A stretch of 64,000 nucleotides of DNA from Anaerolineae bacterium. Lineage in GTDB: Bacteria; Chloroflexota; Anaerolineae; Aggregatilineales; Phototrophicaceae. Made by a program: the position numbers and the translations under genes. Of this stretch, positions 1-64,000 are shown piece after piece. The stretch's first letter is position 1, and each line of letters starts with the position of its first letter. The notes beneath the pieces were generated by a model. That model was given only the letters and a program-made list of their open reading frames with translations. It was not told where the DNA came from and ran no database searches. Location: NCBI GenBank assembly GCA_022824365.1, contig JAJEAA010000018.1:469858-533857 (forward strand). The letters run 5' to 3'.

Positions 1-194
1 AGATCCTCCTCCCTCACCTCTTGGTCAGAGAGTCGATATTCACCGTGGATGTAGCGGGCGGTCGGGATTCTACCCAGGTCGAGTACAATTTCAAGCAGTT
101 CGCTCGTATCGCCGTATTCGTCTATCGCATCGCGTATTCTCTGTGGCAGTACACTTCTCAGAATGTCAAAATCGTCCGTTATGCGTTTGTCCAT
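1..194 (-). CDS. R3H/SpoIIIAA-like AAA ATPase, N-terminal fragment
   Basis: The 5' end of a leftward gene that runs off the window edge; about 64 codons are visible. The protein starts MDKRITDDFDILRSVLP and continues with EIVLDLGRIPTARYIHGEYR. This matches, from memory of the family, the N-terminus of the SpoIIIAA/Ycf45-like single-stranded-nucleic-acid ATPases that often end in an R3H domain. The ATPase core lies outside the window, so Walker motifs cannot be checked. The ATG at 194 is preceded by an AGGA-containing ribosome site, and an in-frame stop lies just upstream (216-218), which fixes the start. The opposite-strand ORF over the same bases is a shadow. Confidence 0.7.
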   Translation of the reverse strand, partial: MDKRITDDFDILRSVLPQRIRDAIDEYGDTSELLEIVLDLGRIPTARYIHGEYRLSDQEVREED

Positions 195-255
195 GAATTC
201 GGGTGTTGTCCTCCGCTAAGTCAACAAATGTGAAAACATTGCGACTGTTTCTTTT

Positions 256-1251
256 TTATACGGGCAGGCCGCTGAATCTCTCTCGATTGACCTTTCCCAT
301 GGAGTCTTGTCCAGCCAGCTGCAAGGTGGCGGCCGGCTTTTGACCGCCCCTCGCGCTCAATTGGAGCCGGTCAAATGAGGCTTGCCGGATGCCGGCGGTC
401 AGGTGCTTGACCATGACAGCCTGTTCCAACCAGGGGCTGAAGCCGAGGTCGCGCATGGCGTTTTCCAGCCAGCCTTGATAACCGCGCACGCAGATATATA
501 CCGGCAGCTTGCGGCAGCGCTCAATCTTCATGAGGGCGGCGGCGACAATATCGGCCGCTTCGCTCAGCACTTCGGGATGCACATAAGGCATCAGATAGAC
601 GCCGTGCCGGCCCTCCGAATAGGCGAGGTAGGCTTCCACCTGGCCCTCTTTGCGGAAGACCAAACCGGCCATTTCCGCCGAAGGTTCCATCACCGGTTGG
701 AGGATGCGCGGGATCGTACAGCCCAGAAGCGCGGATATGCCCAGTTCATCGCCATCGGTCTCGGCGGCAATAGCTACATCGGGCGCCAGGAATCCGGAGC
801 CCAGCGGATCGCGCTGCCAGATCACCTGCCGGCTGTATACCGCGTAGCCGGCGCGGCGCATCGTCTCGAACAGGCGATGACTTAATTCGATTTCGCCAAC
901 GAGCGTATGCGCGCCATTCTTGCCCGCCTGCTCCGCCATCGCATCCAGCATGTGCAGCCAAATCGTATCGTCTTCGCCGTCCTCAAGCGTCGGCGCCAGG
1001 TAGACGAGATGGGCGTTGGCGTCGCCCTGGCGGTGGCGAAACTGACCAACGACATCCTGGCCCTCGATATGCCCCAGGAGAGAGTGCAAGCCCCGAGGAA
1101 AGACAATGCTCGATAGCAGGGCGCTGTTCTGCCCGCGCGCGTCTTCGATCAAACCCAGTTCGCTATCCAGGACGATGGCGTTCTGCTTCAGACGCAGCAT
1201 CACAGGAAGATCGCGCAGTTTCAGCGCATGGGTATCGGTCTGGCTGACCAT
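256..1251 (-). CDS. GNAT-like N-acetyltransferase family protein
   Basis: 331 residues, cytoplasmic, no signal peptide. The layout resembles tandem GNAT proteins of Chloroflexota: an N-terminal half with a degenerate acetyltransferase fold (VVGQFRHRQGDANAHLVYLA, then a helix and HTLVGEIELSHRLFETMRRA) and a C-terminal half (PVYICVRGYQGWLENAMRDL, then GFSPWLEQAVMVKHL) typical of GNAT strands 5 to 7, where the substrate-side 'LGF' turn sits. No clear acetyl-CoA Q/RxxGxG/A loop is visible, so catalytic activity is uncertain. The ATG start at 1251 has a GAGGC ribosome site. It is divergently oriented from the oxidoreductase at 1424. The substrate cannot be predicted. Confidence 0.55.
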   Translation of the reverse strand: MVSQTDTHALKLRDLPVMLRLKQNAIVLDSELGLIEDARGQNSALLSSIVFPRGLHSLLGHIEGQDVVGQFRHRQGDANAHLVYLAPTLEDGEDDTIWLHMLDAMAEQAGKNGAHTLVGEIELSHRLFETMRRAGYAVYSRQVIWQRDPLGSGFLAPDVAIAAETDGDELGISALLGCTIPRILQPVMEPSAEMAGLVFRKEGQVEAYLAYSEGRHGVYLMPYVHPEVLSEAADIVAAALMKIERCRKLPVYICVRGYQGWLENAMRDLGFSPWLEQAVMVKHLTAGIRQASFDRLQLSARGGQKPAATLQLAGQDSMGKVNRERFSGLPV

Positions 1252-1423
1252 GCTTTGCCTCGGCTGGACATGCCCGGCGGATGAGAATACAAGTCAATTG
1301 TATCATTTTCCGTCAAGGCATAACAGCGATTCGGGCGATTGCCCTGAGGACGCCATAGGGCAACCTTTACCAAAAGGCGCCGCCAGAAGTATTATTATCC
1401 CTACTGTCAACAAGAGCGAGCAG

Positions 1424-2491
1424 ATGCTAATGGAAAGTTTGCGCGTTGCCTTTCTGGGTACCGGCCGGATATCCGATTTACATGCCCTCGCCTATCTCGA
1501 TGACGAGCGAGCCGATATCGTAGCGGTATGCGATAGGAGCATCGACCTCGCTCAGGCGCGCGGGCGCCGTTGGGGCGTGGCGGAAAGCGGCATCTTCAGC
1601 GACTATCATAAGATGCTGGCAGCGCCGGATATTGACCTGGTGGAGATTCTGCTGCCGCATCACTTGCATCATCAAGCGGCGCTGGACGCGGTCGCCGCCG
1701 GCAAACATGTTTCGGTGCAGAAGCCGATGGCGCTCACCGTCGCGCAAGCGGACGAGATGGTCGCCGCGGCCAAGGCCGCTAACCTCACCTTAAAAGTCTA
1801 TGAGAACTTCATCTTCTACCCGCCGGTGCAACGGGCGAAAGCCTTGATCGACAACGGCGAAATCGGCGAGCCGCTTACGATTCGCGTCAAGAGCAATTCC
1901 GGCATCAGCCCAACCGAATGGGAGGTGCCGGCTTCGGCGCAAGCCTGGCGGCTGAACCCGGAAGAATGCGGCGGCGGTCCGCTGGTTTTTGATGACGGGC
2001 ATCACAAATTCGCCCTGGGCTGGCATTTCATGGGCATGGCTGAAGAAGTCCACGCTTGGATCGGCAGCACCGAGACCGCCCCGGGCATGTTCCTTGACGC
2101 GCCGGCGATCGTGTCCTGGAAATTCCCGGGCAATCGCTACGGCTCTTTGGAAGCGGTGTATTCGCCGGAGCTGGTGCTGGATACAAAGCACTACGCCCAA
2201 GACGACCGCATCGAAATCACCGGCAGCAAGGGCGTGATCTGGGTGACGCGGGGCCACGGCAAGATGATGGATCTGCCGCCGGTGGTGCTGTACAAGGATC
2301 GGCAGACGCGCAGTTTCTCGGATATGCCGGTCGGCTGGGAGCACAGCTTCATCAATTCGACGCGGCAGATGATCGACGCCTTTTTCGCCGGCGACGCGCC
2401 GCAGTTGACCGGTGAAGACGGCCGAGAAGTCCTGCGTTTCGCCTTGGCGGCGCAAGAATCGGCTCGGCTTGGTCAAGCGGTAAAACTGTGA
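1424..2491 (+). CDS. Gfo/Idh/MocA family oxidoreductase
   Basis: About 355 residues. An NAD(P)-dependent sugar or polyol dehydrogenase by family. The N-terminal Rossmann fold has the dinucleotide motif GTGRIS at residues 12-17, followed by the family signature around Lys100 (VSVQKPMAL), the position of the usual EKP catalytic lysine. Glu is replaced by Gln, a variation seen in this superfamily. The C-terminal alpha/beta domain contains GGGPLVFDDGHHKFALGWHF, with the usual D..H pair. The frame is open further upstream to 1106, but that stretch overlaps the divergent GNAT gene and lacks family similarity. Starts at 1424 or 1430 follow a purine-rich AAGAGCGAG sequence. The substrate is unknown. 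Confidence 0.8.
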   Translation: MLMESLRVAFLGTGRISDLHALAYLDDERADIVAVCDRSIDLAQARGRRWGVAESGIFSDYHKMLAAPDIDLVEILLPHHLHHQAALDAVAAGKHVSVQKPMALTVAQADEMVAAAKAANLTLKVYENFIFYPPVQRAKALIDNGEIGEPLTIRVKSNSGISPTEWEVPASAQAWRLNPEECGGGPLVFDDGHHKFALGWHFMGMAEEVHAWIGSTETAPGMFLDAPAIVSWKFPGNRYGSLEAVYSPELVLDTKHYAQDDRIEITGSKGVIWVTRGHGKMMDLPPVVLYKDRQTRSFSDMPVGWEHSFINSTRQMIDAFFAGDAPQLTGEDGREVLRFALAAQESARLGQAVKL

Positions 2492-2503
2492 CGCGCGGGC
2501 TGA

Positions 2504-3079
2504 TTACTCGCGGACGCTGATCGTATCGCCTGCCATGCTGGTGATCGTCGCGAGCGCGTGAATTGGAACATCGTATTTTTCAAGCATAGCGGCGCGCCCG
2601 CCTTCAAAGGTCTTTTCCACAATAACGCCAACGCCGACCAGATTGGCGCCGGCGCTGGCGACAATGCGCGCGAGAGCCAGCAGCGTTTTGCCGGTGGCCA
2701 GGAAGTCATCGATAATCAATACATTCTCGCCGGCATGCAGAAATTCCGCCGAGACCAGAAGCAAAGTCTCGCCGCCTTTGGTATGGCTGGGCGCCGTCTC
2801 CAAAAAGACTGGACCGGACATGGTAATGGGTTTTTTCTTGCGCGCGTAAACCACCGGCACGTTCATCTCAATGGCGGTCATCAGGGCGGGGGCAATGCCC
2901 GAGATCTCGGCCGTCAAAATGCGATCCACCGGCGTATCGGCGAAGCGTTCGGCGAAGGCGGCGCCCATTCCCAACATCAGCGCGGGGTCAAGCTGATGAT
3001 TGATGATGCTATCAACCTTGAGGATGCCATCGCCAAGATTGATGCCTTCGGCGCGAATGCGTTCGATCAAAGCTTTCAT
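2504..3079 (-). CDS. xpt: xanthine phosphoribosyltransferase
   Basis: 191 residues, the usual length. It converts xanthine and PRPP to XMP in purine salvage. The PRPP-binding loop is at residues 121-131 (LIIDDFLATGK), and the conserved N-terminus LxxRIxxEGxxL and the KVDSIINHQLDPALM segment (21-35) identify Xpt rather than Apt or Hpt. It is last in a leftward run DinB-AzlD-xpt, with only 15 bp between azlD and xpt, suggesting co-transcription. No purine riboswitch is visible upstream, unlike xpt of Bacillus. It converges on the oxidoreductase gene with a 12-bp gap and no obvious terminator. Confidence 0.92.
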   Translation of the reverse strand: MKALIERIRAEGINLGDGILKVDSIINHQLDPALMLGMGAAFAERFADTPVDRILTAEISGIAPALMTAIEMNVPVVYARKKKPITMSGPVFLETAPSHTKGGETLLLVSAEFLHAGENVLIIDDFLATGKTLLALARIVASAGANLVGVGVIVEKTFEGGRAAMLEKYDVPIHALATITSMAGDTISVRE

Positions 3080-3094
3080 CGGTTATCTCCTCTA

Positions 3095-3424
3095 TCAAGC
3101 GACTTTCAGGCGAGGGCGATAAAATGCGCGCCAAAGCATAAAGCGGCCCATGCCGGCGAAGATTGCGGCCAAGAGATTGCCCCAGCGCCAGGCGACCAGA
3201 CCGCCAATCAAGTATGCGTTTGCGAAGGTCAAGGCCGGGACGTTATTACGGATTAGAAGCTCGGGCGCGATGATGGCGAAGAACAGGGCAACCGGCACGA
3301 ATCGCAAGCCGCGCAAAACTCGTTCGGGCAGCCGGACCCGGCCAACAAGAGCCAGCGTCGGATAGCGCGCGAGAAACGCTGCCAGCATCATGCCAATGAT
3401 GAGGCTTGGCTTTTCTCTCGTCAT
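3095..3424 (-). CDS. AzlD-family membrane protein (branched-chain amino acid export subunit)
   Basis: 109 residues with three or four hydrophobic segments (near 7-25, 45-62, 63-80 and 85-100). The N-terminal pattern GMMLAAFLARYPTLAL and the later LRFVPVALFFAIIAPELLI match the AzlD family, the small partner of AzlC in an exporter of branched-chain amino acids. No AzlC (about 230 residues) is present on either side: the gene upstream is DinB and the one downstream is xpt. It therefore either works with an AzlC encoded elsewhere or alone. Start ATG at 3424. Confidence 0.7.
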   Translation of the reverse strand: MTREKPSLIIGMMLAAFLARYPTLALVGRVRLPERVLRGLRFVPVALFFAIIAPELLIRNNVPALTFANAYLIGGLVAWRWGNLLAAIFAGMGRFMLWRAFYRPRLKVA

Positions 3425-3456
3425 TGCGGCCGTCGGCTTCTGCGCCGGCTGGAGCG

Positions 3457-3948
3457 CTAGCGCCCCGCCAGCACGCGCGTAATCTGCTCAAGGTGATCGA
3501 GGTCGTGCAAGCCAACCTGCATCGCGGCATCGGTCATCGTGAAACTGTCGCGCTCCGGATGAACGCCGCCGCGCTCCCATTGCTCCGGCGAGAGCGCCTC
3601 AAAAAACAGGATGAAGCGCTGCCGCGACGCCCGCAAGGCCTGGCAGGCCTCTTGCAGATCGTCCTGCTGATAAGCCCGCTCAATAGCCATCGCCTCGTGA
3701 TCATAGCCCGGCAATTGCGGATGATCTTCTTCCAGCATCATGACAGCGCGCTTGTAGAAGATCTCATCGAAGTCACGCAGGTGGCAGAGGATCTCGATGA
3801 TGGACCAGCCATCGTCGCCATCGCGCAGGTCGCGGGCTTCGTCAGCGGAGACGCCGCGAAGAATATGACCGAGCGAGTCGCAAGTCAAGCGCATCATGGC
3901 TAGCTGGCGCTCGCGTACCTGTAGCCAAGTCGTCCCCAAATCTGTCAT
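3457..3948 (-). CDS. DinB superfamily protein
   Basis: 163 residues with the four-helix DinB/YfiT fold pattern. Candidate metal-ligand histidines are His56 in EILCHLRDFDE and His148/His152 in the C-terminal HDLDHLEQI, the usual three-histidine arrangement. Family members include bacillithiol- or mycothiol-dependent transferases and many damage-inducible proteins of unknown role, so the reaction cannot be named. It is the first gene of a probable leftward operon with azlD (32-bp gap) and xpt. Confidence 0.8.
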   Translation of the reverse strand: MTDLGTTWLQVRERQLAMMRLTCDSLGHILRGVSADEARDLRDGDDGWSIIEILCHLRDFDEIFYKRAVMMLEEDHPQLPGYDHEAMAIERAYQQDDLQEACQALRASRQRFILFFEALSPEQWERGGVHPERDSFTMTDAAMQVGLHDLDHLEQITRVLAGR

Positions 3949-4010
3949 GGTATGCCTCTGTCCTTGGTCTAGCCTACTCGCCCCATTCTAGTTTGCCTTG
4001 CCCGTTGATG

Positions 4011-4985
4011 CTATATCCGGGTAGCGCAGTTCGCTCGGACCAGTCCCCAGAGTATGACGCGATTATCGCCGCCGCCGCTGACCAGCATGGAACCGGTCGG
4101 GTTGAAGTCCAGCGCCAATACCGGCCGGCTATGCCCGTCGATCAGACGCAACTCCCGCCGAGATCGCGCGTTCCAAATGCGAATCATATTGTCGCGGCCG
4201 CCGCTGGCCAGGGTGGTCCCATCCGGCGAGAAAGCTAGGGCATCAACCCCGCCGGCGTGAGCGGGGACGACCGCCGGTTTGCGGCCGCCGTCATTCCAAA
4301 AGCGAATGGTCATATCTTTGCTCGCGGAAGCCAGGGCGTTTGAATGCGGCAGCCGGGCGATATCGCGCGCCCAGTCATCATGTTCGCCGAGTGCAGTCGG
4401 TTTCGCTTCTGTATTCAGGCGCCAAGAAAAGATACGTTTGTCGCGGCTACCCGAGAATAGACGCTCGCCGGTCTGGTCAAACGCCAGGGCGGTCAATTCA
4501 TCGTCGTGGCCCTCCAGGAGACCGCGTGGTTCACCGCTGGCAACATCCCACAATCGAATGAGGCCATCAGCGCCGCCGCTGGCGAGGCTGCGCCCGTCAG
4601 GCGAGAATACGACTGCTTCAACCGAACCGGCATGTCCGCATAGTGTTTTGGACTCAAATTCCTTCGAGCTTGTCAGCATCCAGAGTTTGACTGTCGTATC
4701 GGCGCTGCCGGCCGCCAGGATTGCGCCATCCGGACTGAAGGCGATATCTTTGACAGGGGCCGCCGACGCGGTCAATCGAATGCGGGGCGCGCCGCCAAAA
4801 CTCCCGCGATAGAGCGCGATGCCATCGCCGCCCGCGATCGCCAATAGATCCCCGCCGGGCGACCAGCGCGCTTGCGATATCCAGCCAAAACGCGCCGTCG
4901 CCAGCCTCCGCAACCGCGACAGATTATCGTGGTTTATCCGCTCGTGGTTCACCCTATCGGTTTCCGTTATGTATAAATCCGGCAT
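4011..4985 (-). CDS. WD40-repeat beta-propeller protein
   Basis: 324 residues consisting almost entirely of about seven WD40 blades, enough for one closed propeller. Repeat units with FSPDG and a terminal W/LW recur (for example VKDIAFSPDGAILAAGSADT, then VKLWML; later VEAVVFSPDGRSLASGGADG, then LIRLWDV; LAFSPDGTTLASGGRDNMIR, then IWN). No signal peptide or membrane segment is visible, so a cytoplasmic scaffold is likely. No kinase or caspase-like effector domain is fused, unlike many bacterial WD40 proteins. No partner can be inferred from the neighbours. Confidence 0.85.
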   Translation of the reverse strand: MPDLYITETDRVNHERINHDNLSRLRRLATARFGWISQARWSPGGDLLAIAGGDGIALYRGSFGGAPRIRLTASAAPVKDIAFSPDGAILAAGSADTTVKLWMLTSSKEFESKTLCGHAGSVEAVVFSPDGRSLASGGADGLIRLWDVASGEPRGLLEGHDDELTALAFDQTGERLFSGSRDKRIFSWRLNTEAKPTALGEHDDWARDIARLPHSNALASASKDMTIRFWNDGGRKPAVVPAHAGGVDALAFSPDGTTLASGGRDNMIRIWNARSRRELRLIDGHSRPVLALDFNPTGSMLVSGGGDNRVILWGLVRANCATRI

Positions 4986-5070
4986 CGCGCCCGGGCAGTT
5001 TAGCGCCGCGGTACATCCGCGGGATTTCTAGCATTATAATGGCGGCTGGTCACATGACACGAGAGGCGCT

Positions 5071-5568
5071 ATGAGCGGAATCGAAACGACGCTGAGCGAG
5101 ATCCGGCACCTTGAGCCGATCTACGAGTTGGCGATACCGGCTGACTTTCTTGATGAAAACAAGCACGTCAATGTCCAGTATTATCTGCATATCGTAGAGC
5201 GCGGCCTGGGGCAAATATTCGAGAATGTCGGGCTTGGCGAGGTCTACGCCGCGGCGCATACCTATGGCAATTTCGCGTTGGAGCAGCATATTCGCTACTT
5301 CGCGGAGTTGCTTGTTGAAGACCAAGTGAGCGTGTTTATCAGGCTGATCGCGCTCAGCGCCAAGCGGGCCTACTTCATGGGCTTTGTCGTCAATGAGTCG
5401 CGCCAGCAACTGGCCGCCATCGTTGAAGTCGTGATGATGAATGTGGACATGAAACTGCGGCGGGGCGCGCCTTTTCCCGCGGAAGCATACGCCCAACTCG
5501 AGACGCTTCTAACACGGCACGAGGAACTGACTTGGGAGGCGCCCGTCTGCGGCGTCATGCGCGCTTGA
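5071..5568 (+). CDS. Hotdog-fold acyl-CoA thioesterase family protein
   Basis: 165 residues. The segment DFLDENKHVNVQYYLHIVER (about 26-45) followed by AELLVEDQVSVFIRLIALSA matches the 4HBT/FcbC-like hotdog pattern: Asp/Asn before the long helix, then the paired strands. These enzymes hydrolyse acyl-CoA or similar thioesters; some members are carnitine-related thioesterases. It has its own 5' region with a GAGAGGCGCT ribosome site. It converges with the M24 peptidase gene downstream (43-bp gap). Confidence 0.75.
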   Translation: MSGIETTLSEIRHLEPIYELAIPADFLDENKHVNVQYYLHIVERGLGQIFENVGLGEVYAAAHTYGNFALEQHIRYFAELLVEDQVSVFIRLIALSAKRAYFMGFVVNESRQQLAAIVEVVMMNVDMKLRRGAPFPAEAYAQLETLLTRHEELTWEAPVCGVMRA

Positions 5569-5611
5569 CGAGTCCAGTATCTCGGCTGCTCCCGCTCTGC
5601 GTGACAGCCCA

Positions 5612-6700
5612 TCACAACTCGCGCGGATAAGACGTCAGGACGTCAATGCCATCTTCCGTGACCACCACGTTGTCCTCAATCCGAACGCCGCCGACGCCAG
5701 GCAGATATACGCCCGGCTCGATCGTGAAGACCATGCCCGGCTCAAGCGCCCGTGTATTGCCTTCGACGATATTGGGCAGCTCGTGCACGCTCAAGCCCAA
5801 GCCATGCCCCAGCCGATGAATAAAATACTCGCCCAGCCCGGCCTCGTCGATGACAGCGCGCGCGACCCGATCGACCGCTTCGCAGCTTACTCCCGGGCGG
5901 GCGAATTCACGAGCGGCTTTGTTGGCCTGATAGACCGCCTCGTACATCGCGCGCATCTGAGCGGTCGGCTCGCCCTTGCAGAAAGTGCGCGTGATATCGG
6001 CCGGATAATCCTGATAGCGCGCGCCGAAGTCGATCAGAAGAAACTCATCCTCGCCCCAGACGCGGTCGCCCGTGTCGCCATGCGGCAAGCCCGATTTCTC
6101 GCCCGTCAGCGCCAAAAGGAAGGCCAGCCCTTGCGCGCCCCGGTCCAGCATTTCAGCGCCCAGGCGATCGGCGATCTGTCGTTCGGTCATGCCCGGCTGC
6201 GCCCAGTTCATCGTTGCTTCTAAAGCCGCCTCGCTGATATCAATCGCCCGCTGCATATTGGCGATTTCTTCCGGCGCCTTGCGCGCGCGCAAGTTGAGAA
6301 ACAGGTCGCCGATGTCCAGCGCATCCGCAGCGGATAGCCCGGCCCGTTCCAGCGCCAGCCACTCAAACAGGCGCAGGGTCTGCCCATCCAGCGCGCAGTT
6401 GGCATTGCCGGGCAGCAGAGCCGACACGGCTTCGCTGAAGGCGGCTTCATAACCGTCATGGTCGGCCCACAAGAAACGGCGCGCCTCCAATTCCGGACGG
6501 GCTTCCAGCTTCGCCGTTTCCAATTCGGGGATGATGAAGGATAGCCCCTGGTCATTGTAGAGGCCAAGTATAGGCCGCTCGGACAAGTGAAAGTGCAGCC
6601 CGGTGAAATAGACCATATTCTCGCCCGGCACAAAAGCCACCAGGTCCGCCTCGCTGTTTTCGAGCAAAGTGTCAAGCCGCTTCAAATAATCGATTGCCAC
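5612..6700 (-). CDS. M24-family Xaa-Pro aminopeptidase
   Basis: 362 residues from a GTG start. The GTG at 6700 is chosen because an ideal AAGGAGG ribosome site sits just upstream; the frame remains open to 6739 but without such support. The N-terminal creatinase-like domain (1-135) precedes the pita-bread catalytic domain. The five dimetal ligands are visible: Asp224 and Asp235 in [20 protein letters not shown], His299 in [13 protein letters not shown], Glu328 in FTIEPGVY and Glu342 in [10 protein letters not shown], plus His207 in GLPHGD. It should remove N-terminal residues before proline in cytoplasmic peptide turnover. Confidence 0.9.
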
Positions 6701-6977
6701 TGCTGCCTCCTTCTCGCAAGTGCCAGGAGTGTAGACCAAAGCGCCCCATTCGTCCAGCAGAGTCGCCCTCGCCCAGGCGCTACCGCAATGGATCTAAGCT
6801 CTGCCACAGAGTTCAAGGAGTAAACTTGAGGGCGGAAAGGATTCAGCTTTTTCGACCTGTTGTCAAGATCTGCCGGCTTCCCGAGCAGCGCCGGCCCCAG
6901 GTTGCGCGCGCGGGGCGCTGGGCTATGCTATAGACATGCTGAAACCGATGACTAGATGCTGTGGAGATAAAACGTAA

Positions 6978-7883
6978 ATGCGCCTGGATTATCACCTGCT
7001 GGATGTTTTTACTGATAGGCAATTCGGCGGCAACCAGTTGGCGGTCTTTCCGAATCCGCCGCTTGACCTGTCTACGCGCCTGATGCAACAAATCGCGCAG
7101 GAACTGAATCTCTCCGAGTCCACCTTCGTCTTTCCGCCCGAAGACAGCGCCAATGACTACAGACTGCGAATTTTCACGCCGGCGGCGGAGTTGCCCATGG
7201 CCGGGCATCCCACCGTTGGCAGCGCATTTATCTTGGCGCGCCTCGGCCGGCTCGACGGTCTAAAAGGCGCAGGCGCGATTGTTTTTGAAGAAGGCGTCGG
7301 CCCCATCACCGTCGCTATCGAAGCGGATGAAGACGGAGCGCCGCGTGATGTGTGGATGCGGCAGCCGATACCGCAGTTCCTTGATACTTGTCCTGACCGC
7401 GCGGCAATCGCCGACCTGCTCTCGCTGTCTGAAGACGACCTCATCCCCGGTGTGCCGATCCAGATCCTCAGCAGCGGTCTGCCCTTCCTCTATGTGCCAG
7501 TCCGATCGCTGGAGGCGGTAGGCAAAGCCCGGTTGAAAAGCGACAGATGGCGCAGCTTGCTGGCCGGCAGCGAGGCGCAGAATATCTTCATAACGACAAC
7601 AGAGACCGTTCTCGACAAGGCGACCGCGCATAGCCGGATGTTTGCGCCAGCCCTCGGCGTCAGCGAAGACCCGGCCACCGGTTCCGCCAGCGGACCTCTG
7701 GGCGCGTACTTGCTGAAGTATGGCTTGGCTGGGGCGGACGACATGATCAGCGAGCAAGGATTCGAGATGGGGCGGCCGAGCATCATTCGCATACGGGTAG
7801 AGCGGGCCCGCGCGGAGATCGCCGGCGTCGCGGTGGGCGGCCGCTGCGCCTACATGGGCTACGGCACACTGCTCATCGACTGA
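6978..7883 (+). CDS. PhzF-family isomerase/epimerase-like protein
   Basis: 301 residues with the two-fold PhzF fold. The N-terminal YHLLDVFTDRQFGGNQLAVF is the family signature. The catalytic glutamate is Glu47 in LNLSESTFVFPP, and the C-terminal half carries the conserved EDPATGSASGPLGAYL loop. Family members isomerise phenazine precursors or act on unknown amino-acid-like compounds; there are no other phenazine genes here, so the substrate is unknown. The start at 6978 follows a GGAGA ribosome site. Confidence 0.85.
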   Translation: MRLDYHLLDVFTDRQFGGNQLAVFPNPPLDLSTRLMQQIAQELNLSESTFVFPPEDSANDYRLRIFTPAAELPMAGHPTVGSAFILARLGRLDGLKGAGAIVFEEGVGPITVAIEADEDGAPRDVWMRQPIPQFLDTCPDRAAIADLLSLSEDDLIPGVPIQILSSGLPFLYVPVRSLEAVGKARLKSDRWRSLLAGSEAQNIFITTTETVLDKATAHSRMFAPALGVSEDPATGSASGPLGAYLLKYGLAGADDMISEQGFEMGRPSIIRIRVERARAEIAGVAVGGRCAYMGYGTLLID

Positions 7884-7942
7884 CCGGTTTTCATCAGACA
7901 GTATGCTAAAATCAAACTGTCAGGAGACGGCAGGAAGGCATC

Positions 7943-8314
7943 TTGCGAAACGCAGCCATCGACCATTTTGACGCGCGAGCGGTATTCCGTGGTTTGCTTG
8001 ATGGCGTCGATTATCGCAACCGCGTGGCCGGGACTTGTATCTACCGCTGCCCGCGCTGCGAACATCGCATTCGTTTCCGCTGGCGCAGCTTCTACCGAGC
8101 CAACGGACGCTCCATTTTTCAGCGACAACTGCGGCGCATATTCGACGACCTGACGCCCAGCTTGCCTTCCGATGAGCAGGGCTTTCTCGACTTTTATTGC
8201 CCCGCCTGCGCGGCGCCGACTCGCATCATATTCAGCGCGCAGGATTACAGCAAAATCGCCTACCACTTCGATATTTACGCCGCCTTGGTCGGTGAAGCGA
8301 AGCGTGCCAAATGA
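7943..8314 (+). CDS. Small zinc-ribbon protein of unknown function
   Basis: 123 residues. Two Cys pairs (CPRC near residue 36-39 and CPAC near 87-90) would form a zinc ribbon around an arginine-rich middle. The start codon is a TTG at 7943 behind an AGGAAGG ribosome site. The stop overlaps the ATG of the next gene (ATGA at 8311-8314), so the two are translationally coupled. I do not recognise the family. The coupling to an XPB-N-like protein suggests a nucleic-acid role, which is inference. Confidence 0.6.
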   Translation: MRNAAIDHFDARAVFRGLLDGVDYRNRVAGTCIYRCPRCEHRIRFRWRSFYRANGRSIFQRQLRRIFDDLTPSLPSDEQGFLDFYCPACAAPTRIIFSAQDYSKIAYHFDIYAALVGEAKRAK

Positions 8315-10029
8315 AGAATCTGCTGGCCACCCTGCACGACTGCGATCCGGGCATGCTGCCGGCTTTGGCGGAGGTCTGGGGCGTCGACAGCAAGAGCCTG
8401 TCCAACGATGATCTCATCCGGCGCCTGCAGCGCGCCATGCTGGACTCGGCCAAGGCGGAAGCGGTTTGGGACAAGCTTGAGGAGCCGGCGCGGACGGCAT
8501 TGCAATTGCTGGTCAGCAGCGCGCGGCAACGGATGAAGGTCGGGCAATTCGAGCGCTTTTACGGCGAGATTCGTAAATTGGGCCGGGCGCAGATCGCGCG
8601 GGACAAACCGCATATTCAAGGAAAGAGCCTGGCTGAAACGCTGTATTATCGCGGCTTCATCGGCGAAGGTTATGACAAAGTCGGGGACAACCTGCTCGGA
8701 TTCGTCTATATCCCCTCCGACCTCATTGAGGCGCTGCCTCTGCACAAGACCAGCTACGTGAACCTGGAAGCCGCGTCCGAGGCGAACGAAGAAGAATTGC
8801 CGCGCATCGGGTTGATTGACGATGTGGACGATGTCCACCCGGCCGATACATCAATCGTCGACGACATGACAACTCTGCTCGCCTGGCTGCAAGTGAGCGA
8901 AGCCAGCGTAGAAGGCGAAGGCTTCACGGAAGCGGCGAGAGCCGTCATCATGCCCTACCTGCTGCGGCCGGCGGAAACGCGACTGGCTTTTATGCTGGCG
9001 CTGGGCATAAGCGCCAAGCTTATCGGCGTGCAGGACGGCAAAGCGCAACCGCGTCGCGATGAAACGCGAAATTGGCTGAAAGCGACGCGCGCCGAACAAA
9101 TCCGGGGGCTGGCATCCGCCTGGCAGGAAAGCCAACTCTACCGCGATATGTGGCATATACCGGGTTTATACCCGGAAGATTCCGGCTGGGCATACGATGC
9201 GGCGGCGGCGCGGAAAGCGGTCATCGAGCTATTCGGCGATCTCTTGCCGGAGCAGGGCTGGGTCTCCATCAACGATCTGATTGAGATCATCAAGGAATTC
9301 GAGCCCGATTTCCAGCGCTTGGACGGCGATTATGACCGCTGGTATATCCGCAATGACGCGGGGGAATACTTGAGCGGGTTCGAAAGCTGGGACGCGGTCG
9401 AAGGCTCGCTGATCGAGTTCTACATTGTGGGTCCGATGCACTGGCTGGGCTTGGTCGATGTCGGCGAGGATGTCATGCGCCTGACGGCATACGGCCGTGC
9501 CTTCCTGCAACTCAGCGAATGGCCGCGCCAAGCCGAACCGCAAACGCGGATCGAAGCGCGCAACGATGGCGCGCTGCTGGCGTCCAGGCGGGTTGACCGC
9601 TTTGAGCGATTTCAACTGGCCCGCTTCGCCCACTGCAAAGTCGCCGGCGATTCTTTCGTCTACACGATCGACGCGGCCAGCATCCAGCGGGCGGCCGCCC
9701 AAGGCATCACGGCCCAGCATATCCACGGCTTCATCAGCCGGCAACTGGATGGCAAGCCAATGCCTCTGCCTATCATCAAGCTCCTGCGCAATTGGCAGGA
9801 TGGCGCCAAGACCTCCGTGATCTTCGAGACGCTCATCGTCTTGCGCGCGACATCGGAAGAGACGCTTGAGAAAATCTTCGCCATTCCGGCGCTGCGCCGT
9901 TTTCTGGGCGCGCGGCTGGGACCAATGGCTTGCGTCGTGCGGGAAGACCAATGGCAGGCGCTGCGGACCAAACTCGGCGAGCAAGCCATTGATGTCGATG
10001 TATCGCGCCTGGAAGTCGCTGGCGATTAA
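8311..10029 (+). CDS. Helicase XPB/Ssl2 N-terminal-domain-like protein without helicase motor
   Basis: 572 residues with no Walker A or B motif. The N-terminus (1-60) looks like a small SAP/winged-helix region (LPALAEVWGVD..LSNDDLIRRL). The C-terminal third, from FVYTIDAASIQRAAAQGITA through HGFISRQLDGKPMPLPIIKL, matches the Helicase_C_3/XPB-N-like domain that precedes the motor in XPB proteins and also occurs alone in Chloroflexota and Actinobacteria. It is coupled by a 4-bp overlap to the zinc-ribbon gene upstream. A role in DNA binding is plausible but not shown. Confidence 0.65.
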   Translation: MKNLLATLHDCDPGMLPALAEVWGVDSKSLSNDDLIRRLQRAMLDSAKAEAVWDKLEEPARTALQLLVSSARQRMKVGQFERFYGEIRKLGRAQIARDKPHIQGKSLAETLYYRGFIGEGYDKVGDNLLGFVYIPSDLIEALPLHKTSYVNLEAASEANEEELPRIGLIDDVDDVHPADTSIVDDMTTLLAWLQVSEASVEGEGFTEAARAVIMPYLLRPAETRLAFMLALGISAKLIGVQDGKAQPRRDETRNWLKATRAEQIRGLASAWQESQLYRDMWHIPGLYPEDSGWAYDAAAARKAVIELFGDLLPEQGWVSINDLIEIIKEFEPDFQRLDGDYDRWYIRNDAGEYLSGFESWDAVEGSLIEFYIVGPMHWLGLVDVGEDVMRLTAYGRAFLQLSEWPRQAEPQTRIEARNDGALLASRRVDRFERFQLARFAHCKVAGDSFVYTIDAASIQRAAAQGITAQHIHGFISRQLDGKPMPLPIIKLLRNWQDGAKTSVIFETLIVLRATSEETLEKIFAIPALRRFLGARLGPMACVVREDQWQALRTKLGEQAIDVDVSRLEVAGD

Positions 10030-10039
10030 GCGCCGTCCC

Positions 10040-10864
10040 TCAATTGTTCTTGATGCCGAGTTGATAAACCGCGCTTTTGCTCCAGCCAGCCGCCTTGGAC
10101 ACGGTCCGCGCCGCCCGCGAAAGGGGGGCGCCCGCGGCGATCCGCTCCTTCAAAGCCGATTGAACTTGCGCTTCGCTCCATTTGGCCGCTTCAGTATCGG
10201 CGCCGGCGATGACCAGCGTGACCTCGCCGCGAGGATTATCCGCCTGGAATAACTCGCTGAGCTCGCCGGCATTGCCGCGATAAAACTGCTCGAACTTCTT
10301 GCTCAACTCGCGCGCGACGCAGACGCGCCTGCCCTCTCCCATCACCTCGACGATGAGCGAAAGAGTGCCTGCAAGTCGGTAGGGGCTCTCATAAGCGACG
10401 ATCGTTTCGGGGCGATCTTTAAGCGCTTTCAACTGCGCGCGCAGGGCGGCCGCTTTTCGCGGCAGAAAGCCGACATACAAAAATCGGTCAGTCGCCAGAC
10501 CGGACCCAACCAGCGCGGTCGTCAGGGCAGAGGCGCCAGGCAGCGGCACGACAGCATAGCCGCATTCGAGCGCGGCGGCGATCAGCTCGTAACCGGGATC
10601 CGAGATGCCGGGCGTGCCAGCATCCGAGATCAGCGCGACATCGGCCGTTTCCAAAGCCGCGAATATGGCATCCAGCTTGGCAAGTTTATTGTGTTCGTGA
10701 TAGCTGGTCATCGGCGTATCAATATCGAAATGCCTGGTCAATACGCGCGAGGTACGGGTGTCTTCAGCCGCGATCAGGGCGACCTCTTTCAAGATGCGCA
10801 AGGCGCGCAAGGTGATGTCCTCGAGGTTGCCGATCGGCGTTGGCACGATGTAGAGAGTACCCAT
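10040..10864 (-). CDS. rsmI: 16S rRNA (cytidine1402-2'-O)-methyltransferase
   Basis: 274 residues, the usual size. RsmI methylates the ribose of C1402 in the 30S decoding centre using SAM. Family marks are the N-terminal LYIVPTPIGNLEDITLRALR, TSYHEHNKLAKL, the SAM-binding VALISDAGTPGISDPGYEL, and PLPGASALTTALVGSG. The C-terminal SRAARTVSKAAGWSKSAVYQ is the usual tail domain. It lies just downstream of the esterase-like gene (8-bp gap) on the same strand, so the two are probably co-transcribed. Confidence 0.95.
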   Translation of the reverse strand: MGTLYIVPTPIGNLEDITLRALRILKEVALIAAEDTRTSRVLTRHFDIDTPMTSYHEHNKLAKLDAIFAALETADVALISDAGTPGISDPGYELIAAALECGYAVVPLPGASALTTALVGSGLATDRFLYVGFLPRKAAALRAQLKALKDRPETIVAYESPYRLAGTLSLIVEVMGEGRRVCVARELSKKFEQFYRGNAGELSELFQADNPRGEVTLVIAGADTEAAKWSEAQVQSALKERIAAGAPLSRAARTVSKAAGWSKSAVYQLGIKNN

Positions 10865-10872
10865 AGGCTGCC

Positions 10873-12087
10873 TCAGGCCGGTATCGACCGAGCGGGGAAG
10901 GCATGCGCCAGGGCTTCCGGCAGCACGCTCTTGAAGGCGGCCAGGCTGTGACCGCTGCCCAGCTCAACAAATCGGTACCGCAAGTCCGGGTCGTGCGACA
11001 TGCGCCGCTCCAATATGCCGCGCAGCGCCAAAGCCGGCTGGTAGAAACGCAGGTCCTGCTCATAACGCCCGACCGACTGAAAGATATGATTGGGCAGGAT
11101 AGGCAAATCTCGGAAGCGCTGCGCGAAGTCCTTGAGCAATTGCACGGCCGGCGCCCGCCCCAATGGCGGCGAAATCATGATGAGATGCCCGAAAATGGCC
11201 GGATTCTTCAGCGCGGCGTAGGCGGCGGCAATCGCCCCTTCCCCGAAGCCGCCCAGCCCAAGATCAAGCGGTTCGATGCGGTGCTCCGTCTGCAAGAAGG
11301 GCAGCAGCTCCGCCGCTATCATAGCGTAGTGCTTGTCATTGCCGACGTACTCGGCCACTCGCTCCGACTGCGACTCGCTGGCGAGCATCGCTATAATGAC
11401 AGGCTGCATCCGCCCATGCTTAATCAGCGCATCGGCGATATAAGGCACTTCCAGGATATTCATCGCCCACTGGCCGTCCATCAAAATCAGCAAGCGATAC
11501 TCCACGCCATCGTTGGCGTCATAGCCCGGCGGCGTATAAACCCACAGGCTGCGATTCTTGAAACCAAGCTGGACCGAGCTAAAACGGTGGCGATATACCC
11601 GTCCGCGCGGCACCGCCGTCATCGATTGCCAAGCGGGAAACGGGCGCGCCCGCGGCATCTGCAAGACCGAGCTATCCACCTGGCTGGCGCGGATCGAAAG
11701 GGCGTTGAGCGGGTCCGCCTGCCAGAATCTGCCAACGCGATCCATGAGGTCAATCTCTTGCGCCAGCGGCGTGCCGGGGTCATCAATGGCGAACATGTAA
11801 TCCACCAAAGCGTCCCGCTCGAAGTAGCGCTGGAAATACCAGAGCGAGGTGTCCTCGAGCCGCGCCATATTCTCGAAGGGCGGGTCGCGATTAACGATGT
11901 CGATATTCAAAGCGACATTCTGCGCCGTCCAGGAATCATAGACGAAGGTCGCTTTGTCGCGTTCAACCCAGGGCCATTCGTCATGCGTGTTGAGCAATTC
12001 ATCCACCAGAAGCTGGCGGTCTTTTTCCGGCGTCTGATAGATCTCGCACAGAAACTGGATGAATGAATCCCAGCGCGATCTGGCCAA
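10873..12087 (-). CDS. Enterochelin-esterase-like alpha/beta-hydrolase, probably inactive
   Basis: 404 residues: a lead region (1-165) similar to the early-set domain of Fes-type esterases, then an alpha/beta-hydrolase with RSLWVYTPPGYDANDG and YRLLILMDGQWAMN, the usual D-family esterase strands. The nucleophile elbow should read GxSxG, but here it is G-F-G-E-G, with Gly282 in place of serine; the codon is GGG, several changes from any serine codon. A C-terminal histidine candidate remains (GSGHSLAAFKSVLPEAL). The fold is recognisable, but classical serine esterase chemistry is unlikely. It is in one transcription unit with rsmI. Confidence 0.7.
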   Translation of the reverse strand: MARSRWDSFIQFLCEIYQTPEKDRQLLVDELLNTHDEWPWVERDKATFVYDSWTAQNVALNIDIVNRDPPFENMARLEDTSLWYFQRYFERDALVDYMFAIDDPGTPLAQEIDLMDRVGRFWQADPLNALSIRASQVDSSVLQMPRARPFPAWQSMTAVPRGRVYRHRFSSVQLGFKNRSLWVYTPPGYDANDGVEYRLLILMDGQWAMNILEVPYIADALIKHGRMQPVIIAMLASESQSERVAEYVGNDKHYAMIAAELLPFLQTEHRIEPLDLGLGGFGEGAIAAAYAALKNPAIFGHLIMISPPLGRAPAVQLLKDFAQRFRDLPILPNHIFQSVGRYEQDLRFYQPALALRGILERRMSHDPDLRYRFVELGSGHSLAAFKSVLPEALAHAFPARSIPA

Positions 12088-12171
12088 AATCGCAAATCCT
12101 CAAGGCAATCTGTCACAGGACTTTATTTTAGCACCGCCCAGGATTATCGCGAAACTCCCCCGCGCCCGGGA

Positions 12172-12298
12172 GCGGTGAAATTGAGGACATGGCAACCAAT
12201 TATCCTGACTCGGGAATAATAGATGTAGGGGCGATCCTTGGATCGCCCACAGTTTCAGATTCTCCGACCCCGCCAAACATATTATCCGCATAATTCGC
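12172..12298 (+). repeat. Dispersed hairpin repeat, family A, copy 1
   Basis: Begins GCGGTGAAATTGAGGACATG and ends near the CGCCAAACAT motif. The core at 12229-12248 is a perfect 9-bp stem: GGGCGATCC, loop TT, GGATCGCCC. Near-identical copies occur at 38606-38755 and 44160-44262, and partial ones at 38491-38555 and 43003-43190. The 395-bp gap 12088-12482 otherwise holds nothing that I can identify. Confidence 0.85.
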
Positions 12299-12482
12299 CA
12301 CTCCCCCGCGCCCTTGGCCTCCGCAATCCCCCAACGAGCCCCCACCCCCACATTGGATAAAGGATACAAATTGGCAACCGCGATCCGCGCTTTACGGTAT
12401 GATGAATTCTGTATTGGCGCGCGGGTCGCTTCTTGCGGCTGCCCGCCAAAATGACAATGCGCGTGAGACACGGATAAAGACG

Positions 12483-12887
12483 ATGCCGACACGATACATC
12501 TACTCTTTCAGCGAGCCGCTCAACCCGGAAGAGCTCTGTCTGCTTTTCCAGCAGACCAACTGGGCTGATACTCGCAGTCCGCTTGATATCCAGCTCATGC
12601 TGGACCGCAGCCAGATTACCCTCGGCGTCTGGGACGAAGACCATCTTATAGGTTTCGCCCGCGTCATCACCGATGATCTCTACCGCGCGCTGATCGATGA
12701 TGTCGTGGTTGACCGCGCCTATCGCCACCAGGGCGTCGCCTCTCAAATGCTTGAAAAGATCCTGAAGCGCACCGAGCACATAGAAGTTGTCATGCTCGAT
12801 TGCGGCGAAGAACTGATCGGCTTCTACACACAGTTCGGCTTCAAACCGAAGGACGGCGCCTCACTGCAATTGCGCAATCCCCGCTAG
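12483..12887 (+). CDS. GNAT-family N-acetyltransferase
   Basis: 134 residues. A compact GNAT domain: strand LIGFARVITDD, then IDDVVVDRAYRHQGVASQML, where R-H-Q-G-V-A is the acetyl-CoA pyrophosphate loop (Q/RxxGxG/A). The C-terminal ELIGFYTQFGFKPK is the typical 'FYxxxGF' element. The substrate is unknown. The frame is open upstream to 12399, but the ATG at 12483 starts directly before the conserved region. Confidence 0.85.
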   Translation: MPTRYIYSFSEPLNPEELCLLFQQTNWADTRSPLDIQLMLDRSQITLGVWDEDHLIGFARVITDDLYRALIDDVVVDRAYRHQGVASQMLEKILKRTEHIEVVMLDCGEELIGFYTQFGFKPKDGASLQLRNPR

Positions 12888-12992
12888 CGGCAGCATCGGC
12901 TTGGCCGATCACTGGCGGCTTAACACATCAGGCGATATGCGTTATCATGCCGCTCGCGCAAGCAATCGCTGTCTCGAAGGCAAAGGGAGCAA

Positions 12993-14114
12993 ATGAGCCG
13001 TTTCCAGTTCAACCCCTACATCGCGCGCTTCAAGCGGGAAGAAGCGGATAACGCATTGGATGACGGGCGGGGACCCTCGCCCGATATGCCTTATCATCGC
13101 CTGCAGAACAACGAAAACCCGCTGGGACCATCGCCGCTGGTAGTGGAAGCCATCAATGCCGTCGCGCCCGCATTGGCTTATTATCCGAGTTTCTCCGACA
13201 TAGAGTTGCGCCGCGCCATCGCGGAAACGCTTGGACGAGGGCTGACAGCGCAGCATATCTTCACCGGCTGCAGCGGATTCGAAGCGCTGGAACTGATCAT
13301 GCGCGCGGCGCTCATGCCGGGCGATGAAGTCATCCTCTCTTCGCCGACCTTTGCCGGCGCATACAAAAAAGTATCCCTGCCGCTCGGCGCCAAAATCATT
13401 GATGTTCCGCTGGAGCCGGAGACCTTCCGCTATCGACCGGAGGCGGTGCTGGCCGCCATCGGCAAGCGGACCAAACTGGTGATGATTTGCAACCCCAACA
13501 ACCCGACCGGCACCGTGATCTCGGCGGAGGCTATCGATCAATTGATGCGCGGATTGCCTGATCACGTCCTGGTCGTGGCCGATGAGGTTTACTGCCACTT
13601 CGTAGAAGGCGACTTCCCCGATTCCCTGGGCTATGTCCTGGACGAGCGCAACATCGTGATCGTCCACAGCTTCTCGAAAGTCTACGGGCTGGCCGGCCTG
13701 CGCCTGGGTTATGGCATCGCCAAGCCGGATATTGCGAACGCGATCGCCGGCTTGCATCGCGGCTTTCACCAGAACAAGCTGTCATTGGCGGCCGGCATCG
13801 CCGCCTGCCGCGATCAAGCCCATGTGCGCCGGGTTGTCGACTATCTCCGCGACGAGGCGCGCTGGGTCTGCGCCGAATTTGACCGACTCGATATCCGCTA
13901 CTGGGAGCCGGCGGCGAACTTCATCCTTTTCGAGACGCGCCTTCCCGCCGACGCCCTGCAAGAAGAGTTGGAGGTCCGCGGCTTCCTCCTGCGCGGCCAG
14001 ACGCGCAATGGCCTGCCGTATGCCATGCGCCTCAGCCTGGGAACGCGAGAAGCGAATAGAGCCTTCATCAAGGCGCTTGAGGATATTCTGAATACGAGCC
14101 GGGCTTCTCGTTGA
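12993..14114 (+). CDS. HisC-like class I/II aminotransferase
   Basis: 373 residues, PLP-dependent, fold type I. The Schiff-base lysine is Lys229 in HSFSKVYGLAGLRLGYG. Asn169/170 in CNPNNPTG, Asp197 and Tyr200 in VVADEVY, and Arg237 contact the cofactor as in histidinol-phosphate aminotransferase. No other his genes are nearby, so it could be HisC or a paralogue acting on an aromatic or threonine-phosphate-like substrate. The start at 12993 has an AAAGGGAG ribosome site. Confidence 0.85.
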   Translation: MSRFQFNPYIARFKREEADNALDDGRGPSPDMPYHRLQNNENPLGPSPLVVEAINAVAPALAYYPSFSDIELRRAIAETLGRGLTAQHIFTGCSGFEALELIMRAALMPGDEVILSSPTFAGAYKKVSLPLGAKIIDVPLEPETFRYRPEAVLAAIGKRTKLVMICNPNNPTGTVISAEAIDQLMRGLPDHVLVVADEVYCHFVEGDFPDSLGYVLDERNIVIVHSFSKVYGLAGLRLGYGIAKPDIANAIAGLHRGFHQNKLSLAAGIAACRDQAHVRRVVDYLRDEARWVCAEFDRLDIRYWEPAANFILFETRLPADALQEELEVRGFLLRGQTRNGLPYAMRLSLGTREANRAFIKALEDILNTSRASR

Positions 14115-14138
14115 GGCGCTGGGCAGACAAACCCGTCA

Positions 14139-14167
14139 TTGTTCTCAGGCGCTGCCTATGCTAGAAT
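14139..14167 (+). promoter_or_regulatory. Probable sigma-70-type promoter of rpsB
   Basis: TTGTTC at 14139-14144, a 17-bp spacer, then TAGAAT at 14162-14167, facing rpsB. The predicted start near 14174 gives a leader of about 130 nt. Confidence 0.5.
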
Positions 14168-14173
14168 CGCGCG

Positions 14174-14303
14174 GCATTTCGCCTATGAGGCGCTATGCCC
14201 TAATCCCACACATCGGGACTCGCGGTGGGTGTTGTCCGCAAGGGCGGATTGTCGCCGGAGGCTGAACGATGTGCGAGCGTAAAACACCAAATATCCAAGG
14301 AGT
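14174..14303 (+). promoter_or_regulatory. Structured 5' leader of rpsB, possible autoregulatory element
   Basis: The untranslated leader contains two small hairpins: CCCAC (14205-14209) with GTGGG (14225-14229), and TCCGC (14235-14239) with GCGGA (14244-14248) around an AAGG loop. Leaders of rpsB are often autoregulated by S2; whether this one is remains inference, and I do not recognise a known motif. Confidence 0.3.
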
Positions 14304-15191
14304 ATGGCAATGCCAACAGCAGTAAGAATGCGGACTTTGCTCGAGACCGGCGTGCATTTCGGGCATCGCACCAACAAGTGGAATCCGAAAATGGATGAAT
14401 TCATCTTCACCCAGCGCAACGGGATCCACATCATCGACCTGCAAATCACGCTCAAGAATCTCAACCAGTTTCACGACATGATCGCCAACCTGGTCGCGGG
14501 CGGCGGGTCAGTGCTTTTCGTCGGCACCAAGCGCCAAGCCCAGGAGATTGTCCAGCGCGAAGCGGAGCGCTGCGGCATGGCTTATGTCAACTATCGCTGG
14601 CTCGGCGGGACGCTGACCAACTGGCAGACGATCCGCAGCCGCATCGACACATTGAAGCAATTGGAGCAGCGGCGGGATGCCGGCGAATTCGATCGCCTGA
14701 CCAAGAAAGAGGGCCTCGTGCTCCAGCGCAAGATATCCAAGCTGCAGTTGCGCTTGGGCGGCATTCGCGAGATGAAGCGCATTCCCGACCTTCTGATTGC
14801 GGTGGATGCCGAACGGGAGTATACCGCCGTCAAGGAAGCCAATATCTTGAAGATTCCGGTTTTGGCGCTGGTCGATACCAATGCCAATCCCGATATGGTC
14901 GATCATATCTTGCCGGCCAATGACGACGCCATGCGCTCTATCCGCCTGCTGATCAGCGCCCTGGCGGATGCGGTTCTCGAAGGGCATAACCTGCGTCAAT
15001 CAGCCGGCGCGGAAGAAGAGGAAGAACAATTCCTCGCCGATGCCTACGAAGAAGAACTCGCTGACGAAGACTTGCTCGGCGAATCCACCTTGGCGAAGCT
15101 GCGCGATTCCAAACTCTTCGGCGATGAAGAGGCTGAAAGCGGCGGCGAGGCCGATGCCGGCGGCGAAGACGCGGGCGACAAAGACGAATAA
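14304..15191 (+). CDS. rpsB: 30S ribosomal protein uS2
   Basis: 295 residues. The core (1-235) has all S2 marks: MRTLLETGVHFGHRTNKWNP near the start, NGIHIIDLQITL, and ALVDTNANPDMVDHILPAND. About 60 extra residues at the C-terminus are strongly acidic (runs of Glu/Asp, low-complexity), an extension common in some Chloroflexota S2 proteins. The ATG at 14304 follows AAGGAGT. It is followed by tsf 46 bp downstream, the standard rpsB-tsf pair. Confidence 0.97.
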   Translation: MAMPTAVRMRTLLETGVHFGHRTNKWNPKMDEFIFTQRNGIHIIDLQITLKNLNQFHDMIANLVAGGGSVLFVGTKRQAQEIVQREAERCGMAYVNYRWLGGTLTNWQTIRSRIDTLKQLEQRRDAGEFDRLTKKEGLVLQRKISKLQLRLGGIREMKRIPDLLIAVDAEREYTAVKEANILKIPVLALVDTNANPDMVDHILPANDDAMRSIRLLISALADAVLEGHNLRQSAGAEEEEEQFLADAYEEELADEDLLGESTLAKLRDSKLFGDEEAESGGEADAGGEDAGDKDE

Positions 15192-15237
15192 ACTGTTGAG
15201 CTGCTTTCAGCTCAGCTTTACCGAGACGAGGAGAAAG

Positions 15238-15843
15238 ATGGCAGTAACGGCAAAAGAGGTGAAAGCGCTGCGAGAAATCACAGGCGCCGGTCCGCTCGAC
15301 TGCAAAAACGCGCTTGTGCAGCACGACGGCGACATCGACGCGGCGGCGGAATTCTTGCGGGAAAAGGCGCTCAAGGACGGCATCAAGCTGCAAGGCAAAG
15401 GGCGCAGCGCCAACGAGGGCGTCATAGGCAATTACGTCCATTTTGATCAGCGCCTGGCGGTCATCGTCGAAGTCAATTGCGAGACCGATTTCGTCGCCGC
15501 CACCGACCAATTCAAAGCCTTCGCCAAAGATATCGCCATGCACATCGCCAATATGAATCCGCAATACGTCAAACGCGAAGATGTGCCGGAAGCGCAGGTC
15601 GCCTCGGAAACCGAGTTGCAAATGCAGCGCGCCCTGGACGAAGGCAAGCCGGAACACATCGCGGAAAAGATCGTAACCGGGCGCATGAACAAGTGGTACG
15701 AAGAGATCGTTTTGATGGAGCAGTCCTTCATCAAGGACGATGACAAGACCATCACCCAATACCTGCAGGAAACGGTCGCCGAAGTGGGCGAGACGATTAA
15801 TATCGGTCGCTTTCAGCGCTTCGCTATCGGCGACGGAGCCTAA
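15238..15843 (+). CDS. tsf: Elongation factor Ts
   Basis: 201 residues, a short EF-Ts with one core half, as in Thermus and many Chloroflexota. The N-terminal UBA-like domain has VKALREITGAGPLDCKNAL, and the EF-Tu nucleotide-release motif TDFV is at residues 83-86. It recycles EF-Tu by exchanging GDP for GTP. The start ATG at 15238 has a GAGGAGA ribosome site; the frame stays open upstream but overlaps rpsB. A terminator hairpin follows at 15893. Confidence 0.96.
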   Translation: MAVTAKEVKALREITGAGPLDCKNALVQHDGDIDAAAEFLREKALKDGIKLQGKGRSANEGVIGNYVHFDQRLAVIVEVNCETDFVAATDQFKAFAKDIAMHIANMNPQYVKREDVPEAQVASETELQMQRALDEGKPEHIAEKIVTGRMNKWYEEIVLMEQSFIKDDDKTITQYLQETVAEVGETINIGRFQRFAIGDGA

Positions 15844-15892
15844 GCGTTCAAGCGCCTGATATGCCGCGCGAAGGCGAGACTGGACGATCAAA

Positions 15893-15919
15893 GGATTAGT
15901 TATCGGCTAATCCTTTTTT
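15893..15919 (+). terminator. Intrinsic terminator after tsf
   Basis: Stem GGATTAG (15893-15899) with CTAATCC (15907-15913), a 7-nt loop, then six T. It separates rpsB-tsf from the next gene. Confidence 0.85.
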
Positions 15920-15934
15920 GTGTATGGTGATGCT

Positions 15935-16615
15935 GTGACTACGCGAGACAGCGATTGGCGGATTCGTCTCTTCGTGTATGAAACTCTCATCACGACGGGC
16001 GCCGCGCCATCCTTGAAGACGCTTGCTGAGCAATTCTCAATCACGCCAACTCAGGCCCGGCGCGCGCTGCAGCGGCTGCACAAGGCGCACGCGCTCGTGC
16101 TCAAGACGGGGGGCGATGAAATCTTGATGGCGCATCCGCTTTCGGCTAAGCCAACCGATTACCGCGTCACTATCGACGATGTGACGCTATACGCCAACTG
16201 CGCCTGGGATTCCCTGGGCATCCCGGCGATGCTGAATTGCGACGCGCGAATCGAAGCGCGCCATCCCCTCGGCGGCGACGCTATGCGCTACCGCATCGCG
16301 GACGGGGAGCTAGAAAATGATGGGCGTTACTTTGTGCATTTCGCCCATCCTTTTCGCCAATGGTATGACGATATTGTAGATACTTGAGCCAATATTTTGC
16401 TTTTCCGGTCGGAAAGCGAGATTGACAAATGGCGCCGACGCGTCGGTCGAAATCGAGGCGCGGTGCTAAGCTTGTCGCAAGTCTGGGCGCTGGCGGAGCG
16501 CTGGTATCACGACCGGATATCGCCCGATTATCGCGGCAAGTCGGCCGCGGAAGCGCAATCGACCTTTCGGGCCCTGGGATTAACCGGCGAGTTCTGGCTC
16601 GCCCCGCCCGCTTGA
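15935..16615 (+). CDS. Organomercurial lyase (MerB-family), probable selenoprotein with in-frame TGA at codon 151
   Basis: 227 codons, 226 residues if the TGA at 16385-16387 is read through. MerB cleaves carbon-mercury bonds with a Cys-Asp-Cys triad. An N-terminal helix-turn-helix-like domain (SLKTLAEQFSITPTQARRAL) is followed by LYANCAWDSLGIPAML, matching MerB's first catalytic Cys and Asp; here they are Cys89 and Asp92. Reading continues after the TGA in the same frame with NILLFRSESEIDKW and AVLSLSQVWALAERWY, the normal MerB C-terminus. The TGA falls on the second catalytic cysteine (E. coli MerB Cys159, spacing 63; here 62). A SECIS-like hairpin follows. GTG start at 15935; the frame is open to 15920. 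The alternative is a pseudogene or sequencing error. No merA or other mer gene is in the window. Confidence 0.75.
16399..16417 (+). promoter_or_regulatory. Bacterial SECIS-like hairpin downstream of the in-frame TGA
   Basis: RNA GCUUUUCC, loop GGUC, GGAAAGC: a 7-bp stem with one bulged U and a GGUC apical loop, starting 11 nt after the TGA. The E. coli fdhF SECIS, as I remember it, has an upper stem GGUUGCA-GGUC-UGCACC with a bulged U, also 11 nt after its UGA. It lies inside the coding region, as bacterial SECIS elements do. Confidence 0.7.
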
Positions 16616-16673
16616 TTGCGCTCCGGCGCGCCATCATTAACGAAGCAAGGATGTCATTGAGCAAGGAGATACA

Positions 16674-17402
16674 ATGAGCGCAAATGGTCACCTGCCTTAC
16701 AGACGCGTCCTGTTGAAGCTTAGCGGCGAGGCGCTGGCCGGCGATAGCGGCGTCGGCATCGACCCGGAAATGGCCGCCTACATCGCGCAACGCGTGAGCG
16801 AAGTTCATGACTTGCGCATACAGGTCGCTATCGTCATCGGGGGCGGCAACTTGTGGCGGGGCGAGCCGGCGGCCAAGTTGGGCATGGACCGCAGCACGGC
16901 TGACCACATGGGCATGATCGCCACTGTCATGAATGGCTTGGCGCTGCAAGACGCCATCGAGCGGCTCGGCATCGTCACCCGCGTCCAAACCGCCGTCGAG
17001 ATGAATTCCATCGCCGAGCCCTACATCCGGCTGCGCGCCATCCGCCACATGGAAAAAGGCCGCGTCGTCATCCTCACCGGCGGTATTGGCAGCCCCTATT
17101 TCACGACTGATTCCGCGGCCGCCTTGCGCGCCAGCGAAATCCATGCCGATGTCATCGTGAAAGCGACCAAGGTTGACGGCGTCTATTCGGCTGACCCGCT
17201 GACGAATCGCGACGCCACCCGCTACTGCAAGCTGGATTATCAGCAGGTGCTCGATCAACAGTTGCGCGTGATGGACACAACCGCCTTCACCCTCTGCCAG
17301 GAAAACGCCATGCCCATAATTGTGCTGGACTTCTGGAATCCGCAGGACCTGGTGAAGGCGCTAAGAGGCGATACCGCCGTCGGCACCATAATTTCCGCCT
17401 GA
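16674..17402 (+). CDS. pyrH: UMP kinase
   Basis: 242 residues, the bacterial hexameric UMP kinase of the amino-acid-kinase fold. It makes UDP from UMP and ATP. Seen: YRRVLLKLSGEALAGD (9-24), VAIVIGGGNLWRG, DHMGMIATVMNGLALQDAIE and DSAAALRASEIHADVIVKAT, all family hallmarks. The ATG at 16674 follows AAGGAGA. In most bacteria rpsB-tsf-pyrH-frr are adjacent. Here a terminator and the MerB-like gene sit between tsf and pyrH, and frr does not follow. Confidence 0.96.
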   Translation: MSANGHLPYRRVLLKLSGEALAGDSGVGIDPEMAAYIAQRVSEVHDLRIQVAIVIGGGNLWRGEPAAKLGMDRSTADHMGMIATVMNGLALQDAIERLGIVTRVQTAVEMNSIAEPYIRLRAIRHMEKGRVVILTGGIGSPYFTTDSAAALRASEIHADVIVKATKVDGVYSADPLTNRDATRYCKLDYQQVLDQQLRVMDTTAFTLCQENAMPIIVLDFWNPQDLVKALRGDTAVGTIISA

Positions 17403-17513
17403 GTCGCCAGCCCGGCTCACGCAGCCTGACCGCTTTACTCGTATTGACCTTTGTGTTACGCTGTAATAGTAAGCAACAGTAATTGCAGTCTGAATATCAC
17501 CTGAGCGAAGGGC

Positions 17514-18917
17514 ATGGGCAAAAAGATCGTCGGTTTTTCAATGACATCTCTGTTCCCGGATATCTCCATAGCTGGCGCCGAGATGCAATTGAAAAAAATC
17601 TCGCTCCACTTGGGGGAGCAAGGGCATCAGGTGACGATATTCACAACACCGCTTGAGGGCTCCAAGACACCCTTCAAATGGCATGAAAACATAGAAGTCC
17701 TGCCCGTTCTTCGCTTCAAGCAACCATATCCGGAGCCTTACCTCACACCGCTTTATCACATTGCAAACGCGATGCGCGAAATCGGTTCTGCATTTGCCGA
17801 AGCCGACGTGCACTACAGCCACGACGGCAGCTTGATATTTCCCTACGCCTACCAAGACATTCCAACGGTGATTTCGCTGCGAACGATCATCTACCCTGAG
17901 CCGGTCATGTCCGCCTTCCTGTTTCAAGGCGACGAATGGATTTTGCCTTCGGAGCATACACGCGCTTCTTATGAAGCGGCCGTCGGACAATTCGCCCCGC
18001 AAGTGCGCGAACGCATGCACGCCATTCACAATGGCTTCGATTGGGATTTCTTCCGTTATACGGAGCCAAAGGAAATCTTTGAGTACATCCCGGCCGAAGT
18101 TGTCAACCACCCGGTTGTGCTCTTTCCGCACCGGCCTGATGTCAACAAAGGAATTTTTGATGTGCTGCAGGTGACGCATCGACTGGTGCATGACTATGGC
18201 TGGCGCGATCTGCGCGTCCTGGTGCCGCTCTGGCCCGGCGTCTCCAAAGAACCAAAATACGTCAATTATTACAACAGGCTAAGGCGTCGCATCAATGAAA
18301 TGTGCCTTAGCGAGGTATTCATATTTCACGAATGGATTAGCGAAGCCCTGATTCCACAGTATTACAGCCTGGCCGATGTAAGCCTGTGTATAGGAAACAT
18401 CATTGAAACTTTCGGCAACGCAGTCTTTGAGTCATTGGGCTGCGGCACGCCGGCCGTCGTTTCTCGCGTCGCGACCTATCGCGAACTTCTGCCCGAAGAA
18501 CATATCGACAGTATAGATTACGGCGAAATCGAAAGCGCCGCGGCGATTACGCACAGCATCTTGAGCGAAGGCCGCCGCACATCTCCAGAGACCCTAAGCT
18601 ATCTCAGAGCGGAATTCTCGCACGACGCGATGGTCGACAGTTATGCCGATATCATATTGAATGCGGTCAAGAAGCCGCCGCTAACGTATCGGATCCCCCA
18701 ACTTAGCGCTGAGACCAATTATCGACTCGCGCCCTGGTGTTATGTTTCGCCGGATCGCGGTATCTATCACGACTTTCTCAGTACATTTGTCAGGGACGAA
18801 GAGCTTGTGCAGTTAAGCCTCGCAGAGCCGACCGGCTTCCGCCGCGACGCCGTGGATCCGGGCCGGCTGAAAGTTTGGCTTGATGAGGGCTATGTTGTAC
18901 CCATCGTCAAGGCATAG
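17514..18917 (+). CDS. Family 4-like glycosyltransferase
   Basis: 467 residues, GT-B fold, no membrane segment. The N-terminal Rossmann domain has DISIAGAEMQLKKISLHLGE, the glycine-rich acceptor loop. The C-terminal nucleotide-sugar domain has PVVLFPHRPDVNKGIFDVLQ, where a GR/K contact is expected, and ETFGNAVFESLGCGTPAVVS, the E-x7-E motif of retaining GT4 enzymes. About 75 residues at the C-terminus are extra. The sugar and acceptor are unknown. Its end overlaps the end of the convergent isomerase gene by 11 bp. Confidence 0.85.
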   Translation: MGKKIVGFSMTSLFPDISIAGAEMQLKKISLHLGEQGHQVTIFTTPLEGSKTPFKWHENIEVLPVLRFKQPYPEPYLTPLYHIANAMREIGSAFAEADVHYSHDGSLIFPYAYQDIPTVISLRTIIYPEPVMSAFLFQGDEWILPSEHTRASYEAAVGQFAPQVRERMHAIHNGFDWDFFRYTEPKEIFEYIPAEVVNHPVVLFPHRPDVNKGIFDVLQVTHRLVHDYGWRDLRVLVPLWPGVSKEPKYVNYYNRLRRRINEMCLSEVFIFHEWISEALIPQYYSLADVSLCIGNIIETFGNAVFESLGCGTPAVVSRVATYRELLPEEHIDSIDYGEIESAAAITHSILSEGRRTSPETLSYLRAEFSHDAMVDSYADIILNAVKKPPLTYRIPQLSAETNYRLAPWCYVSPDRGIYHDFLSTFVRDEELVQLSLAEPTGFRRDAVDPGRLKVWLDEGYVVPIVKA

Positions 18918-19824
18918 CGCCCGCCAGCGATTCAAGCGCTTCCAGGTCAAATCGGATATCAGCCGCTTCCAGTTGCGCTTCCAGCCACAAGGTAAAGGTG
19001 GTCTCGATCAGATACGGCAGGCGACCGGCCTCAATCCCGCGCTCCGCCCGGCCGATAACCTGCAAGACGTGGTAGCCGAGGCGAGTCGCGATTGGGCCGC
19101 CTATATCACCCAGGTCTTGAGAGAAAGCCGCCTCGCCAAGACGCCGGTCCAGCAGTTCGCCCCGGATGAACCAGCCGAGATCCCCGCCATCTTCGCGGGT
19201 CGAGACATCGAGTGAAAGCGCCGCCGCCAAAGCCGCGAAATTCTCGCCAGCCCGCAAGCGCCTTATCACAAGTTGCGCCTCGCTTTCCTGCGCCACCAAT
19301 ATATGACGCGCGCGCGCATGCAAAGCCCCCTCCCGCAAGTGAGCCGTCACATGTTCGCGCACAGCCAGCGTGACAAGGTGCTGACGCAGTTCCTCCCGGA
19401 ATTGCTCGGGGGTGTAAAGGTTCTTCATAAGCCACTCGTCCCAACGGTCCGCGCCCATGTTGTCTTTCAGGCGCTCGATTTCGTCCTCCACCGCCTCAGC
19501 AGCGGCATCGAGATCATTCTCTATGGCGAATTGCAGAATCAACTCGTCGTCAATCAGACCGTTCAATACATCCAAAGCAAGCGCCTTGGGGTCGGCAGCG
19601 GTTGAGAAAGCCGCGATGCGCGCGAAGGCCGCATTGAAGCGCGCTCGCTCGATACGCGCCCCATTGACGCTGACCAGCGCATCACCGAGCAGGTTCTCGG
19701 CTTCACCCGTTTCGAAAGCCTGCGGATCGCTATCGGCTGCTTGCAGCGGCGGCGTCAACAGCATAAGCGACAGACAAAACGCAAGCGCTGCGAACCCGCC
19801 AAAACCGAGACGCAAATGGCGCAT
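18907..19824 (-). CDS. SurA/PrsA-like parvulin peptidyl-prolyl isomerase, exported
   Basis: 305 residues. The ATG at 19824 follows GAGGACGG and begins a signal peptide (MRHLRLGFGGFAALAFCLSL, then a run ending in PLQA). A SurA-N-like helical chaperone region is at 45-160 and one parvulin domain at about 169-258 (ARHILVAQESEAQLVIRRLR; GGDLGWFIRGELLD; GGPIATRLGYHVLQV). It should help fold exported proteins outside the membrane. The frame is open further upstream to 19968, but the later start gives a proper signal peptide. Confidence 0.85.
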   Translation of the reverse strand: MRHLRLGFGGFAALAFCLSLMLLTPPLQAADSDPQAFETGEAENLLGDALVSVNGARIERARFNAAFARIAAFSTAADPKALALDVLNGLIDDELILQFAIENDLDAAAEAVEDEIERLKDNMGADRWDEWLMKNLYTPEQFREELRQHLVTLAVREHVTAHLREGALHARARHILVAQESEAQLVIRRLRAGENFAALAAALSLDVSTREDGGDLGWFIRGELLDRRLGEAAFSQDLGDIGGPIATRLGYHVLQVIGRAERGIEAGRLPYLIETTFTLWLEAQLEAADIRFDLEALESLAGAMP

Positions 19825-19973
19825 GAAACCGTCCTCATTTTCGCTCGTGTGAATGCCATCCATTATCCGTTCGACCGTTTGGCGGGGCAAGCCGCAAGCC
19901 GCCCTCTTGCCGACCGCGCAGTAAAGATGCTTGGCGCAGCTTGACCATGCTATACTCATGCTAGACAAGCGCG

Positions 19974-20858
19974 ATGAGGATGAGCGATATGGCGGTGATC
20001 ACCGAGTTGATCGATGCCGGTCTGCAATTGAAACGGCAAGGCAATCTGCGCGGCGCGATCGAACATTTTCGGCAACTGCATGCCACCTACCCCGGCAATG
20101 CGCGCATCATGTTTGAGTTGGCCGCAAGCTGGACCGCCTTCGAAGTGCCGGAGCAGGCGCTGCCCTTATACCGAGAATTGCTCGCTCTGCCAAAAGGGCA
20201 AGGGCTGCCGCCCAAAGATATGCCCCGTCTATACACCCGTCTCGGCGCCGCCTTGCTCACGATGGGCGAAGTTCAAGAGGCGCTGGCGGTCATCGACGAA
20301 GGTCTCCGCTTGCACCCGAGCTATCGCCCCCTGCGTGTTTGGCGGATCTTCGCCTTGAACAGCAAGGACGCCGATAGCATGGCTTTGCTTGACGCGCTGG
20401 AACTCATGCTGGAATCGCTGGCGCCATCTCGCTGGGATATATTCGAGGAAGACATCGTCGCCGCGGTCAAGCGAATGCGCGCGGCGCAATCAGCTGGGGC
20501 GGAGCAAGAGGCGACCGGTTCACAGAAGGAACCTGCGCTGCAGACCGAGTCGTCAAAATCTGCGGCTGCGAAAGAAGCCGACGCCTTTGCCGGAGCGCGG
20601 CAAACGGTCGAAATCAGCGAAAGCATTGATGCGGACGAAGCGGCTGCCGCAGAAGTTGATGTCGCGGTCCAGGTTAAGGAGCCGAAGAAAAAACCGCGCA
20701 AACGGAGACGGAAGCAGCGGGCCAAGCGTCCCCAGCTTGGCAAGAAAGCGGTGCGCATCGACATCAGCGCGGCCCGCGACAGCGCTGAAGACGAGCCGGA
20801 CGATGATGATTCGCCGCCGTCAGCTTCCGCCTTCAAGATTCCCGTCGACGCAGACTGA
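19974..20858 (+). CDS. TPR-like protein with basic and acidic C-terminal tail
   Basis: 294 residues. The first 150 form TPR-like helical pairs (QLKRQGNLRGAIEHFRQLHA; YTRLGAALLTMGEVQEALAV). After that comes a long low-complexity tail, first Ala/Glu-rich, then a very basic stretch KKKPRKRRRKQRAKRPQ and a final acidic patch. The tail suggests nucleic-acid or ribosome contact, which is inference. Starts at 19974, 19980 and 19989 are possible; the GAGGATGAG sequence suits 19989 best. Confidence 0.65.
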   Translation: MRMSDMAVITELIDAGLQLKRQGNLRGAIEHFRQLHATYPGNARIMFELAASWTAFEVPEQALPLYRELLALPKGQGLPPKDMPRLYTRLGAALLTMGEVQEALAVIDEGLRLHPSYRPLRVWRIFALNSKDADSMALLDALELMLESLAPSRWDIFEEDIVAAVKRMRAAQSAGAEQEATGSQKEPALQTESSKSAAAKEADAFAGARQTVEISESIDADEAAAAEVDVAVQVKEPKKKPRKRRRKQRAKRPQLGKKAVRIDISAARDSAEDEPDDDDSPPSASAFKIPVDAD

Positions 20859-20871
20859 GACATCCGCGCCC

Positions 20872-22518
20872 TTAATCAATCACGAGTTTGCCATCGCGCA
20901 AACGCCAGACCGCGGTCGCGATTTTGTCGATGAACCAGCGATCGTGCGTCGCCGCCAGGATCGCGCCCGGGAAAGCGAGCAGCGCCCGCTCCAATGCTTC
21001 CAGGCTCATCAAATCCAGGTGGTTCGTCGGCTCATCCAGCAGCAATAAATTGGCGCGGCTGTGAATCAAGCGGGCGATGCCAAGCTTGCGGCGCTGCCCC
21101 AAGCTCAAATCGCCAACCGATTTGGCCGCCAGATGCGCATCGCGGAACAAGCCGCTGCGGTGCAGCAGGGTCAGGATGTTGTCGGCGCTGTCGTGACTGA
21201 TCGCGCTGAGCAGCTCAACGACATTGGCGCGTTCGTCAAAAGCGGCGCCGGTCTGGTCGAGGTAGCCGAGTTTGGCGCTGGGCATGATCTTGACTGCGCC
21301 CCCGGTCGCCTCCAACTCGCCCATGATCAATCGCAGGAGCGTGGTCTTTCCAGCCCCATTCGGCGCCGCCAAAGCGGCGCGTTCGCCCTTGCGCAAGACG
21401 GCGTCGGCGCCGGAGATCAACTCGCGTTCGTCGAAAGCCATACTCAATGATTGCAACCGCAAGGGCTCCGTGCTGGTTAATGGCAGCGGATCGAATTCAA
21501 ATTCGATATGCCAGATGTGGCGCGGATTATCCAGCCGGTTCGCCTCGAGCGTGTCCAACTCCTGCCGGGCGGAACGGACCAGCTTGCTCACAGTGCGCGC
21601 GACCTGCTGCTGAGCGGTGAACTTTATCCATTTGTCGCCATCATCGGGCCGCTTCGCTTTGCGATGCCCGTGCGCCTCTTTCTTCATCTGCGCGCGGAGC
21701 TGCTTCATGCGATTCGCCTGACTGTGATAGGCATCGACCTCGCGCTGATATTGCGCCTCGCGCTGGGCGAGATAATCCGAATAATTGCCATGATAAGTCG
21801 TCAGGCTGTGCGTCACCGGCGACAGATCGAGTATCTTGGTCGCCACGCGATCGATGAAGCGGCGATCATGGGTGATCATCAATAGCGCCTGCGGATAACT
21901 CAGCAGATAATCTTCCAGCCAGGCCAAGCCAGTGAAATCCAGATGGTTTGTCGGTTCGTCCAATATCAGCAGATCGGGCGCCCGCAAGAGCAATACCGCC
22001 AAACCGATGCGTGTCTTCTCGCCGCCGCTTAGGGACATGACCGACCGCGCCTCGTCAATATGGCTTAGGTCCAAACCGGCAAAGATCTGCTCGCGGCGCG
22101 CGTCCAGGGTGTATCCGCCTCCCAGGTCAAACAGCGTCTGCACTCGGCCGTACTCGTCCAGCGCGGCCTCTATATCGTCCCCCTCGGCCATCTGCGTTTC
22201 CAACTCCTGCAAGCGGCGTCCCAGCGAATTCAACTCGCCGAGGCTTTCGCTGATGTACTCGCCTACTGTCAGCGTGTCGGCGACCTGCGCCTCTTGCGGC
22301 AGATAAGCCGCAACGCTGCCGGGCTGGCGGCGGATCGTCCCGCCCTCGCCCGCTTCAATGCCCAGGATCAGGCGAGCAAGCGTGGACTTGCCCACGCCGT
22401 TTTCGCCGACGAGAACCGACCGCTCGCCTCGATTCAAATTGAGGCTGACGTCATCGAGTATCAGCTTCGCGCCATAATACTTCCGCAAGCCGTTGACGCT
22501 CAGAATCTGTTCGGACAT
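20872..22518 (-). CDS. ABC-F family ATPase (ribosome-associated)
   Basis: 548 residues, soluble, with two ABC domains in one chain and no membrane part. Walker A motifs are VGENGVGKSTL (38-48) and APNGAGKTTLLRL in the second half. Signatures are LSGGEKTRIGLA and LSLGQRRKLGIA, with LLILDEPTNHLD and LLLLDEPTNHLD as Walker B. A charged linker (RMKQLRAQMKKEAHGHRKAK) joins them, as in ABC-F proteins that act on the ribosomal E site. It could be a translation factor or an antibiotic-protection protein; this cannot be told from sequence. Start ATG at 22518 (MSEQILSVNGLRKYYG). Confidence 0.9.
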   Translation of the reverse strand: MSEQILSVNGLRKYYGAKLILDDVSLNLNRGERSVLVGENGVGKSTLARLILGIEAGEGGTIRRQPGSVAAYLPQEAQVADTLTVGEYISESLGELNSLGRRLQELETQMAEGDDIEAALDEYGRVQTLFDLGGGYTLDARREQIFAGLDLSHIDEARSVMSLSGGEKTRIGLAVLLLRAPDLLILDEPTNHLDFTGLAWLEDYLLSYPQALLMITHDRRFIDRVATKILDLSPVTHSLTTYHGNYSDYLAQREAQYQREVDAYHSQANRMKQLRAQMKKEAHGHRKAKRPDDGDKWIKFTAQQQVARTVSKLVRSARQELDTLEANRLDNPRHIWHIEFEFDPLPLTSTEPLRLQSLSMAFDERELISGADAVLRKGERAALAAPNGAGKTTLLRLIMGELEATGGAVKIMPSAKLGYLDQTGAAFDERANVVELLSAISHDSADNILTLLHRSGLFRDAHLAAKSVGDLSLGQRRKLGIARLIHSRANLLLLDEPTNHLDLMSLEALERALLAFPGAILAATHDRWFIDKIATAVWRLRDGKLVID

Positions 22519-22607
22519 ATCGTTGCTTTCCGCTATAGCCGCCCGCGAGAGGCACAAGCCAAACCCGCGCCATTCTGCTTTTCTTGGAGCGACCTGACAA
22601 CCATCGG

Positions 22608-22636
22608 TTCAGTTTGCGCGCGGCGTCGTCTATAAT
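22608..22636 (+). promoter_or_regulatory. Candidate promoter for the 22669 gene cluster
   Basis: TTCAGT at 22608-22613, a 17-bp spacer, and a perfect TATAAT at 22631-22636, 32 bp before the first start codon. Confidence 0.4.
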
Positions 22637-22668
22637 GCAGCCGATTAAGCTGATAATCGAGAGGCGAC

Positions 22669-22857
22669 ATGCCTTTTATTCTGGCGCACGGAGCCTTGGG
22701 TCCATTTGACGAGATTATCTTCTTGGGGATCGCCATCGTATTTCTCGGCATGATGGGCATGAGTTGGCTGCGCAGCCAGCAATTGGAGGCGGACGACTCT
22801 GAATTAGAGGGCGAGCAATCGCCCGCCTCGGAAGCAGAGCGATTTGAATTGGAATAG
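22669..22857 (+). CDS. Small single-pass membrane protein
   Basis: 62 residues. One hydrophobic helix at about 16-33 (IIFLGIAIVFLGMMGMSWL) with a short outer N-terminus and an acidic C-terminal tail rich in Glu. Start ATG at 22669 behind GAGAGGCG. It is the first gene in a rightward run with the VOC protein (8-bp gap), a small unknown protein and dtd. I do not recognise a family. Confidence 0.65.
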   Translation: MPFILAHGALGPFDEIIFLGIAIVFLGMMGMSWLRSQQLEADDSELEGEQSPASEAERFELE

Positions 22858-22865
22858 GGGGCATC

Positions 22866-23255
22866 ATGAGATTGGAGCACATCGCCTTTAATGTGGCGGA
22901 TCCGGCGGCGCTGGCTGCCTGGTACTGCGAAAACCTCGATATGCAAATCGTACGGTCATTCGCGGAGCCGCCGTATATTCACTTCCTGGCGGATAGCGCT
23001 GGCAAAAGCATGATCGAGATATACAGCAATCCGCTTGGCGCATTCATCGATTACGCCGAACATCACGCGGTCGCCTTTCACCTGGCCTTTTCCGTTGCGG
23101 ACATGGATGCGGCGCGTCAGCGACTGGTCGCGGCCGGCGCTGTCTTGGACGGCGATATCGATAACCGCGCGAACGGCGACAGGCTGGCTTTCCTGCGCGA
23201 CCCCTGGGGTTATACGATTCAACTCGTGCAGCGGCAGACCAATATGATCGACTGA
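22866..23255 (+). CDS. VOC/glyoxalase-superfamily protein
   Basis: 129 residues, one VOC domain of paired beta-alpha-beta-beta-beta modules. MRLEHIAFNVADPAALAAWY opens the first module and HHAVAFHLAFSVADMDAARQ the second; FLRDPWGYTIQLVQR closes it. Candidate metal ligands are His5 in the first strand, a His near HHAVAFHLAF and a C-terminal Glu/Gln, so activity is uncertain. The substrate is unknown. Confidence 0.85.
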   Translation: MRLEHIAFNVADPAALAAWYCENLDMQIVRSFAEPPYIHFLADSAGKSMIEIYSNPLGAFIDYAEHHAVAFHLAFSVADMDAARQRLVAAGAVLDGDIDNRANGDRLAFLRDPWGYTIQLVQRQTNMID

Positions 23256-23268
23256 CCGCCGCCGACGC

Positions 23269-23556
23269 ATGAAAATCGAATTTGATTTTCGAATTGAAGG
23301 CGATGAACAGCCCGACGCCTTCCTCGACGATCGCGAACTTCAATTGATGTTTGATACTACGCGCCGGTCTCTCGGCGATGGGTTGGAGCGCAAGTTTCGC
23401 GATGTTGTTTGCGGCGAGCATGCCCAAGCGCCGCAATTCCAAGTCACCGGCAGGTATGACCGCCAACTGGAAGAACTGGACATCCACTACCACGTCGATA
23501 CCTGCTGTCAATTCTTCCTTTTGCGCGTGATGCAGATCTTGAACCAGCGACCCTGA
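23269..23556 (+). CDS. Conserved-looking small protein of unknown function
   Basis: 95 residues, acidic, no membrane segment. It begins MKIEFDFRIEGDEQPDAFLD and ends with CCQFFLLRVMQILNQRP. A two-cysteine pair near residue 79-80 stands out. It is positioned between the VOC gene (13-bp gap) and dtd (15-bp gap) on the same strand, so likely co-transcribed. No family recognised. Confidence 0.5.
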   Translation: MKIEFDFRIEGDEQPDAFLDDRELQLMFDTTRRSLGDGLERKFRDVVCGEHAQAPQFQVTGRYDRQLEELDIHYHVDTCCQFFLLRVMQILNQRP

Positions 23557-23571
23557 AAGGGAGGCGCCAGT

Positions 23572-24021
23572 ATGCGAGTGCTCTTGCAGCGTGTCACAAA
23601 GGGCTCGGTAACAGTGGACGGCGCAATCACCGGCGCGGTCGACTTCGGCGTCGTCGCCCTGGTCGGCGTCACTCACTCCGATAACGAATCCGTGGCGGAG
23701 AAGCTGGCGACAAAGACAGCCAACCTGCGCGTTTTCCCCGATGCGGCCGGCAAGATGAATCAGTCGCTGCTGGATATCGGCGGCGGCGCGCTGGTGGTGT
23801 CCCAGTTCACGCTCTACGCCGACGCCCGCAAGGGACGGCGACCAAGTTATATCCGGGCGGCGGGACCTGAAATCGCGGAGCCGCTGGTGCGTTCCTACGC
23901 CGATTGCCTGGCCCGAGCTGGCGTCAAGCGGGTGGAGCATGGCGTCTTCGGCGCGCTGATGCAGGTGGAGATCCACAACGACGGTCCCGTGACCATCATG
24001 CTTGACAGCGACAACTTGTAA
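23572..24021 (+). CDS. dtd: D-aminoacyl-tRNA deacylase
   Basis: 149 residues, the usual length. It hydrolyses D-amino acids (and glycine) from mischarged tRNA. Start MRVLLQRVTKGSVTV is diagnostic, as is the catalytic SQFTLYADARKGRRPS (the SQxT motif), and the C-terminal NDGPVTIMLDSD holds the NxP/GPVT motif. Start ATG at 23572 behind GAAAGGGAGG. It ends shortly before a two-way terminator. Confidence 0.96.
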   Translation: MRVLLQRVTKGSVTVDGAITGAVDFGVVALVGVTHSDNESVAEKLATKTANLRVFPDAAGKMNQSLLDIGGGALVVSQFTLYADARKGRRPSYIRAAGPEIAEPLVRSYADCLARAGVKRVEHGVFGALMQVEIHNDGPVTIMLDSDNL

Positions 24022-24037
24022 CCCTGTTAGCTGAGCG

Positions 24038-24072
24038 AAAAAAGCAAAAGGCGACCTGTTTCAGATCGCCTT
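24038..24072 (-). terminator. Bidirectional terminator between dtd and amt
   Basis: Stem AAGGCGA (24048-24054) with TCGCCTT (24066-24072). On the minus strand it is followed by TTTTGCTTTTTT, ideal for amt. On the plus strand the tail is the weaker GTTTGTT. Confidence 0.75.
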
Positions 24073-24102
24073 GTTTGTTAGTGAGCGCCGCGAAGGCTCG
24101 CG

Positions 24103-25545
24103 TCAGTCTTCGTCAGATTCGCGCAGCGGCAGCACATTGGGCCAGACCGAGGCGTGATGTTCGTAGGCGTCAATGCCGATGCGGTCCGCTTCCGGATCTA
24201 CATGGAGGACTTCCATGCGGTTGAGCACTGTGAACATGATGAAGCTGGTGACACCGACCCAAATAGCGACCCCGACCACGCCAACAATCTGCGCGCCCAA
24301 GAGTTCCATGCCGCCGCCATCAAACAGGCTGGTGGTGAAATCCGCGCCCGCGCCTTCGAGGAGCGCCTGCGAGCCAACAATGCCAATCATGATCGTTCCG
24401 AAGGCGCCACAAGCGCCGTGTACCGAAAAGGCGCCGACCGCATCGTCTATTTTCAACGATTCCACGATGCCGATTGAGATCACCAGCACAATGCCGGACA
24501 ATGCGCCGATGATCACCGCGCTTATCGGCGTGACAAAGGCGCAGCCCGCAGTAATGCCAACCAGACCAGCCAGCGAACCGTTCAAGACGAAACTGACATT
24601 CCAATTCTTGGTGATAAAGTAGGTATGGAACATAGCGCCAAGCGCGCCAGCAGTGGCCGCCAACGTGGTATTGACCGCGACCAGACCCAGTTGATTGATA
24701 TCACCCGCGCCCAGCGTCGAGCCGACATTGAAGCCGTACCAGCCGAACCACAAAATGAAAGTCCCCAAGGAGGCAATCGCCAGATTGGAGGCCGCCGGCG
24801 GACGTCCAAAGACGCGTCCGGCGCGCGGACCCAGCACGTAGGCGCCGGCAAGCGCCACGATGCCACCGGTCATGTGCACAATGGTCGAACCGGCGAAGTC
24901 CACAAATCCCTGCTGGAATATCCAGCCTTGACCCCAGGTCCAGAAAACGACGACCGGATAGATAATAGCGCCGAGGATCGCGCTATAAATCAGCTTGCCA
25001 ACAAAATTAGTTCGCTCCGCCATACCGCCAGTGGCGATGGTAGCGGCCGCGCCAGCGAAGGCAAACTGGAAGAAGAAGTTCACAAAGAGCGACCCGTCGT
25101 CCTCGCCTGCGCCGGTAGCGCCGCCCAAGAAAAGTTCGATCTGCGGGAAGAAGCCGCTGCTCTCCGCACTGCCAAAGGCGATGCCATAACCGACGATGAA
25201 AAAGACGATGGCAGTGACGCAGGCGTCCATGAAGTTTTCGGCGAGCGAGTTGACCACCCCCGTTTCACGGATCATGCCGCCTTCCAGCATGGCGAAACCG
25301 GCCTGCATGAAGAAGACCAGAAAGCCCGCCAGCAATATCCATACATGGTCCAGGTTTTTCTGTACCTCGGCCGCGGTGATCCCCGCTTCCTCGACTACTT
25401 CCGCGGCGGCATCCTCAGCCGGAGGGTCGTCTTGTGCGATTGTGCCAAAGCCGAAGCTGTACAGTATCACCAAACCAAAAAACAGCGAGATGAAGCGATA
25501 AAATACCTTGCGCTTGCTGCCCGTACCCAACTTGCCTTTGTTCAT
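24103..25545 (-). CDS. amt: Ammonium transporter
   Basis: 480 residues with a leading hydrophobic segment (12-32, possibly a cleaved signal peptide) and about 11 membrane helices. LLAGFLVFFMQAGFAMLEGG is the Amt signature. The two pore histidines are seen in STIVHMTGGIVALAGAY and AFSVHGACGAFGTIM. It should move ammonium or ammonia across the cytoplasmic membrane. No glnK/glnB gene is adjacent, so its usual regulator must be elsewhere. Start ATG at 25545 with a GGGGGTGAT ribosome site. Confidence 0.95.
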   Translation of the reverse strand: MNKGKLGTGSKRKVFYRFISLFFGLVILYSFGFGTIAQDDPPAEDAAAEVVEEAGITAAEVQKNLDHVWILLAGFLVFFMQAGFAMLEGGMIRETGVVNSLAENFMDACVTAIVFFIVGYGIAFGSAESSGFFPQIELFLGGATGAGEDDGSLFVNFFFQFAFAGAAATIATGGMAERTNFVGKLIYSAILGAIIYPVVVFWTWGQGWIFQQGFVDFAGSTIVHMTGGIVALAGAYVLGPRAGRVFGRPPAASNLAIASLGTFILWFGWYGFNVGSTLGAGDINQLGLVAVNTTLAATAGALGAMFHTYFITKNWNVSFVLNGSLAGLVGITAGCAFVTPISAVIIGALSGIVLVISIGIVESLKIDDAVGAFSVHGACGAFGTIMIGIVGSQALLEGAGADFTTSLFDGGGMELLGAQIVGVVGVAIWVGVTSFIMFTVLNRMEVLHVDPEADRIGIDAYEHHASVWPNVLPLRESDED

Positions 25546-25590
25546 TTATCACCCCCGCGCAGACAATTTTCTGGTTTCTCCAGCCTTGCA

Positions 25591-25618
25591 GCTATACTAT
25601 CGCGCCGAAGCGGTCCAA
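25591..25618 (-). promoter_or_regulatory. Candidate amt promoter
   Basis: On the minus strand TTGGAC (25613-25618), a 16-bp spacer, TATAGC (25591-25596), about 45 bp upstream of the amt start. Confidence 0.35.
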
Positions 25619-25720
25619 ACAAAGCGCAATAATATCCCAATTACTTGCGGTACTTTTGGTTATTTCTAACAAATCAGTTTCAGGCATGGGCAGCGGAGCC
25701 TGGACGGTGAAGTCCTTCTA

Positions 25721-27367
25721 CTAAGCAATAGCATCGTGTTTGATGGCTTTCAGGCTTTTCATGACATCGTTGGAACCGCGCCCGAAGTAATCGTAGAGGG
25801 TCCGGTATTCGGCGAAGAGTTTGTCATAGACCGCCTGGTTTTTTGCGATTGGCGCGACGACGCCTTCTTTCAGCTTGCCCATCTTGTCCGCGGCGGCCTG
25901 AATATCGGGATAGATGCCGGCAGCGACGGCCGCGTGCATCGCCGAGCCCAAAGCGGGCGCCTGCGCCGAGCCGGACAGCTTGAAGGGCCGGCCCGTGACA
26001 TCGGCGAAGATTTGGCAGAGCAGCGCGTTCTTCTCCGGCAAGCCGCCGGCGGCGACCAGCTCCTTCACTTCAATGCCTTGCGCGTCAAAGGCTTCGATGA
26101 TCTCGCGTGTGCCATAAGCGGTGGATTCGATAAGCGCGCGGTAGATATCCGGCGGGCGCGTCGCCAGATTCATGCCCAGCAGCATGCCCGTCAAATCGAC
26201 ATCCACCAGGGTGCTGCGGTTGCCATTCCACCAATCCAGCGCGATAAGCCCGTGCGCGCCAACCTGCTGCTTCGCCGCCTCGCGCTCAAGATATTCGTGC
26301 AGATTGAGCTTGGCTCGCTCCGCCGCCGATTGATATTCGCCCGGCACGGCATGATCGACAAACCAGGCGAAGATATCCCCGACAGCGCTTTGGCCCGCCT
26401 CATAGCCATACAAGCCCGGGATGACGCCCCCCATGACGACGCCGCACATGCCATCCACGACTTGCAAGTCGCGGCCGGAAAGGATGTGACAGCAGGAGGT
26501 GCCCATGACCATGACCATGATGCCGGGCTCAGTCGCTTTGACCGCCGGCGCGGTGACATGGGCGTCGACATTGGCGACCGCTATAGCGATCCCGGCCGGA
26601 AGCCCCATCATGTCCGCCATTTGCGGCCTCAACTCGCCGGCTTTGGAACCCAATTCGGCGAACTCCCGGCCGACCTTCTCGTCGACCACATTTTCAAAGG
26701 CGGGGTCCAGCGCCCGAAAATAATCCGCGCTCGGGAAGTCCCCATCTTGAACCATCGCCTTGTAGCCGGCGGTGCAGGTGTTGCGCGATTCCTGACCGGT
26801 CAATTGCCAGATGACCCAATCGGCCGCCTCGATGAAGCGCTCTGTTTGGGCGTAAATATCCGGGCGCTCCTGCAGGATTTGTAACAATTTACTAAAAAAC
26901 CACTCCGATGAGATTTTGCCGCCGTAACGCGGCAGCCAACTCTCGCCCATAACACGGGCGGTTTCATTAATCTGGTCGGCTTGGCGCTGGGCCGCGTGAT
27001 GCTTCCACAGCTTGATGTAGGCATGCGGCTCGTCCTTGAGCTCGTCGAGAAAGCAAAGCGGCTTGCCATCGGCAGTCGTCGGCATCGGCGAGCTGGCGGT
27101 GAAATCGATGCCTATGCCTTTGACATCGGTCGGCGCGACGCCGCTCCGCCGCAGCACAGCCGGCACGGTATGGGCGAAGACATCGAGGTAATCTTGCGGA
27201 TGCTGCAGCGCCCAATCGGGCGGCAATTTTAAGCCCGAGGGCAATTGCTCATCCATGACGCCGTGCGGATAATCGAAGACCGATTCAGCGATTTCGCCGC
27301 CATCGCGGGCGTCCACCAGTACCGCTCGTCCAGATAATGTGCCGAAGTCCAGCCCAATAGTATACAT
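25721..27367 (-). CDS. araB: L-ribulokinase (FGGY kinase family)
   Basis: 548 residues from the ATG at 27367, which follows AAGGAG; the frame stays open upstream to 27634 without support. It has the two FGGY domains: MYTIGLDFGTLSGRAVLVDA with the phosphate-binding loop, and the ATP-binding C-terminal half with VMVMGTSCCHILSGRDLQVV and LVAAGGLPEKNALLCQIFAD. GFDFT-like IGIDFTASSP is the ribulokinase-specific loop. It phosphorylates ribulose to ribulose-5-phosphate. No araA or araD lies beside it, so the exact sugar could be a related ketose. Confidence 0.85.
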   Translation of the reverse strand: MYTIGLDFGTLSGRAVLVDARDGGEIAESVFDYPHGVMDEQLPSGLKLPPDWALQHPQDYLDVFAHTVPAVLRRSGVAPTDVKGIGIDFTASSPMPTTADGKPLCFLDELKDEPHAYIKLWKHHAAQRQADQINETARVMGESWLPRYGGKISSEWFFSKLLQILQERPDIYAQTERFIEAADWVIWQLTGQESRNTCTAGYKAMVQDGDFPSADYFRALDPAFENVVDEKVGREFAELGSKAGELRPQMADMMGLPAGIAIAVANVDAHVTAPAVKATEPGIMVMVMGTSCCHILSGRDLQVVDGMCGVVMGGVIPGLYGYEAGQSAVGDIFAWFVDHAVPGEYQSAAERAKLNLHEYLEREAAKQQVGAHGLIALDWWNGNRSTLVDVDLTGMLLGMNLATRPPDIYRALIESTAYGTREIIEAFDAQGIEVKELVAAGGLPEKNALLCQIFADVTGRPFKLSGSAQAPALGSAMHAAVAAGIYPDIQAAADKMGKLKEGVVAPIAKNQAVYDKLFAEYRTLYDYFGRGSNDVMKSLKAIKHDAIA

Positions 27368-27468
27368 GCCCAACCCTCGCTCCTTGGCAATGCGGATCTC
27401 CTTAGGCGCGTATTGTCCCGCAAGCGCGCGCATAAGGCAAATCGCGCCAAGCAGCCCAGAGCGGTCGT

Positions 27469-27497
27469 TTGACAAGCAGTTGAAAATGAGATAAAAA
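27469..27497 (+). promoter_or_regulatory. Candidate rightward promoter in the araB upstream region
   Basis: TTGACA (27469-27474), a 17-bp spacer and TAAAAA (27492-27497). The next gene starts at 27760, so the leader would be long, about 255 nt. Nothing else is seen in the 392-bp divergent gap. Confidence 0.3.
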
Positions 27498-27759
27498 CGC
27501 TGAATTGTTCCGTTAGAATGGCTTTTTGGGGCGAGGGTATACATGTGGCGAGCCCGGTATAGTGATAGCGCAAGGAAAGCTAAAGGCTTCCTGCGTACAA
27601 AGTTTCTACTCCCGCTCGTAACATCTCTACACAATACTCGCTGGTTATTTGCTTCAATCCCTTCTCAATATTATTTGCGCATTCCACGTTGGTCTGACCG
27701 CTGCCGACCGCTTGGCACGGCGCGTACTATTCATCGAAGAAGGCGGAGAAGACGGAATT

Positions 27760-28278
27760 ATGCATCGATACATTTTACTCGCGCTGGCAGTGATGATGAC
27801 GATAGCGGGCCCCGTGGCGGCGCAGGAATACAAGCAAGTCAGGTCCTTGCGCGGATCGTTGTCCGCAAAGGTAGGCCAGGCGAGCTACTTCTCTGCCGCC
27901 TTGACATGGACGGGGCCTCTATATAGAGCCGAAGGCGCCTGGAGAAAAACCAATGATGGTTGGACAAATGATGAGCGCTTGATTAACTACCGTGTGAGGT
28001 GGTCGGTTCTCGTCGAAGGGAAGAGCAATTGCAATACCCCGAGCTTCAAGACGGCCAATACCCTGCGGAGAGGGAACGCGTTCGTTCCGGCTCGGCGATT
28101 GGATCCTGTCGTGGCAAGGGGCCGGTATTTGTATACGACGGGTGGTTCGGATTCCTTCGCGATTTCCACAGTGAAGCTGAAGAGGGGCGAATCCCTGTGC
28201 GTTCAAGTGCGCCCCCGCTACCAGGGAGAGAGAAATGGGCCTTGGGTAGAGTTGCGCATTGCGCATCCTGGCGGCTAG
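27760..28278 (+). CDS. Exported protein of unknown function
   Basis: 172 residues. The ATG at 27760 starts a signal peptide (MHRYILLALAVMMTIAGPVA, cut after AAQ). The mature part is beta-rich and basic, with two or three cysteines and no known motif. It ends KLKRGESLCVQVRPRYQGER followed by a short hydrophilic tail. The frame is open upstream to 27649, but only this start gives a signal peptide. Family not recognised. Confidence 0.55.
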   Translation: MHRYILLALAVMMTIAGPVAAQEYKQVRSLRGSLSAKVGQASYFSAALTWTGPLYRAEGAWRKTNDGWTNDERLINYRVRWSVLVEGKSNCNTPSFKTANTLRRGNAFVPARRLDPVVARGRYLYTTGGSDSFAISTVKLKRGESLCVQVRPRYQGERNGPWVELRIAHPGG

Positions 28279-28630
28279 GTCCAAAGCCTTGAACTTCAGT
28301 CACTGATCGCTCGGCGCAAGTCGGGCGGTTTTGCTGTGGACGCCGGCGGCGCATCCTTTTGGCTTAAGCAACGACTTGCCGGGCTCGTCGGCTATTGAGC
28401 AGTTTGACCCGCAATTCTAATACCCCTCATCTCCCAATAAGGAGGGAAGGGGAGCCGGAATCACTACGGACTTTGCGATAATTGCCCCTCGCTCTTTATG
28501 GGGTGCGCGGCATAGAGATGGCGGGAAGGGTTGGGGGCGGGGGATACGCACCGCGCTTGACACGAGGCATAGCCACAAGCGCCCTTATCGGCTACGATGA
28601 ATATAGAAGCGCAGTTCAAAGGAGACCGTG
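28279..28630. other. Intergenic 352 bp with a degenerate repeat
   Basis: No gene seen. A pyrimidine/purine-rich stretch at about 28440-28535 (CCAATAAGGAGGGAAGGGG, later GCATAGAGATGGCG) resembles 50148-50265, which also ends CCATAGAGATGGCG. The two look like old copies of one short repeat. Confidence 0.35.
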
Positions 28631-30061
28631 ATGAACCGTGTGGCGAGCGTTATGCCTAAGGCACCATCCCGAGCCGGCGCATTCCCGCCGGGTCCCACCG
28701 AAATGGGCGAAGGCGTCTGGCAGAATTACTTGTTTTACCGCCGCTTCTTCAAAGACCCGCTGAGCCACGTCACCCGTTGGATGGAAACCTATGGCGATGT
28801 CTGGCATTTCATGATCGGCGATACTCACAATTATTCGGTCGCCAATCCAGATGTCATTCATGAACTCTTCGTGCGCCAATCGAAACGTTTTATCAAGGGA
28901 CCTGCGTATACCAGCAAGAAGAGCGGCTTGGCGCGTTTTATGGGTGAGGGGCTGGTCACGAGCAACGGCGACTTTTGGAAGCGACAGCGTCGTCTGGTGG
29001 CGCCGGCTTTTCATGCCGTCCGCGTCCATGCCTATGCCGATACCATGGTCGACTACACCTTGAAGCGGCTGGAAGGCTGGAGCGATGGCGCGGTCGTCGA
29101 TGTCGACGAAGAGATGATGCAACTCACGCTTACGATCGTCGCGCGGACTCTTTTCGACGCCGATGCCACGAGCACAGTCGACCAGGTCAAGAAGGCTGTC
29201 GCCGTCGTGCAAAAAGCCAACAACACCGCCAGCATCCTGCCGCATTGGGTGCCGACCCCGCTGCGGGCGCGTTCCTGGCTCGCCAATAACGCCCTGAACA
29301 AAATCGTCTACGGCTTCATCAATGACCGGCGGGCAACCGGCGAAGACCGCGGCGACCTCTTGTCGATGCTGCTCCTGGCGGAAGATGCCGATGGCGAGCG
29401 CATGACTGACCTGCAAGCGCGCGACGAAGCGGTGACGCTCTTCCTGGCTGGGCATGAAACCACCGCCAATACTTTGAACTGGACCTGGTGGCTCCTGGCG
29501 CAGCATCCTGAGGTCGAAGCCAAGCTGCATGCCGAGCTGGATTCGGCGCTGGCCGGGCGCCCGCCCAAGCTGGAAGACCTGCGCCGCCTGCCCTATACCG
29601 ACATCGTCATCAAGGAAGCCTTGCGGCTCATGCCGGCCGTCTGGTCCGTCAGCCGAACCGCCGCGGAAGACACCGAAGTCTGCGGCTACCCCATGCCCGA
29701 AGGCACGACGGCGCAAGTCATGATCTATCTCCTTCATCGCCATCCCGACCACTGGAAGCAACCGACGGATTTTCTGCCCGAGCGCTGGCTGGACCCCGAG
29801 ATCGAGAATATGCACAAATACGCCTACCAGCCCTTCGCCGGCGGTCCGCGGGTATGCATCGGCAACAGCTTCGCGATCATGGAAGCCAACCTGCTGCTGG
29901 CGACGATTGCGCAGCGCTATCAACTCCGCTTGATTGATGGCGTCGAGATCAAACCCGCCGCCTTGATCACCCTGTTCCCCCGTGATGGCTTGCCCATGCG
30001 CATTGAGAAAAGGCCGCAGAAATTCAAATCAAGGAGCGCGCTTAATGGCACTAATGATTGA
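28631..30061 (+). CDS. Cytochrome P450
   Basis: 476 residues, soluble, no N-terminal anchor. The heme-thiolate loop is FAGGPRVCIGN with Cys409. Helix I has GHETTANTLNWTW and helix K has EALRLMP (the ExxR motif); a PERWLD element lies in between. These place it with CYP102/CYP110-like bacterial fatty-acid or terpene hydroxylases. No ferredoxin or reductase gene is adjacent. Start ATG at 28631 behind GGAGA. Its last 17 bases overlap the start of the next gene. Confidence 0.95.
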   Translation: MNRVASVMPKAPSRAGAFPPGPTEMGEGVWQNYLFYRRFFKDPLSHVTRWMETYGDVWHFMIGDTHNYSVANPDVIHELFVRQSKRFIKGPAYTSKKSGLARFMGEGLVTSNGDFWKRQRRLVAPAFHAVRVHAYADTMVDYTLKRLEGWSDGAVVDVDEEMMQLTLTIVARTLFDADATSTVDQVKKAVAVVQKANNTASILPHWVPTPLRARSWLANNALNKIVYGFINDRRATGEDRGDLLSMLLLAEDADGERMTDLQARDEAVTLFLAGHETTANTLNWTWWLLAQHPEVEAKLHAELDSALAGRPPKLEDLRRLPYTDIVIKEALRLMPAVWSVSRTAAEDTEVCGYPMPEGTTAQVMIYLLHRHPDHWKQPTDFLPERWLDPEIENMHKYAYQPFAGGPRVCIGNSFAIMEANLLLATIAQRYQLRLIDGVEIKPAALITLFPRDGLPMRIEKRPQKFKSRSALNGTND

Positions 30062-31373
30062 TGATGAACACGTACAAATTATCATGCGCATCCTGCGCGA
30101 CGCGGGAGAACCGATTTCCAATCGAGAGATGGAAGCCCAAACTCGGGAATTGCTGGGAGACAAGTGGAAAAGATCCTGGCAGATAACCAATAGCTGCATC
30201 CGCACGGCTCTTAGCAGCGTTGGGGTCGTCTCACACCCGCGCCGAGGGTTGTGGGGGCTGGAAGCGCAAGCGGAGGAGAAACTGGCGACGCTTGAGGGCA
30301 TCGACATTTGGGCGGAGCATATCCGAATACGAGACGCCAAACGAGCGAAGGATGCCGAACCCTTGGCGCCAAAGCCCGCGCCAGAAAAGCGTGACCTGCT
30401 GACATTGACCAAGAAACTGGTGGAAACCTGGGGACCGCCCGGCTACGAGCATCGCATCCGCGAGATCATCCGCGAAGAAGTATCGGACCTGGCTGACGAA
30501 ATCTGGATTGACGGTTTGGGCAATCTTATCTGTCGCGTCGGCGCCGGCGGCCCGAAGGTCTTGATCGCCGCGCACATGGACGAGATCGGGCTGATGGCGA
30601 ACTACCAGGAACCGGACAGCGGCTACCTGCGCTTCGCCAGTCTCGGCGGCTTGCGCAAGGATACCCTGAACGGCAATCGCGTGTTATTCGAAGATGGCAC
30701 GGTCGGCGTGATTGCCGTGCAGGATGGCGGCGGGAAAGCCTTGACCGACTTCTACATTGATGTGCAGGCGGATGGCGGCGGCAACGCGACGCCCGTCGGG
30801 CAGCCGGCCGGCTTCATGCGCGAGATGCAAGTGCGCGGCAGCCGCATCGTAGCCAAGTCCCTGGACGACCGCATCGGCTGCGTTGTCGCCATCGAAGCGA
30901 TGCGCCGGCTGGGGCGGCAGACGCCAAACGAGCTCTACTTCGCCTTCACAGTGCAGGAAGAAGTCGGCTTGCGCGGCGCCAAGACAGCGGCGCAAGGGCT
31001 GCGCCCTGACATCGGCATTGCCATTGATGTGACCGGCAGCGGCGACCAGATTCGCGGGCGGAAAATGCAGGTGAAGCTGGGCGGCGGCGCGGCCATCAAA
31101 GTCCATGACCCGGGCTTGATTGTGCCGGTAGCGATCAAAAACTGGATGATCGACCGCTGCGAGGCCGATCGCATCCCCTATCAATTGGAGTTGCTGGCGG
31201 GCGGCACGACCGACGCCTCGGCGATTCAAATGGCGGACGCGGGCGTCCCCAGCGGCTGCATCTCCATTCCGACCCGCTATCTGCATACGACCAGCGAGAC
31301 GGTTGACGCCGGCGATGTGAGAGCTTGCATCGACCTGCTCGCCGGCTTGCTCGCCAACGATATTGCCATTTGA
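30045..31373 (+). CDS. M42-family aminopeptidase with N-terminal Mrr-N-like winged-helix domain
   Basis: 442 residues. Residues 1-80 (IIMRILRDAGEPISNREMEA; then SCIRTALSSVGVVSHPRRGL) look like the Mrr N-terminal winged helix of restriction enzymes. After a charged linker, about 110-442 is a complete M42 dimetal aminopeptidase/endoglucanase-like domain: HMDEIGLMA, SLDDRIGCVVAIEA, VQEEVGLRGAKTA, and a C-terminal RYLHTTSETVDAGD with the last histidine ligand. The ATG at 30045 has a clear AAGGAG site 9 nt upstream and overlaps the P450 stop, so the two genes are coupled. The fusion is unusual. Confidence 0.85.
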   Translation: MALMIDDEHVQIIMRILRDAGEPISNREMEAQTRELLGDKWKRSWQITNSCIRTALSSVGVVSHPRRGLWGLEAQAEEKLATLEGIDIWAEHIRIRDAKRAKDAEPLAPKPAPEKRDLLTLTKKLVETWGPPGYEHRIREIIREEVSDLADEIWIDGLGNLICRVGAGGPKVLIAAHMDEIGLMANYQEPDSGYLRFASLGGLRKDTLNGNRVLFEDGTVGVIAVQDGGGKALTDFYIDVQADGGGNATPVGQPAGFMREMQVRGSRIVAKSLDDRIGCVVAIEAMRRLGRQTPNELYFAFTVQEEVGLRGAKTAAQGLRPDIGIAIDVTGSGDQIRGRKMQVKLGGGAAIKVHDPGLIVPVAIKNWMIDRCEADRIPYQLELLAGGTTDASAIQMADAGVPSGCISIPTRYLHTTSETVDAGDVRACIDLLAGLLANDIAI

Positions 31374-31384
31374 GCGGCAGCAAT

Positions 31385-32362
31385 ATGAAAGCCCTCATTT
31401 GCCGCGAATTTGGCTCAATTGACAATCTGGTTCTGGATGAAGTCCCAAGCCCGAGCGTCGGCGCCGGACAGGTCAAGATCAGAGTGCGAGCCTGCGGCGT
31501 CAACTTCCCCGATATCCTCATGGTTCAGGGCTTGTACCAACTGAAACCGCCTCTGCCCTTCAGCCCGGGCCTGGAAGTGGCGGGGGAGATCAGCGAAATC
31601 GGCGAAGGCGTCGAGGGGCTGGAAGTCGGGCAGCGCGTCGTCTCGACCTTGATGTGGGGCGGCTTCGCGGAAGAAGTTTTGACGCCCGCCGCAATGCCAC
31701 TGCCGATCCCGGCGGCAATAAGCTTTGAAGAGGCGGCGGCGATTCCCCTGGCTTATGGCACGGCGCATGTCGCGCTGACGCATCGCGCGGGGCTCAAACC
31801 GGGCGAGACTCTGCTGGTGCTTGGCGCGGCCGGCGGGGTCGGCTTGGCGGCGGTTGAACTAGGCAAGCTCCTGGGCGCGCGAGTCATCGCGGCGGCGAGC
31901 GCAACTGAAAAGCTCGATCTCGCGCTTGAGTACGGCGCCGCTGACGTGATCAACTACACCGACGAGAACCTGCGCGATCGCATAAAAACCTTGACCGATG
32001 GGCGCGGCGCGGATGTCATCTTCGATCCGGTCGGCGGCGATCTCTTCGACCAAGCGCTGCGTCGAATCGCCTGGGAAGGGCGCTACCTCGTCATCGGCTT
32101 CGCCAGCGGACGCATCCCCTCCGCGCCAGTCAATATCGCTTTGCTCAAGAACGCCTCGATTGTGGGCCTCTTCTGGGGCGCCTATTGGCAGAACGATGCC
32201 GCCGTGATCCGCCGCTCATTCGAGCAACTGATGACGCATTTTGCCGCGGGTGAAATCAAGCCGCATATACACCAGACCTTCCCGCTGGAGGACGCGGTCT
32301 CCGCCCTGCGTGAATTGCAGGAGCGGCGCGCTATGGGCAAGGTCGTCATCACAATAGCCTGA
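31385..32362 (+). CDS. NADPH:quinone oxidoreductase, zinc-independent MDR family
   Basis: 325 residues, medium-chain dehydrogenase/reductase fold without the catalytic or structural zinc cysteines. The N-terminal GroES-like domain has VRACGVNFPDILMVQGLYQL. The Rossmann motif is VLGAAGGVGLAAVELGKLLG, and the C-terminal GKVVITIA is the usual ending. It reduces quinones or enones with NADPH. Start ATG at 31385, 11 bp after the M42 gene, on the same strand, so probably in one operon. Confidence 0.9.
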   Translation: MKALICREFGSIDNLVLDEVPSPSVGAGQVKIRVRACGVNFPDILMVQGLYQLKPPLPFSPGLEVAGEISEIGEGVEGLEVGQRVVSTLMWGGFAEEVLTPAAMPLPIPAAISFEEAAAIPLAYGTAHVALTHRAGLKPGETLLVLGAAGGVGLAAVELGKLLGARVIAAASATEKLDLALEYGAADVINYTDENLRDRIKTLTDGRGADVIFDPVGGDLFDQALRRIAWEGRYLVIGFASGRIPSAPVNIALLKNASIVGLFWGAYWQNDAAVIRRSFEQLMTHFAAGEIKPHIHQTFPLEDAVSALRELQERRAMGKVVITIA

Positions 32363-32501
32363 CCCGCCGCCGCTTCTACTTGCTTAACGAAAATCTGTTC
32401 TAAAGCGAATCGCCCCAATTCGGAGACTGTGCTATGCTGGAAGCGCGTCATGCGGCAGACTGTCTGTTTGGCGCTGGCAACTGGGGAAACGGTGTCGCAG
32501 C

Positions 32502-35500
32502 ATGGCATATCGTGGCGATAACGAGCCTGAATACATTGATGATGACGAGTTCTTTGACCCCGACGACTTGGCGAATTCGGGCGGTCGCCGCTCTAATGTC
32601 CTGGGCGGCAGCGGCTCGCGTCAAGCGCGGGCGGAAGACATGGAGCCCCCGGAAGAGCGGCTGCGCGTTGAAGGCGGCAAGCGTGATTCGCGCGCCAGAA
32701 GTAAAGCGGGCGAGCGGAAGCAAGAGAAAGCCGGGCGCAAGCCGGTGAAAGCCCGCAATCCGGCGCCGTCGATAGCGAACAGTGAAGAACGGCGCGCGCG
32801 CCTGGCTGGCAAACATCAGAAAAAGTCGGCGCGGTCGGAAAGCCCCAAGCCGCCAGAGACCGGTAAAGACCGACATGGCTGGCGAAAGCGGTTCTCGCGC
32901 CCGGACAAATCGCCGCGAGCAGCGTCCGAGCCCAGCGCTAGCTCAAAGACCTTCGCATCGGTGACTGGCAAGATCGGCGCATTACGCGGCCGCCTCCGCC
33001 GCAGTGACGGCAAAGACAATGAAGCCGGCAATCGACCGGGAGATAGGGAGAGCGGCAGACGATTCGGCGCTAGCCGAGGTTCGACCCGGCCGCAGGATAG
33101 CAAGCCAGGGGGCGCCGCCCGCGCAAGAGCCAATAAAACACCGAAGATCGCCTCCGACGGTTGGCTCGACCTCGACCGCAAGCTGGACCTGATCGGGGTT
33201 GGCTTGGTCTTCGGCGCTATTGTTTTTGTCTTCAGCGCCCTTTCGCCGGAGCAAGCGGCTATCGGCATCCTGCATACGGTCATCGGGCAATTGCTCGGCT
33301 GGGGCGCCATTGCCGTCCCTGTCGCGATGTTCGCGGTCGGCCTCTGGCTGATCGTGCGGCATTTCGGCGCTGATCCGCCCATCATCGATCCGGTGCGCTT
33401 GTCGGGCGCAACACTGGCCTTCCTGGGCGCGCTCGTCCTCTTTCAATTCCTCGACAGCCTCGGCTATCCCGAGCAATGCGGACGCGATTGTATCGGGCGG
33501 GCGCTGCGGCAGTCCTATCAAGACGGGCGCGGCGGCGGATTGATCGGCGGCTGGCTATACAGCACGCTCGTTATCAACCTCACTGAACTCGGCGGTTTCG
33601 TCGCCGTCTTCATGACATTGACGATCGCCGCGATGCTGACGACCCGCTCCAGCATGGTAGAGCTTTCCGTTGTGCTAATCAGCCTCAGCCGCAACCTGCG
33701 GACGCGCATCGGGCAGGTCCTCGTCCAGCGGCGGGCAGCGCGCTTACAGGCGCGGCAGGAGCAGTTGACGATGGCGCCGGACGATAGTCATGTGCGCATC
33801 CGCAAGCCGGAACCAGCGCAATTGAGCGCCTCCCCGGCGGGGGGACCGGCGCTGCCGAAACCGAGCAGCGACTGGATGCCGATTCCGAGCCGGCTGCGCG
33901 CCTTCCTGGGTCGCCGCGGCAAACCGGATCCCGCGCAAAGCATAGAGCCCTTGGCAATTGAGACGCCCGCCGAGACGAGTGACAAAAGCATGATGCGGCG
34001 CTTTCTGAGCCGCCGTCCAGCCGAGGGCGCGCCAGCGAAAACGGCGAAGCCAGCCGAACGCGCCGGTCGCCTGGAGCGCTTCCTCAACCTGGGCGATGAC
34101 CTGCCGCCGCCAGCCGCCGAGCCGCCAACCGCAAATTTGTCAGCGCCCGCCCCAAGACCTCGCCGCGCCAATCCTCCGCCGTCATTTAGCCAGGCCCGCC
34201 CTCGCGCGCCAATCAAACCAGCAGAGCCGCAGCCCGAGCCGCCCGCCGTCGCGCCGACGCCAGGCGAGGAAATTGCGCAGCGACCGCCGCCAGATCCGGT
34301 GGCCAATAACGAGGACGCGTCAAGCGAAGCGAAAGCGCCATCGGCCAAGAGCAAGCCATCAGAAACAGGACAAGACGCGAGCTTCAAGGATACGTCCGCC
34401 GCTGTTTCCCGGAAGCCGGCCAAGCGTCTCGACTGGGACCTGCCCGATTATCGCGAGCTGCTCAATACCGGCGTCGCCAGCGACCTCGACGAGGCCGCGC
34501 TGCAGCAACAGGCGCAAATCATTGAAGACACGCTGGCCAGCTTCGGCGCGCCCGGGCGGGTCGTCGAAGTGAATTCCGGTCCCGTCATCACGCAATACGG
34601 CGTCGAGCCGGCTTACATCATAGCCAAGACCGGCAAGCGCAATCGCGTCAAGGTCGGCGCCATCGCCAAATTGGACAAGGATCTGCAATTGGCTTTGGGC
34701 GCGCGCTCGCTGCGCATGGAAGCGCCCGTGCCGGGCAAGGGTTATGTTGGCATCGAAGTGCCCAATCCAGTCTCGGCCCGCGTTGGCTTGCGCGATGTGA
34801 TGGATTCCACCGCCTACCAACGAATCGATTCCCCGCTGGCGATCGCGCTGGGCATGTCGGTGGATGGCAAGCCGATGGCGGCCGATCTGACGCAGATGCC
34901 GCATCTGCTGATTGCCGGCACGACCGGCTCCGGCAAGTCGGTCTGCGTCAACGCCATTATCAACAGCATCCTCGTCAATAACTCGCCCGAATCAGTCCGT
35001 TTTATCATGGTCGATCCCAAGCGCGTCGAGCTGACCGGCTACAACGGCTTGCCCCATCTGGTGGCGCCGGTCGTTGTGGAGCTTGAGCGGATCATCGGCG
35101 TCTTGCGCTGGGTCACCACCGAGATGGATGAGCGCTACAAGAAATTCAGCGAGGCCGGCGCGCGCAATATCATCGATTACAACAGCATTCTGGATCCCGA
35201 CCTGCCGGCGATGCCCTATATCGTCGTGATCATTGATGAGCTGGCGGACCTGATGATGATGGCGCCCGACGACACCGAGCGGGCAATCGCGCGTATCGCG
35301 GCGCTGGCAAGGGCGACCGGCATCCACCTCGTCATCGCCACACAGCGCCCGTCAGTGGATGTGGTGACCGGGCTGATCAAGGCGAATTGCCCGGCGCGGA
35401 TCGCTTTTGCCGTGGCCGGCAGCGTGGACAGCCGTGTCATCATCGACCAGCCGGGGGCGGAACGCCTGCTGGGCAAGGGCGATATGCTGTATCTGTCGGG

Positions 35501-35969
35501 CGATACGCCGGCGCCGCAGCGCGCGCAGGGCGTGCACGTTTCCAATGAAGAAATTCAGCGTATCAGCCGCTTCTGGAAATTGCGCAAGAGCGGGATCGCT
35601 GGCGTGGAGCCGATACCATTGCCCCCCAAGTCCTCCTCCGCTCCCTCGCCTGATGCCAGCGCTCTCGCCTCAGATAGCGCGCCCAAGAAACAGCCAAGCG
35701 AGCAAGCCGCCTTCTGGGACATGTCCACGGCCGGCGCCGGGCAAGGCGGCAGCAACGGGGGCAACCGGGACCCGGAAGAAGATGAACTGTATCAGACGGC
35801 GGTGGACATGGTGCGACGCCTGGACAAAGCCTCCATCTCGCTGCTGCAGCGGCGCTTGCGCATCGGTTATACGCGGGCGGCCCGCCTGGTCGATATGATG
35901 GAAGAACGCGGCGTGGTCGGTCCCCCCAAAGAAGGCAGCTCGAAGCCGCGCGACGTCCTGAAGCAATAA
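32502..35969 (+). CDS. ftsK: FtsK/SpoIIIE-family DNA translocase
   Basis: 1155 residues. A long charged, disordered N-terminus (1-225), four membrane helices (about 228-400), a Pro/Ala-rich linker (to about 645), then the alpha/beta motor. Walker A AGTTGSGKSVCVN starts near 805 and Walker B VVIIDELADLMM near 907. The C-terminal gamma winged helix (about 1095-1150, DKASISLLQRRLRIGYTRAA) reads KOPS/SRS sites. It moves chromosomal DNA through the division septum. The N-terminal extension before the helices is longer than in E. coli. No alternative start is needed; ATG at 32502. Confidence 0.95.
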   Translation: MAYRGDNEPEYIDDDEFFDPDDLANSGGRRSNVLGGSGSRQARAEDMEPPEERLRVEGGKRDSRARSKAGERKQEKAGRKPVKARNPAPSIANSEERRARLAGKHQKKSARSESPKPPETGKDRHGWRKRFSRPDKSPRAASEPSASSKTFASVTGKIGALRGRLRRSDGKDNEAGNRPGDRESGRRFGASRGSTRPQDSKPGGAARARANKTPKIASDGWLDLDRKLDLIGVGLVFGAIVFVFSALSPEQAAIGILHTVIGQLLGWGAIAVPVAMFAVGLWLIVRHFGADPPIIDPVRLSGATLAFLGALVLFQFLDSLGYPEQCGRDCIGRALRQSYQDGRGGGLIGGWLYSTLVINLTELGGFVAVFMTLTIAAMLTTRSSMVELSVVLISLSRNLRTRIGQVLVQRRAARLQARQEQLTMAPDDSHVRIRKPEPAQLSASPAGGPALPKPSSDWMPIPSRLRAFLGRRGKPDPAQSIEPLAIETPAETSDKSMMRRFLSRRPAEGAPAKTAKPAERAGRLERFLNLGDDLPPPAAEPPTANLSAPAPRPRRANPPPSFSQARPRAPIKPAEPQPEPPAVAPTPGEEIAQRPPPDPVANNEDASSEAKAPSAKSKPSETGQDASFKDTSAAVSRKPAKRLDWDLPDYRELLNTGVASDLDEAALQQQAQIIEDTLASFGAPGRVVEVNSGPVITQYGVEPAYIIAKTGKRNRVKVGAIAKLDKDLQLALGARSLRMEAPVPGKGYVGIEVPNPVSARVGLRDVMDSTAYQRIDSPLAIALGMSVDGKPMAADLTQMPHLLIAGTTGSGKSVCVNAIINSILVNNSPESVRFIMVDPKRVELTGYNGLPHLVAPVVVELERIIGVLRWVTTEMDERYKKFSEAGARNIIDYNSILDPDLPAMPYIVVIIDELADLMMMAPDDTERAIARIAALARATGIHLVIATQRPSVDVVTGLIKANCPARIAFAVAGSVDSRVIIDQPGAERLLGKGDMLYLSGDTPAPQRAQGVHVSNEEIQRISRFWKLRKSGIAGVEPIPLPPKSSSAPSPDASALASDSAPKKQPSEQAAFWDMSTAGAGQGGSNGGNRDPEEDELYQTAVDMVRRLDKASISLLQRRLRIGYTRAARLVDMMEERGVVGPPKEGSSKPRDVLKQ

Positions 35970-36204
35970 TTTCTCCAACTGAGCCTCGCTGCTCAAGCTG
36001 CCGACCATTAACATTGAGCGAGAAAATCAGTTGATCCCAATCGACTCGCCGGTATCGTACATGCGTCAGGCTAGGCTGTGACGGCAATTCCGCGCGAAGG
36101 AGAATGCCCTGCTGCGCTTCGTCTGCCCTTGCGCTACAATAGCCCGCCTGCGCATTCGCCTGACGCGATACAGCGCATGAACCAACCAGAAAGGACCGCC
36201 TCTG

Positions 36205-37182
36205 ATGAAATACAACCGGATTGACGGAGTAATCAAACCGGTCGCGCGCCTGCTCCAAGGCACGGTGATGCTCACCGCCGATAACCGTGACGGCAACTTC
36301 CGGCTCCTGGACGCATTGTTTGAGGGGGGCTTCAGCAGCTACGACACCGCCCATGGTTACGGCGGGGGCGTCTGTGAAAAAGAACTCGGCGCCTGGATCA
36401 ACGCCCGTGGCCTCCGCGATGAAGTCGTTATTCTGACCAAAGGCTCCCACCCATACAAGGGCGAGCCCAAGCGGGTTGCGCCGGAGTACATTCGCCGCGA
36501 CCTGGAAGAATCGCTTGAGCGCCTTGGCACTGACCATGTCGAGCTTTACCTGCTGCATCGCGACGATCGCGATTACCCGGTCGGCGAGATTGTCGATGTG
36601 CTGGATGAGTATAAATCAAAGGGACATATCGGCCTGTACGGCGGCTCCAACTGGCGAGCGGATCGCGTCGCCGCCGCCAATGCCTACGCGGCCGCCAACG
36701 GCAAGGCGCCCTTCACAGTCAGCAGCCCGCAATTCAGCGTGGCTGAGATGATCAAGGAGCCTTGGGCTGGCTGCATCAGCGTCAGCGGCGAGCAAGGCGA
36801 AAGCGACCGCGCCTGGTACGATGCCAACGACATATCCCTCTTCACCTGGTCGAGCCTGGCCGGCGGCTTCATGACCGGCAAGTTCACCCGGGACAATATC
36901 GATAGCTTCAGCAACTATTGGGATACCAATCCCATCGGCGCTTACGCTTATGAGAGCAATTTTCAACGGCTGGACCGCGTGCTGGAATTAGCGGCGGACA
37001 AAGGCGTTTCCCCAGCCCAGCTTTCGGTCGCATACGTATTGAACAACAACCCGCGCTATCACGCTATCATCGCCAATTGGGAAATCGACCAGATTGCCGA
37101 GAATGCCGCGGCGGCTGAAATCGAGTTGAGCGCGGCTGAAATCGCCTGGCTAGAGCTTAAGACGGAGGATAAACCGGCATGA
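36205..37182 (+). CDS. Aldo/keto reductase
   Basis: 325 residues, TIM-barrel NADPH-dependent reductase. The catalytic tetrad is Asp47, Tyr52 (YDTAHGYGGG), Lys79 (VVILTKG) and His118 (YLLHRD). It should reduce an aldehyde or sugar carbonyl. Its stop overlaps the next oxidoreductase by 4 bp (ATGA at 37179), which couples the two. Together they suggest a short sugar or inositol oxidation step; the substrate is unknown. Confidence 0.9.
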   Translation: MKYNRIDGVIKPVARLLQGTVMLTADNRDGNFRLLDALFEGGFSSYDTAHGYGGGVCEKELGAWINARGLRDEVVILTKGSHPYKGEPKRVAPEYIRRDLEESLERLGTDHVELYLLHRDDRDYPVGEIVDVLDEYKSKGHIGLYGGSNWRADRVAAANAYAAANGKAPFTVSSPQFSVAEMIKEPWAGCISVSGEQGESDRAWYDANDISLFTWSSLAGGFMTGKFTRDNIDSFSNYWDTNPIGAYAYESNFQRLDRVLELAADKGVSPAQLSVAYVLNNNPRYHAIIANWEIDQIAENAAAAEIELSAAEIAWLELKTEDKPA

Positions 37183-38168
37183 GCGACAAAATCCGCTGGG
37201 GTTTGATCGGACTGGGAAGCATCGCGCGCAGGTTCTCCAACGGTTTGCAGCTGGAGCCGAGCGCTGAAATTTACGCAGTGGCTTCACGCTCGCAAAGCAA
37301 AGCCGATGCCTTCGGCGCTGAATATGGGGCAACCAAGCGCTACGGCAGCTATGAAGCGCTGGCGAATGATCCGGCGGTCGATGTCGCCTACATCGGCACG
37401 CCGCATACTCATCACTTGCCACAAACGATCATGTGCCTGGAGGCGGGCAAACATGTGCTTTGCGAGAAGCCCTTCGCCGTCAACGCGGCCGAAGCCAAGC
37501 GCATGATTGATTGCGCCCGCGCAAATGATCGCTTCTTGATGGAAGCCTTCTGGACGCGCTTCTTCCCCGCCATGACGAAGCTGCGCGAACTGCTGGCCCG
37601 CAAGGTCATCGGCGATGTGATGCTCGTGCAAGCCGACTTCGGCTACCGCACCGGCAGCATTGTGCCGGAGAGCCGGACATATAACCCGGCGCTGGCGGGA
37701 GGCGCCTTGCTGGACGTCGGCTGCTATTGTGTGCAGTTGGCGTCAATGGTTTATGGCGCGCAGCCGCGCGAGATCGCATCGCAAGTGACGCTGGGCGACA
37801 CCGGCGTCGACGAACTCTCGGTCTCGGTCTTCAAGTACAGCGACTACCAGATGGCGACCATCACCACCGCGATTCGGCTGAGCACGCCGCATGAGGCGCG
37901 CATTGTTGGCGCAAATGGGATTATCTCCATGTCGAATTGGTGGGCGCCTTACGAATTGACGGTCGCAGTGGCTGGCGAGGCGCCCGAGACATTCCGCTAT
38001 GATCGGGAGGGCGAAGGCTTCCAATACGAAGCGGCGGCGGTCGGCAAGTACATCCGCGCCGGCAAAACCGAGAGCGATGTGATGCCGCTGGACGAGACGC
38101 TGGCGATGATGGAGACGCTGGACCGCATGCGCGAAAGCTGGGGCTTGCGTTATCCTGGCGAAGGCTGA
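37179..38168 (+). CDS. Gfo/Idh/MocA family oxidoreductase
   Basis: 329 residues. NAD(P) motif GLGSIA (11-16), catalytic-type Lys97 in VLCEKPFAVN. The C-terminal domain has GGALLDVGCYCVQLASMVYG, matching the trans-1,2-dihydrobenzene-1,2-diol/xylose dehydrogenase branch. It is translationally coupled to the AKR gene. It differs from the copy at 1424 in having the normal EKP triad. Substrate unknown. Confidence 0.9.
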   Translation: MSDKIRWGLIGLGSIARRFSNGLQLEPSAEIYAVASRSQSKADAFGAEYGATKRYGSYEALANDPAVDVAYIGTPHTHHLPQTIMCLEAGKHVLCEKPFAVNAAEAKRMIDCARANDRFLMEAFWTRFFPAMTKLRELLARKVIGDVMLVQADFGYRTGSIVPESRTYNPALAGGALLDVGCYCVQLASMVYGAQPREIASQVTLGDTGVDELSVSVFKYSDYQMATITTAIRLSTPHEARIVGANGIISMSNWWAPYELTVAVAGEAPETFRYDREGEGFQYEAAAVGKYIRAGKTESDVMPLDETLAMMETLDRMRESWGLRYPGEG

Positions 38169-38178
38169 TCCCAAAACG

Positions 38179-38469
38179 ATGGAGGCGAGCGCGCTGATCT
38201 CCGCCCTGAGTCTCTTCGCCGGCGTCAGCCTGATGCCGGCCGTCTTCCTCATCTTGCGCGACAAGGAGATACCGCTCGAAAGGAATTATCGCATCAAGGG
38301 CGGCGCGGCGCTGCTCCTGGCATTTGTTCTCTTGGCGCTGGCGGTCCTCTTCCTGCTCAATGTCATCGCGCAAGATCTGCCGCTCCTGATCGCCTCCGTC
38401 ATCGGGCTTGTCGTTTTGCCCCTGCTGATCATTCGCTTGGACAAAAGGCGGCAATCCCCGGAGTGGTGA
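38179..38469 (+). CDS. Small membrane protein of unknown function
   Basis: 96 residues with three hydrophobic segments (about 3-26, 41-63 and 66-86) and a basic C-terminus (IIRLDKRRQSPEW). ATG at 38179, just 10 bp after the oxidoreductase, same strand. No family recognised. A short repeat (copy A2) begins right after it. Confidence 0.6.
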   Translation: MEASALISALSLFAGVSLMPAVFLILRDKEIPLERNYRIKGGAALLLAFVLLALAVLFLLNVIAQDLPLLIASVIGLVVLPLLIIRLDKRRQSPEW

Positions 38470-38490
38470 ATTCTGTGGATGGCAGCAGCA

Positions 38491-38555
38491 AATAATCCTG
38501 AATCAGCAAGAATAAATGTAGGGGCGATCCTTGGATCGATCGCATCAGATTCTCC
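38491..38555 (+). repeat. Hairpin repeat family A, partial copy 2
   Basis: Contains AATGTAGGGGCGATCCTTGG and the flanking CAGATTCTCC, but the 3' arm of the stem is altered (GGATCGATCGC). It lacks the usual left end. Confidence 0.7.
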
Positions 38556-38605
38556 AGACGAGTGGAATTATACCCTCGTTATTCACCGCTCCCGCAATCC
38601 CGGGC

Positions 38606-38755
38606 GTGGTGAAATTGAGGACATGGCAACCAATTATCCCGACTCGGGAATAATAGACGTAGGGGCGATCCTTGGATCGCCCACAGTTTCAGATTCTCCA
38701 ACCCCGCCAAACATAGTTCCGCATAATTCGCCGCTCCCGCAATCCCGCCGTATTT
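38606..38755 (+). repeat. Hairpin repeat family A, copy 3
   Basis: Nearly identical to copy 1 from GTGGTGAAATTGAGGACATG through the GGGCGATCC/GGATCGCCC stem to CAGATTCTCC and the CGCCAAACAT tail. Open frames through it are artefacts. Confidence 0.85.
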
Positions 38756-38799
38756 GACAAGCGTCCCGGGCCATGTTAGGCTTGGGCAACTTACATATT

Positions 38800-38925
38800 C
38801 TAAGACTCAGGCGCGTCTGAACCCGGATGTTGGACGCGTAAAGGGGAAGTCGGTGCAAGTCCGACGCTGTCGCGCAGCGGTAACTGGCCAGCGGCCAGAA
38901 GTCCGAATGCCTGCCTGAGACTTAG
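38800..38925 (+). promoter_or_regulatory. Cobalamin riboswitch aptamer
   Basis: Closing stem CTAAGACTCAGGC pairs with GCCTGAGACTTAG. Inside are the class hallmarks AAGTCGGTGCAAGTCCGAC, then GCTGTCGCGCAGCGGTAA, then AGTCCGAATGCCTGCC (B12 box region). It sits upstream of btuF. It should bind a cobalamin and shut off the transporter operon when B12 is plentiful. Confidence 0.92.
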
Positions 38926-39004
38926 CTCGTAAATCTTTCGCGTCAAAAGGGAGACGAGCATGGTACGCAAAACCCTTGCTCGCCCATACCGGCGGGCATT
39001 TTTT
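38926..39004 (+). terminator. Riboswitch expression platform with intrinsic terminator
   Basis: Terminator stem GCTCGCC (38978-38984) with GGCGGGC (38991-38997), then ATTTTTT. The competitor CGAGCA (38955-38960) pairs with TGCTCG (38977-38982) as antiterminator. GCTCGT (38925-38930) can instead trap ACGAGC (38954-38959), leaving the terminator free. Confidence 0.8.
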
Positions 39005-39055
39005 CTGGGCGCGTATCAGCCCCGTTTCCTCCTAAGTCCAAAAGGAGGGACTCAA

Positions 39056-40255
39056 ATGAAATTCAAGCTGCTGGTTCTCGCTTTACTGCTCATCAGCCTG
39101 GCTACGCCCCCGCTTCAAGCGCAAGAAGTCAATCTGACTGACGGCTGCGTCGGCGAATTCTCGGAAGATATCGACTACTTCCCGCACAAGGCGGAGATCG
39201 TCGACGCCGTCCGCTTCTCAGTCCAATACTTCAATCACTACAAAGTGCTCAGCGTCTCCGATGCCTTTGACGGCGCGCCGGAGTTCAGCTACGTGCTCGT
39301 GCAATGCGGCGCGCCCCTGCCGCCCGCCGAAGACTTCCCCGCGGGCGCGCAGTTCATCGACGTGCCGACCGGCAATTTGATCACGCTCTCGACCACGCAA
39401 CTGCCCGCCTTGTCTCAGCTTGACCTGCTGGATCATCTCATCGGCGTCGATAGCGGCTTCTATATCAGCGCGCCGGAAGTGACCGACATGATCGCCGCCG
39501 GCGATGTGGCTGAGGTCGGTTTCGGCGCCGAGATCAACATCGAAAGAGTGCTTGAGTTGGAGCCGGATCTGGTCTTCAGTTATGGCTATAATCCGGCCAC
39601 GGACGCCCATCCCGTGCTGCTGGAAGCGGGCGTCTTCACCGCCATGGATGCAAGCTGGCGCGAATTGTCACCGCTGGGTCGGGCCGAGTGGCTCAAGTTC
39701 AGCGCGCTTTTCTACAATCAGGAAGCGCGAGCCAACGAAATCTACGCCGATATCGCCGCGGATTATGAGGCGCTGAAGACCTTGGCGGCTGATCTGAGCG
39801 AGGCAGAGCGACCAAAGGTCTTGATCAATGCCTTCCTGGGTTATGCCGATGCCTGGTTTATCCCCGGGGACGATACCTACGTCGGTCAGTTGATTGACGA
39901 TGCCGGCGGCGAATTGCTGCTGGCTGAAGAAGGCTCGGCAACAAGCGCGGGTATGAGCTTCGAGGCGGTCTATGAGAGCGGCTTGGATGCGGATATCTGG
40001 CTGGTCGAGACCTTCGGCGTCTATGCCGGCGCCGACCTGCTCGCGCTGGACAACCGCTTTGGCGACTTCACCGCCTATCAGCTTGGCAATATCTGGAATA
40101 ACAATCGCGATGAGAATGCCAACGGCGGCAACAATTATTACGAATCGGGCGTCGCCAATCCGCATCTGGTGCTGGCCGACCTGCTGGCGATCTTCCACCC
40201 CGATTTGCTGCCCGGGCATGACTTCGCCTTCTATCATCGATTGGCGGTCGAGTAA
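39056..40255 (+). CDS. btuF: Cobalamin ABC transporter, substrate-binding protein
   Basis: 399 residues. ATG at 39056 behind AAGGAGGG; signal peptide MKFKLLVLALLLISLATPPL, then QAQE. The two-lobed periplasmic-binding fold of the BtuF/FhuD class follows, with DLLDHLIGVDSGFYISAPEV and INIERVLELEPDLVFSYGYN, then a long helix and the second lobe (RPKVLINAFLGYADAWFIPG). It captures cobalamin outside the cell. No lipobox Cys is visible. First gene of a tightly overlapping operon under the B12 riboswitch; identity as B12 binder is from that context. Confidence 0.85.
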   Translation: MKFKLLVLALLLISLATPPLQAQEVNLTDGCVGEFSEDIDYFPHKAEIVDAVRFSVQYFNHYKVLSVSDAFDGAPEFSYVLVQCGAPLPPAEDFPAGAQFIDVPTGNLITLSTTQLPALSQLDLLDHLIGVDSGFYISAPEVTDMIAAGDVAEVGFGAEINIERVLELEPDLVFSYGYNPATDAHPVLLEAGVFTAMDASWRELSPLGRAEWLKFSALFYNQEARANEIYADIAADYEALKTLAADLSEAERPKVLINAFLGYADAWFIPGDDTYVGQLIDDAGGELLLAEEGSATSAGMSFEAVYESGLDADIWLVETFGVYAGADLLALDNRFGDFTAYQLGNIWNNNRDENANGGNNYYESGVANPHLVLADLLAIFHPDLLPGHDFAFYHRLAVE

Positions 40256-41418
40256 TGTCGCAACTGGCTGACAAGCCTGCCTTGCGCGGGGCAGACCTGC
40301 GCGGCGATTGGACACGGGCGCGCCACTCGCTCACAGCGCAAGCCGGGCGATATCTATCGCGCTGGACCGGCGTCGGCGGGCGGGAATTCGTCGGCGCCAG
40401 ACCGCTCTTGCTCATCGTCCTGCTCTTTGCGCTCGCTCTGCTGCTGCTGCTGAGTCTGGCCCTTGGCTCAGCTTCGATACCGCCGGAACAGATCCTGACG
40501 ATCCTGCTGGGCGGCGAGGCCGATCACCTGTCCTGGACGAATATCGTGCTCAAATTCCGCCTGCCCAAGACAGCAACCGCCGCGCTGGCGGGCATGGCGC
40601 TGGGCGTGAGCGGCTTGCTGATGCAGACCTATTTTCGCAACCCATTAGCGGAGCCCTTCGTCCTCGGCGTCTCCTCCGGCGCGAGTCTCGGTGTGGCTCT
40701 GATCCTGCTGACCTCGGGCGCGGTCGGTGGCGCGCTGCTGGCCGGCTTAGGCTTGGCCGGCGACCTACTTTTGACGGCAGCCGCGGGCGTCGGCGCTGCC
40801 CTGACTATGACCTTGGTGCTGCTTGTCGCCGTCCGCATCCGGAACAGCGTAACGCTGCTGATCCTCGGCCTGATGTTCGGCTACTTCGTCGGCGCGCTGG
40901 TCAGCCTGCTGCTTTATTTCGCCCTGCCGGAGCGCATACAAGCCTACATCAACTGGACTTTCGGCTCTTTCAGCGGCGTCACAAGCGCGCAACTTCCAAT
41001 ACTCGCGGGATTCGTCATCGCCGGTTTGCTGCTGGCGGCCGCCCTCGTCAAACCGCTGAATGGTCTCCTCCTCGGCGAAGATTATGCGCGCAGCCTCGGC
41101 ATCAATCTCAAGCGAGCCCGCATCGGCATCGTGCTGGCCACCGCCCTGCTGGTCAGCGCCGTGACCGCCTTCTGTGGTCCCATCGCCTTCATCGGCATCG
41201 CAGTGCCGCATCTCAGCCGCGGCTTGCTGGGCAGTTCCGATCATCGATTGCTGCTGCCGGGCGCTTGCCTGGCTGGCGCTTGCGTGGCTCTCGCCGCCGC
41301 CATCATCGCCGAATTGCCGGGCAACAATCTGGTGCTCCCGCTCAATGTGGTCACCGCCTTCCTGGGCGCGCCGGTGGTGATGCTGGTCCTGCTGCGCCAG
41401 GCTCGGGGTAAGTTATGA
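40255..41418 (+). CDS. btuC: Cobalamin ABC transporter permease, FecCD family
   Basis: 387 residues with about ten membrane helices. A 55-residue N-terminal extension precedes helix 1 (LLLIVLLFALALLLLLSLAL). Family marks are LPKTATAALAGMALGVSGLL and, near the end, FCGPIAFIGIAVPHLSRGLL, the coupling region. ATG at 40255 overlaps the btuF stop (TAATG). It forms the transmembrane path for cobalamin with BtuD. Confidence 0.92.
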   Translation: MSQLADKPALRGADLRGDWTRARHSLTAQAGRYLSRWTGVGGREFVGARPLLLIVLLFALALLLLLSLALGSASIPPEQILTILLGGEADHLSWTNIVLKFRLPKTATAALAGMALGVSGLLMQTYFRNPLAEPFVLGVSSGASLGVALILLTSGAVGGALLAGLGLAGDLLLTAAAGVGAALTMTLVLLVAVRIRNSVTLLILGLMFGYFVGALVSLLLYFALPERIQAYINWTFGSFSGVTSAQLPILAGFVIAGLLLAAALVKPLNGLLLGEDYARSLGINLKRARIGIVLATALLVSAVTAFCGPIAFIGIAVPHLSRGLLGSSDHRLLLPGACLAGACVALAAAIIAELPGNNLVLPLNVVTAFLGAPVVMLVLLRQARGKL

Positions 41419-42431
41419 CGCCGATGACGCCCCTGCTGGAAACGCGCGCGCTCGCTATTGGCTATCGGCGTCGCGGCAAAAGCGATGTCCGCCTGGGGCA
41501 CGACCTTAAACTGCGCTTGCAGCGGGGAAAGCTGGTCGGCTTGCTGGGTCCTAACGGCATCGGCAAGTCAACGCTGCTGCGCACGCTGGCCGGTGTGCAA
41601 AAGCCCCTGGCCGGCCAGGTCCTCATTGCGGGCAAAGACATCGTGAACCTCAAACCAGGCGAGTTGGCGCGCCGGCTAAGCATGGTCCTGACGGCTCTGC
41701 CGCCGCCGATGCTGATGACCGGTTACGGGCTGGTTGCCCTGGGCCGACATCCCCATACCGATTGGCTCGGGCGCATGACTCCCGACGACCACCGCAAAGT
41801 CGCAGCGGCGCTCCGCGCGGTCAAAGGCGAGGAACTGGCCGAGCAACCGGCCGCGGAACTGAGCGACGGGCAGCGTCAAAAGCTGCTGATCGCGCGAGCA
41901 TTGGCGCAAGAGAGCGAGATCATGCTGCTCGACGAGCCAACCGCCTACCTGGATTTGCCTCGCCGGATCGAAACCATGTCCCTGCTGAAACGGCTGGCGC
42001 GCTCGCAGCAGCGGGCGATTCTGGTCTCCACGCACGATCTTGATCTGGCTTTGCGCGCTTGCGACAATCTTTGGCTGATGAGCGCCGCTGGCATCACTGC
42101 CGGCGCCCCGGAAGATCTGGCGCTGGATGGCAGCTTGAGCGCGACCTTCCGCGCTGATGGCATCCGCTTCGATCAGCAGCGCGGTGGATTCTTTCTTGAT
42201 CCGCCCGGCGGACGAGCCGTCCATGTCGCCGGCCACGGCGAAGACATCGCCTGGATGCGCCGCGCTCTCAGCCGCGCCGGCTTCACCCCGAATGAAGGAC
42301 TCGGCCGGGTCCTGGTCTCGCGCGCCCAAAACGGATCTGAGCCTATCTGGAAACTGCGCATTGACGAGAGCGTCACGAAGCACCGGACAATAGAAGCGCT
42401 CCTGAACACGCTGGAAAGTCAACAGGAATGA
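41415..42431 (+). CDS. btuD: Cobalamin ABC transporter ATPase
   Basis: 338 residues. Walker A LLGPNGIGKS (43-52), signature LSDGQRQK (about 150), Walker B IMLLDEPTAYLD (about 170-181), His-loop STHDLDLAL. About 90 residues after the ABC core are extra and not recognised. It powers uptake through BtuC. ATGA overlap with btuC upstream and with cobO downstream (42428). Confidence 0.93.
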   Translation: MTPMTPLLETRALAIGYRRRGKSDVRLGHDLKLRLQRGKLVGLLGPNGIGKSTLLRTLAGVQKPLAGQVLIAGKDIVNLKPGELARRLSMVLTALPPPMLMTGYGLVALGRHPHTDWLGRMTPDDHRKVAAALRAVKGEELAEQPAAELSDGQRQKLLIARALAQESEIMLLDEPTAYLDLPRRIETMSLLKRLARSQQRAILVSTHDLDLALRACDNLWLMSAAGITAGAPEDLALDGSLSATFRADGIRFDQQRGGFFLDPPGGRAVHVAGHGEDIAWMRRALSRAGFTPNEGLGRVLVSRAQNGSEPIWKLRIDESVTKHRTIEALLNTLESQQE

Positions 42432-42964
42432 GAGAACGACAAGCGCGGCGCGGTCTGGTATTGGTCAACACCGGCGATGGCCGCGGCAAATCAACTTCCG
42501 CTTTTGGCCTGATCTTGCGTATGCTCGGGCGAAAGAAGAAAGTCGCCTTGATTCAATTCCTCAAACACGAAGGCGGACAATGGGGCGAAGTGCGCGCTTT
42601 GAAAGCCCTGGGCTTGGAGCCGATCAAAACCGGCGACGGCTTCACCTGGACCAGCCGCGACCTGGATGAAACTCAAGCCCGCGCCCTCCATGGCTGGGAA
42701 ATAGCCCAGCGCGCCATCGTATCGGACGAGTACGATCTTGTCGTCCTGGATGAATTTACCTACCTGCTGGATTTCCGCTGGCTGGAAACGGAGGCGGTGA
42801 TCGAATGGCTCCGCGCGAACAAACCGCCGCGTCAGCATCTGCTCGTCACGGGCCGCAACGCCCCGCCCGCCCTCATCGACTACGCCGATACCGCCACCGA
42901 AATGGTGAAGCTCAAACATGCCTTTGACGCCGGTATCAAAGCGCGAGCCGGCATCGAATTCTAG
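42428..42964 (+). CDS. cobO: Corrinoid adenosyltransferase (CobO/BtuR type)
   Basis: 178 residues. The P-loop VNTGDGRGKSTSAFGL (13-28) is diagnostic of the ATP:co(I)rrinoid adenosyltransferase of the CobA/CobO/BtuR family; DLVVLDEFTYLLDF and HLLVTGRNAPPALIDYADTA follow. It converts imported cobalamin into coenzyme B12. It ends a four-gene operon (btuF-btuC-btuD-cobO), each gene overlapping the next by 1-4 bp, all under the cobalamin riboswitch. Confidence 0.95.
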   Translation: MRERQARRGLVLVNTGDGRGKSTSAFGLILRMLGRKKKVALIQFLKHEGGQWGEVRALKALGLEPIKTGDGFTWTSRDLDETQARALHGWEIAQRAIVSDEYDLVVLDEFTYLLDFRWLETEAVIEWLRANKPPRQHLLVTGRNAPPALIDYADTATEMVKLKHAFDAGIKARAGIEF

Positions 42965-43002
42965 CCCGGCGCTCCATTATTTTTCGCCACAGAAGTAGTT
43001 GG

Positions 43003-43190
43003 GAGTGGTGAAATTGAGGACATGGCAACCAATTAGCCTGACTCCAGAAAGAATAAATGTAGGGGCGAGCCATCGGGTCGCCCGTCTCCGCCACCCCTCC
43101 CCGCCTCTCTCATAACGAACCCACTCACAACGAAATCCGTAGGGGCGAGCCACCGGGTCGCCCGCCTCCGCCACACCACCCCCGGACCTT
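43003..43190 (+). repeat. Hairpin repeat family A copy 4 with a second hairpin core
   Basis: Left end GTGGTGAAATTGAGGACATG as in copy 1, then two cores of the type GTAGGGGCGAGCC..GGGTCGCCC (43059-43083 and 43140-43164) separated by CTCCGCCAC-rich spacer. The second core and its CGCCACACCACC tail match units of the tandem array at 61098. Confidence 0.8.
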
Positions 43191-43198
43191 CCCCCCTT

Positions 43199-43227
43199 TT
43201 GTGCATCGACCGCGCGCAGGTTACAAT
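43199..43227 (+). promoter_or_regulatory. Probable rraA-like gene promoter
   Basis: TTGTGC (43199-43204), a 17-bp spacer, TACAAT (43222-43227), 45 bp before the ATG. Confidence 0.45.
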
Positions 43228-43271
43228 GCTGATTCGAAAGTAAACAAGGCTGCGACAAAGGAGCGGACGCG

Positions 43272-43964
43272 ATGACGCTTTGGCAATCGGACGAAGAATT
43301 ATTTGCGCTGGCGCGGGAAGAATTGTTTCCCGCCGTCGTCGGCGATGTGATGGACAAACTCGGCTTGTTGCATCAGTTTCTGCCGCCCCAAATCAAACCG
43401 CTCGGGAGCGGCATGGTGGTCATTGGCCGCGCCATGACCGTGCTCGAAGCCGATCTGACCGACGAAGCGGCGGAGGGCAACGATGATGAAAAAATCGATA
43501 AGCCCTTCGGTTTGATGTTCCACGCGCTGGACTCGCTGAAACCGAACGAGGTCTATATCTGCGCCGGCGCCTCGCCAACCTACGCCCTCTGGGGCGGCTT
43601 GATGAGCACGCGCGCACGCCTGCTGGGCGCGGCCGGCGCCGTCGTGCATGGCTACTCGCGCGATACCAACGAGATTCTGCACTTGAACTTTCCCGCATTT
43701 TCTTTTGGCGGCTACGCTCAAGATCAGGGACCGCGCGGCCGCGTCGTGGATTACCGCAGCCCGATCGAGATGGAAGGCGTCAAAATCGCGCCGGGCGATA
43801 TCGTCTTCGGCGATATTGATGGCGTCTGCATCATCCCCCAAAGCGCGGAACGCGACGTCTTCACCGCTGCCCTGGAAAAAGCCCGCGGCGAGGATCAAGT
43901 GCGGGCAGCGCTCGAAGCCGGCATGGGCACGGTCGAGGCTTTTGAATCTTTCGGCATCATGTGA
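43272..43964 (+). CDS. RraA-family protein (HMG/CHA aldolase-like)
   Basis: 230 residues. The swivelling beta/beta/alpha fold of RraA: FPAVVGDVMDKLGLLHQFLP at the start, GGLMSTRARLLGAAGAVVHG and YSRDTNEI, with the Arg-Asp pair of the active site. Family members are class II 4-hydroxy-4-methyl-2-oxoglutarate aldolases or RNase E regulators; without RNase E evidence, the aldolase or oxaloacetate decarboxylase role is more likely. Start ATG at 43272, AAAGGAG upstream. Confidence 0.85.
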   Translation: MTLWQSDEELFALAREELFPAVVGDVMDKLGLLHQFLPPQIKPLGSGMVVIGRAMTVLEADLTDEAAEGNDDEKIDKPFGLMFHALDSLKPNEVYICAGASPTYALWGGLMSTRARLLGAAGAVVHGYSRDTNEILHLNFPAFSFGGYAQDQGPRGRVVDYRSPIEMEGVKIAPGDIVFGDIDGVCIIPQSAERDVFTAALEKARGEDQVRAALEAGMGTVEAFESFGIM

Positions 43965-43980
43965 ACCGGCGACTGGAAAT

Positions 43981-44003
43981 AAAAAGCCGGCGGAAATGCC
44001 GGC
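43981..44003 (-). terminator. Terminator of tRNA-Val
   Basis: Perfect stem GCCGGC (43986-43991) with GCCGGC (43998-44003); on the minus strand followed by TTTTTATTT. Confidence 0.75.
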
Positions 44004-44029
44004 GCGCTGACTATCAATATCGACTTGAA

Positions 44030-44102
44030 TGGGCTGTACAGGACTCGAACCTGTAACCTCCTCGACGTCAACGAGGCGCTCTGCCAGTTGAGCTAACGGC
44101 CC
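44030..44102 (-). tRNA. tRNA-Val(GAC)
   Basis: 73 nt cloverleaf on the minus strand. Anticodon arm CCTCG, loop TTGACGT (anticodon GAC), CGAGG; T-arm ACAGG-TTCGAGT-CCTGT. The acceptor stem GGGCCGT/ACAGCCC has one C-A mismatch at pair 5-68. CCA is not encoded. Confidence 0.93.
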
Positions 44103-44159
44103 CCTACGAGCCACAAGTTTAGCGCAAGTCGATCGCGATTGCAAGACATTCGACCGCGC

Positions 44160-44262
44160 GGGAGTGGTGAAATTGACGACATGGCAACCAATTATCCTCA
44201 CTCGGGAATACTGGATGTAGGGGTGATCCTTGGATCCCCCACAGTTGCAGATTCTCAGACCG
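44160..44262 (+). repeat. Hairpin repeat family A, copy 5
   Basis: From GGGAGTGGTGAAATTGACGA to GTTGCAGATTCTC. Several point changes have weakened the stem (GGGGTGATCC, TT, GGATCCCCC), suggesting an older copy. Confidence 0.8.
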
Positions 44263-44281
44263 CGCGAGGCAAACCGAACAT

Positions 44282-44311
44282 TTGACAAAGCCCCCGCTCT
44301 GCCTCTATTAT
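44282..44311 (+). promoter_or_regulatory. Consensus sigma-70-type promoter
   Basis: TTGACA (44282-44287), an 18-bp spacer, TATTAT (44306-44311). It predicts a start near 44318, which supports the GTG at 44344 as start of the next gene. Confidence 0.6.
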
Positions 44312-44343
44312 CATGCCATTCGCCGGCGAGAAAGATAGTCGAT

Positions 44344-45147
44344 GTGCCGCATCCCTGCGCGAACCTGATCAAACAACTCTTTCGTGAAGCGCAGGATGTC
44401 AAATCCGCCAGCGCCCGCCGCGAAACCAGCCTGACCTCGCTCAGCTACGAACCCGATATTGTCGTCGAAACCTGGATGAACAGCCGGCTATACGCCTACA
44501 TCATCGACCGGCCGCCCAAATCCCGCGCGCTCAAAGCCACCTTGAAACAGAATAGCAATGCGAGCATCGGCTCCCTTTTCCTCGTCAATCTGAAGCTCTT
44601 GCCTGAGGATGGCTACTGCGGCCGGCTGCAAGGCTGGCAGGACGATCTGCGCGCCCTGAATATCGGCGCCATCCAGGCCTACGAACTCAGCGGCGGAGAC
44701 CTGCGCCTGGCGCAAGTCAATCTGGACGAGACGACGCAGCGCAACCAATTCGTCGCCTGGCATACGCGGGACTTTCCTTTGGAGGCGGTGTCGGTGCGCC
44801 GGCGCGATTGCCAAACCAATATCCGCGGCCACTGGTATGTCGGCGATATCGCCTCGCCCAGGTTCAAGCGTCGCATCAGCGAAGAGCGCGCGCAGCAACG
44901 CTTTCACTATCATACGCGGCAATCCCAACCAGCCGATATGGAATCGGGGAAACAGATCAGCGCCGCCTACCTGGCGCTGGAGATTGAAGTTGGCGCCGGG
45001 CAGGAAGCGGTCAAAGAAGCCTTCCGCAAACTCGCGCGGCAATATCATCCCGATGTCAGCGAGCACGAAAAAGAAGAAGCCGAGCAGCGATTCAAAGAAG
45101 TGAAGTCGGCTTATGACCGCATAAGATCGCATCGCCGCTGGAGCTAA
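44344..45147 (+). CDS. J-domain protein with unknown N-terminal region
   Basis: 267 residues from GTG 44344 (the promoter just upstream excludes the earlier ATG at 44230). The last 65 residues are a DnaJ J-domain: AYLALEIEVGAGQEAVKEAF, then KLARQYHPDVSEHEKEEAEQ with the HPD motif that stimulates DnaK ATPase. No G/F region, zinc fingers or substrate domain of classic DnaJ is present. The first 190 residues contain an unidentified alpha/beta region (RLYAYIIDRPPKSRALKATL; VNLDETTQRNQFVAWHTRDF). It may direct DnaK to a specific client. Confidence 0.7.
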   Translation: MPHPCANLIKQLFREAQDVKSASARRETSLTSLSYEPDIVVETWMNSRLYAYIIDRPPKSRALKATLKQNSNASIGSLFLVNLKLLPEDGYCGRLQGWQDDLRALNIGAIQAYELSGGDLRLAQVNLDETTQRNQFVAWHTRDFPLEAVSVRRRDCQTNIRGHWYVGDIASPRFKRRISEERAQQRFHYHTRQSQPADMESGKQISAAYLALEIEVGAGQEAVKEAFRKLARQYHPDVSEHEKEEAEQRFKEVKSAYDRIRSHRRWS

Positions 45148-45165
45148 ATTCGCCGTAATAAGACG

Positions 45166-45190
45166 AAAAAATCAGCCGCGGGGCTGATTT
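45166..45190 (-). terminator. Terminator of the three-tRNA cluster
   Basis: Stem AAATCAGCC (45169-45177) with GGCTGATTT (45182-45190), loop GCGG; on the minus strand followed by T residues. It may also serve the plus-strand J-domain gene. Confidence 0.75.
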
Positions 45191-45195
45191 GGCAG

Positions 45196-45268
<73 letters not shown>

Positions 45269-45307
45269 ATCGCATAAACGCTAATTCATCTGCCAAGCGC
45301 GCTCATT

Positions 45308-45378
45308 AGCGGGTAACGGGATTCGAACCCGTACTGACACCTTGGAAGGGTGGAGTGCTACCGTTACACCATACCCGC
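45308..45378 (-). tRNA. tRNA-Gly(TCC)
   Basis: 71 nt. Acceptor GCGGGTA/TACCCGC, anticodon loop CTTCCAA (TCC), T-arm ACGGG-TTCGAAT-CCCGT. Discriminator T. Middle gene of a three-tRNA unit transcribed leftward. Confidence 0.95.
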
Positions 45379-45389
45379 GCTCTTCCCAG

Positions 45390-45463
45390 TCGGGGCGCCC
45401 GGATTCGAACCGGGGACCTCACGGACCCAAACCGTGCGCGCTACCGGGCTGCGCCACGCCCCG
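45390..45463 (-). tRNA. tRNA-Pro(TGG)
   Basis: 74 nt. Acceptor CGGGGCG/CGCCCCG, anticodon arm CACGG-TTTGGGT-CCGTG (anticodon TGG). First gene of the leftward tRNA cluster. Confidence 0.95.
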
Positions 45464-45554
45464 CGGTCCCTTGCATCTTACTTGCGCCTCGCGCCAAAGT
45501 AAAGGAATAATCTCCTCGGGCGCGCCTTCGCTGCCCCGCTGGAAACACGCGCCT

Positions 45555-46022
45555 TTATTCGTCGGCGCCAAATTGCGCCAGCCAATGGTCGGTATCGTCT
45601 TCGGAAGGCGTCGGTTTTTCCGGGCTGGCAACTCCCGATCCGGCCGCATCGCCTTGCCCCAACTGCCGCGCGAACTCAGCAGCCCCCAGGTGACGCATAT
45701 TCTGCCGCCGCGCAAAACCAACGATCTCCCGGTCGGATGACACCAGCGTCCAGTTTCTGGCATCGCGCGTTTGGCTTATGCGCCGCCTGATCAAAGAATC
45801 GGCGCTTGAGCGCTCGGAAGCGAATACAACCTGCACCGCGCTGGTGGAAAGTTTGGATGCGCCCGCCGGCAAACCGCGATCAAATATGACGATGCACTTC
45901 GCCTTCGCGCGCGTCGAAAATCCTCTCAGCTTGAGGACCAGCTTTGCCTCATCGTTCTCGTCAGCTAGGCTGATATCCGGCAGAGCCGCGATCAGGTTAT
46001 GGCCGTCGATCAGATATGGCAT
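45555..46022 (-). CDS. NYN-domain (YacP-like) RNase family protein
   Basis: 155 residues. MPYLIDGHNLIAALPDISLA opens the PIN-like NYN fold with its first acidic residue (Asp6), and CIVIFDRGLPAG and LVSSDREIVGFARR carry further acidic positions. Family members (YacP/Rae1) are ribosome-associated endoribonucleases. Start ATG at 46022; frame open upstream but without support. It lies 28 bp after the kinase-like gene on the same strand. Confidence 0.8.
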   Translation of the reverse strand: MPYLIDGHNLIAALPDISLADENDEAKLVLKLRGFSTRAKAKCIVIFDRGLPAGASKLSTSAVQVVFASERSSADSLIRRRISQTRDARNWTLVSSDREIVGFARRQNMRHLGAAEFARQLGQGDAAGSGVASPEKPTPSEDDTDHWLAQFGADE

Positions 46023-46050
46023 CGCAATTAATTTCTGACGCGCGGCAGAG

Positions 46051-47340
46051 TTAATCCGCCTTCGCCGCCATCCCGCGCGCCGGGACGGCCAGCGTGAAAA
46101 TGCTGCCCACGCCCAAGCGGCTTTGCGCCTGCATGTAGCCGCCGTGCGCCTCGCAGATCGCCTTGGCGACATAAAGCCCCTGGCCCAAACCGGCGGGCTT
46201 GCTTTGCCCCGCGTCCGCGCCGCGATAGAATCGCTCGAATACATGAGGCAGGTCAGCCGAACTGATGCCGGCGCCATCGTCGCTGACGCTGATGAGGAGG
46301 TAGCGTTTGGACTTGCGTGTCTCGACCCGTGCCGTCAGCGCCACATAGCCGCCTTCCGCATTGTAATCCGCGCCATTGCGAATGAGATGTCCCAAAGCCC
46401 ATTGCAGGCGCGATTCATCGCCGCGCAGCAGGACGCCGCTGAGGCCCCGCGTCATCACCAGCAAGTCAATGCCGCGGCGCTTCACATCCGGACCAATGCC
46501 ATTCACGACCGACCAAAGCATCGCTTCGGCAGCCAGCGGCTCGCGCTTGACATCAAAGGCGCCGGCGCTCATCTTGGCAATATCCAGCAACTCAAGCGCC
46601 AGTTGATCCAGGATATCCACATTTTGCAGCAGCTTCTCCAGCAGGCGCTGATTGACCGCGCTGTCTTCCGGCTGCCCGCTGAGCAACTCGCTGGCCAGCC
46701 TGATGACGCTGATCGGGCTCTCCATCTCCTCGGCGATATGCCGGGCGAAGCCGTCTTTCAGGCGCTCCGCCAGCGCGTCATATGTCACATCGCGCAGGAT
46801 GATGACCGTGCCGATGCGCCGCCGGCTCTCGTCGCCTATGGCCACAAGCTGCGCCCGGACGATGCGATGGTTCAGCGGGATTTCGTCGGATTCCCCCAAG
46901 GGCGTCAGTTCAGCCGGGATCTCCTCCACATCGCGATAGCGCTCGAAAAGCGTGCCAAGCTCGCTATCCCAAAAGGCGCGTTTGCCGCCGAGCATGGCTT
47001 CCGCCGCCCGGTTCATCATGGTCACCTTGCCGCCGGGATCTTGGGCGATGATGCCTTCTTCAAGGCTGCCCAACACCGCCTGCAGCCGTTCCATTTCACT
47101 GCCGCGCCGGCCGTGAGCGGCCTGCAATTGCGAAAAGCGCCGCTGCAAGTCAGCATGGCGCGAGGCTTCTCGCCCCGCCAACGCGCGCTGTTGACGCAGT
47201 TCTTCTTCCAACTGCCGCCGCCGGTTCAAACCGCGATACAGACGCCGGAACAGCGATTCGCTGGCGCTGCCGAAGCGATGCGCTGCGTTCAGCCCGGCGC
47301 TCGCCTCGTTGTTGGATACGCCCTGCATATCGTTCATCAT
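46051..47340 (-). CDS. PAS-containing histidine-kinase-like protein lacking the phospho-acceptor histidine
   Basis: 429 residues, soluble. A coiled-coil region (30-95), a PAS domain (about 85-185, GIIAQDPGGKVTMMNRAAEA), a dimerisation helix pair (190-250), and an ATPase domain with G1 SVSDDGAGISSADLPHVFER and G2 GLGQGLYVAKAICEAHGG. The H-box reads FARHIAEEMESPI: Glu204 replaces the His of SHELRTP. The N-box NGADYN keeps one Asn. It probably binds ATP and dimerises but cannot phosphorylate itself in the usual way. No response regulator is next to it. Confidence 0.8.
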   Translation of the reverse strand: MMNDMQGVSNNEASAGLNAAHRFGSASESLFRRLYRGLNRRRQLEEELRQQRALAGREASRHADLQRRFSQLQAAHGRRGSEMERLQAVLGSLEEGIIAQDPGGKVTMMNRAAEAMLGGKRAFWDSELGTLFERYRDVEEIPAELTPLGESDEIPLNHRIVRAQLVAIGDESRRRIGTVIILRDVTYDALAERLKDGFARHIAEEMESPISVIRLASELLSGQPEDSAVNQRLLEKLLQNVDILDQLALELLDIAKMSAGAFDVKREPLAAEAMLWSVVNGIGPDVKRRGIDLLVMTRGLSGVLLRGDESRLQWALGHLIRNGADYNAEGGYVALTARVETRKSKRYLLISVSDDGAGISSADLPHVFERFYRGADAGQSKPAGLGQGLYVAKAICEAHGGYMQAQSRLGVGSIFTLAVPARGMAAKAD

Positions 47341-47605
47341 CGTCCGCTACGCTCGCCTGCCGGTCATCCGCCGCCGATCCCCGCAGCAATTAAACCTGCT
47401 TTGCCGCGCCATTACCTAATTATATTCAAACTCGCCGCCCCCGCGAACGTCAGCGGGACAAGCGCTTTTTGAAGCGACTGTCCTGGCCGCTTCCTGACTG
47501 CGCCAATGATTTGCCGCAGCGATAGCCAAGCTGTCGTTAGGCTCCCTATAGTTACCCAATTCGCCCCCCAAACAGACGCAAAAAATCGGGTAAATTGAAC
47601 TGCTG

Positions 47606-47624
47606 TATACATACAGTATGTATA
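47606..47624. promoter_or_regulatory. Perfect 19-bp palindrome, operator-like
   Basis: TATACATAC-A-GTATGTATA: two perfect 9-bp arms around one base. Regulator-site-like. It lies 266 bp upstream of the kinase-like gene, which reads leftward. Confidence 0.45.
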
Positions 47625-47781
47625 TGTAGGTGGGGGTGGGGGGTATGGGGCGCGTTTCGGCATTTTGGGGTTTCGCGCGGGCTTTGGCGCCGATTTCAGG
47701 GGGAGCGATCGAGTGTCCATGCTGAAGAGCCTAGCATAGTTTTGACGGCAATGGGCGACTATATGGTCGCGCATTAACAGA

Positions 47782-47934
47782 AGTAGAACCAACAAAGTAA
47801 TGAGAAAAATATTGCAAGGTAAAGAGAATGGCAAAAACCGTAATCATTGTAGGGGCGACTCTGTGAGTCGCCCGCTTACAACATCCACTACATTTCATTT
47901 GTCGCATGACTTGCTTTGTCTTACTGAGATTGGC
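47782..47934 (+). repeat. Hairpin repeat family B, complete copy 1
   Basis: Left part AGTAGAACCAACAAAGTAAT to AAACCGTAATCATT, core GGGCGACT-CTGTG-AGTCGCCC, right part ACATCCACTACATTTCATTT to TCTTACTGAG. It is the uninterrupted ('empty site') version of the copy at 54358. Confidence 0.85.
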
Positions 47935-48018
47935 GAATGCGGTATTGGCGCAAAGCCCCGGCCCAGCGCGCCAAATTGTGCGGCTCTGGTTGTACCGGGG
48001 GCGTTTTGCTATATCGGC

Positions 48019-50009
48019 TCACGACTCGCGAATCGTTATCGCGCCAAGCTCGAGCATCTCCGGTACATAACCGGGGTTGTCTTTCCACTGGAAGCGATGG
48101 CCGCTGGTTCTGCTGTAGACGATCGCCATAAGGCGATAGAGGCCGGGCGGCACTTGGGATACATCAATCGAGAAGCGGCGTAATTCGCCTTCATGCACCA
48201 TATCAAGATCGACTTGCGCTTTTCTGTCCCAGTCTTCATTGATGATTTGGTAGCTGATGCGAAGCTCGGCGCTGTCAAAGGGCGGCTTGCTGGTCCAGCG
48301 GTCAATGAAACTCAAGGCGGTCTCGTCGAGGCGAGCGCCGAAGTAATCGAGGCTTATAGCTTCGTTGTCGTGACTGGCGACAAGGGCTGGCGGTTGGCAA
48401 TCGAGGGTATCCCATAGGAATAGCATGGAGACCGTGTCGCGGGCGGGCGTGGCGTCTTCGCAGAGGCGATAACCTGACGCGATAAAGAGATCGAGCACAG
48501 CGTTTTCTTCATCAGGTTTGATGAGAGAATCTTTGTATGCCAGCCGTTGGGCTGGTTCGATAAGAGCCGTCAAGCGCAAATGATTTTCCAGTTGAACGAA
48601 AATCCGAGGCGTGATTATGTCGAGATCGCGGTTGGTGAAATACCAGTCTGTCTGGGAATAGCCATTGAGGTAGCTATTATTCAGTAAGTGGGGGCGAGTG
48701 CGAAATAAGATGATGGGGGCGGCGATTGGATCATTGGCGGCTGCTCGGCTGACGGCGTGCCAAGCGACATACTGATAACGTTGCTGGCCGCCGGTATTAA
48801 AGCGCTCCCAGTCCATGTTCTGGTTCAGAACGATACCAGAAATGATTGCGCCCAATAGCGCCAGCAATCCGAGCGACCACTTAATTCGGTGAAGGACGGT
48901 AAGACCAGCGCTTACGCAGATGACAACCAGAGGCAATCCCGCCAATGTAGCGCGCATGAATCCGGCGGCCAATGTGTCCCAGATCAGAGGCACGGCGGCA
49001 AGCACAAGCGCAAAGAGGGCGCAAAGAATGGCAATGTATCGAGGGTTCCCCGCGCGACCAAAAGGCATGAGCAAGAGGCCGCCTACTGACAGGAAGGAGA
49101 GAGCGAGGTTGCCATTACTGGCGAGCAGCACCCAAGCGTAGAGCAAGCTGATAAATGATTCGGAGCCAGGTCCAAATAGTGTCAGTCCGTGGGGGATGCC
49201 GCGAGAGACAAGAATCGGGATATAAGGCGAAAAGAGCAGGAAAGCGATCAGGACGACGGCGCAGACTTTCAGCCAGCGTTTGTTTTTCGGGGTGACCAGG
49301 ACATGAAAGATTGCGATGGCAAGAAACAGGACTGCGCTAAAGATGTGGATGTTGGCCAGGGTATAGCAGGTCGCGCCGAGCGCTAGATAGTCGGCGGGCT
49401 TCGCGGCGCGTTTCTGATCGATGATTCTCAGGTAAAGCCAGAGGAGCAGGGCGCCGAGGCAGACGAAAAGGGTATACATTCGCGCATAGGCATAATAGTA
49501 GTTAAAGAAGGCGTTGCCAGCCATAAACGCCAGCGCGTAGAATCCGGCGATTGGCGCAACGAAGTCTCGCGCCAGGCGAGCCGTCAGCGCCAGCGCCAGC
49601 AAGCCAGCGAATATTGACAAGACACGCGCCATAGCTATGTGGTGGCCGACGATTCCGCCCCATTGGTTAAGAAGCAGGGTGTAGCCTGGAACGTGGGCGG
49701 GGCTGGTTATGGGTAGGCCGGCTAAGACATCGGCCGGGGTGAAGGGTCCACCGAGCGCCCAGCCAGCGCCTTGCATGGAGTAGAACTCGTCCGCACCGGG
49801 CGGGTAGCTGTCGATCTGGCGGATGCTGAGAACGGCAACGATAAGCAGGACCGGGATCGCCCAAAACCAGTGGTCGAGAATGGAGACGGCCGAAGCGCAT
49901 ATACCGCCCCCCCCCGAATGTATGTTCTAATTGAGAAGAGGCGCATGAAGGTGAATGAGTTCATGATTTGGCGGCTGCTGGTCATGTTCAAGATTCTGTT
50001 ATGCGACAT
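48019..50009 (-). CDS. Membrane glycosyltransferase of GT39/GT83-like type; 5' end out of frame at a G9 tract
   Basis: The main in-frame part (48019-49776, 585 residues) has about nine membrane helices and then a soluble tail. The frame stays open to about 49936 without an ATG, and its extra residues are clearly coding: WFWAIPVLLIVAVLSI (helix 1) then RQIDSYPPGADEFYSM with the acidic D-E motif of GT-C enzymes. The only ATG in reach with a promoter is at 50009 in another frame (MSHNRILNMTSS). The two frames join if the G run at 49907-49915 has 10 instead of 9 G. So it is phase-variable, an assembly error, or a decayed gene. It would transfer sugar from a lipid carrier to a surface target. Confidence 0.75.
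49907..49915 (-). repeat. Homopolymer G9 tract (minus strand)
   Basis: Nine consecutive C on the plus strand. It sits near the 5' end of the glycosyltransferase, where adding one G or losing two restores the frame. Confidence 0.9.
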
Positions 50010-50029
50010 TTCGAGATGATATGACTGCT

Positions 50030-50086
50030 ATGATACGAAATGTATCATTATATATCATTACATGATTGCACTGTAACTATGTTACA
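50030..50086 (-). promoter_or_regulatory. Promoter with two overlapping palindromes upstream of the glycosyltransferase
   Basis: On the minus strand TTACAG (50071-50076), an 18-bp spacer, TATAAT (50047-50052). ATGATAC-GAAAT-GTATCAT (50030-50048) covers the -10 edge and start site; TGTAAC-TAT-GTTACA (50072-50086) covers the -35. The region is AT-rich compared with the rest. Confidence 0.55.
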
Positions 50087-50355
50087 TGATTTAAGAGAAC
50101 AAGCAAGCGGGGAGAGGGTGAATTGCGTGGATAAGGTGGACATGCCGCTTCTTACCCCCCATCTCTCAGCCCCTTCCCCCAAAATGCGGAAGGGGATTTC
50201 ATCGTTTTGAAGTCCCTCCCTCTTATGGGACGACAACATCGCCATAGAGATGGCGATTGCGCCGCGAACCTCAGCCGACGCAGATTGCATGCGCCGACAG
50301 ATGGGCTATCATCGTAACTGTGTGACAGACCGAGACGAAACGCCAACGACAAGCG

Positions 50356-51096
50356 ATGCAGAGTATTGCCCCGACCCGCAACTTGAATCGGCGCTCGAGC
50401 GATCTACTTATCGCCGCGGCGCTGCTGTTCTTGCTTGGCGCCGCCCTGCTCGTCGCCGGCATCGCCCTGCATATTTTCGGCTTGGTGCCGCCCTTCAATC
50501 AGGGTTACCCCATCTACGACCTGACGCGCAAAGCGCTCCTGGTTATTGGCGGCGGCGTCGCTATTCTCGCCATGGCGCTGGCGCTGCGCTCGGTCACCTG
50601 GAAGACCGACAACAAGACCGCCTGGCTGCTCGGCGAAATGCTGGCGGAAGACCTCGATCACCAGTATGTTCTCATCCGCAACATCAGCAAGCGAAGCACC
50701 GGCTACCTGGATGCCGCGCTGGTCAGCAAGCACGGCGTGCTGGCGCTGCGGATAAGCCGGCGGAAAGGCGCATTCTTCAACGAAGGCGGGCACTGGCTGA
50801 AGCGCCGCCGCAAAGGCAAGTGGCGCCCCCTGCGCTGGAACCCGACGCGGGAGATAGTCGCCAAAGCCATAAAGCTGCGCGCGTACATAAAAGACTGCGA
50901 CATGCAGGAAATTCCCGTATACGCGGCTGTGGTATTCCTGCGGGACGCGCCTGAAGTTTCGCTCAAACTCCAGCAGCCGGCTGTCCCAGTGGTCCATGCC
51001 AGCCAGTTGGTCGCCAGCCTGCGCGACAGTTACTTCGCCGACGATCGGCTGTCGCCCGGCACGGTGCAAGCCCTGGTGAACATCCTCTATCATTAG
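50356..51096 (+). CDS. NERD-domain membrane protein
   Basis: 246 residues with two helices at the N-terminus (LLIAAALLFLLGAALLVAGI; ALLVIGGGVAILAMALAL) and a soluble NERD-like domain: GEMLAEDLDHQYVLIRNISK then GYLDAALVSKHGVLALRISR, the D..(x)..I/E strand pattern of the nuclease-related fold. Whether it cuts nucleic acid is unknown. It stands 9 bp upstream of the AddB-like gene on the same strand, so a link to DNA repair is possible. Confidence 0.7.
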   Translation: MQSIAPTRNLNRRSSDLLIAAALLFLLGAALLVAGIALHIFGLVPPFNQGYPIYDLTRKALLVIGGGVAILAMALALRSVTWKTDNKTAWLLGEMLAEDLDHQYVLIRNISKRSTGYLDAALVSKHGVLALRISRRKGAFFNEGGHWLKRRRKGKWRPLRWNPTREIVAKAIKLRAYIKDCDMQEIPVYAAVVFLRDAPEVSLKLQQPAVPVVHASQLVASLRDSYFADDRLSPGTVQALVNILYH

Positions 51097-51105
51097 GAGC
51101 CGACT

Positions 51106-54100
51106 TTGAGCGCGACCTTGCATCTGGCCCCCGTTGGGGTTGACAAAACCGGGCTGACGATTTCTTTGCTGCGCCAACTGACCGATGCCAGCCAGGACGG
51201 CTTTCCCTGCGTTTGGGTCTTGCTGGCGACCCGCCGACAAGAAATGCGCTTCCGGCAGCGTCTGCTCGAAGCCGATGATAATCCGCCCGCTTTCTTCAAC
51301 ATCGAATTCTTCAACTTCTACACGCTCAACGCGCGTCTGCTCAAGCTCGCGGGGACGCCCGTCCGCCGGCTCTCCCGCTTGATGCGGCACAAGATATTAC
51401 GATCTTTATTAGCGCAGATGCTGGCCGAGGGACAACTGAGCGTCTTCCATCGCATCGCGGAGACGCGCGGCTTCGTGACGGTTTTGACCGAGTTGATAGA
51501 CGAACTCAAGCAGAACAAGATCGATGTCGCTGACTTCGCCAAAGCAGCGCGGAGCGCCAAGGACGAGGAAATCGCCGCCATCTATCGGCGCTACCAGGAG
51601 GCGCTCAGGCAGAGCGGCCTGGCCGATGTCGAGGGCGAGGGCTGGCTGGCGCTGGCGACATTGAGCAAGCGCCCGGCGATCGCCGCGAACATCGACATGC
51701 TGCTCGTTGACGGCTACGACCAGTTTACGCCGGTGCAATCCCAACTGCTGGCGGAGCTGTCGCGCAGCGTCAAGCAGGCGCATATCACTTTGACAGCCCC
51801 GCCGGAGGCGGAAATCCCGCTGACGCCTGGCCGCAGCGCGCTGGCGCGGCAAAGTCTGCGAACTGCCTTCGATGCCGCCGGCCTCAACCTGGAATTGAAC
51901 CGGGCTGACGAAGCTCTCGTCGCAGTCCACGACGCGCTGCATCGCCTGGGAAAATCTGTCTTTCGGGATTCCCCCGCCGGGAGCGGCAACGGCGCGATCA
52001 AGCTGATTGAAATGCCGGACCCGGCCGAAGAGGCGCGGGCGGTCATGCGCGCGGTCAAAGGCCTGCTCCTGGAGGGCGCCCCGGCCAATAGCATCCTGAT
52101 CGCGCTGCGCGATTGGGAACGCTACGCCAGCTATTTTGAATGGGGACGGGCGGAATACAACTTGCCGCTCCTGCTCCACTACCAACGCAGCTACGGCAGC
52201 GCGCCCGTCATCGCCTCCATCATCGATCTGCTGGAGCTCGCCCCGCGCTTCCGCCGCCGCGACCTACTGGATGTCTTGCGCTCGCCCTATTTCGATGTCG
52301 ACCTGGACAGCGGGCTGATTGATCTGCTCGATCGCCTCAGCCTTGAGCGCCGGTTCCTCGGCGGGGGCTTGGACGACTGGTCCGCTCTCGTTCAACTGGC
52401 GCGGCAGCATATCAGCAGCGGCAAGGACGACGAGACCGTGACTGCGGTCACTGCCGAGCAAGCGGAGACGCTTTCCGTCGCGCTGTCCCGTTTTATCGCC
52501 GCGATTACGCCGCCGGAGCGCGCTGATGTCTCCCAATATGTCGGCATGATTGCGGCGCTGCTCGGTTCCGACCCGGTTGAGCCGCCGGAGGACAATAGCG
52601 GCGCGTATTCGCTGAACATCATCTCTAATGCTTGGGAGCGCGAGCGAGCCAATCGCGACATCGTCGCCCGCGATATTGACGCGCTCAAGGGCTTGAAGAA
52701 GATCCTGCGCGATATGCTTGTCAGCGAAGACGTCTTGCAGTCGATGATGGGCGCGAGCGGGCAGATAACCTGGCGTCAGTTCTGGTCCGATCTCAAACAG
52801 GCTTTGCAAACCGGCGCTGACGATTCCATCAATCAGCCGCGGCGGGATCAGGTCTTGGTGACGACAGCGGCGGAAGCGCGGGGTTTGCCACAAGACCACG
52901 TCTTCATCCTCGGCTTGGCCGAAGGGGTCTTCCCGGCGGAAGCGGCCGAAGATCCCCTCTACCTCGATTCCGAACGCGTACAGTTGAAAGAGCGCGGCAT
53001 TCCGCTGGGGACGCGCGCCGAGCGCATTGACGACCGCGGCCTCTTCTACGAACTGATCAGGCTGCCCCGCCGGACCTTGACCTTGTCGCGCCCGACCTAT
53101 CAAGCGGGCCGCCTATGGATCGAGAGTTACCTTTGGCGAGCGGTCCGGGCGGTTTTCCCCGACGCGCCAATTGAGAGCCGTCCAATAGGCGCGGTCATAG
53201 AGCCGCGGACGGCCGCCAATAGCTCCGAGTTGATGCTCGCGGTCGCCGATCAACTTGGGCGGCAAGACGCCGAGGAAGCGGAACTGGCGCTCGGCGCGCG
53301 GAACTGGCTGCGGGGTCAGCCCATGCTTGCTAAATCTTGGCGTCGGATAGAGTCCCATCGCAAGGTGGAAATGCGGCGCTTGTCGAATGCGCCCTTCGAT
53401 CAGTACAGCGGAATATTGTCGCAGTCAGCGCTGCTTGACGAGCTAGCCCGCCGGCTTGGCGACGACCGAATTTGGAGCGCCACGCAACTGAACGACTTTG
53501 GCCACTGCCCTTTCCGCTTTTTCGCCAAGAGAATGCTGGGGCTCTCCCAAGCGCTGGAACCGGAGTTGGGCGCTGACCCAGCCCAGCTAGGCGCGCTCAA
53601 CCACAGAATCCTGGAAGAGACCTACCGCAAACTCCGTTCCCGCCAGCTCGAGATCCGCGAAGACAATAAGGACCGGGCTCTCGCCATACTCGTCGCCGCG
53701 GCCGAAGACATCTTGCCCCGCGCGCCCGAACTCTTGAAGTTCAGAGAGACCTCTACTTGGACGGAGGAAAGCAGGTTCTTGTTGAAGCGGCTGGAAGCGC
53801 TGATTAAGCTGGATTTCTCTCCTGATAGCCCGCTCAATCTAGGCGAAACCCGCTCTGTTTATCGCCAGGAAGAATTTGTCGACGAAGTGAAAATAAGATT
53901 GGGAGAAGGCATTGCTCCCCTGCGCGCGACCGCCCTGATCGACCGTATCGACAATGTTGACGGCAAGCTCGTCGTGGTCGATTACAAAACGGGCAGCAGA
54001 CCAATACCGCGGAGCGAAATAGAAATCGGCCGTGACTTTCAGATGGTCATTTACATTCTCGCGTTGATGAGCCGTTTTGAAGAATTTGGCGCTGATGAGA

Positions 54101-54378
54101 ATGTGGCGGGCGGCATGTTCTGGCATCTCCGCAATCTCAAGACCAGCGGCGCTCTATCCACCGACGACGAAGACGACAAAGATTTGCTGGAGGAAGCCAA
54201 AAGGCATATCGCGCTTAACCGAGAAATGGCGCGCGCCGGGCAATTCCCGGTTCATGCCGCCAAGCCAGAAAAGGGCAAGTGCTCTCACTATTGCGAATAC
54301 TCTCATCTTTGCCGTTTGCGCGTGACCGGACGCTACAAATCCCTGCCCCCTGCCGCAGTAGTAGAACCAATAAAGTAA
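51106..54378 (+). CDS. AddB-like PD-(D/E)XK nuclease, inactive-helicase family
   Basis: 1090 residues from a TTG start at 51106 behind AGGAGCC. It follows the AddB plan: an N-terminal UvrD-like region whose expected Walker A is degenerate (PVGVDKTGLT, no GKT), HIT-like middle, DHVFILGLAEGVFPAEAAED in the helicase core, then a C-terminal RecB-type nuclease with ATALIDRIDNVD, VVVDYKTGSRP. An iron-sulfur cluster is suggested by HCPFRFF upstream and KCSHYCEYSHLCRL at the end (four cysteines). It pairs with the AddA-like gene at 54755 for double-strand-break processing. Its final codons lie in a repeat. Confidence 0.85.
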   Translation: MSATLHLAPVGVDKTGLTISLLRQLTDASQDGFPCVWVLLATRRQEMRFRQRLLEADDNPPAFFNIEFFNFYTLNARLLKLAGTPVRRLSRLMRHKILRSLLAQMLAEGQLSVFHRIAETRGFVTVLTELIDELKQNKIDVADFAKAARSAKDEEIAAIYRRYQEALRQSGLADVEGEGWLALATLSKRPAIAANIDMLLVDGYDQFTPVQSQLLAELSRSVKQAHITLTAPPEAEIPLTPGRSALARQSLRTAFDAAGLNLELNRADEALVAVHDALHRLGKSVFRDSPAGSGNGAIKLIEMPDPAEEARAVMRAVKGLLLEGAPANSILIALRDWERYASYFEWGRAEYNLPLLLHYQRSYGSAPVIASIIDLLELAPRFRRRDLLDVLRSPYFDVDLDSGLIDLLDRLSLERRFLGGGLDDWSALVQLARQHISSGKDDETVTAVTAEQAETLSVALSRFIAAITPPERADVSQYVGMIAALLGSDPVEPPEDNSGAYSLNIISNAWERERANRDIVARDIDALKGLKKILRDMLVSEDVLQSMMGASGQITWRQFWSDLKQALQTGADDSINQPRRDQVLVTTAAEARGLPQDHVFILGLAEGVFPAEAAEDPLYLDSERVQLKERGIPLGTRAERIDDRGLFYELIRLPRRTLTLSRPTYQAGRLWIESYLWRAVRAVFPDAPIESRPIGAVIEPRTAANSSELMLAVADQLGRQDAEEAELALGARNWLRGQPMLAKSWRRIESHRKVEMRRLSNAPFDQYSGILSQSALLDELARRLGDDRIWSATQLNDFGHCPFRFFAKRMLGLSQALEPELGADPAQLGALNHRILEETYRKLRSRQLEIREDNKDRALAILVAAAEDILPRAPELLKFRETSTWTEESRFLLKRLEALIKLDFSPDSPLNLGETRSVYRQEEFVDEVKIRLGEGIAPLRATALIDRIDNVDGKLVVVDYKTGSRPIPRSEIEIGRDFQMVIYILALMSRFEEFGADENVAGGMFWHLRNLKTSGALSTDDEDDKDLLEEAKRHIALNREMARAGQFPVHAAKPEKGKCSHYCEYSHLCRLRVTGRYKSLPPAAVVEPIK

Positions 54379-54428
54379 TGAGAAAAATATTGCAAGGTAA
54401 AGAGAATGACAAAAACCGAAATCATTAT
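54358..54428 (+). repeat. Hairpin repeat family B, left half of an interrupted copy
   Basis: Matches 47782-47852 base for base apart from a few changes (AGTAGAACCAATAAAGTAAT through AAAAACCGAAATCATT). It carries the last codons and the stop of the AddB-like gene. Confidence 0.8.
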
Positions 54429-54634
54429 AAGGCTTGTCCGCTACTATGATTCCAACTCAAATGCGCCGCATATTCAATCCATTGCAAACTCAATTGAGAT
54501 CATCTTTGCGCCAATTTGGGCGAAAATCGCTCAAAATCGTGTCGCACGGCATGCAAATCGAAGCCTTTTTTGTTGCCAGCTTGGTCTTTTGCATCAACCA
54601 TGCCAAATTAGACCCTCACTACCGGACAAGCCTT
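54429..54634 (+). mobile_element. 206-bp MITE-like element inside a family B repeat
   Basis: Terminal inverted repeats AAGGCTTGTCCG (54429-54440) and CGGACAAGCCTT (54623-54634), perfect over 12 bp and imperfect to about 20. No coding potential. It interrupts the repeat whose uninterrupted form is at 47782-47934. No transposase is seen nearby. Confidence 0.65.
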
Positions 54635-54740
54635 GTAGGGGCGACTGACGGGCTGTGTCTACGCGCCCCTGTGAGTCGCCCGCTTACAACATCCGCTACA
54701 TTTCATCTGTCGCATGACTAACTTGCTTTTACTGTGATCG
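54635..54740 (+). repeat. Hairpin repeat family B, right half of an interrupted copy
   Basis: Contains GTAGGGGCGACT, then a 24-bp insertion, then GTGAGTCGCCCGCTTACAAC and the ACATCCGCTACATTTCAT tail. It fills the gap before the AddA-like gene, which holds nothing else. Confidence 0.75.
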
Positions 54741-54754
54741 AGTAGAGAGACGCT

Positions 54755-57700
54755 ATGCAGCCGACCCCGGAACAGCGAGCCGCCATTCATACTCAGGACA
54801 AAAACCTCATCGTCGTGGCGGGCGCCGGCTCGGGCAAGACGCGAGTTTTGGTCGAGCGCTATCTTCAGTTGCTGGCGAGCAATCCGGACTGGCTCATAAG
54901 CGCGCTGGTAGCCATCACCTTCACGCGCGAAGCCGCCTTTGAAATGCGCCATCGTGTCCGCCAAGAATTGGAGCGGCGCGCCAAAGAATCGAACTCAGCG
55001 CGCTGGACGCGGCGCCTCTCGCAAATGGACAGCGCGCGCATCGATACGATCCACGGGCTCTGCGCCGACATCATTCGCGCCAACGCGGCCCAAGCCGGCG
55101 TCGACCCCAAGTTCGAAGTGCTGGACGAGATTGAAGCCGCGATTATGCTCGACGATGTCGTCGCCGATGCGCTGGCGGATATCAAACCGCCCGGCTCAAA
55201 GCTCTTCGCGCATTACGATGCCTGGAAGATCGAAGCGGCGCTCAAGCAAATGTCGCTTGTCAACGCCGATTACCCGCCCCCGCCTGATACTGCCGACGCC
55301 CTCTTTGCCCGCTGGATGGGCGAGTGGGAAGCGGAGCTGATGATCCAGCGAGAAGGCCTGATCAATTCCGCCGCTGCCCTGCGCGCGCTGGATTACCTGC
55401 CCGCCGGCGACAAACTGTCGGAACTCGTCCAGCAGTACGAAGCCTGCCTGTCGCGAATGACAGCGGAAGACATCGACGCCGCGCAGGTAATTCAACTCAT
55501 GCGCAACTGCTATGATCTGGGCGCTGTCGGCAACAAAGGCTCGGCTGCAAAATGGGGCGGCAAGCAGGCAAAAGACGAAGCCGCCCAACTGCTGCGCGAC
55601 CTGCGAACACGAGTCAAGGACGCGCTGGACGTCATCGGCCAAATGCCTGGCGATCTGGATAAACTGACGGCGCGACTGCTGCCGCTCTGGCATGCGCTCT
55701 TGCAAGAGACGCGCCAAACCTATCGCGAGCGCAAGCGGCTGGCGGCGCTGCTCGATTTCGACGATCTGGAGCGGCTGGCGGCCGACTTGCTGAATGATGA
55801 AGCGGTGCGCGCCCGTTATCACAACGCCGAGTTCAAGCACCTGCTTGTCGATGAATTCCAGGATACCAACGCGGCGCAATGGCGAATCATCAGTCGACTG
55901 GCGGATATGGAGACCCCCGGTTCCCTGTTCGCCGTTGGCGATCCCAAGCAGAGCGTCTACCAATTCCGCGGCGCCGATGTCAGCGTCTTCAACTCCGTCC
56001 GCGCTTCACTCCGCGACCGTGATGCCTGTCTTGAGCTGCCGCTGTCGACCTCTTTTCGCAGCCATCGCAATCTGGTGGGACAATTCAACGCCCTCTTTGA
56101 ATGCCTCTTGAAGCAAGCTGAGGACAGCCCGGTTAAGCAATACGAAGTCGCCTTCGATGAACCAATGAAAGCCTTCCGCGAAGACTCGCCCGGCATTCCC
56201 GCCATTGAATTGCAGCTTCTGGACAGTCAGATTCGCGACGGTTCGGGCGAGCCGGTAAGGGACAAGCAAAATCGGCGGCGATATACGGCGGAAGACATGC
56301 GGCGCTGGGAAGCGCAGGAAATCGCCGAGCGCATCAAAGCGCTGCGGGCTGAGCATCGTCAAATCTTCGACAAGGCAAAAGGCGACTGGCGCGACCTTGA
56401 ATACGGCGATATCACGATCCTGTTTCAGTCGATGTCGCATGTGACAACTTATGAAGAGGCTCTCAAGTCGGCGGAATTGCCATTCCTGACCATCGCCGGG
56501 CGCGGCTATTACGACCGGCAGGAAGTCTGGGACATGCTGGATTTGCTGCGTTTCTTGCATAATCCCGCCGATGACCTGGCGCTGGCGGCTGTCCTGCGTT
56601 CGCCGATATTCGCCTTCAACGATGATCTGCTCTTCGCCCTGCGCCTGATCCCGGCCAGCGAAGACGAAGCCTCCGCTCCCCTGCCGCTTTGGCGGGCTCT
56701 AAATGTCGCGGCGCGTCAACCGCCGCCCGGCATGGTCGACGCCGATTTGCCGCTGGTCAATCACGCCCTGGATACCCTGGCTGACCTGCTGCGACTGTCG
56801 GGTCGCGTCACAATATCCGAATTGCTGCGCCGCGCTCTGGCCAAGACGAATTATCTCGCCGTCTTGACCGGCCTGCCCGATGGCGCTCGCCGGCGGGGCA
56901 ATATCGAGAAGCTCCTGCATCTGGCTGAAGCGAGCGGCAAGATCACCCTCGGCAAGTTCTCCCAATACTTGACAGACCTGTCGACGCGTGAGGTACGCGA
57001 GGGCGAAGCGCATCTCGAAGCGGGCCAAGCCATCCGCCTCATGACCGTGCATGCCAGCAAAGGTCTGGAATTCCCCCTGGTCATCCTGGCGGACGCCTCC
57101 TGGCAACGCGGCTTCCAAGGCGCGCCGACCCTGCTCGCCGATCCCGAAAGCGGATTGAGCTGTCAGGTCTATGACGCCGAGAGCAACCGCTACGCCAGCG
57201 GTTTAGCGCATCAGCGTAATGTCAAGCTGGCCGCGCTGAAGGAGGCGGCCGAGCGCAAACGGCTGCTCTATGTCGCCGCCACCCGCGCCCAAGATTACCT
57301 GCTCATCAGCGGGCAAGTCCGGCAAAACGCGAATGGACGCTGGACAAGCAAAGGCTGGCTGCAGCAGTTGATTGCCGCGCTCCAGCTTGAAGATCTAGAA
57401 CCTAAGCCGCAGCAGACCATTACCTTTGCCGACCAACCCATTTCGATCGCCATGCCGAAAGATCGGCGTCAACCCGATGAGCGCTTTTCGTCAGACAAAC
57501 CCGGCGCAGACTTGTGGGACTTCGTCGCGGACGAGAGCGAGTACCCGCCCTTTTCCCCGCCGCTGATTGAGCCCCTGCCAAGCCCGAACGCGCCGAGCCT
57601 CCGCCATATCAGCGCCTCCCAAATCGCGGACATCGGCGAGTATCGCCGGGGTTTAAGCCCGCGCCAGCGTCAATCCGCCGCCCGCAGATTTCGTCAGAGC

Positions 57701-58327
57701 GCCGCCGGGAGCCTGCCCGCTGCTGCCAAAACCTCCCCCATCGGGCCGCAAGCTGTCACGCCGCTCGTCATCGGCGAGATCGTGCATGAATACTTGTGTT
57801 ACGGGCATGTCGCGCTCGAAGGACCGAACGCGCCCGAGTTGCTGCGCGCCATCGTTTGGGAGAAGGGAATCACGAACCCGGCCGCTGCCCGTTTCGCCCT
57901 GCGCCAGGTCGAAGACTTGATCTCCCTGCACAAGTCCAGCGATGTGCAACGCTGGGTCAGCGCCGCCCGCGCCGATGGCCGCCCGCTTTATACCGAACTG
58001 CCTTTTATGTTCCGAACGGAAAAACGCGCCATTCACGGCGTCATGGACCTGGCTTTGCAGCAGCCCGACGGCGAATGGGCAGTCATCGATTACAAGACGA
58101 GCGTCGTGATTGGCGGCGCTTATGAGCGGCACGCCGATCGCTATCTCCTGCAACTCGGCGTTTACGCGGCCGCGCTGCGCGCAAAGCTCGGTCTCGATCA
58201 TTGGCCCCAAACTTACGTCCATTACCTGCGCGGCAACCGCACCGTCCGGCTCGCTGGCGAAGACTGTATAGCGGAGTTGGACCGGCTGGAATCGACCCTC
58301 GGCGAACTTGTGCCTCGCGATGAATAA
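54755..58327 (+). CDS. AddA-like UvrD helicase/nuclease
   Basis: 1190 residues. Walker A VVAGAGSGKTRVL (20-32), DEFQDTNAAQW (motif II), FAVGDPKQSVYQFRGADVSV (motif III), then TVHASKGLEFPLVILADASW and KRLLYVAATRAQDYLLISGQ. The C-terminal nuclease has HGVMDLALQQPDG and EWAVIDYKTSVV. With the AddB-like protein it forms a helicase-nuclease that resects double-strand breaks before recombination. ATG at 54755. The pair is separated by 376 bp of repeats and a small element. Confidence 0.9.
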   Translation: MQPTPEQRAAIHTQDKNLIVVAGAGSGKTRVLVERYLQLLASNPDWLISALVAITFTREAAFEMRHRVRQELERRAKESNSARWTRRLSQMDSARIDTIHGLCADIIRANAAQAGVDPKFEVLDEIEAAIMLDDVVADALADIKPPGSKLFAHYDAWKIEAALKQMSLVNADYPPPPDTADALFARWMGEWEAELMIQREGLINSAAALRALDYLPAGDKLSELVQQYEACLSRMTAEDIDAAQVIQLMRNCYDLGAVGNKGSAAKWGGKQAKDEAAQLLRDLRTRVKDALDVIGQMPGDLDKLTARLLPLWHALLQETRQTYRERKRLAALLDFDDLERLAADLLNDEAVRARYHNAEFKHLLVDEFQDTNAAQWRIISRLADMETPGSLFAVGDPKQSVYQFRGADVSVFNSVRASLRDRDACLELPLSTSFRSHRNLVGQFNALFECLLKQAEDSPVKQYEVAFDEPMKAFREDSPGIPAIELQLLDSQIRDGSGEPVRDKQNRRRYTAEDMRRWEAQEIAERIKALRAEHRQIFDKAKGDWRDLEYGDITILFQSMSHVTTYEEALKSAELPFLTIAGRGYYDRQEVWDMLDLLRFLHNPADDLALAAVLRSPIFAFNDDLLFALRLIPASEDEASAPLPLWRALNVAARQPPPGMVDADLPLVNHALDTLADLLRLSGRVTISELLRRALAKTNYLAVLTGLPDGARRRGNIEKLLHLAEASGKITLGKFSQYLTDLSTREVREGEAHLEAGQAIRLMTVHASKGLEFPLVILADASWQRGFQGAPTLLADPESGLSCQVYDAESNRYASGLAHQRNVKLAALKEAAERKRLLYVAATRAQDYLLISGQVRQNANGRWTSKGWLQQLIAALQLEDLEPKPQQTITFADQPISIAMPKDRRQPDERFSSDKPGADLWDFVADESEYPPFSPPLIEPLPSPNAPSLRHISASQIADIGEYRRGLSPRQRQSAARRFRQSAAGSLPAAAKTSPIGPQAVTPLVIGEIVHEYLCYGHVALEGPNAPELLRAIVWEKGITNPAAARFALRQVEDLISLHKSSDVQRWVSAARADGRPLYTELPFMFRTEKRAIHGVMDLALQQPDGEWAVIDYKTSVVIGGAYERHADRYLLQLGVYAAALRAKLGLDHWPQTYVHYLRGNRTVRLAGEDCIAELDRLESTLGELVPRDE

Positions 58328-59282
58328 CATCAAGAAGTACTTGCTGCCGCAATGGGCGCGGAATCCCCTGCTCGATTATGAATGGTTTCATCATCGCGTC
58401 GGCCATGCGCGCCGTCGATTCGTCTTGCAACTGCTTTTGCTCGGCATCTTGCTTGCGGGCGCGGCCCTGTTCCTGGACGCGGCCACAACGGGCAGCGTAA
58501 GAACCAGCCAGAGCGCCGCGAGCGTCCTTTGGGGGAGCCTGTATTTTCCCGCCTTGACGCTGCAAACGCTGACCGCGATCGCGGCTCTGCTCCTGGGCGC
58601 GGCTGCCTTTGACGCCCAAGCCCAAGGCAATACCTGGGACAACCTGCGCGTCACCGAGAGTGGCGCGGGCTTGGCTTTGCGCGCTCGCTGGCTGGGCATT
58701 CTCTATCGTTTGCGCGCGCCAATCGCGGCGATTCTTCTCGTCCGGCTGATCCTCGCCCTGGGCATACTCTCCGAGCTGACCGCATTTGGCGGCGGCTACC
58801 TGCAAATGCTCAACGCGGACGCCGCGACCGCAGTTGCGGACTGGCGCGTCATTCCCCCCATAATCGCCTTGAGCCTGACCGCCGGCTTCTTGCTGCCCCT
58901 GTCCATGATCGCCTCATTCGCCGCCCTCGGCATCCTGACGGCTTTCGCCATCAAAGACCGTCTTTTCGCCGCCGTCGCTCAGGTTCTGCTGGTCGTGACA
59001 CTGCTTGTCTTCGTCACTGCGGCGTCGCTGGCGGTTTCATTAGCGTTGCAGGATGAACTCACGCTGCCGGGCGCGGCCGCTTTCCTGCTCTTTCTCGGCT
59101 ACAGCAGCTACGGCGATTGGGGGCTTGCCCTTTTGCAACTCGGCAGTCTGGGCGCGGTCTGGCAACATGCGCCCTTCGGCATCGTCATCGGTCCTGGCCT
59201 CGCCGGCTTGTCCTTGGCGCAGGCGCTCATAGCCGACGGCTTGATGTCTCTGGCGCAACGTTTGCTTGAAAGGCAGAATTGA
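58320..59282 (+). CDS. Multi-pass membrane protein of unknown function
   Basis: 320 residues with about eight hydrophobic segments and a conserved-looking amphipathic N-terminus (MNNIKKYLLPQWARNPLLDY, EWFHHR). The pattern is like ABC-2-type permeases, but no ATPase gene lies beside it. ATG at 58320, overlapping the AddA stop by 8 bp, so it is translationally coupled to a repair gene. It could be a chance operon member. Confidence 0.6.
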   Translation: MNNIKKYLLPQWARNPLLDYEWFHHRVGHARRRFVLQLLLLGILLAGAALFLDAATTGSVRTSQSAASVLWGSLYFPALTLQTLTAIAALLLGAAAFDAQAQGNTWDNLRVTESGAGLALRARWLGILYRLRAPIAAILLVRLILALGILSELTAFGGGYLQMLNADAATAVADWRVIPPIIALSLTAGFLLPLSMIASFAALGILTAFAIKDRLFAAVAQVLLVVTLLVFVTAASLAVSLALQDELTLPGAAAFLLFLGYSSYGDWGLALLQLGSLGAVWQHAPFGIVIGPGLAGLSLAQALIADGLMSLAQRLLERQN

Positions 59283-59387
59283 CGCGCGTTGAATTTCAGC
59301 TTACTTGAGAATAGATCGACTTTGCGCGATTCGTATCAAGGTAAACGTAATCGCGAACTGTTTGCGGTGGTGTGCCAGATTCCGCTC

Positions 59388-59579
59388 TCACGTCTCCAAG
59401 TTTTTCTTTCGAAGGCTTTTGACATTTTCTGCAAAGTCAGCACGCTGTTCGCTCGCTGAAATCAATTTACGATAGCTTCCACTTCTTATATCGTGGAGCA
59501 AATACAAGCTCATTCCTATTGAGCCTATCAGCAGAAATATCAAGAAGACAAACAACAGTACGAGGATTTCAGGACTCAT
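59388..59579 (-). CDS. Small single-pass membrane protein
   Basis: 63 residues: MSPEILVLLFVFLIFLLIGS then SIGMSLYLLHDIRSG and a charged tail. ATG at 59579 follows GGAGTGGAGGAAG. It sits in an AT-rich island (59283-59986) otherwise without long ORFs. No family recognised. Confidence 0.5.
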   Translation of the reverse strand: MSPEILVLLFVFLIFLLIGSIGMSLYLLHDIRSGSYRKLISASEQRADFAENVKSLRKKNLET

Positions 59580-59674
59580 GCCGACGCTTCCTCCACTCCT
59601 CTTCTACTACGAATGTAACCGAATATGTAGTTGTAGAGCAACAGTGATCAGGCTAATTGAAACAGCCAATATGC

Positions 59675-59839
59675 CTACAAAATGAATTTTGTCTCGGTAT
59701 CAAATCGCAAGTCGGTTACACGGTCATTCACATATATCAATGTAAGCAAGATGACATTTCCCATACCAAGCAGAAACAGCAGGAGTCGAATTAGGAAAAA
59801 TGGTAGTGTACGGCGTGACCATACAGTCTGACTCTTCAT
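59675..59839 (-). CDS. Very small membrane protein ORF
   Basis: 54 residues, too short for many callers: MKSQTVWSRRTLPFFLIRLL then LFLLGMGNVILLTLIYVNDR and a charged tail ending KFIL. One hydrophobic helix. Upstream of the 59579 ORF on the same strand, so the two could form a pair. The ribosome site is weak; treat as tentative. Confidence 0.3.
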   Translation of the reverse strand: MKSQTVWSRRTLPFFLIRLLLFLLGMGNVILLTLIYVNDRVTDLRFDTETKFIL

Positions 59840-59986
59840 TGTGTTTAGATCGCTCTATTGCAAACTAACGCGGAATCCAGAATTATTGATCCTAAATCCC
59901 GCGTAAGTAATTCACTACAGACAATGATGACATACGAAGTGAGACCCAAATAAACAAGTAACAAGTGAGCGCCGATAGAGCCAATA

Positions 59987-61063
59987 ATGCCACTCGACAA
60001 CCGCGACTACAAGAATATGACCGACTACCTGCAGCGCCTTTACCAGTGCGAGCCATTCTCCCGGGGCGGCATTGAGCACCCGGTGACCGTTTTCTATCCG
60101 GCCGCTTGGCAGATTCACGATGTCGATAGCCTGCTCGACCGCAGCTTGCCGGCGCCGGCAGCGCGCGACTTCCCCTTCTACGATTATAGCTATCTGCACG
60201 ATCTGCAAAATAGCAAGCCCGGCCTGCACGACGGCCAGACCTTCGCCATGCAAGCGCTACGGCTGAAGCCGCTTCGCCTCCGCGGCGTCATCGGACATTA
60301 CTTCGACATGCTGGCGACCTGCTCCGCGCTGGAGCGCGAACTGCGGGACGCCGTCGCCCAAGGCTGGATGCGCGCGCCATCCCGCGCCGCTTACCATCGA
60401 CAAGTACCGCCGACCGACGTGCTGACGCGAGGCATCGGGCGCAGCGCGACCATCGGCATCGGCGCGCTCACCGTCTTCAATGATGGGGACGGCTACAAAG
60501 CGCTGCTGGCACGCCGTTCAGCCGCCACCGCCATCGACAGCGGCATGGTTCATGTTTTGCCGGCGATGATCTTCCAGCCGACGACGGCGGACTTTGCCGA
60601 TCAACGCGAATGGAGCCTCAAGCATCAGATTCTGCGCGAAGTGCTGGAAGAATTGTTCAACTTTCCCGAGCAAGCGCAGCCGCCGCGCTGGGACTTCTTC
60701 TATGATCACCCCGCCCTGCTCTATCTCCTGGACCTGCTTGAATCCGGCCGCGCCCAGCTATGCGCCACCGGCATCGTCTTCAACCTCCTCACCCTGCGCC
60801 CGGAAGTCAGTACCCTGCTGCTGATTCACGACCCCGACTGGTATCGCCGCATCACGGCGCCCGACAGCGATATGCCTTTCGCCACCGCCGACGAAACCGA
60901 AGGCGGCAGCGTCGTCCTCGCCCCTGTCGACAGCGATGAAGCCCTCCTCGCGCATTTCCCGCCCGACCTGCACCTGCTGATGCCGGCCCACGCGACAGCG
61001 ACCATGTGGCTCGGCATTGATCTCGCCCGCCGAGAAATTCAAAGCGCGCGCGGCGCCGTCTAG
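59987..61063 (+). CDS. Nudix-fold-like protein of unknown function
   Basis: 358 residues. A single motif resembling the second half of a Nudix box (HQILREVLEELFNFPEQ, near 212-228) suggests a Nudix-like fold, but the full GxxxxxExxxxxxxREUxEExGU is incomplete: the leading Gly is absent. The N-terminal half (TDYLQRLYQCEPFSRGGIEH; FDMLATCSALERELRDAVAQ) is unrecognised. Start ATG at 59987. Function not inferred. Confidence 0.55.
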   Translation: MPLDNRDYKNMTDYLQRLYQCEPFSRGGIEHPVTVFYPAAWQIHDVDSLLDRSLPAPAARDFPFYDYSYLHDLQNSKPGLHDGQTFAMQALRLKPLRLRGVIGHYFDMLATCSALERELRDAVAQGWMRAPSRAAYHRQVPPTDVLTRGIGRSATIGIGALTVFNDGDGYKALLARRSAATAIDSGMVHVLPAMIFQPTTADFADQREWSLKHQILREVLEELFNFPEQAQPPRWDFFYDHPALLYLLDLLESGRAQLCATGIVFNLLTLRPEVSTLLLIHDPDWYRRITAPDSDMPFATADETEGGSVVLAPVDSDEALLAHFPPDLHLLMPAHATATMWLGIDLARREIQSARGAV

Positions 61064-61097
61064 AGCAGTGGCGAATTTGCTGGATACTAAATTATGT

Positions 61098-61362
61098 GTA
61101 GGCGCGAGCCACCGGGTCGCCCGCCTCCGCCACACCACCCCGCCCAACCCAACATCCGTAGGGGCGAGCCATTGGGTCGCCCGACTCCCCCACACCACCC
61201 CGCCCCACCCAACATCCGTAGGAGCGAGCTACCGGGTCGCCCGCCTTCGCCACACCACCACCCCCCACCCAACATCCGTAGGAGCAAGCCACCGGGTCGC
61301 CCGACTCCGCCACACCACCCCGCCCCACCCAACATCCGTAGGCGCGAGCCTTGGGTCGCCCG
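61098..61362 (+). repeat. Tandem array of 60-bp units, 4.4 copies
   Basis: Exact 60-bp period beginning GTAGGGGCGAGCCACCGGGT or variants, each with the GGGCGAGCC..GGGTCGCCC hairpin core and a CCGCCACACCACCCCGCC tail; the unit AACATCC joins copies. The fifth unit is truncated. Frames across it stay open because 60 is a multiple of three; those ORFs are artefacts. Confidence 0.85.
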
Positions 61363-61454
61363 CATCAGATTCTCCGCCCCCCGTCCAGCGACCCATGCCA
61401 TTCCCTCAAGTCATGCGCTACAATCAGACGGATCGACAATCAAAGGAGACTACT

Positions 61455-61916
61455 ATGCCAGCAGTAGGCGACATCGCGCCGGATTTTGAATTGCTCAACC
61501 AAAAGGGCGAAAGCGTCAAACTCAGCGATTACCGCGGCCAGAAGGTCCTGCTCTTCGCTTATCCCAAAGCCGGCACCCCCGGTTGCACGACCCAGGCTTG
61601 CGGCTTCCGCGACAACTTCGCCCGCATAGAAACGGCTGACGCGGTCGTCCTCGGCCTCAGCCCGGATGAACCGGCCGCGCTGGCAAAATGGATCGAGAAA
61701 GAATCGCTGCAATACGACCTGCTCTCCGACCCGGAACATCAGGTGCTCGAAGCCTGGGATGCCTGGGGCGAAAAGTCGATGTACGGCAAGAAGTACATGG
61801 GCGTTGTCCGCTCGCACTGGATCATCGGCGAGAATGGCGCCGTGCTTGATGCCCAAGTCAAGATCAGCCCCAAAAAGAGCATCGAAAAAGCGCTGAAATT
61901 CCTGGCTGCCGACTGA
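61455..61916 (+). CDS. bcp: Peroxiredoxin, Bcp type
   Basis: 153 residues. Peroxidatic Cys44 in YPKAGTPGCTTQAC and resolving Cys49 five residues on, as in thiol-dependent 2-Cys BCP proteins. MPAVGDIAPDFELLNQKGES opens the thioredoxin-fold. It reduces peroxides, using thioredoxin. ATG at 61455 behind AAAGGAG; the frame is open upstream through the tandem repeat, which is not coding. Confidence 0.92.
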   Translation: MPAVGDIAPDFELLNQKGESVKLSDYRGQKVLLFAYPKAGTPGCTTQACGFRDNFARIETADAVVLGLSPDEPAALAKWIEKESLQYDLLSDPEHQVLEAWDAWGEKSMYGKKYMGVVRSHWIIGENGAVLDAQVKISPKKSIEKALKFLAAD

Positions 61917-62012
61917 GCGCATTCGCCGTTTGCTTCGAGCCAATCCGCCCGCCCCGGCCAATCTGGTACAATTGCCGCGCCTGCCAACTGACGCTGTGCT
62001 GGACCTATCGAG

Positions 62013-63488
62013 ATGAGAACCCGCCTCGCCGCCGCCCTTGTCTTGCTCCTGCTCTTGAGCGCCTGCCGCGCCCGGCAGGAAACCGCGGAGCAGATTCAAC
62101 GCCCCGCGTCCGTCATCGTCTACATAACGCCGACGCCGATCCCGACCTTGGTGCCGACCGCCATGCGCTTCCCGCCCACAAACACGCCTGAAACCATCGC
62201 CGTCGAGGAAAAATCGAACATCACCGCCGCCAACTGTGAAGAAGCGCTGGCCGCGCATTATGCCAAAGCCAGCGACAGTTGCCTCGCTGGACAAACCGGC
62301 TACTTCTGCAACGGCGGTTTGCCGCCCAAGCTCGATCCAGCCTCCAACGCGCTCAACGCCCTCGCCGCCCAGGCCGAAGCCATTCAGATTGAACGCCTGC
62401 AAAGCCCGCCCTTATCCGCGGCGGCAGGCGGTGGCTTGCTCTGGCTGCGCCTGGAAAAGAACATCCTCATGGACGCGCTGATAATAGGCGGCGTCAGCAT
62501 CAGCAACCGCGTCTCGGCTGAGACCGGCTTGGCTCGCTGGCGCTCAATCACCATCGAAAGCGGTCCCTCCGCCTCTGATTGCGCCGCCATGCCCTCGGTC
62601 GGCGCCCTGGTCGTCCAAGGGCTCTATGGCCGAACAGCCAGCGTCTTCATCAATGGCGTCGCCACCGAAATCAACGGGACCCTCATCGTGCTCACCCAAG
62701 CCGATACCACCAAATTCATCACGATCGAAGGCAATGTGCTCCTGGTCGCTTACGGCCAATCCGTCACCTTGAACGTAGGCGAGCAACTGAACCTGCGTTA
62801 TGAAACCGGCGACTGGAATCGGCCCGCGCAATTGCCGGGCGAGCCGGTCCTGCTGGAATACGACCTGATCAAGCACATGCCGATTCGACTATTTGATCGT
62901 CCCGTGCCGATTCCGCAGCCGGGTTACGCGCAAACGCAAGGCGGCGTCAACATGCGCGTCGCCCCCGATATCGAATCGCAATTGCTCTTCCAGGTGCCCG
63001 CCGGCGAAACAATGGGCATCCTCGGCGCGAGCAGCGATGGCGAATGGCTGCACATCCGCTTCGGCAACGGCGATACCGGCTGGATGAGCGCCGAACTGCT
63101 CGCCGGCCGCCACGGACAGATCCATAGCGTCTACGACATCACGCCGGCGCCCCCCCAGCGCTACGGCAATTATGCCCGTCAAGCCAAAGTCAATGTGCCC
63201 CCCGGCGGGAACTTGCGCGAAGCGCCCGATACCGCATTCCGCGTCAAGCGCACCCTCCCCTTCGGCATGGTTGTGAAGCTGCTGGCGCGCAGCCCCTACA
63301 GCCCCTGGGTCAAAGTCGAAGCCGAGGACGATACCGGCTGGATGGCGCTATTCACGCTGGAGACGGAAGCCGTCATCAGTTCGCTGCCGATCGATTACAA
63401 TGTGCCCCTGCCCCCCCGCGCGACCCCGACGCCCTCATTCAGCTTTGGCGGCGGGCACGCCTACCCCAATCCCGATGGCGGCTATTAG
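62013..63488 (+). CDS. Lipoprotein with two SH3b domains
   Basis: 491 residues. Signal peptide with lipobox LSAC: cleavage before Cys18. A middle region (30-300) without a recognised domain contains beta-rich segments and several Cys. Two bacterial SH3 domains follow, near 306-365 (NMRVAPDIESQLLFQVPAGE) and 385-450 (GGNLREAPDTAFRVKRTLPF). SH3b domains often bind cell-wall peptides. It is anchored outside the membrane. C-terminus Pro-rich. Confidence 0.75.
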   Translation: MRTRLAAALVLLLLLSACRARQETAEQIQRPASVIVYITPTPIPTLVPTAMRFPPTNTPETIAVEEKSNITAANCEEALAAHYAKASDSCLAGQTGYFCNGGLPPKLDPASNALNALAAQAEAIQIERLQSPPLSAAAGGGLLWLRLEKNILMDALIIGGVSISNRVSAETGLARWRSITIESGPSASDCAAMPSVGALVVQGLYGRTASVFINGVATEINGTLIVLTQADTTKFITIEGNVLLVAYGQSVTLNVGEQLNLRYETGDWNRPAQLPGEPVLLEYDLIKHMPIRLFDRPVPIPQPGYAQTQGGVNMRVAPDIESQLLFQVPAGETMGILGASSDGEWLHIRFGNGDTGWMSAELLAGRHGQIHSVYDITPAPPQRYGNYARQAKVNVPPGGNLREAPDTAFRVKRTLPFGMVVKLLARSPYSPWVKVEAEDDTGWMALFTLETEAVISSLPIDYNVPLPPRATPTPSFSFGGGHAYPNPDGGY

Positions 63489-63568
63489 CCAATCGCGATC
63501 GAATGCCCAGCCCCTGTGCCGGGAGCGCTTACTCCCGCGGATATGAAAACTGCGCCCTCTGTGTTCTC

Positions 63569-63590
63569 AGTAGAACCAACAAAGTAATGC
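63569..63590 (+). repeat. Family B left-end fragment
   Basis: AGTAGAACCAACAAAGTAAT, the same left end as 47782; the rest of the unit is replaced by other DNA. Confidence 0.6.
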
Positions 63591-63671
63591 ATATGCGCGG
63601 GTGCTAATTCGCCAAGGGCGAACGCAAGGGGTCAGCCGCCGGTTGATCCCTACAACCCCATATTTGTGAAA

Positions 63672-63755
63672 ATGTAGGGGCGACCCTTGGGTCGCCCGCT
63701 TACAACATACACTACATTTCATTTGTCGCATGACTTACTTGGTTTTACTGAGGAG
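63672..63755 (+). repeat. Hairpin repeat family B, copy 3
   Basis: Core GGGCGACCC-TT-GGGTCGCCC and the right part ACATACACTACATTTCATTT to GGTTTTACTGAGG. Confidence 0.8.
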
Positions 63756-63794
63756 CATTCGAAACCATTACATATCATGTCAATCCAGCAGCCT

Positions 63795-63873
63795 GTAGGG
63801 GCGAGCACGTGGCTCGCCCGCCAGCAAAACAATCTACCAAAGTGTCGCACGACTTACTTGGTTTTACTGAGAT
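63795..63873 (+). repeat. Hairpin repeat family B-like, copy 4
   Basis: Core GGGCGAGC-ACGTG-GCTCGCCC, tail GTCGCACGACTTACTTGGTT ending ACTGAGAT. The rest of 63489-64000 holds no gene that I can see. Confidence 0.75.
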
Positions 63874-64000
63874 ATTAACAATTGCCTGCTTTCTCAACAT
63901 CTGCCGCTGCCAGAAGGCAGAAATTGTCACTGCTGCCTAATTGTCTAAATAGCTTTTCTCTGTGTACTCTATGATACTCCGTATACTCGGTGGCAAAAAA

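What the first reader, a model, noticed from the sequence alone, without database searches (positions are those of the whole stretch)
15935..16615. Organomercurial lyase that probably contains selenocysteine at its second catalytic position
Seen: one continuous frame of 227 codons broken only by TGA at 16385-16387. The N-terminal part has the MerB Cys-Ala-x-Asp motif (Cys89/Asp92) and the C-terminal part continues the family in the same frame. The TGA aligns with MerB Cys159, and no other frame defect exists. A hairpin at 16399-16417 with a bulged U and GGUC loop lies 11 nt after the TGA, matching the E. coli fdhF SECIS in loop, bulge and spacing. Known: MerB uses two Cys and an Asp; bacteria read UGA as Sec when SelB meets a SECIS just downstream. 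Inference: this is a selenoprotein MerB. I do not recall one being described; others may have.
Basis: partly seen in the sequence, partly recalled or inferred. Interest (0 to 1): 0.93.

Follow-up and report, generated by a model that had tools for sequence, protein, structure and literature searches.

The report
Selenium version of mercury-cleaving enzyme
This bacterial gene carries a UGA stop codon exactly where its relatives encode a mercury-binding cysteine, in a genome that has the genes for inserting the selenium amino acid selenocysteine, so the cell is predicted to make a selenium-containing enzyme that would likely split carbon-mercury bonds; related bacteria carry UGA at both mercury-binding positions.

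Summary
Frame 15935-16615 is a full-length MerB homologue (Pfam MerB, 104 bits, cut-off 27) broken only by TGA at 16385-16387, which aligns with catalytic Cys159 of MerB. The genome has tRNA-Sec(UCA), SelA, SelB and a SelD that itself carries an in-frame TGA. In 95 MerB-like rows from Chloroflexota that column is TGA in 57, a Cys codon in 33, a gap in 5. The hairpin after the UGA is under nucleotide-level selection: a GGUC loop on a stem of 4 or more pairs occurs in 50 of 63 UGA forms against 1 of 33 Cys forms, and its serine codon is TCG in 43 of 43. So UGA is very likely read as selenocysteine; organomercury-lyase activity is inferred. A MerB-like selenoprotein (SaoL) is already in print, so the class is not new. 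This lineage fails SaoL's cut-off (0 of 400 sampled Chloroflexota genomes pass), mostly lacks MerA (4 of 58 carriers have it), and in its genus lies between tsf and pyrH. New, as far as my searches go: relatives with UGA at both mercury-binding positions, each followed by a conserved hairpin (17 of 17 in one clade; a second clade branches elsewhere).

The parts
15935..16615 (+). merB-like gene read through one in-frame UGA: 226 residues (GTG start; alternative GTG at 15920)
16199..16201 (+). TGC codon of Cys89, aligned with MerB Cys96 (first mercury ligand)
   Evidence: alignment; invariant in the 36-row alignment
16208..16210 (+). GAT codon of Asp92, aligned with MerB Asp99 (proton donor)
   Evidence: alignment; invariant in the 36-row alignment
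16385..16387 (+). TGA codon predicted to be read as selenocysteine (residue 151), aligned with MerB Cys159
   Evidence: of 95 rows TGA in 57, TGC/TGT in 33, gap in 5
16399..16417 (+). predicted SECIS hairpin, apical loop GGUC at 16407-16410, 19 nt between UGA and loop
   Evidence: fits the bSECIS constraints quoted in PMC13188914
15890..15916 (+). terminator-like hairpin with U tract between tsf and the merB-like gene
   Evidence: 1 found in the region, 1.3 expected from shuffles; fold z -5.4
14304..15191 (+). rpsB, 30S ribosomal protein S2
   Evidence: TIGR01011, 326 bits over 76
15238..15843 (+). tsf, elongation factor Ts, upstream neighbour
   Evidence: TIGR00116, 187 bits over 104; position conserved in the genus
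16674..17402 (+). pyrH, UMP kinase, downstream neighbour
   Evidence: TIGR02075, 307 bits over 244; position conserved in the genus

Best explanation
The gene is a MerB homologue whose in-frame UGA stands at the position of catalytic Cys159 and is followed by a conserved hairpin, and it is predicted to be translated as a 226-residue selenoprotein that likely cleaves carbon-mercury bonds. Shown: frame, homology, TGA/Cys column, Sec machinery genes, nucleotide-level constraint on the hairpin. Inferred: SelB, with Sec-tRNA(Sec) and the hairpin, inserts Sec at residue 151. Inferred from MerB chemistry: Cys89 and Sec151 clamp the mercury of R-Hg+, Asp92 supplies the proton, RH leaves, and Hg(II) remains between a thiolate and a selenolate until cell thiols remove it. 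The Sec selenolate would be deprotonated at lower pH and bind mercury more tightly than Cys (general chemistry, recalled). Because most carriers lack MerA, Hg(II) is probably passed to low-molecular-weight thiols or selenide rather than reduced by MerA.
For: Sec machinery in the same genome: tRNA-Sec with anticodon UCA, SelB 339 bits over cut-off 242, SelA 559 over 268, SelD 381 over 125 with one in-frame TGA in the motif CAGUASKL. Cys159 column: 57 TGA, 33 Cys codons, 5 gaps of 95 rows, while the 51 genes with Cys96, Asp99 and TGA end with TGA 32, TAA 10, TAG 9. Full-length Cys relative P0030, 46% identical. dN/dS after the TGA is like that before it (median 0.41 against 0.43 over 284 unsaturated pairs; window against L020 0.27 against 0.24). 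SECIS: Ser codon TCG 43 of 43, Phe codon TTC 50 of 50, and none of 157 background columns reaches the excess of either; GGUC at +19 in 53 of 63 UGA forms; GGUC loop on a stem of 4 or more pairs in 50 of 63 UGA forms, 1 of 33 Cys forms and 0.3% of shuffles; closing pair C-G replaced by U-A with the loop kept in the F-W-S-E clade. All 38 TGA genomes of the order have SelA over its cut-off, against 72 of 116 others, Fisher 5e-7. Fold is MerB.
Against: No protein or activity data. The general bSECIS rule is weak evidence: 71% of shuffled sequences and 27 of 33 Cys forms pass it. Ten of 63 UGA forms lack the GGUC loop at +19 (seven have GUGA, three others). dN/dS after the TGA reaches 1.16 in single pairs. 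The genomes in the Fisher test are related, so its p-value is too small. Frames were cut at TAA/TAG before the column count, so such a row would appear as a gap; the read-through stop counts of the searches show TAA or TAG only in G101, G116, G403 and G432 (G432, a 20-bit hit, was not looked at). MerB Cys117 is absent (His110 aligns). The curated MerB equivalog cut-off is not met (55 against 193 bits). No MerA in this genome, so a mercury role lacks its usual partner.
Confidence: 0.85

Rival explanations
1. The UGA is a true stop: the gene makes a 150-residue truncated protein, or is decaying.
For: Of the 120 listed database relatives (of 339 found), 116 are annotated as ending exactly at the residue before this codon, and only P0030 and P0107 run to the C-terminus; one genus member, G116, carries a damaged copy with further stops.
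Against: The downstream part stays in frame and under purifying selection; the codon is TGA in all 57 stop-bearing rows, where the genes' own final stops are mixed; relatives have Cys there; the synonymous constraint sits on the hairpin.
Confidence: 0.03
2. The protein is a selenoprotein with the MerB fold, but its work is not organomercury cleavage: another organometal or organometalloid substrate, a mercury or copper trap, or a redox step.
For: No MerA in this genome, MerA over cut-off in only 4 of 58 carriers; the gene sits between tsf and pyrH, not in a mer operon; equivalog cut-offs for MerB and SaoL are both missed.
Against: The catalytic triad is kept in 51 of the 57 UGA rows: Cys96, Asp99 and UGA in place of Cys159; apart from these two positions no cysteine is invariant.
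Confidence: 0.3
3. UGA is read as another amino acid through a reassigned code or a suppressor tRNA.
For: The reading frame is open through UGA.
Against: TGA is the final stop of 32 of the 51 single-TGA genes; the genome has tRNA-Sec and all Sel proteins; the column alternates with Cys only.
Confidence: 0.01

Closest known systems
MerB, organomercurial (alkylmercury) lyase, PF03243 / PRK13239, structures 1s6l, 3f0o, 5c17
   Different: UGA/Sec instead of Cys159; no Cys117; below the NCBIfam MerB equivalog cut-off; not in a mer operon and without MerA.
SaoL, MerB-like organometallic lyase of the SAO system, NF040728 (Haft and Gwadz 2023, cited in PMC13188914; the paper itself is not held and was not seen)
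   Same: A MerB-like selenoprotein; partial match of residues 8-129, 45 bits.
   Different: Below SaoL's cut-off of 140 bits, as are all 400 sampled Chloroflexota genomes; the review gives SaoL the motif CU, one Sec, here the residue before Sec is Thr (window, and 49 of 51 single-UGA rows; the others Ala and Leu). Whether SaoL's Sec aligns with Cys159 I could not determine.
fdhF-type bacterial SECIS elements
   Same: Hairpin just after UGA with a small loop starting with G, spacing within 16-37 nt. The loop and bulge resemblance to E. coli fdhF is recalled, not tested.
   Different: Here loop and stem are nearly fixed across MerB genes of a phylum.

Membership tests
MerB (PF03243) | Pfam gathering score 27 bits | tested here: met
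   104.2 bits
MerB (PF03243) | Cys96 and Asp99 | tested here: met
   C89 and D92 align; invariant in 36 rows
MerB (PF03243) | Cys159 | tested here: not met
   TGA at this column, predicted Sec
MerB (PF03243) | Cys117 (signature used in PMC8261052, passages seen, which also admits '117alt' variants) | tested here: not met
   His110 aligns
MerB equivalog NF009710 | curated cut-off 193 bits | tested here: not met
   55.2 bits
MerB (PF03243) | MerB fold | tested here: met
MerB (PF03243) | protonolysis of organomercury | not testable with these tools
   needs an assay
SaoL (NF040728) | curated cut-off 140 bits | tested here: not met
   45.1 bits; 0 of 400 genomes over the cut-off
SaoL (NF040728) | CU motif (PMC13188914 table) | tested here: not met
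   Thr precedes Sec
SaoL (NF040728) | SAO operon with several selenoprotein genes | not tested
   neighbours are rpsB, tsf and pyrH; no SAO models were run
Bacterial selenoprotein | selA, selB, selC, selD in the genome | tested here: met
Bacterial selenoprotein | UGA at a column that is Cys in homologues, frame conserved after it | tested here: met
Bacterial selenoprotein | SECIS hairpin under selection | tested here: met
Bacterial selenoprotein | Sec seen in the protein | not testable with these tools
   needs mass spectrometry or Se-75

The most novel reading that the evidence does not exclude
Chloroflexota hold a large, overlooked lineage of selenocysteine MerB enzymes, including 'di-selenocysteine' lyases in which both mercury-binding cysteines (Cys96 and Cys159) are Sec, each UGA with its own conserved SECIS hairpin; the double form arose twice and turns MerB's thiolate clamp into a selenolate clamp.
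Probability: 0.85. Interest if true: 0.8.

Novelty: new variant of a known kind. Interest (0 to 1): 0.7.

Why it matters
MerB is the standard enzyme for breaking down methylmercury, and it is looked for by its Cys residues (PMC8261052, passages seen) and through gene calls that stop at UGA. Here 116 of 120 listed database relatives end right before that codon, so these genes are likely missed or taken for fragments. If the selenium forms work, uncultured Chloroflexota could contribute to methylmercury turnover, mostly without MerA. Selenium binds mercury more strongly than sulfur does (recalled), so the natural Cys, Sec and di-Sec forms make a ready-made series for asking why nature would put selenium in a mercury enzyme.

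Tried and rejected
True stop or pseudogene, and another amino acid at UGA: rejected for the reasons in the rival list.

SaoL membership: rejected by score (the two double-form proteins tested also score only 43 and 38 bits). I tried to reach a SaoL sequence through a Cys relative with a moderate SaoL score (127 hits, none of the 120 listed named SaoL) and through plasmids (26 records, none of the 15 shown named SaoL), without success; the source paper is not held. So I could not compare the two Sec positions.

MerA partner: the best two matches in this genome are a dihydrolipoyl dehydrogenase and a Si-specific transhydrogenase. In the 58-genome search at most 22 candidates per genome were scored.

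General bSECIS rule as a test: dropped as uninformative because 71% of shuffles pass. Fold energy of the hairpin alone: only z -1.8 to -2.1. Rfam: no SECIS match in 14000-18000; one sub-threshold M23 hit inside pyrH.

Context outside the genus: predicted neighbours that I scanned at other MerB loci gave no common mercury theme. Of 10 proteins, three had NCBIfam matches (GlcD-like, aldo/keto-reductase-like, GMC-oxidoreductase-like); of 10 (five of them also), six had Pfam matches (metallo-beta-lactamase fold, ABC ATPase, CbiQ, aldo/keto reductase, VTT domain, zinc ribbon).

Mended error: the first context script read tsf from a wrong frame; one search repeats it with tsf at 15238-15840, and only one search is used for context.

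Rows: three of the 95 rows are fragments of the damaged G116 copy; five rows have a gap at the Cys159 column. The tree kept 96 rows, leaving out those under 150 residues or with a gap, and warns of long branches. G226 showed one TGA in a weak SaoL-model hit and was not looked at. Loci L048-L071 lie on contigs also held as G genomes and were not added to the column counts.

Full report

Selenium machinery. The genome (4.18 Mb in 37 contigs, 93.65% complete) holds tRNA-Sec with anticodon UCA, SelB, SelA and SelD, all over their curated cut-offs. SelD itself has an in-frame TGA in the motif CAGUASKL, which suggests that it is a selenoprotein too.

The TGA column. In the order, 46 of 154 genomes have a match; 38 carry TGA (36 with one, G067 with two, G116 with extra stops in a damaged copy) and 8 have no stop. 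Over 95 MerB-like rows collected from the order and from samples of the phylum (three of them fragments of the G116 copy), the Cys159 column is TGA in 57, TGC or TGT in 33 and a gap in 5. Frames were cut at TAA and TAG for this, so a TAA or TAG there would look like a gap; the searches' own stop counts show TAA or TAG only in G101, G116, G403 and G432. The 51 genes with Cys96, Asp99 and TGA end in TGA 32, TAA 10 and TAG 9, so a real stop would not be TGA every time. P0030, a full-length relative at 46% identity, has Cys at the column, as has P0107. dN/dS is alike before and after the TGA in the median (0.43 and 0.41 over 284 pairs; single pairs reach 1.16).

The hairpin. The codons CTC TTC CGG TCG after the TGA are held at the nucleotide level: Ser is TCG in 43 of 43 although six codons exist, Phe is TTC in 50 of 50, and none of 157 background columns reaches the excess of either column. 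The GGUC loop is at exactly 19 nt from the UGA in 53 of 63 UGA forms; a GGUC loop on a stem of four or more pairs is found in 50 of 63 UGA forms, 1 of 33 Cys forms and 0.3% of shuffles. Seven UGA forms have a GUGA loop instead. In one clade the amino acids change from F-R-S-E to F-W-S-E while the loop GGUC stays and the closing pair changes from C-G to U-A. This is what selection on an RNA hairpin, rather than on the protein, would leave. Loop, stem and spacing fit the bacterial SECIS constraints quoted in PMC13188914 (passages seen), but those constraints alone prove little: 71% of shuffles pass my version of them.

Association. All 38 TGA genomes of the order have SelA over the cut-off, against 72 of the other 116 (Fisher 5e-7, relatedness not corrected). 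In the phylum sample all 22 genomes whose TGA I confirmed in the sequence or in the search's stop count have strong SelA hits (321 of 400 over the cut-off in all), and three genomes without any SelA hit (G174, G193, G236) have Cys forms.

Context. In the genus, pyrH follows the gene by 49-284 nt in 29 of 29 loci with an intact copy, and tsf precedes it by 66-299 nt in 27 of 29; in L033 tsf lies about 2.2 kb upstream (seen in L058, the same contig) and in L032 none is seen in the 1.5 kb held (labels). The damaged G116 copy (L079) has the same place. A terminator-like hairpin separates it from tsf in the window. None of the 26 other loci tested, from outside the genus, shows tsf or pyrH in the short stretch held. 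No MerA exceeds its cut-off in this genome (the two best are other flavoproteins) and 4 of 58 carriers have one.

The double form. Reading the phylum hits showed genes with TGA at both the Cys96 and the Cys159 columns. One clade (U-x-x-D, mostly U-A-I-D) was searched in 396 genomes of the class: 23 have a match, and the 15 strong hits (E below 1e-50) all have two TGA (one, G553, also a TAG). With two more from outside the class, 17 of 17 have TGA at both columns; after the first UGA the stretch CCCTTCGTGCAAGGG and after the second TTCTGGTCAGAA are identical in all 17, although the proteins of the class are as low as 45% identical to the query. A second clade (U-G-x-D/E) has five genes in G067, G508 and G290, with GGUC after the second UGA. 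On the tree, built with seven double forms, the double label needs two changes, which I read as two origins, and 51 of 54 single forms fall in one group that also holds six Cys forms. Pfam recognises one protein of each double type as MerB (53 and 72 bits over 27); no NCBIfam cut-off is reached. All six double-form genomes for which SelA was searched have it; the other 14 were not tested. The first-UGA hairpins fit the general rule (8 of 8, but 85% of their shuffles do too), so their support is the invariance across 17 genes, not the rule.

What is known. Two reviews list a MerB-like selenoprotein: SaoL, NF040728, motif CU, one Sec (PMC13188914, passages seen) and 'alkylmercury lyase MerB-like protein' (PMC9312934, passages seen), both with the same example protein. 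The source paper, Haft and Gwadz 2023, is not held. The window protein scores 45 bits against SaoL's cut-off of 140 and no genome of 400 in the phylum sample reaches it. The mer survey PMC8261052 screened MerB by Cys96, Asp99, Cys159 and Cys117 (passages seen), so Sec forms would fail its Cys159 signature. My searches (listings, with passages read in the papers named here) showed no paper on a Sec MerB in Chloroflexota or on a MerB with two Sec; this does not exclude one outside the held library.

Mechanism. In MerB two cysteines and Asp99 handle the mercury, and thiols then remove Hg(II) by displacing Cys159 and Cys96 (PMC4525700, a computational study, abstract and passages seen). By analogy Cys89 and Sec151 would hold R-Hg+, Asp92 would protonate the carbon, and the product would sit between S and Se. 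That selenolate is more acidic and more mercury-loving than thiolate is general chemistry (recalled). How the cell frees Hg(II) from such a tight site without MerA is open; thiols or selenide are the likely acceptors. The substrate itself is inferred.

Verdict. Read-through as Sec: very likely. MerB-type organomercury lyase: likely. Class novelty: a new variant of a known kind, with the double-Sec form as the most surprising part.

Noticed in passing
L080, L081, L082 (G143, G065, G053): MerB-like proteins with three cysteines in the triad: Asp99 is replaced by Cys (motif CAWC) and Cys159 is a normal Cys codon.
   Followed up: no
L149 (G219): A MerB-like gene with TGA at the Cys159 column followed at once by Cys (motif U-C), without the GGUC loop.
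   Followed up: partly
L079 (G116): A damaged copy of the Sec merB gene in the same tsf-pyrH place, while G114, G118, G121 and G126 of the genus have no match: the gene may be being lost in places.
   Followed up: partly
P0030: A Cys form nested among Sec forms that still reads F-R-S-D where the SECIS loop lies: perhaps a recent Sec-to-Cys change with a leftover hairpin; its DNA was not seen.
   Followed up: no
L017 (G000:C32:180140-181075): The genome's SelD carries an in-frame TGA, so it is probably a selenoprotein itself.
   Followed up: partly
L160 4160-4867: A VTT-domain membrane protein lies just upstream of the double-UGA merB of G067.
   Followed up: no
L150 (G250): Relative of the second double-UGA clade with Cys at position 96 and TGA at 159: a possible step between single and double forms.
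   Followed up: partly
L058 / L033 (G122): About 2.2 kb lies between tsf and the merB-like gene here, where other genus members have 66-299 nt; its content was not examined.
   Followed up: no
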